Virus record (IMG/VR): IMGVR_UViG_3300029787_000143
Coordinates: 1-34,187 of that record
Reading direction: 5' to 3' (one strand)
DNA from: a virus
DNA length: 34,187 nt
The notes beneath the pieces are model-generated. The model had not been told where the DNA came from, made no database searches, and saw only the letters and a program-made list of their open reading frames with translations. The stretch's first letter is position 1. Every line of letters starts with the position of its first letter. This document shows, piece by piece, positions 1 through 34,187 of the stretch. Made by a program: the position numbers and the translations under genes.

Positions 1-386
1 TTTAACATCTTTGATAGTTCAGTTGTAGAACCTACAAACAATGCATTATTAGTAACTGTATTTTGAGTTTTTGGATTATCTGCTTCGATATCTTTTACCT
101 TTTTATGCAAATCTGCGAGTTTATCTGTAGTATCTGCAACACTTTTAATTAATTGACCTGCAACTTCATATGCTCTTGGACTTGCAGTTTCTCCTGCAAC
201 TTCCATAATACCATTAATTGCTTCTTGCCCTTTTTCTATGAGTGAATATAAATTACCTCTTGTATAATCATAATCTTTTTTTACTTCATCAACTTTAGTT
301 ACTTCCTCTGCTTTTACAATTGCATCAACCTCAACACTTCCATCAGTGTTGAAAGTATTATTTAAAGAGTCGTAACCTTTAGACAT
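1..386 (-). CDS. 16: Small terminase subunit gp16 (partial, C-terminus outside window)
   Basis: DNA-packaging small terminase subunit, which in T4 stimulates and guides the large terminase gp17 at the portal. Only the first 128 residues are in the window; the gene continues past the left edge. After a charged N-terminus there is a helical segment with the motif SPRAYEVAGQLIKSV, which lines up with T4 gp16 SPRHMEVFATLMGQM, then a K/D-rich helix (KLADLHKKVKDIEAD) and NNALFVGSTTELSKML, matching T4 NATVFMGSPTEL. The ATG shares its A with the gp15 stop codon (TAATG), so the two are probably translationally coupled. The position directly after gp15 is the same as in T4. The match was judged by eye from remembered T4 sequence. 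Confidence 0.88.
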   Translation of the reverse strand, partial: MSKGYDSLNNTFNTDGSVEVDAIVKAEEVTKVDEVKKDYDYTRGNLYSLIEKGQEAINGIMEVAGETASPRAYEVAGQLIKSVADTTDKLADLHKKVKDIEADNPKTQNTVTNNALFVGSTTELSKML

Positions 387-1234
387 TAGATATCTACCTT
401 CCTTGTAGGACTAAAATCTTTAGCATCACCAAAGAAAGAACTTGTTTCTGTAAATCCAAAATCATCACCTGGTTCAATTAATAAATCATCTGCAGTATCT
501 ATAACATTATCTTCATTATAATCTTTCTTTGCCTTTGGAAGAACAGTATATCTTTGAACTCTAGATGCTGTTCTAGTATTAGTGCTTGAATAGTAATCCA
601 ATTGAACTTTTTTGATAAGACCTTCTGGAGTATCTGCAATATGATTAAACATAAATGTTTTTGCTGTAAATGATAGTGTATAAATCAATGCTCTTCTAGT
701 AACAAAATCTCCTTCATAATCATCTGATTGTGCTATATTTTGTAATACCATCGGAATATCTCTCTTCTCACCAATAGATTTTACTAAATCAATTGATATG
801 TTAAATGCAGGTTGAAAAAATGGTAATATTTGCTCTAATATTTGTAGACCATCATCTTGCAATTTAACTAAAATATTTAAATCAAATCCAAGATTATAGG
901 GAACTGGCATAAAAACCTTTTTCATCTTGTCATTATTAACGTCTTTTGCTTTAAATGTTTGTGTTATACTTGCTTTACGTGTTGGATCATATGCTATATT
1001 CGTTATTTCAAAAGACATTCTTGGTAATGTAATTTGAGTTGCTTTATTCAATTCTGCCTGTTGTGTAACTCTTGCTAAAAACTTTTGTCTTGGACCATAC
1101 GCAACTGGAACCTTGATATCAGATATAACATTTCCTGCACCATCATCATGTTGCACATGAATATCGTTAAACAATGTGCCAAATGCGATAACTGTTTTTC
1201 TTATAATTTCGTGATAAAAATAATTTCCTAACAT
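386..1234 (-). CDS. 15: Tail completion and sheath stabilizer protein gp15
   Basis: In T4, gp15 caps the end of the contractile tail (sheath and tube) and joins it to the neck proteins gp13/gp14. This 282-residue protein is close to the T4 length (272). Similarity is clear in the centre: QILEQILPFFQPAFNISID matches T4 QIVEQILPYFQPHFNTTMY, and further on KRDIPMVLQNIAQSDDYEGD and TRRALIYTLSFTAKTFMF match the T4 KRDIKIVLMS and SRRRIEWSLTFEVNGWMY segments. The N-terminus MLGNYFYHEIIRKTVIAFG corresponds to T4 MFGYFYNSSFRRYATLMG. It lies 4 nt after a 71-aa gene and overlaps gp16 by one base, in the T4 order 13-14-15-16. Confidence 0.93.
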   Translation of the reverse strand: MLGNYFYHEIIRKTVIAFGTLFNDIHVQHDDGAGNVISDIKVPVAYGPRQKFLARVTQQAELNKATQITLPRMSFEITNIAYDPTRKASITQTFKAKDVNNDKMKKVFMPVPYNLGFDLNILVKLQDDGLQILEQILPFFQPAFNISIDLVKSIGEKRDIPMVLQNIAQSDDYEGDFVTRRALIYTLSFTAKTFMFNHIADTPEGLIKKVQLDYYSSTNTRTASRVQRYTVLPKAKKDYNEDNVIDTADDLLIEPGDDFGFTETSSFFGDAKDFSPTRKVDI

Positions 1235-1238
1235 TTTT

Positions 1239-1454
1239 CTACGCTAATAACTCCGATCCACCTAATATTAAACCACTATCCGTTGCTAAATTATACATTT
1301 TATCATGTATACTATCATCAACTTCAGTAGTCCATTTTGCTGTGTTTTCTGTTGCTATCCAACATTGCAAAGTATCGGTAATTGCTGTTGGAAGATTATA
1401 ATCAAACCAAGGATCATATGGTAATTTATCCGATGATTTAAAAGGTTTAGACAT
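1239..1454 (-). CDS. 71-aa hypothetical protein between gp14 and gp15
   Basis: Not recognised; T4 has no gene at this place. The predicted protein is short, acidic to neutral and tryptophan-rich (DPWFDYNLPTA, LQCWIATENTAKWTTEVDD), with no membrane segment or signal peptide and with a C-terminus ending in GLILGGSELLA. Its start codon directly abuts the gp14 stop codon and its stop is 4 nt before the gp15 start, so it is embedded in the neck/tail-completion operon and is probably translated with it. From position it could be a small head-tail joining or assembly factor, but nothing in the sequence proves this. Confidence 0.75.
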   Translation of the reverse strand: MSKPFKSSDKLPYDPWFDYNLPTAITDTLQCWIATENTAKWTTEVDDSIHDKMYNLATDSGLILGGSELLA

Positions 1455-2855
1455 TTAAAAACTCCCAAATGGATTTGATTCTGAAAAGTCAATAATTAAG
1501 TCTGCTTCCGACTCAAAAATATCTCCTTCATTATATTTATCGGTAGTATCATCGTCACTATAACTTGTAACACTGAATAAAGCACCTGAAGTAAGTCCTT
1601 TTATATCTTCACCAGTAAAGAATCCTGTTGTAGTTGTTCCAATACCAACGTTACTAACTTGAAGTATTTTAGTGTCGTAATCCCATCTTTTAACTCTTGC
1701 CTGAGTTCCTGAACGCATTCCCTGAACAACTTCATTAAATTGGTAAGTTCCAATGCCACTCATAGTTTCTGGATTAGCAATAGTTACTGTAGGTGCTGAA
1801 CTATATCCTCTACCAGGATTAGAAACAAATATAGAATTAACTTGATTGAATCCTGATACAGATCCTATAGATGCAATACCTAAGGCTCTTGTACCTGAAC
1901 CAGGTTGAGCAATAGTCACGGTTGGAGCGGTGCCAAAACCAATACCATTATCGGTCATTGTAAACCTTACAACACCATTAAAGGTAGTTTCGATAGAGCA
2001 AGTCGCTGCTGCTCCTATTCCACCACCTCCAGAAATAGTAATTACAGGTGCTTCAGTATATCCAAATCCAGCATTTGTTAATAATATCTTCTCAACTGAC
2101 TTCATACCTGCTCTCTCAGTTGTGAATGCGACTGCAGATGCATCTGAGTTATTTAAATTACTTGGTGATGTACTAATTGACACTACAGGTGTACCAGTAA
2201 AACCTGATCCGTCATTGTTTAAGAATATTTCACGAATATAACCAGTTGCTATATTTGCAACTGCTGTAGCAGTTCTACCAACACCTACAAGTTGTAAACT
2301 AGTAATATATCCTACATCTTCTACTTGAGTATCTATAGCATCAATAGAAGTATCAATAACCTCATCCTCATACTCAAAGAGTTCACACTTCAATTGATAA
2401 ACATAATTTTTACCTAATTGATAAAAAGGATCTTCATGTTCTACAAATTTTACTTCAAATAATCTTTGCCCTAATGGAAAATAAACTAAATCTCCTTCTC
2501 TAGGTCTTGATGCTAATTCTATATCTTCATCAGAACTCATAAATGGTGATATGAAATCTTCAAATCTTTCTTTTGATATAGTAAGAGTTACTTCATCTCT
2601 TAAACTCATACCAAATTTAGTTAATACATCTCCTGCACCAGCATACCCTTCATATGTGTTTACATATGCTTCTATTGCAAAATTATCATCAAACTTAGAT
2701 GATTGTACCTCTTCAATTATGGATTGTTGATTTACATATTTTCGTGGAATATATGTTACTTCTACACCATAAATTTTGAGTTGCTCATTAACTAGATCCT
2801 GAACTAACCTTTGCTCTGCTCTAGAACCTTGTAAAAAATACGGATTTAATGCCAT
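1455..2855 (-). CDS. 14: Neck protein gp14 with a repeat-containing insertion
   Basis: Neck protein of the T4 head-tail connector. Residues 1-170 match T4 gp14: GVEVTYIPRKYV (T4 GVECYYVPREYV), YVNTYEGYAGAGDVLTKFGM (T4 [20 protein letters not shown]), EGDLVYFPLGQRLFEVKFVE (T4 [20 protein letters not shown]) and DPFYQLGKN. The C-terminus FSESNPFGSF resembles T4 SFESSPFDNDF. The protein is 466 residues against 256 in T4. The extra ~210 residues (about 180-390) carry four repeats at about 213, 260, 301 and 345 with the pattern N-x-G-x-G-Y/F-x-x-x-P-x-V-x-I, then a basic stretch around QARVKRWDYDTKILQV. It starts 6 nt after the gp13 stop. Confidence 0.93.
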   Translation of the reverse strand: MALNPYFLQGSRAEQRLVQDLVNEQLKIYGVEVTYIPRKYVNQQSIIEEVQSSKFDDNFAIEAYVNTYEGYAGAGDVLTKFGMSLRDEVTLTISKERFEDFISPFMSSDEDIELASRPREGDLVYFPLGQRLFEVKFVEHEDPFYQLGKNYVYQLKCELFEYEDEVIDTSIDAIDTQVEDVGYITSLQLVGVGRTATAVANIATGYIREIFLNNDGSGFTGTPVVSISTSPSNLNNSDASAVAFTTERAGMKSVEKILLTNAGFGYTEAPVITISGGGGIGAAATCSIETTFNGVVRFTMTDNGIGFGTAPTVTIAQPGSGTRALGIASIGSVSGFNQVNSIFVSNPGRGYSSAPTVTIANPETMSGIGTYQFNEVVQGMRSGTQARVKRWDYDTKILQVSNVGIGTTTTGFFTGEDIKGLTSGALFSVTSYSDDDTTDKYNEGDIFESEADLIIDFSESNPFGSF

Positions 2856-2861
2856 GAAGGA

Positions 2862-3707
2862 TCACCCAATAAAATCCAGAGGTGGAGTTTCATACTCTGT
2901 TGACATTTTCTGCTTGAGAGCATCAAGTTCTCTAACAGCATCATCATAAATTTCTCTACCATTCATTTCAATCCCACCTGGTAATTTAACTCCCCTAAAT
3001 TTAATTAAATTTTGCCCCCATTGCTTTTTAATTAATGAAGTTAAATAAAGTTTGATAAATGGATCATTATAAACCTGAGTGAATTCATCAGGATCAAGAG
3101 CACGGAAACAATCTATTACAATAAATGTATCAGGTGATTGAGCTCCCCAATCTATATCCATATATAATCTATCTTGTCTCTGATTAAATCTTATTTGTTT
3201 ATCTGTTGAAAGTAAAAAATCTATATCTTCTAGATAAGTCTTTGTCATTGCAAACTGTAATAACTCAACTGAATTAAAATAATATAAGTCATTTAAAAAT
3301 AACTGATATTTAATACTAAACATTCCACCTGAAATAGAACTCGAATCAAACTTAAATATTTTATTGACTCCTATTACATGATCTGGAATTGCTAAGAAAT
3401 TGGAATTTTCATAAAAATTAGATGTTGTAGTTCCGTATCCAGATATGTTTGTGGATGTTCCAGTTGTAGTGACTATACCTACTCCCTCTGTTCCTTTTGC
3501 TCTTCCCCTATCAATATCATCCTGAGTTATCTTATACTTAAGATACATTCTCTCAATACCATTATAATGACGTTCATTGTAATACTGAATAGTATCATCA
3601 ACTAAATCACCTACCTGATCATCATCAACATTGATCTCTAAAACTGGTGCTCCCAGTTTACGAAAACAATAATCGATTAATCCTTGTCTGGTTGATGGTT
3701 TTGCCAT
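2862..3707 (-). CDS. 13: Neck protein gp13
   Basis: Head-completion/neck protein that with gp14 forms the collar between the portal and the tail in T4. The length (281) is near the T4 length (309). The N-terminus GLIDYCFRKLGAPVLEINVD matches T4 LKDVILRRLGAPIINVELT, followed by a conserved YYNERHYNGIERMYLKY segment. The C-terminal LPGGIEMNGREIYDDAVREL aligns with T4 [20 protein letters not shown], and the end PPLDFIG with T4 PPFGILVG. Its ATG overlaps the stop codon of the upstream small coiled-coil gene (TAATG), with AAGGATGA upstream as a plausible ribosome binding site. Confidence 0.93.
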   Translation of the reverse strand: MAKPSTRQGLIDYCFRKLGAPVLEINVDDDQVGDLVDDTIQYYNERHYNGIERMYLKYKITQDDIDRGRAKGTEGVGIVTTTGTSTNISGYGTTTSNFYENSNFLAIPDHVIGVNKIFKFDSSSISGGMFSIKYQLFLNDLYYFNSVELLQFAMTKTYLEDIDFLLSTDKQIRFNQRQDRLYMDIDWGAQSPDTFIVIDCFRALDPDEFTQVYNDPFIKLYLTSLIKKQWGQNLIKFRGVKLPGGIEMNGREIYDDAVRELDALKQKMSTEYETPPLDFIG

Positions 3708-3883
3708 TATTCATCCTTTAAATTTGCTAATTCCTCTAAAAGTTCATTTTTTTCTTTTTCAAAATCATTTTTTAGAGTTTGGAGTTTTGCTTCCAAAAGA
3801 ACATTCTGGTTCAATGCTGCTGCTAATTTTGTATGATATATGCTCACTAATACATTAACATCTACTTCACTGTTTTGCTGCAT
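3707..3883 (-). CDS. 58-aa coiled-coil hypothetical protein
   Basis: Short protein of unknown function. After a Q/N-rich start (MQQNSEVDVNVLVSIY) nearly all the rest is heptad-like and highly charged (LLEAKLQTLKNDFEKEKNEL, then LLEELANLKDE), so a coiled-coil is expected. I chose the ATG at 3883 rather than the upstream ones at 3901 and 3934. This start falls one base past the stop codon of the preceding fiber-like gene and has GGAGGA about 10 nt upstream, whereas the earlier ATGs would overlap that gene substantially. Its stop overlaps the gp13 start. In T4 the whisker gene wac sits just before gene 13, but this protein is far too short to be fibritin. Confidence 0.72.
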   Translation of the reverse strand: MQQNSEVDVNVLVSIYHTKLAAALNQNVLLEAKLQTLKNDFEKEKNELLEELANLKDE

Positions 3884-3884
3884 G

Positions 3885-5585
3885 TTAGAACGTTCCTCCA
3901 TCAAGGGTCGAAGTCCAGTGTGGCTTATTAACATATGTAGTTGCTACGCTAGATGGTGCTGCTAAGTTTGCAAGACCGCCACTTTGACCTTCCCTAACTA
4001 ACGTATTTGAATTGTTAAATGTTCCCTCTACTCCTACTAAAGGAACTGATGTTGCACCACTTACAACACTTTCAACTACACCAAAAGCATTTGTGCTATT
4101 TTGTTTAACAATATCTCCCTGTGCAAGAGTTACGTTACCTGGCATTGTTAATATAACTTTAGTAACTGCAGTTAATATTTGTTTTGATGTAATAACTGGA
4201 GATGCAGGAGCGTTAGTCGATCTTTGTAAACCTTTATCATCAAACCAAACAACACCACCAGAACTAAAATTACCTGATTGATAATATAATCCTTTTACAT
4301 CTAAGAAACCTTTTGTACCAGCAACAACACTACCAGTAATCGTTGCATCAGGAACATAAGTCCATCTACGACTATCATCTGCGTGTGTTCCATGATTTCC
4401 TGATCCAGCAGTGCTAGCTGCGATTGAACTATCATCAAGTCCGAAGAAACCCTCATTTGTATTTGCAGTACCAACTCCAACATTATATTTAAAACTTAAA
4501 CCACGGTCAGTATTTGTATCCGTAGCATGAGTTATAGTAAATTGAGTTCCAGTTGAAATACCTGCTGCTGATGTACCTGTAAAGGTAATCATCTTTGCAC
4601 CAGTGTTAATTGCAGTAACAGTTGTTAAACCACTATTAGGTAAGTTTGTACCTTGAACTAAGTCATTTACAACGATTCCACCAACATCATCTAAAATAGC
4701 AGTAGAAACACCAGAGGCGATTGCTGCCATAACAGTTCTAGAACTTGTAACTTCTCCAACTGTCATAATTGGATCGTTTACAGTTGACTGTGTTGAGTTA
4801 ACTGTATGGGTTGTACCATCAACTTGTAAGTTACCTTTGATGATAACATTACCTTCATTACTTAATCCATCTGGATATGGGTCAATGAATATGGTATTAT
4901 CTGCACCTGCGAGTGACGAAATGACATTACTTGCAATTCTTATATTACCTAATCTTGCACTTCCACCATCAGAAATTAAATCTCCACCAACAAATACATT
5001 TTTTTCAACTCCAATACCACCTTCAAAAATTACACTACCAGTATCCTTTGTGGTTGCATCTGTTGTATTACTAAATCTAGCAACTGCACCTCCGATTTCA
5101 AGTTTGTCTACACCTGCTTCATCATATCTAATATATGCATCAGGAGCAGCTGTTCCATTGGCACCACCACCAAAACCTATTTTAGTGTCATCTGGTACCA
5201 TTATGTCACCAGTGCCATTTGGATGGATTACTAAATCACCATTATTATCAGTTGTAGAAATTAAATTTCCGTTTAAAGTAATATTATCTACATTCCATTC
5301 ATCAATTTTTCTATCACTATCGACAACTGCAACTATACCACCATCACTATTTCTTGTGTTTGACACCCCAGTTAAAGAACCAGGTGTATGTTCCATCATT
5401 GATGTATAGTAATGTCCCCCTACTGGATTAACGTTTGTACCGTCATCTCCTAAAAATACCCTATCTTTGTATTGATTTGTACCACCGTAACTGCCTATAC
5501 CAGTTACATATGCCATTTCACCCCAATTCAAACTAGCTGGTTTTGCAGTACCAGAGGATCGTTTGATTCTAATAATACTGGCCAT
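3885..5585 (-). CDS. Putative virion fiber-like structural protein
   Basis: A 566-residue protein rich in Gly, Thr, Asn and Val with beta-rich low-complexity sequence, typical of phage appendage proteins. The N-terminus MASIIRIKRSSGTAKPASLN followed by WGEMAYVTG is a type of start I associate with cyanophage fiber-like proteins. The segment GNLQVDGTTHTVNSTQSTVN plus DPIMTVGE is the 'GTTxxVNSTxxTVxDPIxxxG' block seen in many cyanophage tail fiber proteins. HPNGTGDIMVPDDTKIGFGG and NVISSLAGADNT also look like repeat units. The start overlaps the stop of the upstream 75-aa protein (TAATG). It sits where T4 has gp12/wac. Whether it is a receptor-binding fiber, a whisker or a baseplate decoration cannot be decided here. 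Confidence 0.75.
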   Translation of the reverse strand: MASIIRIKRSSGTAKPASLNWGEMAYVTGIGSYGGTNQYKDRVFLGDDGTNVNPVGGHYYTSMMEHTPGSLTGVSNTRNSDGGIVAVVDSDRKIDEWNVDNITLNGNLISTTDNNGDLVIHPNGTGDIMVPDDTKIGFGGGANGTAAPDAYIRYDEAGVDKLEIGGAVARFSNTTDATTKDTGSVIFEGGIGVEKNVFVGGDLISDGGSARLGNIRIASNVISSLAGADNTIFIDPYPDGLSNEGNVIIKGNLQVDGTTHTVNSTQSTVNDPIMTVGEVTSSRTVMAAIASGVSTAILDDVGGIVVNDLVQGTNLPNSGLTTVTAINTGAKMITFTGTSAAGISTGTQFTITHATDTNTDRGLSFKYNVGVGTANTNEGFFGLDDSSIAASTAGSGNHGTHADDSRRWTYVPDATITGSVVAGTKGFLDVKGLYYQSGNFSSGGVVWFDDKGLQRSTNAPASPVITSKQILTAVTKVILTMPGNVTLAQGDIVKQNSTNAFGVVESVVSGATSVPLVGVEGTFNNSNTLVREGQSGGLANLAAPSSVATTYVNKPHWTSTLDGGTF

Positions 5586-5812
5586 TAAAAGTTACCCCCA
5601 TTGATGTCTAAGTTCTGTCCTGCACCTGGAGTCAACTCCAATGTTGCATCAAATTTTTTCGTCACACCATTATATACTAATACCATACCATTGGACAATG
5701 TTTGGGCATTTACGTCACTTAATTCTGTAAGAGAGAGGGTTCCAGCACCCGCTAGTGATGATATCACCTTGGTTGCATTCTGTTGTCCTACTCTGACTTT
5801 GATATCTGCCAT
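5585..5812 (-). CDS. 75-aa small virion structural protein
   Basis: Short protein that begins MADIKVRVGQQNATKVISSL and ends in a Gly/Asn-rich tail (LTPGAGQNLDINGGNF). The middle, LTELSDVNAQTLSNGMVLVY, is the 'L-x-D-V-x-...-L-x-x-G-x-V-L-V-Y' block found in cyanophage fiber-like proteins, where it usually comes in tandem copies; here it is a stand-alone unit. The ISSLAGA motif recurs in the downstream 566-aa fiber-like protein. It is the first gene after a perfect T4-type late promoter and overlaps the fiber-like gene by one base, so the two are most likely made together late in infection. Assignment as a structural protein is inference from motif and position. Confidence 0.75.
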   Translation of the reverse strand: MADIKVRVGQQNATKVISSLAGAGTLSLTELSDVNAQTLSNGMVLVYNGVTKKFDATLELTPGAGQNLDINGGNF

Positions 5813-5839
5813 CTAAGTTAGCAATTCAGATCTAAAAAG

Positions 5840-5847
5840 TATTTATA
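5840..5847 (-). promoter_or_regulatory. T4-type late promoter (TATAAATA)
   Basis: The minus strand reads TATAAATA, the exact T4 late promoter -10 element recognised by the gp55 sigma factor in T4. It lies in the short gap between the 67-aa gene and the 75-aa structural gene, 28 nt before the latter's ATG, on the right strand to drive the left-hand structural block (75-aa, fiber-like, gp13, gp14, gp15, gp16). Confidence 0.8.
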
Positions 5848-5851
5848 TTTA

Positions 5852-6055
5852 CTATGATGTTATCTTTGAGGCAAGCTCATTTAACATCGATTTGAGAGTT
5901 TCAATCTCTTTTTTCATGTCATCCATTTCTGTCTGTTTATCAGAATTTCTTCTTTTATCAGACATATAATTTGAATAACCTGCAGTATCCATATTTATTA
6001 TGGCACCAGTTTTTTCATCACGAAATAAATTTTTGTGTCCTTCAACTGGTATCAT
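5852..6055 (-). CDS. 67-aa hypothetical protein with C-terminal coiled coil
   Basis: Function unknown. The N-terminal half (NLFRDEKTGAIINMDTAGYS) looks like a small conserved domain that I associate with small proteins of T4-like marine phages, but cannot name. The C-terminal third (TEMDDMKKEIETLKSMLNEL) is a predicted coiled coil. Its ATG overlaps the stop of the 2,477-aa structural gene (ATGA), and the next gene begins only after a late promoter, so it is the last gene of the gp8-DUF4815 unit. A role in virion assembly, for instance as a chaperone for the giant neighbour, would be a guess. Confidence 0.75.
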   Translation of the reverse strand: MIPVEGHKNLFRDEKTGAIINMDTAGYSNYMSDKRRNSDKQTEMDDMKKEIETLKSMLNELASKITS

Positions 6056-9000
6056 GCTAATGCTAATACTCTAAAGTCTTTTAATCTCACTGGATATGAC
6101 TCATTAGTTGATGTCATGACAATCTTAATTACAAAACCACCAAATTGCTCTAAATTATCTGCAGTAAATTGATATTCTGAAAATTTATCAAATGCATTAG
6201 GTTCAACATACTTATCCGCTCTTCCATCATTTAAAGATAAATCGATAGCAGAATCTCCGAATCCATCACCATCAGTATCAATCATATTTTTGTAACCAGG
6301 AAAAGGTCTGTATGTTTGTGAAACTTCACTTGAATCAGCACTGAATAATCTATAAAATACTCTAAAATCTGCTTCTGGTTGAACACTTGCACCTATTAAT
6401 ACCTTGAGAGAAGTTGCTGGTTGTTTTAAATTAACTCTTTCAGTTATGAATATTGAACCATGTGGATCATCCTCTAATTGATTTGTTCTACTATCAGAAG
6501 CATAATTTTCAATACCAATCGGATTATTGATTTTATTTCTACCTAAAATAAATGTTGCATTTTTAACATCTAAAACAGGTGATAAATTAGGATCTAAAGA
6601 ACTCATATTCACATTAAGAGATAATGATTTATTTCTTGGCAAATTTGTAAGTTTAGATGATTCATTTATTTTTGAACAAACTAATCTTGGAGTTGGATAG
6701 AATACAGTTTCATTAAGTATTGCTGGTTCAAATCCTTGATCTATAAATGAAATTTCAGTTCCATTAGCACTTGTTCCACTAATAGTTCTAGATGATGCGT
6801 TAATACTAGTAGTGCTACCAGGTGTTATTACATTAAATTGTGGTGTTAATGAACTAAACTGATGATTTTGTGATATTTTAACGTTACTACCACCTATTCC
6901 TTTTTCATTTGAAAAACATAATAGAGATTTACCTGTTCTTGCAGGTGAAATACCAGCAATATCTACTTCAAGATAATAATTATCAATATTAGAAGCATTC
7001 TTAAGTGTAGTATTAGTAGGAACTGTGTGTGTCGTATTGATTCCGACTAATGGCATTCCAGCAATTTCATAAGTTTGAATAGTTGATCCTGTTTCATGAG
7101 TCGTTGCTGTAGTGTTTAAAATACCTCTTGTTAATGTAAGTTGACCCGTGCCTACAACATAAGATACAATTTCCTCTCCCATTAATGCTTCACCTCTATC
7201 AGTTGTTAGTCCAGCAAAACTAGAAAACGGTGAAGTATTACCTAATGATACTGTAGTTCCATCTGCGGTTAGATCAGTTGTGGTAGAAACTAACGTTGTA
7301 TCTGGTTTAACATTCTTAATATCAACTTGGTTTGTTGCACCATGATGAGCGTGATTATATTGAGTAACTTCTATAACTTTTCCTGTATATAAATCACCAC
7401 TAGACAATGATGATGCTCCATTTACTTTAACACCAGTAATAACAGCTCTAGTATCATTGTTAGCACCATAAGTAACTAAATCTTCGTTATTGGTAAATGA
7501 ATCACCTTGTACGTCAGTTAAATAAATTGTATCGAACTGAGGATTGATAGCAGTTACGATTAATTTAAATCCAGAACCTCTCTTAACATTGACATTTGTA
7601 TTATCGATTGTAAGAACGTCACCTATTTTATACCCAGAACTACCAGATTGTATTGAAACTGATGTTATAACTTCACCTGTTAAAGTTAAATTAGCAGTTG
7701 CATTTGTTCCATTTCCAGTTAAAGAAACTAGAGGAATATTGTTTTGAGATGGTGATAGTAAATATCCAGTTCCACCGTTAACAATTTCGGTTCCAGTTAT
7801 AACTGAACCTTGTCCTTCTATGATTCCTGTTATACTATTGTTTTCAGCATCACCAGCAGTACCAGAACTTATCTTTCTACCTATTGGTAAATTAGAAACT
7901 GTTCTATTTGCACCAGTGCCATCAATACCTACTTTTAATTTTCTAGGAAGTGTATGTATTGGGTTTGTAGGTAAAACTTGAGTGTTTAAATCACCTGCTT
8001 CTACTGGTGTATTATAGAAAGTTGTGGTTCCAGAATCCACAAATGAAGCTTTACGTAATTTAAAAGTTAAGTCTTGATATTGACTTGCAGTCCAAATTGT
8101 ACCATTTTGAGATTTAAACAAACTACCACCAATATATTGTTTTGAAACAATTACGTTCTGAACGTCTGGTAAAGTAGTTGTACCAACAGTCTTTTGACCC
8201 ATTGTAGCAACCCACATTTCATACTTATCCGAAGCAGGTGATAAGAATACTAAAGCGTACTCTTTTTCTGGTTCCAAATATATCGGTGATGGGAAATTAA
8301 GAGTTGTTGCTACAGATGCATCATCGGAAATATTAATATTATTTGGATTGACAGCAATTTGAGCATAATCTTGAACTAAGAATCTTGTTGGAGTTCCTAA
8401 TTCAACTTCTCTTAATTCTACAAATAATTTTGCTAATGGATCTTTAGATCTAAAATATACATCAAAAGAAGTTAAAAATGCACCAGTTTCATCTACAGTA
8501 AAAGATTGTGCTAATGGATCTCTGTGAGGAGCAAGATATTTTTGTTTTTCTTCTCTATAATTTAAATTAGTTTTTTGAACTGTTTCACTTGGACGAGTGA
8601 AAGATGGTGGGGGTGGATTTCTTACTGTAACAGTGCTAGTTACAGTGGTCTGTATGGTTCCTGTTCCTGTAAATGTCCCAGATGCATCACTAGCATGTTC
8701 AGTGCTTCCTGGCACTGGTATAGTGCCCTCTGCTGCTGCTGTTACTCTAAATGTTTTTGTACCTGTTGCAAAAACAGTAGGTGGTTTTGGTGTTGTGTTT
8801 GGATTTCTAAAGAAAAATGCTCCAAGTAAATCTCCCCAGTTATCACTGAATAAGTCAATACTACTTACAGTTGCAACAGCACCACTTTTTTCACCAATTA
8901 CTTTTGCACCTTTAGTAATATAACCAAAGTATTTTTCTACATTTGCAAGTGATATTGTATCAATATTCAAAAGTTTTGATGTTGCAGAATAAGAATCTGA

Positions 9001-12000
9001 TGGAGATGGTCTTGTATTGTCATATGGATCAACAGTATATTCTTCAACTAAAACTGACGGAGAACCTAAACCAGCACCTACATCTGGTCTTGAAGCATCA
9101 CCAAACTTGTGATTTGGTTTTTGTATTCTTATAAATCCGATTTGCTCACCGTTAACTTCTATCTTAGCATTTTCAAAAACATTGAAAGTACCAGAAACCA
9201 TATTAATTTCAACTAATTTAGGAATAATATCAGGAATACCATTATCGAGATAGTGAAAATGTTTAGTTAAAGGTCTTAATCCATTTGCATTGAAGAATAC
9301 GTTTCTAGAACGCATGAACGGATCAACTGCAGAAGTTACTTTTACACTTTCAACGTAATCAAATTCATGACTAGGACCTTCTAAAACATTCGTAAATGTT
9401 CTTTTAAATTCTTGAGTTTGAGCAACAAGTCTTTTTGTTATTCTTATTCTTCTTCTATAATGATTATAATCTGGATCTTGAATATCTTGCACAACTGGAC
9501 CCGAACCAGCTTCACCGAGAGGTGTTTCGTTTATAGTTTTAATAAACTCATCATTAGCTTGTTCAGTCCATCTAGCACCTGAAGATTCAAATCTATCATT
9601 ATTAAGATAAAGAGTGCGAGTCCAATTATCTGATGGAGGATCTAAAATAATACCACCCATGAATACAATGACATTGAATGGGTTTACATTTTCAACTTCA
9701 GTTGCTTGTGGTTGCGTTAACCAATCTACTTCTGCATAATCTAATGTAATTAAATCACCAGTTTTTTTACAGTTTGTATCTAGTAATTTTAAATTAGAAT
9801 TTAAATCGGCAGCATCTATATCAATACTAGGATTTAGAGCTAACTCTGGATTTATTGACCAAAAGTCAACAGCACTTATTAATTCTTTATTGATTACATC
9901 CACATCACAACGTGAACCTGTTTCAGGTGTAAAGTCAATAAAGTTTCTATCAGAAAAACTATTAACAACAATTCCAGTTTTAAATCTATTAAGACCATCA
10001 GCATCTCTCACCTCAAAGGACTGAGCGTTAACTTCAAGTGCATTTAAAGATGTTGTTAACTCTAAATTTTCAATTCTTTTTTCAAGTGCACCAATGTCTC
10101 TCATTGTGAATCTCTTATTATCTTGTAACTGAATATTAGGTGCTTTGACAGTATTAAATAGATAAGGTGGTAAAGATATTGTAGCAATTTCCATTGAATT
10201 ACCAACCTCAGTCGGAGATGCTGGAACATCTGATGATTCGCCTTTTATTAATTGTACTTCTTCATATTGATTAATGACTAATTTATCAACTCTACCTAAG
10301 TAATAACTATATCCTAAAATTGAACTTTCATTTGGTGTTATAACAAATGGATTAGTAGATTCAAAAGCACGACTAGAGAATGCGAAAGGAGATGCTGCTG
10401 AACTACCAATTGTAAACGGATTTACTCTTGGTCTAAAGTCTAGAATATCTGTAGTTCTAATACCATTGACAGATGGAATATCATTGGTATACCTATCTTT
10501 TGTATATGAATTTACAGAGAAGAAATCCCCAGTATTACCACTTGCTACTTGATATTGATCGAATATAATTAATAATTTTTTAGATGGTATCGCTGTTTTT
10601 GCCTTTCTAACAATTTTAGAATAATCGCAATATTGTGCTTTGTGTCCTTTATCTAGAATATAATTTTCTGTTCTATCGATAAAGTTTCCAACTACTATTT
10701 GTTGCAATATAGTCTCAGTTGCAGACTCTTCAAAGGTGACAACTTCACCAACAACAAATTTATTTCCATTTAAATAAACAAATTCTACATCAGTAGCATT
10801 AGGAAGATTAACTATTTGCCCTATTGCCCTACTATCAGCACCAATTATTTTTTCACCTACTATTGCATTTGTGTTTAGATTTAGTCCAGATACAAATTTT
10901 ACTGTATCTAATACTGGTTTAGCAGTATTTTTTGACTCATAGATAGCAATAATTTTATTTACATCAGGAACATTTAAAGATATTTCTTTATCTTCAACAC
11001 GTAATCCATATCCGTTATGTATCGCAAGACCATTTAAAGTATTAACACCTGAAGTACGTGTAACTTCTAATTCTTGACTTCTTAAATAATCTTTTGATTT
11101 ACTAGAAGCACCTACTTTTTTCAATGTTACGTTAACAGTAACTTCACTTGCAGTTGCTTTTGATAATCCTGTGAAAGAAATATCATTTCCACCATTAGTT
11201 ATTGTAACTTGATCTGATGTAAGAGGTTCGATTACACCATCTTGATATGTAATTGAATATTTTTCAGAATCAAATGGTTCAAAGAAAGCACTTGTTATAC
11301 CTACGGAGGCATCTAATCCCGCCTGTGTGTTAAGTGAAAGAGCACTGCTACTTACATTTTGATTTGTTATTTGTCTACTAATTATTAAATTAGAAGCGGA
11401 AGTGTCTACATTTGAGATAACGGTTCTAGGTAGTTTGGTAAATATACCAGAATTTCCGATGTTTAAAATTTTAGGAACTTTAATCCTAAAAGTAGATTTA
11501 CCAGCATTAATAGTTCCCGTACTTATACCAGCTACATTTGTAGTAGTACTTAATTCTAATACTTTTCCATCTGCAGAAATACTACTAATTTCGTTATAGT
11601 TAGGGTCTTCAAAACTTTTATTACTATATGAAATTATTGAAAGTGTATTGATACCCACACCTGCAAAACTTCTATTTGCTACACTTGCAGCAGTACCAAC
11701 AACATTTAATTCATCTGATAATGAAAAATTAGGTAGAACACGATCATAGAGAACAGTATTGGCATGAAAAGTTGCAATACCAGCAGAGAACTTGCTTTGG
11801 AATACAGATTTTATATCATCAGTTGTATATTGAATTATTGATTTAATTGAAACATTTTCAGTAGAATCACTTTCATTAAAAATAATTGATTCTCCTGTTA
11901 TGAATGTTCCTGTTGTTTGTGAGAGTGTTAATTCATTTGCACCAGTAGAATTTGCCTGATAAGCAAGATATCCAATAGCACCACTAGCTAATCCTCTAAT

Positions 12001-13485
12001 TCTTGTTCCTTTAGTTTTTTCAGTAAAATTGGTTAAACTAGTTACCTTTAATGTTGTAAATGTTTGAATATCATACAAGTGTAAATCAAATTCTGTAGTT
12101 TGACCAGTATAAGATGTATCAGAACCATATGAATAGACTCTTGCTTCTCCGATAGTAAGTCCTGTACCAACAGTTGTACCATGAGTAGTTCCTACTCTTT
12201 TATTTCTTAGTTCAATGACATTAGTATCATTACCTCCAATATTAATAAAAGGAGTTCCATTAACACGATTTACCTTTATCATACTACCCATACTAAATGG
12301 GATAGATGCTGCTTTGACAGTTTTAGTATCTCTTGGTTTTTCTACGTCTACAACGGTGGTTCCTGGTAGGTATACGTCAAAACCTTTAACATATGCTTTA
12401 CCTGGTGATAACTTGACACACATTAAATCCTCTGAAGGATCATTTCCTTTGTCAGTCTTTTGGTTTGCAGTATATAATCCACCTGATCCTACTTCATCAT
12501 TTAAAGAATTTTGTGTATTTACTCTAAATGGTTCTACTGAATAGTTGCCTGATTCATCATAAGTTCTTTTTGCAAAATACTTTTTAAGTTCTGAGTAAAC
12601 TGTTTGGTCTTGTAGTTTTTTAGTTTCTCCCTCTGTAGTTCTGAATAATTCTACAAAATTGGTATCATCATAATCTTGTAAACTTTTTTTAGATAATTTA
12701 ACACTTATTTTAAATCGATCTGCACCTGGAGCAGCAAAATTAGTAAATCCTTTTGCATTATCGTAAAGAGAAGAATCGTCATTAGCATTAATAACTTCTT
12801 CTATAATCTGAAAACCAACTCTATATGAAGGACTGTTTGAATATGGTTCTAATACAATCAAAGATGTTGGAACGTCTACAAATAATCCACGTAAAAAATA
12901 AACTCCTTTGTTTACACCAAAAGCAGAACCAGTCGCAGTTGCACTTTCAGAAACTAAAGTTAAGACAGTTTCTTCAATATTTAAAGTTGTATTTCCATAA
13001 GTTAAACTATCTTCTAATATCAAAACCTCACCATCAGGAAAGGCAGTGCTCTCACCACTATTACCAGATTGATTATATTTTATAAAAATAGTAATATCAT
13101 CAACTCCTTCCTCTGGAGGAAGAATGAAATTTTTTATTGTGGCTACTATCCCTGAATTTTGTCCTCTTACCCTTGTGCCTTTTCCATCATTATTAGATAT
13201 TAAATTGTTCAAATATACAGATACATCGATTCCTAAATGTGTAGAATTAATTTTTGCTGAAAAGTAGGTAGGATCATACTCAATACCACCAGGTATGACC
13301 ATTGAACCTTCTTTAAATATGTGTTTACCAAATGCCTCTACCTGATTCTGTAAAAGAGATTGTAGACCAGTTAGTTCTCTTGCCTGTACAGGATATCCAG
13401 GTTTAAATAGGATTTTATAGAATTGATCATCCTTATTAAAATCATCATAATAAGGTGATATATTTAAATTAGTCTTTTGTGGCAT
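6052..13485 (-). CDS. Giant virion structural protein, DUF4815-type N-terminus (2,477 aa)
   Basis: Very large baseplate/tail-associated protein of the kind found in T4-like cyanophages. The N-terminus (NLNISPYYDDFNKDDQFYKI, then PGYPVQARELTGLQSLLQNQ, about residues 5-50) and GKAYVKGFDVYLPG near residue 365 resemble the DUF4815 family. A helix-forming stretch (RFTMRDIGALEKRIENLELT) is near residue 1137, RSRNVFFNANGLRPLTKHFH lies downstream of it, and DPLAQSFTVDETGAFLTSFD is near 1660. Residues about 1897-1957 carry two G-x-G-Y-type repeats like those in gp14. The end, SYPVRLKDFRVLALA, is intact. It begins one base after the gp8 stop and overlaps the 67-aa gene. In T4 this position holds gp9-gp12, which I do not recognise here, so it may replace some of them. 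Exact role unproven. Confidence 0.82.
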   Translation of the reverse strand: MPQKTNLNISPYYDDFNKDDQFYKILFKPGYPVQARELTGLQSLLQNQVEAFGKHIFKEGSMVIPGGIEYDPTYFSAKINSTHLGIDVSVYLNNLISNNDGKGTRVRGQNSGIVATIKNFILPPEEGVDDITIFIKYNQSGNSGESTAFPDGEVLILEDSLTYGNTTLNIEETVLTLVSESATATGSAFGVNKGVYFLRGLFVDVPTSLIVLEPYSNSPSYRVGFQIIEEVINANDDSSLYDNAKGFTNFAAPGADRFKISVKLSKKSLQDYDDTNFVELFRTTEGETKKLQDQTVYSELKKYFAKRTYDESGNYSVEPFRVNTQNSLNDEVGSGGLYTANQKTDKGNDPSEDLMCVKLSPGKAYVKGFDVYLPGTTVVDVEKPRDTKTVKAASIPFSMGSMIKVNRVNGTPFINIGGNDTNVIELRNKRVGTTHGTTVGTGLTIGEARVYSYGSDTSYTGQTTEFDLHLYDIQTFTTLKVTSLTNFTEKTKGTRIRGLASGAIGYLAYQANSTGANELTLSQTTGTFITGESIIFNESDSTENVSIKSIIQYTTDDIKSVFQSKFSAGIATFHANTVLYDRVLPNFSLSDELNVVGTAASVANRSFAGVGINTLSIISYSNKSFEDPNYNEISSISADGKVLELSTTTNVAGISTGTINAGKSTFRIKVPKILNIGNSGIFTKLPRTVISNVDTSASNLIISRQITNQNVSSSALSLNTQAGLDASVGITSAFFEPFDSEKYSITYQDGVIEPLTSDQVTITNGGNDISFTGLSKATASEVTVNVTLKKVGASSKSKDYLRSQELEVTRTSGVNTLNGLAIHNGYGLRVEDKEISLNVPDVNKIIAIYESKNTAKPVLDTVKFVSGLNLNTNAIVGEKIIGADSRAIGQIVNLPNATDVEFVYLNGNKFVVGEVVTFEESATETILQQIVVGNFIDRTENYILDKGHKAQYCDYSKIVRKAKTAIPSKKLLIIFDQYQVASGNTGDFFSVNSYTKDRYTNDIPSVNGIRTTDILDFRPRVNPFTIGSSAASPFAFSSRAFESTNPFVITPNESSILGYSYYLGRVDKLVINQYEEVQLIKGESSDVPASPTEVGNSMEIATISLPPYLFNTVKAPNIQLQDNKRFTMRDIGALEKRIENLELTTSLNALEVNAQSFEVRDADGLNRFKTGIVVNSFSDRNFIDFTPETGSRCDVDVINKELISAVDFWSINPELALNPSIDIDAADLNSNLKLLDTNCKKTGDLITLDYAEVDWLTQPQATEVENVNPFNVIVFMGGIILDPPSDNWTRTLYLNNDRFESSGARWTEQANDEFIKTINETPLGEAGSGPVVQDIQDPDYNHYRRRIRITKRLVAQTQEFKRTFTNVLEGPSHEFDYVESVKVTSAVDPFMRSRNVFFNANGLRPLTKHFHYLDNGIPDIIPKLVEINMVSGTFNVFENAKIEVNGEQIGFIRIQKPNHKFGDASRPDVGAGLGSPSVLVEEYTVDPYDNTRPSPSDSYSATSKLLNIDTISLANVEKYFGYITKGAKVIGEKSGAVATVSSIDLFSDNWGDLLGAFFFRNPNTTPKPPTVFATGTKTFRVTAAAEGTIPVPGSTEHASDASGTFTGTGTIQTTVTSTVTVRNPPPPSFTRPSETVQKTNLNYREEKQKYLAPHRDPLAQSFTVDETGAFLTSFDVYFRSKDPLAKLFVELREVELGTPTRFLVQDYAQIAVNPNNINISDDASVATTLNFPSPIYLEPEKEYALVFLSPASDKYEMWVATMGQKTVGTTTLPDVQNVIVSKQYIGGSLFKSQNGTIWTASQYQDLTFKLRKASFVDSGTTTFYNTPVEAGDLNTQVLPTNPIHTLPRKLKVGIDGTGANRTVSNLPIGRKISSGTAGDAENNSITGIIEGQGSVITGTEIVNGGTGYLLSPSQNNIPLVSLTGNGTNATANLTLTGEVITSVSIQSGSSGYKIGDVLTIDNTNVNVKRGSGFKLIVTAINPQFDTIYLTDVQGDSFTNNEDLVTYGANNDTRAVITGVKVNGASSLSSGDLYTGKVIEVTQYNHAHHGATNQVDIKNVKPDTTLVSTTTDLTADGTTVSLGNTSPFSSFAGLTTDRGEALMGEEIVSYVVGTGQLTLTRGILNTTATTHETGSTIQTYEIAGMPLVGINTTHTVPTNTTLKNASNIDNYYLEVDIAGISPARTGKSLLCFSNEKGIGGSNVKISQNHQFSSLTPQFNVITPGSTTSINASSRTISGTSANGTEISFIDQGFEPAILNETVFYPTPRLVCSKINESSKLTNLPRNKSLSLNVNMSSLDPNLSPVLDVKNATFILGRNKINNPIGIENYASDSRTNQLEDDPHGSIFITERVNLKQPATSLKVLIGASVQPEADFRVFYRLFSADSSEVSQTYRPFPGYKNMIDTDGDGFGDSAIDLSLNDGRADKYVEPNAFDKFSEYQFTADNLEQFGGFVIKIVMTSTNESYPVRLKDFRVLALA

Positions 13486-13486
13486 T

Positions 13487-15076
13487 TTAGAATTCTAGTA
13501 TGATTTTAATATCTTCCTTTTGACGGGAGTTTCTAACAATTAATGGTCTATTATCTAAGTAAACTATTTCACCCGACCCTTTATTTATCTCAGAATCAGA
13601 CAACCCTGAAACAAAATTGGTTCCTAAATTAATTAATTTATTACCAGTGGGATTAGTTGTTATTCCTGAAAAATTGATTTGAATTGAACCATTAAACGTA
13701 GAACTTGTTCCCTCAATATTATTTGCATTAGTTCCTGTCTCAATTTCATAAATTCTACCACTTGTAGAAATACCTGCATAATCAGTATGGTCGTAGGTTG
13801 TTTTGTTGAATTGTAGTGACCTATCTTTAAAATATTTTAAAACTTTAGTCTCTACATCATAAGAAGCAACGAATCCTGTTGCAACTTTACCAGTATTAGG
13901 TGCGGTTGTTAATACTTGTCTTATTTCTTCACCAACTTGAGGAGTATTACTAACAGTGCTAAATTTTACTGCTTGTAGTGAAGAATAAGTATTGTTAGTA
14001 AAAGTTATAGCAGTTCCTACTTTTGTTGGATTTTTTACAATACCTACTTGAGAAAATTTAGTGTCTATTGGAAAATCTTTTGTTGAATCATCAAATCTAG
14101 CATATACTATGACTCTATCAGTTCCTAACTCTGTATAAACATCATTACCATGTCCCAATTTAGGGGGAATTATTGGAATTAATTTTGCTTTTTGTAATGT
14201 TCCAACGTTACTGTTTAATGTGCCTAAATCCACTAATCCATAACTGTACCCTTTACCACCTGCACTAACAGTAACATCTGTTATTGAACCATTAACAACG
14301 TCTACCCTTGCCTTTGCTCCAGTTCCATCACCTATTATGTCAACCTCTTGACTCAAACCATTTGCATATCCACTACCAGCTTTCTCTATGAAAACATGTT
14401 TAATTTGATTTTCATTTACAGACGAATCACCATTTTCTCTTACCGCTCTAATTTGAGAGTCTGTGCTACTTGACCAATCATTTGGGACAGTAATAAATTC
14501 AGTTGAGTCAAATTTAATAATATCACTAGGTGAAACAGTGAAAAGATACTTCCAAATATATCCATCACCACTATTTCCTGCCTTTGATGGTTCCAAGTCT
14601 GTAAATGTTGGTTCATCTTGGGATACATTTCCAAGAGGGTTATCTCCTGTTGATCCATTATCAATACAAATGTAAACTTTAAAGTCGGAATTAAGTACGT
14701 AGTAGTTCGCATCATATAATCTATTTGCTGCTGTTAATGGACTTGGGTTTGAAGCACTGTAATCATCTCTATAAATTTCATATCTATTTCCAGATGTCCA
14801 ATCAATTCTTCTTATAATTCTTCTTATATTTGCAGATGATACCTTCTTACCAAACATCATAGTATCACTAGTGTGTGATCTATATGTAAAACTATCTATT
14901 GGTGATGGTGTATTTGAGTTCCAATTTGATGATCTACCATAACCTACTAAACTTCCTGATCCTGTAGGATTTGCTAATCCCACAAAAACATAGTAAGAAT
15001 TATTTGTATTTTCTACTGATTCTACAAAATTATTTGCGTTCAGAATTCTAAATTGGTCAGTAACTATTGCCGACAT
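13487..15076 (-). CDS. 8: Baseplate wedge protein gp8
   Basis: Baseplate wedge subunit. The N-terminus IVTDQFRILNANNF matches T4 gp8 IVTSKFRTEKMLNF. Downstream there is a metal/hinge-like MMFGKKVSSANIRRIIRRIDW matching T4 MMGTVKVLPSMLDAVIPRRDW, then GDGYIWKYLFTVSP (T4 GDGYVWEYLFEIPP), and the C-terminus GEIVYLDNRPLIVRNSRQKE, then DIKIILEF, aligns with T4 GEMIYMENRPPIIMAMDQTE, then EINILFTF. The protein is 529 residues against 334 in T4. Much of the excess lies in the middle, where residues about 229-282 hold two G-x-G-Y repeats (AGSGYANGL, AGGKGYSYGL). A late promoter stands 23 nt upstream of the ATG. Order gp6, gp7-like, gp8 is the T4 order. Confidence 0.9.
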   Translation of the reverse strand: MSAIVTDQFRILNANNFVESVENTNNSYYVFVGLANPTGSGSLVGYGRSSNWNSNTPSPIDSFTYRSHTSDTMMFGKKVSSANIRRIIRRIDWTSGNRYEIYRDDYSASNPSPLTAANRLYDANYYVLNSDFKVYICIDNGSTGDNPLGNVSQDEPTFTDLEPSKAGNSGDGYIWKYLFTVSPSDIIKFDSTEFITVPNDWSSSTDSQIRAVRENGDSSVNENQIKHVFIEKAGSGYANGLSQEVDIIGDGTGAKARVDVVNGSITDVTVSAGGKGYSYGLVDLGTLNSNVGTLQKAKLIPIIPPKLGHGNDVYTELGTDRVIVYARFDDSTKDFPIDTKFSQVGIVKNPTKVGTAITFTNNTYSSLQAVKFSTVSNTPQVGEEIRQVLTTAPNTGKVATGFVASYDVETKVLKYFKDRSLQFNKTTYDHTDYAGISTSGRIYEIETGTNANNIEGTSSTFNGSIQINFSGITTNPTGNKLINLGTNFVSGLSDSEINKGSGEIVYLDNRPLIVRNSRQKEDIKIILEF

Positions 15077-15098
15077 CTTAAAATTTTACTTTTCTTTT

Positions 15099-15106
15099 TA
15101 TTTATA
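15099..15106 (-). promoter_or_regulatory. T4-type late promoter (TATAAATA)
   Basis: Perfect TATAAATA on the minus strand, in the 42-nt gap between the gp7-like giant gene and gp8, 23 nt before the gp8 ATG. The sequence after it (AAAAAGAAAAGTAAAATTTT) is A-rich with only a weak purine-rich ribosome-binding signal. It would allow gp8 and the DUF4815 giant to be transcribed independently of the 12.9-kb gene upstream. Confidence 0.8.
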
Positions 15107-15118
15107 GTGGTTATTTAA

Positions 15119-18100
15119 TCAAAGTCCAAACACTCTTATAGCACCACTAGATCTTAAACCTCTAAGAGATGCCTGTGTGTAGTGTTTTCTTTGAATTGTT
15201 GGGAAGGTTGTTAATCCAGAATTAACTGTGAATCCTTGTGTCATCATAAAAATTGGATCATCTGACCTTGTAGCATTATATAATCTCCCCCAACTTAATC
15301 GACCTAATGATGATGTTATTCCAGTGTTACCTATATTATAGAATCCAGTCACACCTGCTCCTGGTATACCCGTTGTTTGTCCATTTAATATATCACAGGT
15401 TATCTCACCATTTTCACTACCACTTGCAACACGAGATTTAACAACGTATATATTGTCTAAGAATTCAGTACCAATACCAACTGCACCACCTTCATCTCTC
15501 GAAGTAATTCCATTACCTACGTTTGTGTCAGTAATCATAACTGGATACCCAACTTGTAAATTATCTGCTACTTCTCCTGCTCTTTCACATCTAAAGAAGA
15601 ATTTAATTCCAAGTTGTCCACTATTAGTTACTTCTTTTATACCAGTAATGATTCCAGTAAATCCTTCGACATTATTAATAGAAGTTATTTTTTCTTTTTT
15701 AAGTGGTGGTTCTTCAATAATAACTTGAGGTGGATTACTTCTAGTATATCCAAGACCTATTGTATTTAAAGTAATTCCAGAAACAAATCCATTGCCAAGA
15801 GCAGAAACATTTGAAACTGATGCTGTAGCGAATGCAGTTGAACCAATCCCCACTGTAGTACCTGAACCAACTGGTGGTGCTATTTTCACAGTTGGAACTG
15901 ATTGATAACCTCTACCAGGTTCAGTAATGTCAATTGAAGATATTGAACCTGTTGCTGAAACTATAGCAGTTGCAGCAGCTCCTACAACTATCTGACCTTC
16001 TACCATTAGTGCATCAACTTGGTTGATATTGATATTGTATTTTAATTGTGATATATCTTCAACATGAGTACCAGGTTCGATATGAGTTCCTTCTTCATAG
16101 AAGAATGAATCAACATTGTCAACAAATATTCCTTTATTTGGTCCTACACCACTAATTGAAGATACAGTACTAATAATTTTAGCAGTTGGATATACTTGTG
16201 GTTCCAAAATAGGTCTTGATTTATCAATTATTTCACCATTTACAATCAAGTCAACTTTTTGTTTTGTCCATCTAATTGGTTTTTCATTATTTTCATCAAC
16301 TCCTAAACCAGTGTAGATGTTAGTTTCAAGTAAATCAGCACCTAGTAAATCTTTTATTACTCTCTCACTTGTTTGATCAGTTGTAAATCCAACTGGAGAC
16401 TTTAATATTTTAATCTCATCACCTCGTTTTACAGTTTCTTGAATGTCAACTAATTCAATATCTACTCCATCCTGACCCTTGTAGAAGAATATATCAACTT
16501 TATCGTGATCATTTGCACCAGGAGAAGATTCACCTGAAGGTGCTTCTATAAATGAGAATGTAGTTCCACCTTGGAATTGATAAGATTCACCAGGTTTCTG
16601 CAATACTCCGTTAACAAATATTAGTAATACAGCATCCAAATCTATTAAAGATGATAATGAATCTGTATCATCTTTTTCAAAACTTAAAAGTTGACCATTA
16701 AAGAATAATGGAAATCTTTTTCTCGAACCATTTTGTAAATTACGAATACTATCAATGAAGTCTATTTCACCAAATTGCCATGCTGAGAATTGATCATTAA
16801 ATATTTGTAATACTTCTAATTCAAATTCTTGTATTGGTGATGTTAAATGCGAAGCTGTAACTAAACCAACTGGTTTAAATTTATCACCAATCTTGAATGA
16901 ATGACCTTCTCTTGCTATCTGGAAGTTTGATATTTCAAAAGTAGTTGAACCTATTCCGACTGTGGTTTTTGCTGCACTTACTTGAACATCTATCAATAAG
17001 TTTGAACCTGTTTCTGTAGTTGCACCTTGACCTAAACGTGACACTCCTACTATTGGTAAATTGTCATAATTCGGTTCAGGAATTATTATCTCTGGATTAA
17101 CGTAACTTGTTCCAGCAGATACGATATTAAATGCTAATGTTCCACCAACTCCGACAGTTGCGGTTACGTTTGCACCAGTTCCTCCTCCACCACCTTGTCC
17201 AACGAAAAATGTTACTGTATCAATAGTAGTTGCACCAATACCAGTCATTATACCTGCAAATGGATCTTTCCCACCAACCCCATCAGTGTGGGTGGCTCTT
17301 GTTTTAGATACATCACGAGGATAAGGATGATTAGAGAAGAAGTTATCTTTGGAGCATTTAAATGTCAATCCACCAGTATCAATACCAATTGAATCGCTTG
17401 TAGTAAATGTATGATTAGGTATTGTAAGTATTAAATTACCTGTATGTGATATGTAATTAGCATTTGTAGCAGTAAAGGTTAGACCCGCAAAATTAGTTTT
17501 CTTGATTGATCCTGGACTTGAACTTACAAATCTATGCTCATATGCTTGGTCAGTTACACCAATAGAAACTGAACCACCACGATATCCTGAACCAAATGTT
17601 AAATCTTCAAAGAACTCAAAAGTATTACCTCCACCAGTATAAACCCAATTTTGAGTTTGAATACCTGCTTTAACTTCAAATGTTCTATCAGATACAATAC
17701 CAACTACAAATAAAGATCTATCATGATTTGTAAATAATGTTGCTCCAACACCAGTTATATTAAAGTTTAAATTCTTTAATTTAACCATATTCGGTCTCTC
17801 TAGTCCAAATCCATGAACACTGTTAGTAGTAACTGTAATGATACCAGATGCGTTATCATATATCGCAGTTTGAATACCAAGACTAAATTTTGATGAAGTT
17901 CCAATACCAACTATGCTTGTTAATCCACCAGCACTATTTTTAAGTGCTTTTACTTTTGCACCTTGTAATGGAGCATATCCAAGACCAGGTGTAGATCCAA
18001 GAGAAACAATAATACCTCCTCTTGGAACTTGATTTTGATTTATATCTGACTCTGAAACAATAAATTCTCCATTTGTAGATGTGATGCCAGTGAATTGAAC

Positions 18101-21100
18101 AGTAGATACACCAGCAGTAGCATCGCTAATAAATTCATAATTATTACCTATATTATTAGATGTTAATGGAGTTTGAAATACACCATTTATGAATAGTACA
18201 CCGTTTCCTACTCCTATACCCGCAGCAGTATTAGCACCACCAACAGTAAGATTATATGTCTTACCGATACCAGTAAACACATCTGATATATCATCAAATA
18301 ACATATTAGTAGTGTAATCACTTCTTAAGAAAGTTCTACCACTATAATCTGCCTTTACAAATGGTAAATTTGTATCGTCTCTTCTCGCTCTAGTATTTCC
18401 TTTTGGTGGATCTGTAAAGAATACTCTACTATCAACAATGTTGAATGAACCTCTATGTACCCTGACAGATGTTCCAGATGATATACCCGCTGCTGCTATA
18501 CCTAATTGACCTCTCCTAACCTTTACAGTCGGTAGAGTAGCAATACCTAGTGATACATCAGTCGCATCATTTATAGTCCCTGTAGGTGTGCTTGAGAAAC
18601 CCACTTCAGTGACATTCATAAATTCATCACCAATTTTTAAAATATCAGAAGTAGTGATTGAACTAATACCACTCAAAACAAATTGTGTTATTCCTACACC
18701 AACACTAGCTTGATGTGTAAATCCATCAAACACACCAAATTCATGTGATATTGAAGTAAACGTCACTGGTTGTTGAACTACACCATCGAGACCTATCATT
18801 GTTTTTGACAACTGTTTTGCCATCGCTAATTTGTGAGCATTACCAGCACCACTACTAGTAAATGTAACTGCTGCACCTGTGGCAACATATTCAGGACGAG
18901 TAAATATTTGGAATTGATTTTCATCAATAACTTTGGCAAATACAGTGCTAGGTAAGATTGTGGTCACTACACCAGCTATATTTGCTGTAGAACCTATTGA
19001 AACTGCTGTGGGTGTAATTCCTATAAATGTTGTATCTGGTGTATAAATTAATTGCTCATTAGTGCTAAAGAAGTGATTTGGTATATTGAATACACCAGTA
19101 GATTTAACAAGACCAACTCCATCAGTTACTGAATTGATTCCAGCGGGATTGAATGTCTTTGAATAGATTGGAGTTCCCTCATGAGTTAACTCAAAATCTT
19201 TTTTATTTGCTCTTAATCCACTTAAACCATCATAAGATGAAAGGAATACTTTTTGAGATACAGAACCGTAAACTAATTCTGGTGGAGTATTTGAAAAATC
19301 ATTCTCAGTATATAATACTTGATTGTATGATTGTACCTCTATAAAAGATTGAACTATTGGATCAGGATGGAATCTTAGAAGTATATCATTTCCTACAATT
19401 TCACCTCCAAATGTTCCGATACCTGAAGTTGAACCAGCAGAAACAAAAGGATATTGAACTGTTAAAATATCGTCAGCATCTCTAATAGCTAATACTTGAT
19501 GTATAGCAGATGTCTCTCCATAAGAAACTCTTACTAATGATTTTGCAGATGTATCTAAAGTTTTATTTAAAGTTGCGTATGTTATTGTACTTGCTGTTCC
19601 AGTGGCATAATTAGCTTCAAGTCTTACACTTCTCTCAGCTCCTACGGGTTGACCACTAACAGAAAATCTATAATTACCTGCACCTGAAGTTGTAGTTCCT
19701 AATCCAACTATATTTGTTCTTACCTCAAAATCATTGACAGTATCATTAATAACTTGTAATTTTATTTTATCACTCTCAAAAATAGCGGTTATTATACCAA
19801 CAGCAGAATTACTGAAACCTGGTAGAGTATCAATATAAGTTTGTGCTATTGTTGTATCTGTTCCATCAAAATCAACAACTACTTCATTATAATTTATTTC
19901 TTTACTAATACTATCTTGAACAAAAATATTTGCAAATAAACCATTAAAATCAGTTTTAGGAAATTCTGCTATTGTAGTTGTTGCTCCACTGCCAATACCA
20001 GCGTTTATACCTGACAAATCTACATGACCGATTGCATTAGAACCTGACTTAACTAAATCAGTATTAAAATCAGTTTTAAGAACTTTAATATTATGATCTT
20101 TTGTAAATTTTTCGGTAGGAGTAAATATGAGATTTTTTATACCACTAGCATTTACTTCTGTAGAAAAATCTCCCAACTTCAATGTTGTAAAATCTGTTGT
20201 TTTTTCTAAAAGATATGCATTGTCAGTTGTGGTTAGAGTAACTAATTCTGAAAGTTGTGCATCTTGAGTATCAGGATCGACAATTTGAATAAGGTAGTTT
20301 CCAAAATCTTCATTAAGTTCCTCAATAATTACATTATTTTCTTGGAATCCAGTGCTTGAAAATTTAGTGCTTATATCATCGTGAATTAATACTCTATTTG
20401 TTTTACATTTAGTAAAGTCTGTTAAAACTTTATTAGACAGTTCAACGAATTTAGAGGTTTTAGTTCTAGTGTCGTAATCTCTTGCAAAATCAAAATTATT
20501 GATAGCATCGACTCTTTGCTTATCCTCTAATCCCAAAACATTATTAATATCAAGAACTACCAAGTCCTTTGTCATTGCAGTGGTTCCTATACCAACAGTT
20601 ACTTTACTTTCTATTGATGTATCTGCAAAATTCTTTAATCCAGCAGGATGAACTAATCTATTAACTGGATTAACAAACTTATCCCACTCAATAGAACTTT
20701 TAACTGTATATGATAAATTTTGATAATAATTATTATCTGGTGTTACCTGATAGTCTTCATTTAATTTACCAATATCATCTAACCATCCATATTCTTGACG
20801 ATTTGAAAAATCAGTTTTGAATCTTGCTTTATTTTCTATAATACTTGCAATTTCAGCTGATACACCACTAGATCTTCCTAATATTCTATCACCACTCTTT
20901 ATTTCAAAGAGTCCATCTAATTTTATATAATCATCTCTTATTTCGACAACAGATAAATCACTTATTTCTCCATTCACAAGAATTTTTTCACTGAGTTCAA
21001 AAATACCTCTTGATAACTTAGGTTCTAAAATTGGATAATTATTTTTATTGACTATATTCGCATAACCAGACTGGAATGTTTTTGCAATACCAGGATTCGT

Positions 21101-24100
21101 TGTCAAACCTGCTAAATTAAATTTAAGGATAGCTTGTGTGCCCCCAATATAGTCTTGAATAGTAAAGAATTCATAATTATAATTCTCAGAATTAAATCCA
21201 TCACCTCCAATAGTAGTATCTCCAGATATGCCTCCTTGTGTCGCACCAACACCAGTTTCACCAAGTCTCTCTATACCTTCAACAAATATTTTATCACCGA
21301 TAGCAAATGGTTGAGGATCTACAAACCCATTCATAGGTGTTTCAAGAAAACAGGTAACTAAACCAGAACTACTTGATTGTATCGATCCAATACCAACTCC
21401 ATTTGAATTATTAACTGCAATAATCGTATGATTTACAGAATCTAAACCTGTAACAGGTGCTAATACTTTTACATCGGATATGGTTTGATTAGGTGTAATC
21501 GCAACTATTGAATTTGTATCTACAACTTTACCTGATGTTGGATTAAATACGATTAAGTTAGGTGCATTAATATAATTGGTTCCACCATCAACAATAGTAA
21601 CTGTATCAATAATATCAAGATTATCAACATTGACTACTGGTGATATGAATGCCTCTGGACTTAGAGTTTTATCTGAAGAATATTCATAACCAATATTAAC
21701 TATTCTAGTTTCTTTAATTCTTCCAATTGAAGTTGAAACTGCTACTATATTTGCATTTTTACCATTAATGCTTGTTACAGATTTAAATTTGGGTAATTCT
21801 TTATAATTAAATCCACCTGATAATATTTTTAAATCTTTGATAGAACCATTAACATTATTAGATTTGGTTGAATATTCTAATTTTTCACAGTCAGTGTTTA
21901 AATAAGTGGTTAATTCTGGAACTTTTGGTGAGAAGTTAAAAGTATTACTTGTTACATCAAATATTCTATATTCACCATTATAAACACTATCAACAAATCT
22001 AATTTCTGAGTAATTTTGAACCTCAGTATCAGAAGTACTTATATACCCTCCTTTAGATAATCCATAGTATAATTTTTCGGGGGTAGACTTAGAGAATTGT
22101 ACTATTAACTCTGCACCAGTAGTTCCAACAGTTCCAACACCAGTAACATTGAAATTAGTTGAATCTTGTGAACTTAAATATTCATTTGTTAAATTTTTAT
22201 CATAAAATAATTTAAAATCAGAATCTGACAAAGTTGTACTTGATAAATCAAAAGTTAATTTTGAATTCTTTACAATATTAATTTTTGGATTAATTAAGGA
22301 TATTGATTGATTTGCACCACCTGTGTTAGCAGTTATTAATACAGTCTTGACTGGTGTAGAGTTTAAATCTGATGAAGTTTCTGCTAGTTGAAAATATCTA
22401 TCGTTAATTTTATTTACAAAATAAGAACCTGTGGATAATCCAGTTGCATAACCATCATAGAAAATTCTATCACCTGTCTCTAATCCATGATTGGAAATAT
22501 CAATTTGATTTGTTTCAACATCAGCAGCAGCAAAATTAACAGGATTTATTAATAATTTTTCATATTCAGAATTGTAATTAACAGATATAGGATTTGTTGT
22601 TCCAATACCCACAGATAGATTTGGAATTACATTCATCTTTATAATATCACCTTCAAGAAGACCATGAGATGTAGTGTCTGCAGCAGATACATTGGTAGTT
22701 ACCGTTGTGGTTACTTTATCAATATCACCTATAACTTGTGTAAAGTCTGTCTCAAAGAAATATGTGCCAGAGTTAATACCAGTAGTAGAACCTTTTGAAT
22801 AGAAATATAAACCATCACTTGTACTACCGATTCCAACTCTAGTTGTTAAAATTCCAATGTAATCTTCACCTTTATCAATAATATAAACATCGAGAGAATC
22901 ATTTCCCACATGTGGAACCTTAAATTCAGATACGTTAGGTGTACTACCAACATCAAATCTATTTGCACCACTTCTCTTATTTAATTTAACTTTTTGACCA
23001 GTTTTGAATGGATGATTAGGTATACGTATTGCTCTTGTTGGTATTGAGACATTTTCTTTAATTTCTCCTACAACATATTCTACTGTTGTTGCACTTCCAG
23101 GTGTAGTACCTAGTCCAACTGATTGAGGTCCATTAAAATAAATTATATCATTTGTTTTTGATTCAAACTTTTTAGTTTTTACTGGGATGCTTATTCTGTT
23201 ATTTAAAACATCAATTTTAGACCCTAAAGTATGTGCAATTCCAGTATATCTCTGAACTCTTATTATTTTTTGTGCATCATAGACATTTAAAACTTTTAAA
23301 GATTCAGTTCCTACTCGTAATGAACCTCCAATTGCTACTGTATTGGGAATATCAGTGACAAAAATATCTTCAATTTTTCCAGATGCAGAACCAAGTGACA
23401 TGGTTTTTGCTAAACCGATAGTATCAGTAGAGATTCCTACGTAGAAAGAACCAGATAAGTTAACGATAGATGTATTGAGTCCTGATATATTTGTAGAACC
23501 TTGATTAGGTAATTCTACAAAAGGCAAATAATTTGCTACTACTTCATTATCACTTTTCCATTCAAAAACTAAATTTTCAAATCTTTGTAAATTAGTATCT
23601 ATTCTTGTAACACCTAATCCAACAATTTCATCAACTTCGGCACTTAGTCCAGATCCATCAATGTCAGTGTCATCAAAATTTACTAAATCTCCAATTTTAT
23701 AACCAAGTCCTCCATCTAAAATTGTTAAATTATCTACATTTCCCTTTGTTACAGATTCTACTTTTGTTTTTTGTCTAATAAACTCATTAGATTCAATTAT
23801 AAAATCATTATCAGCAAATTCTTCATTTACAGCGTAAGGTAAAGTATTTCTAAGTAAATCTGTACTATTGAAATCAAAGTCTTGTGTTAAGGTAAGATTA
23901 TCAACTATAAAGGGTGATCTATAACTCTCACCTATAAAATATGGATAAACTCCTTCAATTTTATTTGTAGCAGTTCCTAATCCTACTGATGTAAAATAAG
24001 CATAAATTCCATTAGGAAATTCGGGAGTTTTACAAAATCTACCATTATGAATATCTAAGTCACCTTCACCATCAAATATATAATCTTCTATAAAAAATCC

Positions 24101-27100
24101 ATCCTTAAATCCAACTGGTCTATTAACTAATTTTGAAACATCAAGTTTATATGAAGTTGAAATTATTTTTAAATCAGAGTTTATATTATCTGCATCAGAA
24201 TATCCAAAAGGACCATAAATCGGATTTCCATCATAAGCCCATCCAATTATAGGCGAATGACTAGTAATTTGATTAAACTCTCCATTTTGACTAATAGTAA
24301 AACTATTCTCTAATGAATTTGCAATATTTTGAGAATATCCCAGTATACTAAAAGATAATGAATCTTCTTTTGAAGTTAAATAAGAATTACCAAATCTTCC
24401 AACATCATTTAAGGTTAAACTTCTAACTCTAGCACTAAAAGCAGCATTAGATCCTCTAGGAACTAATTGAGCATCAACAGACTGACTACTGTATCCTATA
24501 CCAGTATTTACTACAATTGCTTCAATTAACTGTCCGTTTTCAATAACAGGTCTGACAACAGCACCTACTCCTCCTCCAGTATCACTGATGACTACATCAG
24601 GTATAGAAGTATAGTCTCTTCCCTTATTAACAACCGCAACACTATCAACTTTACCATTCACAATCACTGGTTTTAATTCACCATTAACACCACTAAGAAT
24701 TTTTATTTCTGGAATTACTTGATGATTAAGAATTGATGAACCATAATTAGTTCCTTCTTCATAAAGATAAGTATCAATTATTTCACCAGTTACTTTTGGG
24801 GTCAAATTAAATGAACCAGTAACAGTTGAACCAAAAGAAACTTCTATATTTACCTTTATATCTGGATATTTAAAAATATGTTCATTTGTACCTAATTCTG
24901 TCAAGTTAACAAATTTTCCCCTATCATAGTCTGATGTGGATGCTCCAGTCGCACCTGCATTAGCAATTTTAAATGAATTATCATTTATTTTTTTTACAAG
25001 ATAAGATAAATTTGTACTTAATCCTGCAATTGGACTATCTGAAGAATATTCAATAATTTCTCCACTTGAAAATCCATGATTTTTAAAATTAATTGAATCG
25101 TATGAAGTTGATATTCCTGATGGTTGAACTCTTAGTTTTCGATGAGTATAACCAGAACCAGAATTTATAACTTTAATTGAAATTAAAGTTTTTTTATTTT
25201 CAGTTCTAAATCTATGGATACCACTTGCAGAAGAATCAGTAGATAATCCAACTGTATTAATACCTGCTGATCCTGCAAGAGAGTCACTCTTACTATTAAA
25301 TATACGGACAGTGGTAGGATTTACAACTCTAACAAAATAAGGATCACCATCAGATAAAGTTCCTGTAATTGTATTAGTAGCATCATAAGCAGATCCAATA
25401 CCTATAGGAGTATTACCATTACTACTATAATAAATTAATTGTCCATTTTCTAAATTGTGTTTCTTTTTAAATGTTATTGTTTCGTCACTTATATCAATTC
25501 CACCATTAAAAAATATATTTCTACTATCAAAATCTACAAATCTATTTCTAATACCTACAACTGGTTGAAGGACACATCCAGAACCATTTCCTCCTGTTAC
25601 GAATACACTAGTAACAGAGTCAATATCAAAGTCTTGAGGATCGACTAATATTTCTTTAACAGAACCAGATATAACTGGTTCAACTAAAGCAGTAACTCCA
25701 GATGATTTTTCTATTTGAACTGTTGGTGGATTAACTACATCATAATCTCTTCCTGTATTAATTACATCAACAGAATCTAAAGGTCCAAAATAAATCTTAT
25801 TATCTGATATTGGTGATCTTATTTGAACACCGTCTCTCAATATTCCTACATTGTTTGTAGGAGTTTCGTGTTTTGAAGATATGAATAAATTTTGAGATAA
25901 AGGAATTCTTCTTAATATTTTGTCAGCTTCTAATTTTTTATTCGCATGTTTTTGAAGAACAAAATTATGACCTGTCGTAGTTCCAATACCAACCTGAACC
26001 GTACTAGCAGAACCAATTTGACTAGCAGATTGATACAAAGCTATTTTTGATATACTTTGATTTGCAGAAGGAACAATTGGGTCAACATAATAAGTTCTTC
26101 CAGACTCTAATCCTGATAATACTTCTGTCTCTGGTAGATACACAACTGCATCTCCTTGAATAAATTTTATATCAGTATTTGCTGGTGGTGAAAATTGTAA
26201 AAAACTATATGTGTCTGTAATTGAATTTAATCCATCTAAACTATCACCTGAAGTTGTTTCTTTAATAATATCTGCTTCAATATTATAATTGGGAAGTGAA
26301 TTAGAAGCTACATATCCATCTTTATCTGCATCTGTGTAAACATTTAAAACATCGCATATTATTGTATTATTACCTTGTTCAATTTCAATACCAGAACTAG
26401 TTGCAGTTTCTACCTTTCTTCTTATATCATAGAATTGATTAGAAACTTGTGTGAATCCAACTATGTTTGTTGCAGTTATCTGATTTAAATTAGAATCTAC
26501 ACTTGATACTTGACCATTTCCAACTATAACTTGTTGATTTCTTTTTAATATATCAAAAGAGTCGCCAACTTTTAAATTAGATTTATCTATTGGAGTCCTT
26601 AAACTAAAAGTAGATCCTGATATAGTTACTTGAAATCTTGAACTTGTATTATATTTCCAAGAATTAGCAAAAATCTGTTTGTATGTTTCATTATTATTTT
26701 TTATTTTTTCCCCTACGTTTTTCACAAAAATATCTTCACCTTCTCTTATTAATCTTACATCAGAAACTGTAACTAATTCAGAAAGAACACCAGTGATTCT
26801 TAAATCAACTCTTTTTGATAAATTACCATTTTCATAACCAAAAATAGTTTCATCTAAACGTATGTCATCCGCAGTATCAATCTGAACACCTACACCCGTA
26901 CATCCGAAAAATTGATTTAAAGTTTTTGATGTATAGTTAATAATATTTTGTCCACTTATTATAGTTCCAGTTGTTCCAAATCCTACAGTTGAGTCAACAG
27001 ACAGTATTGAAGATCCTGATGGTGCTGATGTAAGCACTTTTGTTTTACCAGGCACATTAAATACACCTTCAATTAAGTCACGATCACTAAAACCAACAAA

Positions 27101-27997
27101 TAAGGATATCTTGTAATAAGTTTTTCCATCTCTTCTCAGTATTTCAACTTCAGATACTGATGCATTAGTGGAAGTGTCTGTAGATTTAAAAATAGTTTGT
27201 CCAACTAAATTTTGAGGTTCTCGTAATGTGCCTATTAGTTCAGCGACAATAACTTCTCTACGAATAAATTCTGCACCAGAAGGTTTAATTAAATTTCCTT
27301 CAAGATCGAGTATAGTTGATTCGACACCATATAATACTTTAAATAATATTCTAACTGACTCTTCAATACCTTTTGATTGGTAAAAAGAACGAGCAAATTT
27401 TACAAAGTTACCTACGTCAATATTTTCTGCAAAGTCATTATCCTCTAAACCAGGTAAAAATGTTCTTTTTAGTTTTTTATAAAACTCTTGAAGAAACAAT
27501 ACTGACAAGTTTGTAATTGTTTCACCAGAAGTATGTGATTCTGCTGTTGTATCTTCAAAAATAAGACTCTCACGATTTATTTCAAGTAGAGATGAAGAAA
27601 TTCCTACATTATATCCAGATACACCACTAAATCCACGAATACATCCTGTGAATGATGTTGATGTAATTCCTGTGTATGAAATAATTTCATCATTTATTTT
27701 TAATAAACCATATTCAGAAGGGAATCCTTTTGTGCTTGGAACTGAGATTACAGTATCCGTTGTGTTAATAGATGATGAGAGAGTAGTGGTTCCAGTTATT
27801 ACTTCTGGTACTAAATTGTCGGATTTTAAGTATTGATCAAAATTAGTTATTAGATCTGAAGGACCACCTTGAAATTCTTGTGAAATATAATATTGCTTAA
27901 AAAATTCAGCAGCATTAGGAAAATCAGATATTACAAATTCAGGTAACTGATTTTCAATAATAGTATTGACTTTTATTCGTTTGTCAATTTGAGACAT
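15119..27997 (-). CDS. 7: Giant gp7-like baseplate wedge protein (4,292 aa)
   Basis: Probable equivalent of T4 gp7, the central baseplate wedge protein. KGIEESVRILFKVLYG (about residue 210) matches T4 gp7 KGIEASYKFLFKVLYN, followed in both by NLVGQTIF / DLVGQTIY. A second match, NPVNRLVHPAGLKNF (about residue 2445), equals T4 SDVIRFVHPVGFGF. In T4 these are about 110 residues apart, here about 2,200, so the conserved region is split by a huge insertion. That insertion contains many N-x-G-x-G-Y and H-G-L-x-x-G-D-type repeats and a YHYH-like domain (WAYDGNPIYGPFGYSD, residues about 1250-1340). Residues 2,500-4,292 have further repeats, including FVNGVLQ-type ones. T4 gp7 is 1,032 residues. A good ribosome binding site (AGAGGAAA) precedes the ATG, and the gene follows gp6 by 3 nt. 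Confidence 0.85.
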   Translation of the reverse strand: MSQIDKRIKVNTIIENQLPEFVISDFPNAAEFFKQYYISQEFQGGPSDLITNFDQYLKSDNLVPEVITGTTTLSSSINTTDTVISVPSTKGFPSEYGLLKINDEIISYTGITSTSFTGCIRGFSGVSGYNVGISSSLLEINRESLIFEDTTAESHTSGETITNLSVLFLQEFYKKLKRTFLPGLEDNDFAENIDVGNFVKFARSFYQSKGIEESVRILFKVLYGVESTILDLEGNLIKPSGAEFIRREVIVAELIGTLREPQNLVGQTIFKSTDTSTNASVSEVEILRRDGKTYYKISLFVGFSDRDLIEGVFNVPGKTKVLTSAPSGSSILSVDSTVGFGTTGTIISGQNIINYTSKTLNQFFGCTGVGVQIDTADDIRLDETIFGYENGNLSKRVDLRITGVLSELVTVSDVRLIREGEDIFVKNVGEKIKNNNETYKQIFANSWKYNTSSRFQVTISGSTFSLRTPIDKSNLKVGDSFDILKRNQQVIVGNGQVSSVDSNLNQITATNIVGFTQVSNQFYDIRRKVETATSSGIEIEQGNNTIICDVLNVYTDADKDGYVASNSLPNYNIEADIIKETTSGDSLDGLNSITDTYSFLQFSPPANTDIKFIQGDAVVYLPETEVLSGLESGRTYYVDPIVPSANQSISKIALYQSASQIGSASTVQVGIGTTTGHNFVLQKHANKKLEADKILRRIPLSQNLFISSKHETPTNNVGILRDGVQIRSPISDNKIYFGPLDSVDVINTGRDYDVVNPPTVQIEKSSGVTALVEPVISGSVKEILVDPQDFDIDSVTSVFVTGGNGSGCVLQPVVGIRNRFVDFDSRNIFFNGGIDISDETITFKKKHNLENGQLIYYSSNGNTPIGIGSAYDATNTITGTLSDGDPYFVRVVNPTTVRIFNSKSDSLAGSAGINTVGLSTDSSASGIHRFRTENKKTLISIKVINSGSGYTHRKLRVQPSGISTSYDSINFKNHGFSSGEIIEYSSDSPIAGLSTNLSYLVKKINDNSFKIANAGATGASTSDYDRGKFVNLTELGTNEHIFKYPDIKVNIEVSFGSTVTGSFNLTPKVTGEIIDTYLYEEGTNYGSSILNHQVIPEIKILSGVNGELKPVIVNGKVDSVAVVNKGRDYTSIPDVVISDTGGGVGAVVRPVIENGQLIEAIVVNTGIGYSSQSVDAQLVPRGSNAAFSARVRSLTLNDVGRFGNSYLTSKEDSLSFSILGYSQNIANSLENSFTISQNGEFNQITSHSPIIGWAYDGNPIYGPFGYSDADNINSDLKIISTSYKLDVSKLVNRPVGFKDGFFIEDYIFDGEGDLDIHNGRFCKTPEFPNGIYAYFTSVGLGTATNKIEGVYPYFIGESYRSPFIVDNLTLTQDFDFNSTDLLRNTLPYAVNEEFADNDFIIESNEFIRQKTKVESVTKGNVDNLTILDGGLGYKIGDLVNFDDTDIDGSGLSAEVDEIVGLGVTRIDTNLQRFENLVFEWKSDNEVVANYLPFVELPNQGSTNISGLNTSIVNLSGSFYVGISTDTIGLAKTMSLGSASGKIEDIFVTDIPNTVAIGGSLRVGTESLKVLNVYDAQKIIRVQRYTGIAHTLGSKIDVLNNRISIPVKTKKFESKTNDIIYFNGPQSVGLGTTPGSATTVEYVVGEIKENVSIPTRAIRIPNHPFKTGQKVKLNKRSGANRFDVGSTPNVSEFKVPHVGNDSLDVYIIDKGEDYIGILTTRVGIGSTSDGLYFYSKGSTTGINSGTYFFETDFTQVIGDIDKVTTTVTTNVSAADTTSHGLLEGDIIKMNVIPNLSVGIGTTNPISVNYNSEYEKLLINPVNFAAADVETNQIDISNHGLETGDRIFYDGYATGLSTGSYFVNKINDRYFQLAETSSDLNSTPVKTVLITANTGGANQSISLINPKINIVKNSKLTFDLSSTTLSDSDFKLFYDKNLTNEYLSSQDSTNFNVTGVGTVGTTGAELIVQFSKSTPEKLYYGLSKGGYISTSDTEVQNYSEIRFVDSVYNGEYRIFDVTSNTFNFSPKVPELTTYLNTDCEKLEYSTKSNNVNGSIKDLKILSGGFNYKELPKFKSVTSINGKNANIVAVSTSIGRIKETRIVNIGYEYSSDKTLSPEAFISPVVNVDNLDIIDTVTIVDGGTNYINAPNLIVFNPTSGKVVDTNSIVAITPNQTISDVKVLAPVTGLDSVNHTIIAVNNSNGVGIGSIQSSSSGLVTCFLETPMNGFVDPQPFAIGDKIFVEGIERLGETGVGATQGGISGDTTIGGDGFNSENYNYEFFTIQDYIGGTQAILKFNLAGLTTNPGIAKTFQSGYANIVNKNNYPILEPKLSRGIFELSEKILVNGEISDLSVVEIRDDYIKLDGLFEIKSGDRILGRSSGVSAEIASIIENKARFKTDFSNRQEYGWLDDIGKLNEDYQVTPDNNYYQNLSYTVKSSIEWDKFVNPVNRLVHPAGLKNFADTSIESKVTVGIGTTAMTKDLVVLDINNVLGLEDKQRVDAINNFDFARDYDTRTKTSKFVELSNKVLTDFTKCKTNRVLIHDDISTKFSSTGFQENNVIIEELNEDFGNYLIQIVDPDTQDAQLSELVTLTTTDNAYLLEKTTDFTTLKLGDFSTEVNASGIKNLIFTPTEKFTKDHNIKVLKTDFNTDLVKSGSNAIGHVDLSGINAGIGSGATTTIAEFPKTDFNGLFANIFVQDSISKEINYNEVVVDFDGTDTTIAQTYIDTLPGFSNSAVGIITAIFESDKIKLQVINDTVNDFEVRTNIVGLGTTTSGAGNYRFSVSGQPVGAERSVRLEANYATGTASTITYATLNKTLDTSAKSLVRVSYGETSAIHQVLAIRDADDILTVQYPFVSAGSTSGIGTFGGEIVGNDILLRFHPDPIVQSFIEVQSYNQVLYTENDFSNTPPELVYGSVSQKVFLSSYDGLSGLRANKKDFELTHEGTPIYSKTFNPAGINSVTDGVGLVKSTGVFNIPNHFFSTNEQLIYTPDTTFIGITPTAVSIGSTANIAGVVTTILPSTVFAKVIDENQFQIFTRPEYVATGAAVTFTSSGAGNAHKLAMAKQLSKTMIGLDGVVQQPVTFTSISHEFGVFDGFTHQASVGVGITQFVLSGISSITTSDILKIGDEFMNVTEVGFSSTPTGTINDATDVSLGIATLPTVKVRRGQLGIAAAGISSGTSVRVHRGSFNIVDSRVFFTDPPKGNTRARRDDTNLPFVKADYSGRTFLRSDYTTNMLFDDISDVFTGIGKTYNLTVGGANTAAGIGVGNGVLFINGVFQTPLTSNNIGNNYEFISDATAGVSTVQFTGITSTNGEFIVSESDINQNQVPRGGIIVSLGSTPGLGYAPLQGAKVKALKNSAGGLTSIVGIGTSSKFSLGIQTAIYDNASGIITVTTNSVHGFGLERPNMVKLKNLNFNITGVGATLFTNHDRSLFVVGIVSDRTFEVKAGIQTQNWVYTGGGNTFEFFEDLTFGSGYRGGSVSIGVTDQAYEHRFVSSSPGSIKKTNFAGLTFTATNANYISHTGNLILTIPNHTFTTSDSIGIDTGGLTFKCSKDNFFSNHPYPRDVSKTRATHTDGVGGKDPFAGIMTGIGATTIDTVTFFVGQGGGGGTGANVTATVGVGGTLAFNIVSAGTSYVNPEIIIPEPNYDNLPIVGVSRLGQGATTETGSNLLIDVQVSAAKTTVGIGSTTFEISNFQIAREGHSFKIGDKFKPVGLVTASHLTSPIQEFELEVLQIFNDQFSAWQFGEIDFIDSIRNLQNGSRKRFPLFFNGQLLSFEKDDTDSLSSLIDLDAVLLIFVNGVLQKPGESYQFQGGTTFSFIEAPSGESSPGANDHDKVDIFFYKGQDGVDIELVDIQETVKRGDEIKILKSPVGFTTDQTSERVIKDLLGADLLETNIYTGLGVDENNEKPIRWTKQKVDLIVNGEIIDKSRPILEPQVYPTAKIISTVSSISGVGPNKGIFVDNVDSFFYEEGTHIEPGTHVEDISQLKYNININQVDALMVEGQIVVGAAATAIVSATGSISSIDITEPGRGYQSVPTVKIAPPVGSGTTVGIGSTAFATASVSNVSALGNGFVSGITLNTIGLGYTRSNPPQVIIEEPPLKKEKITSINNVEGFTGIITGIKEVTNSGQLGIKFFFRCERAGEVADNLQVGYPVMITDTNVGNGITSRDEGGAVGIGTEFLDNIYVVKSRVASGSENGEITCDILNGQTTGIPGAGVTGFYNIGNTGITSSLGRLSWGRLYNATRSDDPIFMMTQGFTVNSGLTTFPTIQRKHYTQASLRGLRSSGAIRVFGL

Positions 27998-28000
27998 TAA

Positions 28001-29947
28001 TTATTTCCTCTCTAAGTCTCCATTGGAGTAACTGGATGTATAATAATCTCTTGTGAATACCACACCCGAAACATCTTCACCCGAAGCAATTACATCCTTA
28101 AACATATTTATTGTGCTTTTTGATACGTCAAAACTCAAATATAAATCTTTCAATCCTACGACATCATTAGACTCAGGATAAGCTTGAACTTCGATAATAT
28201 TATTTTGTGCAGTTGTAGATGTAATATTAATAGTATTCAATATTATTTCACCTTTTTTGTAATCAACTATTCCTGCTTCTTTTATCAAAACAACTTGTTG
28301 ATTTTTATTATTTCTAGATACAACACTTAAAGTTCCTTTCATACTAGTATCAAGATTACCAGATGCATCTTTATTTGGAACATCTGTTAAATATGCTGTT
28401 TGACTTGAACCTTGAATAGTAAATCCTGTACTCTTAACATTAAAACCAGCAGGGTTTATATTAAAACGATTTCCAAAACAAAGTTCATATTGAGCAAACT
28501 GATTTAATAATGCTTTCATATCTCTTCTTATGATTACTTTTGTAATATTAGAAGTAATTCCATTATCTACACGGTCAATTAAAGTACTAATTTTACTATA
28601 TTTGAATCTACCACCAAATTTATTAATTTCAATATTGTTGGCATAAGTGTTCAATGCATTTACCACAATAGTTCTAAGATTTTTTTCTGATGCTATCTGA
28701 GATGGGTTGTAATATATCGTTGAATCGAGTTCTACATATAGTATTTTTAAATCTACAATTTCAGAATTTATACCAGCGATAGCGTAATTTTTTAATTTGT
28801 TCTTTATTTGTGTTTTATCAAAATCAGATACATAAGTACCATTTTTAGGTTTGATACTAATCTGTACTTGACCAAACTTAGGTGGATCTAATTCTTCACC
28901 ACCTATGACTGCAACTGACTCAGTTTTAGGAAAAATATTTTGAATTATAGCTTCGTAATCTCTAGGTGTAACTGCTCTGTATTGTGCTGAATAGAGTCTT
29001 GGAGCAAAATACTTAATAGAAGACACATCTTCAACTTCAGCACCATTAGAAGCGTTTGAAACAGTAGTGATAGTGACATTATCTGATGGTGTGAAGAGTA
29101 ATCCATCACTTTTAGTAAACGAACCTTGGAAACTAAAATTAGAAGGACCGTTTCCACTCTCTCCCTCAGTTACAATATATCTTACTGTGATAACTGAAGC
29201 GTTTTCTAATTTTCTACCAAATAATCCATCACCAAATAAAATTTCATATTTTTCATCTTGAACTTCTTGTGCAAGATAGATTTCTGATGTTTTACCTATG
29301 TTTAATATATTGTCCACCATAGAATATTTTCTACCAAGTCCAACATCATTAGTTCCCTTTACATATACTCTTAATGTAGAGCTATCAATATTAGGACTAT
29401 CTATTATAAACCTCTGATCTACAGATGCATCAACTCTATAAACTCTTTGAAGATAAGTTCCTTCATAAACACTGACTGGATCATCAAATTGAGCAAATGA
29501 AGTACCATCGATGTCGATTACCCTTGTTGATGTAATTTCGTCTGGTATTGAAAAACGATAAGTTGTATTTTCTGAGTTACCTACACAAACTAGACCTGAA
29601 CGGAGCGTTAAGAACCTTGGAGTGCTATCATTTGTAGTTCCTAAGTTTATATCACCGATATTGATTGAAGCGATTGCAGCGGTTTTTGAACGGGGTACAT
29701 AACCAATGTTTCTTGCAAGTGAAACGACGTTTTCACGAATCGTTGCAGAGTCTAAAAACGACTCATTTGCAACTAAATTAGCATTGAAGGCATTAATATA
29801 CGTATTATATGCTAAAGTATCAATCAGAACTGAAAAGTTAGATCCCTCAAAGTCAAAATCAGTAAAATTTGAGTTTGAACGAAGAAAATCTTTAATTTGT
29901 ACTTTGATTTGATCAAAGTCTAGTGATGTAAACTGTGTAAAGGGCAT
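28001..29947 (-). CDS. 6: Baseplate wedge protein gp6
   Basis: Baseplate wedge subunit whose dimers form the continuous inner ring of the T4 baseplate and which belongs to the gpJ/gp6-like family of contractile tails. The length, 648, is close to T4 (660). The N-terminal region DFEGSNFSVLIDTLAYNTYI, then NAFNANLVANESFLDSA, then TIRENVVSLARNIGYVPRS, is characteristic of gp6. The central AVTPRDYEAIIQNIFPKTES and the following GxVQISIKPK segment are the J-like core of the family. It begins immediately after gp25 (one-base spacer) and is followed by the gp7-like gene 3 nt later, so the three wedge components are co-expressed. Confidence 0.93.
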   Translation of the reverse strand: MPFTQFTSLDFDQIKVQIKDFLRSNSNFTDFDFEGSNFSVLIDTLAYNTYINAFNANLVANESFLDSATIRENVVSLARNIGYVPRSKTAAIASINIGDINLGTTNDSTPRFLTLRSGLVCVGNSENTTYRFSIPDEITSTRVIDIDGTSFAQFDDPVSVYEGTYLQRVYRVDASVDQRFIIDSPNIDSSTLRVYVKGTNDVGLGRKYSMVDNILNIGKTSEIYLAQEVQDEKYEILFGDGLFGRKLENASVITVRYIVTEGESGNGPSNFSFQGSFTKSDGLLFTPSDNVTITTVSNASNGAEVEDVSSIKYFAPRLYSAQYRAVTPRDYEAIIQNIFPKTESVAVIGGEELDPPKFGQVQISIKPKNGTYVSDFDKTQIKNKLKNYAIAGINSEIVDLKILYVELDSTIYYNPSQIASEKNLRTIVVNALNTYANNIEINKFGGRFKYSKISTLIDRVDNGITSNITKVIIRRDMKALLNQFAQYELCFGNRFNINPAGFNVKSTGFTIQGSSQTAYLTDVPNKDASGNLDTSMKGTLSVVSRNNKNQQVVLIKEAGIVDYKKGEIILNTINITSTTAQNNIIEVQAYPESNDVVGLKDLYLSFDVSKSTINMFKDVIASGEDVSGVVFTRDYYTSSYSNGDLERK

Positions 29948-29948
29948 A

Positions 29949-30350
29949 TTATCTTGTCGGTTCTAGTATAAAATTAAACGATTGAACAGGAGCATCTAAT
30001 CCAACAATTTCAAAAAGCACTTTTACTTCAAATGTGTTCTGATCGGGTAGTGCATCAATCTCTACACCAATGTTTCCTACTCTTGGTTCAAAATTCCTTA
30101 TAGTATTACGTACTTGATCTTCAATTATCATGACAGTTGAACGTTCAAAGTTCTCAAATAGAGAATCTCGAATGTCTGTACCTAAAACAGAATTAAAAAA
30201 CCTTTCTGTTGGTATTGTTTCGACCAAGTTTCTCACTGATCTGGTTATTGCTCGCTCATTTGAAAGCACGGGAAGGTCTTTTGTCACTGGATGTGGTGTA
30301 AAAGACAAACTGATATCCTTAAATGCTCTTGATTTGCGTTGAATCGCCAT
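29949..30350 (-). CDS. 25: Baseplate wedge protein gp25 (gp25/W-like family)
   Basis: Baseplate wedge component of the gp25-like family, which in T4 starts the sheath at the inner baseplate. The 133 residues equal the T4 length (132). Typical features are an N-terminal DISLSFTPHPVTKDLPVLSN segment, then ERAITRSVRNLVETIPTERF, then a helix rich in charged residues, and the C-terminal ANTF-type strand (QNTFEVKVLFEIVG). It is the first gene behind a late promoter and starts the gp25-gp6-gp7 unit. The leader from the promoter to the ATG is very short and without an evident Shine-Dalgarno sequence. Confidence 0.92.
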   Translation of the reverse strand: MAIQRKSRAFKDISLSFTPHPVTKDLPVLSNERAITRSVRNLVETIPTERFFNSVLGTDIRDSLFENFERSTVMIIEDQVRNTIRNFEPRVGNIGVEIDALPDQNTFEVKVLFEIVGLDAPVQSFNFILEPTR

Positions 30351-30367
30351 TATTATGCTTTTAGTTT

Positions 30368-30375
30368 TATTTATA
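30368..30375 (-). promoter_or_regulatory. T4-type late promoter (TATAAATA)
   Basis: Perfect TATAAATA on the minus strand in the 27-nt gap between speD and gp25, 18 nt before the gp25 ATG. If transcription starts about 6 nt after the element, as in T4, the leader is only about 12 nt. It separates the metabolic genes on the right from the late virion genes on the left. Confidence 0.8.
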
Positions 30376-30377
30376 CC

Positions 30378-30728
30378 CTATCTTGCATAATCATTCATAA
30401 CGTAATCATCAGTATCAAAGTAATTTAGTATCCACCATGCTACACTGCGTGGATTTTTGCTTCCACAAGTAAAAATATCGATTGCTACACACCCTTTTTC
30501 TGGCCAAGTATGACAAGAAAGGTGACTTTCCGCTAAAGAGATGAGAGTCGTCACTCCATAGGGTTCAAATTGATGAGTAAAAGTGTTAAGAACAGTCAAT
30601 CCTTCAGTTTTAACTGCTCTTACTATTGTTTCTTCTATTTTTTTGGAGTCATTTAACTTATCGAAGGGTACATTATACACTTCAACAAGTAAATGTGTGC
30701 CCATATGAGCGTTTTTTACGTGTTTCAT
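30378..30728 (-). CDS. speD: S-adenosylmethionine decarboxylase proenzyme SpeD
   Basis: Pyruvoyl enzyme that decarboxylates S-adenosylmethionine to give the aminopropyl donor for spermidine synthesis. The 116-residue protein has the short bacterial (class 1B) form. The self-cleavage site lies in LAESHLSCHTWPE, between E67 and S68, with S68 becoming the pyruvoyl group. H73 and C88 (in DIFTCGS) keep exactly the S-5-H-15-C spacing of the Thermotoga enzyme (S63, H68, C83), so the gene looks intact and active. The ATG overlaps the stop of the 243-aa gene (ATGA). It is a known auxiliary metabolic gene of cyanophages; the benefit, perhaps polyamine supply for DNA packaging or host growth, is inferred. 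Confidence 0.93.
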   Translation of the reverse strand: MKHVKNAHMGTHLLVEVYNVPFDKLNDSKKIEETIVRAVKTEGLTVLNTFTHQFEPYGVTTLISLAESHLSCHTWPEKGCVAIDIFTCGSKNPRSVAWWILNYFDTDDYVMNDYAR

Positions 30729-31456
30729 CCTAATTCTGGTTCGATATTGATATCTACGTTACCTGTTATTGGTTCAAATGGTTTTCTTTCTTCTTTTTCT
30801 TCGATTTCGTTACGTTCTTTTGCTGTTTTCCAGAAATAATTCTCTTCTGAACCTAATCCATCACGGTCATGACCGTTTTCAACCTGATAATACACTGTTG
30901 AAACCTTAAAATCGGGAACTTTAGGTGTTTCTGGAGTAATACTGTTGTCATATATCCTCATTCGATTGTTTGGATAGAGGCAAAACTGTCCATTATCCAA
31001 TTCCAAAAGATTATGGGACTTATGTTCGGCAGGTTGCTCACTGGTTGAGTAGTCAATAGCGTCTACACTGTCGTGATAGTTGTCTAAAGTGCAAATATAG
31101 GTACCTGTCTGGTTGCCAAAGTCTCTTGTATACACTTCATAGTGCATGCTTCCAATAAATTGCTTCTGAACAGCGACCACACCATAGTCCATACAGTTCC
31201 AAAACTGCAAATTATGAAGAGTCATATCAGGATCAGGTATCTCTGGCTCTGATAGGAATGCCGAAATGGGTAGTTTATCAAACATCGCAGCATATTCGGG
31301 TAAATACGTCTCAAAATAAAAGGCACGACCAGGAATGCTCTTGGCCGATACCCATACTCCTTTTACAAATTCACCATGTCCACTCTTATGGTCGGTTAAG
31401 TACTCTTTTCGTACCCATACTTCATAAGAAGGAAGATTCGTAATTAAGGTAGACAT
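30725..31456 (-). CDS. 243-aa hypothetical protein, speD neighbour
   Basis: I do not recognise a family. The protein is soluble, acidic and rich in Tyr and Trp. It has an N-terminal segment starting YEVWVRKEYLTDHKSGHGEF, central FWNCMDYGVVAVQKQFIGSM and YEVYTRDFGNQTGTY regions, and a charged tail (KTAKERNEIEEKEERKPFEP). LELDNGQFCLYPNNRMRIYD suggests a beta-rich middle. No signal peptide, membrane segment or clear catalytic motif was seen. The start codon overlaps the stop of the 48-aa basic protein and its stop overlaps the speD start, so the three form one unit behind a sigma70-like promoter. I believe similar proteins occur in other T4-like cyanophages, but this was not checked. Confidence 0.8.
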   Translation of the reverse strand: MSTLITNLPSYEVWVRKEYLTDHKSGHGEFVKGVWVSAKSIPGRAFYFETYLPEYAAMFDKLPISAFLSEPEIPDPDMTLHNLQFWNCMDYGVVAVQKQFIGSMHYEVYTRDFGNQTGTYICTLDNYHDSVDAIDYSTSEQPAEHKSHNLLELDNGQFCLYPNNRMRIYDNSITPETPKVPDFKVSTVYYQVENGHDRDGLGSEENYFWKTAKERNEIEEKEERKPFEPITGNVDINIEPELG

Positions 31457-31602
31457 TAACGACCTTGCCCCCGATATCTTTTACGAGCCGAGTTACGAGA
31501 GGTTGCTGCGTATTTCGAGTGTTTTCCCCGCCCTTGACGAGTTTTTTTCGGTCTTGTCTCAGTAACATAAGTGCTACCCATCATTCCTGATCTCTTTGCC
31601 AT
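31456..31602 (-). CDS. 48-aa highly basic protein
   Basis: Short ORF starting MAKRSGMMGSTYVTETRPKK and ending SRNSARKRYRGQGR. Fifteen of 48 residues are Lys or Arg and there is one acidic residue, so a nucleic-acid-binding role is likely; the family is not named to my knowledge. The stop codon TAA shares a base with the ATG of the 243-aa gene (TAATG), and a sigma70-like promoter lies just upstream, which supports a real gene. Very similar short basic proteins are, from memory, common in T4-like cyanophages. It could bind RNA, DNA or host ribosomes or polymerase; nothing here decides between these. Confidence 0.82.
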   Translation of the reverse strand: MAKRSGMMGSTYVTETRPKKTRQGRGKHSKYAATSRNSARKRYRGQGR

Positions 31603-31623
31603 GTGTTTTTGTTTGTTGTTTAT

Positions 31624-31651
31624 ATTATAGCATCTTTACGACATTTATCAA
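31624..31651 (-). promoter_or_regulatory. Sigma70-like promoter for the 48-aa/243-aa/speD unit
   Basis: On the minus strand, -35 TTGATA (31651-31646; 5 of 6 consensus bases), 16-nt spacer, -10 TATAAT (31629-31624; 6 of 6), about 22 nt before the ATG of the 48-aa gene. The TGA inside the -35 box is the stop codon of the upstream oxygenase gene. TATAAACA at 31624-31617, one mismatch from the late element, overlaps it, so late use is also possible. Confidence 0.7.
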
Positions 31652-32214
31652 TACTCTGTCGTAAAGAAGAATACTTGTGTTAATCGTCCTGTCTCAATGT
31701 TGTTACCAAAATAAACTTGTGAGGTATGCCACTGGTCAGCACGAAACAATATTAATCGATTGTATCGATTATGTACCTCTGAAACAAGTTCCCATTTTGT
31801 CACATCTTCTGCATAGTTTTTACTCACTTCATCATCAGAATCTCCATAAACAGAATTATTTACTTTTGAACGGTAGAAACCTGTACCACCTTCGAGTGGA
31901 GCATTTGGAGTGAGATACAATACACCTGCCCAGTTATTTACATTATCAGTATGAACCCAACTTTTATGACGTGCAAATGATAATTGAAATGCTCCCGAAT
32001 AAGATTCTTTATTACTTTCTAACCAATCAATAACTTTACCTGCATGAGGTTTAATTAATCTTGCAATATTCGTTTTTGTATTCTCATTGAGATAGGAAAT
32101 CGTTCTAATGCCAGGATAATTACCTTCGACAGTAAACTTTTGAGATAAAGCAAAGTTTCTTACATCATCAACATTCTTATAGAAATCATCAACTACAATT
32201 AAATTTGTTCTCAT
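31648..32214 (-). CDS. 2OG-Fe(II) oxygenase-like protein (188 aa)
   Basis: Probable non-heme iron, 2-oxoglutarate-dependent oxygenase of the short type common in marine T4-like phages. The double-stranded beta-helix signature is visible: H88 and D90 in SWVHTDNVNNW as the first two iron ligands, a following strand AGVLYLTPNAPLEGGTGFY, the distal histidine H163 in FRADQWHTS, and R177 in TGRLTQVFFF as a likely 2-oxoglutarate-binding residue. The overall pattern resembles the DUF6445 family. The ATG overlaps the stop of the next oxygenase gene (ATGA), so the two are co-translated. The substrate cannot be read from the sequence; a protein, nucleic acid or sugar is possible. Confidence 0.82.
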   Translation of the reverse strand: MRTNLIVVDDFYKNVDDVRNFALSQKFTVEGNYPGIRTISYLNENTKTNIARLIKPHAGKVIDWLESNKESYSGAFQLSFARHKSWVHTDNVNNWAGVLYLTPNAPLEGGTGFYRSKVNNSVYGDSDDEVSKNYAEDVTKWELVSEVHNRYNRLILFRADQWHTSQVYFGNNIETGRLTQVFFFTTEY

Positions 32215-32783
32215 ACACCCATTTGAAACTTTTCACATTTATATTTCCACGATTCGTCAGTTTCAAATGTGATATAAGTTGCCACAATGACAACTCGACG
32301 ACCATAAGTAGGAAGTTCGTTTGCATGAACACCTTGAAAAGTAATACAACTATCTACAGTTGGTTCATATCGACTATCTTCGATAAAAGTTCCTCCGTCA
32401 GTTGGAGTCAGATAGAGTATGAAGTTATGATGTTCGTAATCATGGTCTTGATGAAAAGTACCAATTGAATTCTTTTCTGGAACGGGAAAGGTTGTATTAC
32501 ATGCGACTCTTAGGAAAAAAAATTTTTCGATTCCATTATGATTAAATATTTCTGATAGAACTTTTATAATCAACTCTGCCTTTACAGAATCCGAAGAATA
32601 AAAATGATTGTATTCTGGACGACCTAGAATGCAATGAGTATATGCCCAGTTAGTTACTGGTCGAGTTGATTTGGTTCTTTCTGAAACTACGGACTGATTA
32701 ATATACCAAGGAAATGATTCACCCAGTATAAAGTCCTTGAGATCATAATAGTTTACAGTTTTAGGATTTTTCAGTATTTTCAT
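32211..32783 (-). CDS. 2OG-Fe(II) oxygenase-like protein (190 aa)
   Basis: Second predicted 2-oxoglutarate/iron oxygenase, distinct from its neighbour. Likely iron ligands are H111 and D113 in GTFHQDHDYEHHNF and H153 in FQGVHANELP, with R162 or R163 (YGRRVVIVATY) for 2-oxoglutarate. The strand FILYLTPTDGGTFIED between them is typical of the fold. The N-terminal part (FPWYINQSVV, WAYTHCILGRPEYNHFYSSD) is probably a substrate-recognition region. It overlaps the C-terminus of the 65-aa gene by 23 nt and the next oxygenase gene by 4 nt. The two oxygenases share only the core motifs and therefore probably act on different substrates. Confidence 0.82.
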   Translation of the reverse strand: MKILKNPKTVNYYDLKDFILGESFPWYINQSVVSERTKSTRPVTNWAYTHCILGRPEYNHFYSSDSVKAELIIKVLSEIFNHNGIEKFFFLRVACNTTFPVPEKNSIGTFHQDHDYEHHNFILYLTPTDGGTFIEDSRYEPTVDSCITFQGVHANELPTYGRRVVIVATYITFETDESWKYKCEKFQMGV

Positions 32784-32958
32784 TTACAGGTTCATAACTA
32801 ATATCTTTTGCGGTTAAGTCCTTATTATAGTAAGTCTCAACAGCAAGGTCTTCCATGAGGTCAAACAATTCTCTTTCTGTGACATTCCAGAAGATAACTT
32901 TCCCCTTTCGGAGAATATTGTATCGGTCTACTTTCTTTTCTTCTTGCGGTTGTCCCAT
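32761..32958 (-). CDS. 65-aa hypothetical protein
   Basis: Unknown function. Small acidic soluble protein (YNILRKGKVIFWNVTERELF, then DLMEDLAVETYY) with an alpha/beta look and no membrane segment. I believe small proteins of this kind are conserved in T4-like cyanophages, but cannot name it. Its start lies inside the end of the 30-aa membrane peptide gene in another frame, and its own end overlaps the start of the 190-aa oxygenase gene, so all are likely on one transcript. No convincing ribosome binding site is seen. Confidence 0.75.
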   Translation of the reverse strand: MGQPQEEKKVDRYNILRKGKVIFWNVTERELFDLMEDLAVETYYNKDLTAKDISYEPVNENTEKS

Positions 32959-33020
32959 TGGTAAAAAACGTAAAGTCCGAGTAATGTCCAGAAGACGGTT
33001 GTAAATCCAATATGGTCCAT
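32928..33020 (-). CDS. 30-aa single-span membrane peptide
   Basis: Very short ORF just after the intrinsic terminator: a hydrophobic, aromatic segment (GFTTVFWTLLGLYVFY) followed by a strongly basic tail (NRKKKRK), the pattern of an N-out/C-in single-span membrane peptide. It ends in a different frame inside the beginning of the 65-aa gene, a 31-nt overlap. Function unknown. Such micro-proteins in phages may affect the host membrane or host enzymes, but that is a guess. Its small size and lack of a ribosome binding site keep confidence moderate. Confidence 0.55.
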   Translation of the reverse strand: MDHIGFTTVFWTLLGLYVFYQWDNRKKKRK

Positions 33021-33030
33021 AATTTTAAAT

Positions 33031-33067
33031 TAAAAACGAGTGAATCAGGGGATGTAGCTGATTCACT
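33031..33067 (-). terminator. Intrinsic (Rho-independent) terminator
   Basis: On the minus strand a 10-bp perfect stem AGTGAATCAG / CTGATTCACT encloses a 9-nt loop (CTACATCCC) and is followed by CGTTTTTAATTT, a U-rich tract. It follows directly after the stop codon of the 24-aa membrane peptide, so it ends the glycosyltransferase transcript or attenuates read-through into the 65-aa/oxygenase genes. Confidence 0.8.
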
Positions 33068-33140
33068 ATCTATGAGGATTATAGTACTGTATAAACAAGA
33101 ATAAAATAAAGATTATCAGTAAAATTGTAAGTCCTACCAT
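33066..33140 (-). CDS. 24-aa hydrophobic membrane peptide
   Basis: The ORF encodes MVGLTILLIIFILFLFIQYY followed by NPHR: a single hydrophobic helix with a short polar end, so almost certainly a membrane peptide. Its ATG shares a base with the stop codon of the glycosyltransferase gene (TAATG), the same coupling used by several accepted genes in this window, and the terminator hairpin begins at its stop codon. This arrangement argues for a real gene despite its size. Function unknown. Confidence 0.6.
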   Translation of the reverse strand: MVGLTILLIIFILFLFIQYYNPHR

Positions 33141-33904
33141 TAAATTATCCTTGTCTTTTCATGACCAACACGAACACGAGGATCGCACCAGATTTCAAAA
33201 CCCGCTTCTTTTGCATCTAAGCAGAATGAAACGTCTTCACCACACATATCCTGCACTTCACCTGATTCAAAGACTTGCATCTTTGGAGCAAACCAAGGAT
33301 AAGGTAATCCTTCATGCTCAAATACACCATTCTTAATTAATAACCAACCAAAACCAGTATAGTCAACTGTAAATGGTTTCTTTCTCTTACTAATACTATC
33401 TATTGTTTCATGATTCATCACACCGCCATTTGTGCGGAAATCATCTTCTTCTAACCAGTGAGCAACTGAAGTTGTCTTTCCATCTTCAGTACAATACCAT
33501 CCTGCTGCAATCTCTTTGTCCATGAGAAGTATCTGATAAAATTTCTCTGTGTTAAAGACAATATCAGAGTCAATCCAAAGTTGATAATCATACTTCAACT
33601 TTCCATCCCAAGGTTTCTGTTCTGGACCTCGAAGCACATTCGCACCTAAACATTTGCATCTTGCAAAGTTTACCATCGATGAGTAGTCTTGGCTTATCTG
33701 AATACTTGCACCACTTTGAACTAGGTCAAAACATAATGATACAAAACTTTTGAGAAACTGATATGATACTCCTCGACCAGGTAGACAGAATACAACTGTC
33801 TTTCCTTTTATCATTTCCTTTGCTTTAACATAATCAAACTCAGGTGGTTTCTCTGCTTTTTTCTTAACGGGGTTTTTTGCTTTTACCGTAAATCCTTTTG
33901 CCAT
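33140..33904 (-). CDS. Glycosyltransferase-like protein (GT-A fold)
   Basis: Likely nucleotide-sugar glycosyltransferase. After a basic, lysine-rich N-terminal tail (residues 1-20) there is a Rossmann-like core. Residues 36-45 TVVFCLPGRG form the first strand/loop, WIDSDIVF (110-117) contains the metal-binding D112-x-D114 motif, a conserved GFGWLLIKNGVFE segment lies near 184-196, and CGEDVSFCLDAKEAGFEIWC (221-240) followed by H248 is typical of GT-A enzymes (acidic ED base region, then a C-terminal histidine). It stands behind a strong sigma70-type promoter and overlaps the 24-aa gene. It could modify phage DNA, virion proteins or host surface glycans; the substrate is not visible. Confidence 0.8.
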   Translation of the reverse strand: MAKGFTVKAKNPVKKKAEKPPEFDYVKAKEMIKGKTVVFCLPGRGVSYQFLKSFVSLCFDLVQSGASIQISQDYSSMVNFARCKCLGANVLRGPEQKPWDGKLKYDYQLWIDSDIVFNTEKFYQILLMDKEIAAGWYCTEDGKTTSVAHWLEEDDFRTNGGVMNHETIDSISKRKKPFTVDYTGFGWLLIKNGVFEHEGLPYPWFAPKMQVFESGEVQDMCGEDVSFCLDAKEAGFEIWCDPRVRVGHEKTRII

Positions 33905-33926
33905 AATGTGTTGTAATTACATTCAT

Positions 33927-33955
33927 ATCATACACCATTATGTAGTCCTTGTCAA
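33927..33955 (-). promoter_or_regulatory. Sigma70-type promoter for the glycosyltransferase gene
   Basis: On the minus strand, -35 TTGACA (33955-33950; perfect consensus), 17-nt spacer, -10 TATGAT (33932-33927; 5 of 6), about 23 nt before the ATG at 33904. The TGA stop codon of the upstream 57-aa gene is part of the -35 box. Suggests early or middle expression by host polymerase. Confidence 0.78.
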
Positions 33956-34125
33956 TAAGAACTCTCTTCTAATGATAAGGTGTGGGTTTCCGTAATTTCT
34001 TCGTAGGTTATCTCGTCCTTCCAGTATGATGTATATAACTTATTCCATATTATATTAAATTCTTCTTCATTCAAATTCTTAAACAAACACTTGTTATCTT
34101 CCAAATAAATGTGGTAAGTTTTCAT
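33952..34125 (-). CDS. 57-aa hypothetical protein
   Basis: Short acidic protein (start MKTYHIYLEDNKCLFKNLNE, end TETHTLSLEESSY) with a central aromatic stretch EEFNIIWNKLYTSYWKDEIT. I believe similar proteins are conserved in T4-like cyanophages, but have no function for it. The ATG overlaps the stop of the upstream gene (ATGA), with AGAGGAAG close upstream as a ribosome binding site. Its last codons overlap the -35 box of the glycosyltransferase promoter. Confidence 0.75.
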   Translation of the reverse strand: MKTYHIYLEDNKCLFKNLNEEEFNIIWNKLYTSYWKDEITYEEITETHTLSLEESSY

Positions 34126-34187
34126 TCTTCCTCTTCGAGTATGTGGATGCCACCATTGTCAATAAACCATTCAAGATTCATTCCCTC
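34122..34187 (-). CDS. C-terminal end of an unidentified gene (partial)
   Basis: An open frame runs from the right edge to a TGA that overlaps the next ATG. The visible end is EGMNLEWFIDNGGIHILEEE plus a final E, 21 residues. The rest lies outside the window, so no identity can be given. An internal ATG at the third codon could instead start a tiny ORF, but the overlap with the 57-aa gene favours a true gene end. Confidence 0.55.
   Translation of the reverse strand, partial: EGMNLEWFIDNGGIHILEEEE

Follow-up and report, generated by a model that had tools for sequence, protein, structure and literature searches.

Two conserved micropeptide frames and a probable gene-deletion scar in a putative early operon of a marine cyanobacterial virus

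Do the two very short frames that follow a glycosyltransferase-like gene in a marine cyanobacterial virus encode real peptides, and does the hairpin between them control the genes downstream? We addressed these questions in a stretch of 34,187 nt (hereafter the window), which belongs to a virus record of 37,209 bases. The reading that we favour, with a probability of about 0.6, is that the glycosyltransferase-like gene (GT), the two peptides (pep1 and pep2) and a 65-aa frame form an early operon, that the peptides are genuine membrane micropeptides acting as adaptors or regulators, with pep2 related to the family phrog_36745, and that loss of a DUF7936 gene left the hairpin as its scar. The genes and the hairpin follow each other on the minus strand in the order GT, pep1, hairpin, pep2 and 65-aa frame:

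33927..33955, minus: sigma-70-type promoter, TTGACA-17-TATGAT, 11/12 matches, conserved 5' of GT in relatives
33140..33904, minus: GT, glycosyltransferase-like, first gene of the block (phrog_1574, E 2e-119)
33066..33140, minus: pep1, hydrophobic peptide of 24 aa with C-terminal QYYNPHR, TAATG overlap with the GT stop
33039..33067, minus: hairpin, 10-bp stem and 9-nt loop, U-run at 33036-33032, absent in relatives
33021..33065, minus: spacer of 45 nt, probable remnant of a DUF7936 gene, with 16-nt and 8-nt blocks collinear with the gene of a relative (L001)
32928..33020, minus: pep2, 30 aa, predicted single helix, NRKKKRK tail, divergent relative of phrog_36745
32761..32958, minus: 65-aa frame, phrog_3252 (uncharacterised), its N-terminus overlapping the pep2 tail by 31 nt
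30368..30374, minus: late-type ATAAATA motif just 5' of the gene 29949..30350, where the late module presumably begins

A preliminary description of this DNA had coupled pep1 to the glycosyltransferase gene, ended it at the hairpin and started pep2 just after it, and the sequence bears this arrangement out. The pep1 ATG shares one base with the GT stop codon (TAATG), the pep1 TAG stop (33068-33066) abuts the hairpin stem, which runs from 33067, and the pep2 ATG lies 11 nt past the U-run. The single helix and basic tail attributed to pep2 also agree with our analysis: the peptide has one helix-forming stretch, predicted by AlphaFold2 as a helix over residues 2-29 (mean pLDDT 84.8), and ends in NRKKKRK. 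The overlap between pep2 and the 65-aa frame was absent from that description. A programmed frameshift from pep2 into the 65-aa frame was considered and rejected, as no slippery heptamer is kept (read by eye). In the window, pep2 has lost direct coupling to the upstream gene and shows, by eye, no Shine-Dalgarno-like stretch before its ATG, so that it may be poorly translated.

GT has a weak glycosyltransferase match (phrog_34859, E 3e-4) and no match in Pfam, phrog_1574 being an uncharacterised family, and it matches Prochlorococcus and Synechococcus phages. In P-SSM2, a GT relative is found upstream of gp25, gp6 and gp7, an arrangement with which the window agrees by frame order and lengths alone. 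Between the 65-aa frame and a 48-aa basic frame, the window carries a phrog_274 'endonuclease V' frame and a DUF6445 frame (32783..31648, minus); the pair also occurs in three relatives (L083, L084 and L085) and is missing from most. Upstream of the 48-aa basic frame (31456..31602, phrog_516) there is a promoter-like TTGATA-16-TATAAT (31624-31651, minus, 11/12) with TG before the second hexamer.

We searched IMG/VR for relatives of this block, obtaining 80 loci through GT and adding others by searches with both peptides. In most of the 80, GT is immediately followed by a frame of ~52 aa resembling the 65-aa frame and then by a basic frame of ~48 aa. pep1 is present in 6 of the 80 GT loci; at L079, the 111 nt available downstream are too few for a judgement. 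At one locus, a different hydrophobic peptide of 24 aa occupies the slot between GT and the small frame (L069:2449-2523). Once repeats were removed, pep1 and pep2 were found together after GT in 38 distinct contigs plus the window. These 39 loci leave out 12 repeats, the window itself recovered as L081, one locus with pep2 cut by the contig end (L104) and five loci of the L103 type, where the peptide is located elsewhere and no GT was found. They contain 34 distinct DNA sequences for pep1 and 32 for pep2, encoding 25 and 26 distinct peptides, respectively.

Throughout the 38 contigs both frames are unbroken and change length only in frame; the tails of pep2 vary by whole codons, as expected from the overlap of two frames. 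The C-terminal YY-[ND]-P of pep1 is constant or nearly so, as are GFT, the core W, GL and W-[DE]-[NS]-basic tail of pep2. Silent changes outnumber amino-acid changes in both peptides (dN/dS ~0.27 for each, NG86). When reading frames were shifted as a control, the true frame stood out clearly for pep1 (pN/pS 0.36-0.46, against 0.76-2.35 in the shifted frames) and only weakly for the part of pep2 that precedes its overlap. Over that part, dN/dS is 0.44, a sign of weaker selection, and pN/pS is 0.71 (shifted, 0.85 and 1.11) for the 90-nt group and 0.40 (shifted, 0.45 and 2.47) for the 93-nt group. Conservation of a helix face was not significant in permutations (p 0.11 and 0.05). The preliminary description had staked its case on frames and hydrophobicity being kept in relatives; neither broken frames nor lost hydrophobicity was found at this locus, and retention in 38 other contigs goes beyond chance. 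We conclude from this pattern of substitution that pep1 and pep2 are real, evolutionarily kept peptides with a putative membrane location.

The hairpin has a different history. Its stem pairs 33067-33058 with 33048-33039 and is followed by CGUUUUU, and its fold of -11.7 kcal/mol (z -6.4) was equalled by none of 200 shuffles. Such a strong fold and the U-run, which begins 2 nt past the stem, speak for the intrinsic terminator proposed earlier, which is plausible; its 9-nt loop and only four G-C pairs out of ten speak against it, and the terminator scan, limited to loops of 8 nt, did not list it. The control over downstream genes that had also been proposed finds no counterpart in relatives: the hairpin is absent from all 38 other contigs carrying both peptides, and we rejected it as a conserved element. 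In these contigs, the gap between pep1 and pep2 is 0-10 nt, except in L001, L002, L082 and L083, where ~300 nt hold a gene of 98-99 aa whose L001 copy belongs to DUF7936 (E 2.7e-15). The spacer of the window shares exact, collinear blocks of 16 nt and 8 nt with this L001 gene, a degree of sharing matched by none of 2000 shuffled spacers; in the 448 other 300-nt pieces of the window that were compared, sharing never exceeds 12 nt. The blocks measure 15 and 8 nt in L002 and 8 and 7 nt in the more diverged L083; in L082 the 16-nt block is intact and the other is changed. The two arms of the hairpin fall within these collinear blocks, and in the genes of L001 and L002 the arms are separated by ~110 nt. 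The most likely origin of the hairpin is thus loss of the gene between and around the arms, which does not account for a small number of bases in the loop or for the AT-rich DNA preceding pep2. The shared 16-mer occurs in 18 IMG/VR stretches, two of which are the DUF7936 genes of L001's contig and of L082. An exact search of IMG/VR for both arms 3-20 nt apart retrieved three contigs (L132-L134), none of them reported by tblastn with the proteins of the locus.

The preliminary description had also suggested that the peptides are early products, and this gains support from the DNA upstream of GT. We scored promoters in the 102 of 113 loci that had 110 nt upstream of GT. A TTGACA-17-TATRAT-like promoter scores 11-12 out of 12 in 27 of the 28 loci with the peptides and in 64 of the 74 without them, and nine further loci score 10; in single-base shuffles of the upstream DNA, scores of 11 and 10 were reached in ~0.1% and ~4%, respectively. 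The low scores of L081 and L121 are explained by the former being the other strand of the window and the latter having a partial GT. Early genes of cyanomyoviruses may be transcribed by the unmodified host polymerase from sigma-70-like motifs, according to a passage in PMC2984593. A passage in PMC3037559 names the T4-type late promoter TATAAAT, of which ATAAATA is a part. The window has 7 copies of ATAAATA, all on the minus strand, versus ~23 expected by chance on both strands; none lies in the GT-peptide block and one lies just before the gene at 30350. Early expression of the block is thus plausible, since GT has a sigma-70-type promoter upstream both in the window and in almost every relative.

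What kind of peptides are these? Neither pep1 nor pep2 belongs to an accepted Pfam or NCBIfam family. We found pep1 at the GT locus only; tblastn returned no copy in named phages, in a search where the low-complexity filter may mask pep1. Comparison of profiles identifies pep2 as a divergent relative of phrog_36745, a cyanophage peptide of 26-28 aa with a single helix, annotated as PSSP7_053 in P-SSP7 and as AU107_gp024 in P-TIM40. The pep2 of the window on its own gives a weak match to the phrog_36745 HMM (E 0.023, residues 1-18), and the pep2 profile aligns with that of the phrog_36745-type peptides over its full length (hhalign 97.9%, 28 columns, E 3.4e-13), with pep1, a control that is hydrophobic too, reaching 0.2%. 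A profile built without any pep2 sequence, which includes one bridging sequence of the L103 type with the tail of pep2, recovered pep2 from all seven records searched, with E values of 2e-8 to 4e-3; one record of 235,761 bases gave no further match. pep2 and phrog_36745 are alike in length, consist of a single helix and have a G close to the N-terminus, a core centred on W and a basic C-terminus; both come from a small cyanophage gene packed between others. They differ in that pep2 has a longer, ENRKKKRK-type tail, follows GT and pep1, and has GFT in place of GLE. Because FT replaces the LE at positions 6-7, invariant in the phrog_36745 alignment (A5), we class pep2 as a divergent relative and not as a strict member.

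The phrog_36745-type peptides are so small that gene finders easily miss them. A tblastn search with the S-SSM4 peptide found them in 42 records of T4-like and T7-like phages, and 575 of 590 pattern matches in IMG/VR were confirmed as belonging to this type. They mostly lie in annotation gaps: among 15 named phage genomes the peptide is annotated in two (P-SSP7 and P-TIM40) and unannotated in 13. Their selection signal is much cleaner than that of pep2, with pN/pS of 0.11 in frame versus 0.68 and 3.83 shifted among 53 distinct IMG/VR sequences, and 0.35 versus 0.66 and 1.37 in the 15 named phages. Among the best 80 IMG/VR loci, the peptide always starts within 8 nt of the end of the upstream frame and in 65 overlaps the next start by 4 nt; the pep2 of the window differs, with its 45-nt upstream spacer and 31-nt downstream overlap. 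The neighbours vary, with 14 upstream and 18 downstream families in these 80 loci; they include talC (P-SSP7 and P-GSP1), a protein noted as CP12 (P-TIM40) and a ferredoxin oxidoreductase (P-HM1). phrog_36745 is already known as an uncharacterised family, and a search of the open-access literature by name found no paper on phrog_36745, PSSP7_053 or AU107_gp024; further searches of that literature found none on these peptides. As far as these searches show, three things are new: the divergent branch formed by pep2, together with pep1 as its partner; the link to host peptides described below; and the probable scar origin of the hairpin, an example of how a deleted gene can leave a structure resembling a designed terminator.

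Together, these observations suggest how the block might work. GT, pep1, pep2 and the 65-aa frame would be read as a probable early operon from the sigma-70-type promoter, and pep1 and pep2 would be translated as single-pass membrane micropeptides. By the positive-inside rule, basic tails are cytoplasmic; pep2-type peptides would thus insert into the host membrane with the tail on that side, where they may act on a membrane protein of the host as its adaptors or regulators, with pep1 as a putative partner limited to the lineage of the window. Solved structures gave no match to the pep1 profile, their best hit to profile A6 was an olfactory receptor (E 0.59), and no small subunit of photosynthetic or respiratory complexes among solved chains matched in sequence. 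As no solved structure resembles either peptide, we infer function from other evidence: we favour a membrane adaptor or regulator because sequence, and not just hydrophobicity, is kept and because the neighbours vary.

This diversity of neighbours makes it improbable that the pair instead acts in lysis or superinfection exclusion, or like a toxin, by depolarising or blocking the membrane. Their size, hydrophobicity and basic tail are generally like those of such peptides, yet no lysis gene or antitoxin was recognised adjoining them in the window, and the promoter points to early expression, unlike that of lysis genes. The tight packing of the phrog_36745-type loci could also mean that the peptides are mainly translational linkers handing ribosomes from gene to gene. 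We consider this less probable still, since a linker has no need of such strong amino-acid conservation and the spacer breaks the link in the window. Both frames are short and overlapped by other short frames, as spurious open frames of AT-rich DNA would be, but they are retained with a pN/pS below 1 and their lengths change only in frame, which makes such an origin extremely improbable.

It is likewise doubtful that the hairpin functions as an attenuator or terminator, perhaps recruited from the remnant of the gene, and sets the levels of pep2 and the 65-aa frame. Besides its strong fold and nearby U-run, such a role would fit the lack of promoter-like sites scoring above 9/12 on the minus strand between the hairpin and 31651. 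Against it stand the restriction of the hairpin to the window among the contigs with both peptides, the inheritance of its arms from the deleted DUF7936 gene, and the loop and stem features noted above. At most, the hairpin may attenuate transcription in the lineage of the window. We therefore retain the combination of membrane micropeptides and a deletion scar.

Relatives of these peptides also exist in host chromosomes. A scan of genome contigs gave five loci: one in Prochlorococcus AG-418-I20 (E 1.3e-5 against phrog_36745), two that are weak and distant, and two in contigs labelled Nonlabens and Euryarchaeota. Related peptides of 33 aa are present in 114 of the 151 genomes of the genus of AG-418-I20 (E <= 0.01), with matches in 25 of 300 genomes of its family and 5 of 194 of its phylum. 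They belong to no accepted Pfam or NCBIfam family and show selection in frame (pN/pS 0.31 versus 1.39 and 1.12 shifted, 15 host sequences). The host peptide (L153, L236-L260) has the LEI-x-FWT-x-L core in common with phrog_36745 and a polar C-terminus longer than in the phage peptides. It adjoins an HN-like protein ('hemagglutinin' in phage annotation) and small Cys-motif proteins, neither of which was found near pep2. The HN-like protein occurs in 22 of 25 host loci with the peptide, which are not independent given their shared descent, and in 13 of the best 80 IMG/VR loci, 3 of 15 named phages with the peptide and none of the 80 GT loci, counts that lack a baseline rate for random cyanophage loci.

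The phrog_36745-type sequence is tightly kept in both T4-like and T7-like phages, and an abundant phototroph of the ocean carries related peptides in its chromosomes. We tentatively suggest that the phage copies share their host membrane target with the chromosomal peptide, and that the window holds a remodelled copy with a second peptide, forming an early takeover pair. Should the viral and chromosomal peptides have a common target, they would make a compact and testable entry point to the ways in which cyanophages adjust the membrane of their host.

We scanned 15 host loci for the Rfam Glutamine-II family, which we take to be the Downstream-peptide motif of Yfr6, and found no such element upstream of the peptide; the one match (L239:2729-2791), near the peptide operon, is on the opposite strand and not upstream. 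Yfr6, considered for its equal length, was rejected as an identity of the host peptide for want of this leader: it is a 33-aa peptide, also of Prochlorococcus, according to passages of PMC1242208 and PMC2518516, and a passage of PMC2864571 gives its 5' UTR as the Downstream-peptide motif. In L236-L260, the small Cys-motif proteins, the 33-aa peptide and the HN-like protein form a conserved host cluster, with 1 to 4 peptide matches per genome among the genomes listed. The peptides in the contigs labelled Nonlabens xiamenensis (L151, 188 kb) and Euryarchaeota MAG (L152) are of the cyanophage type, and these contigs are probably phage DNA in bacterial and archaeal assemblies.
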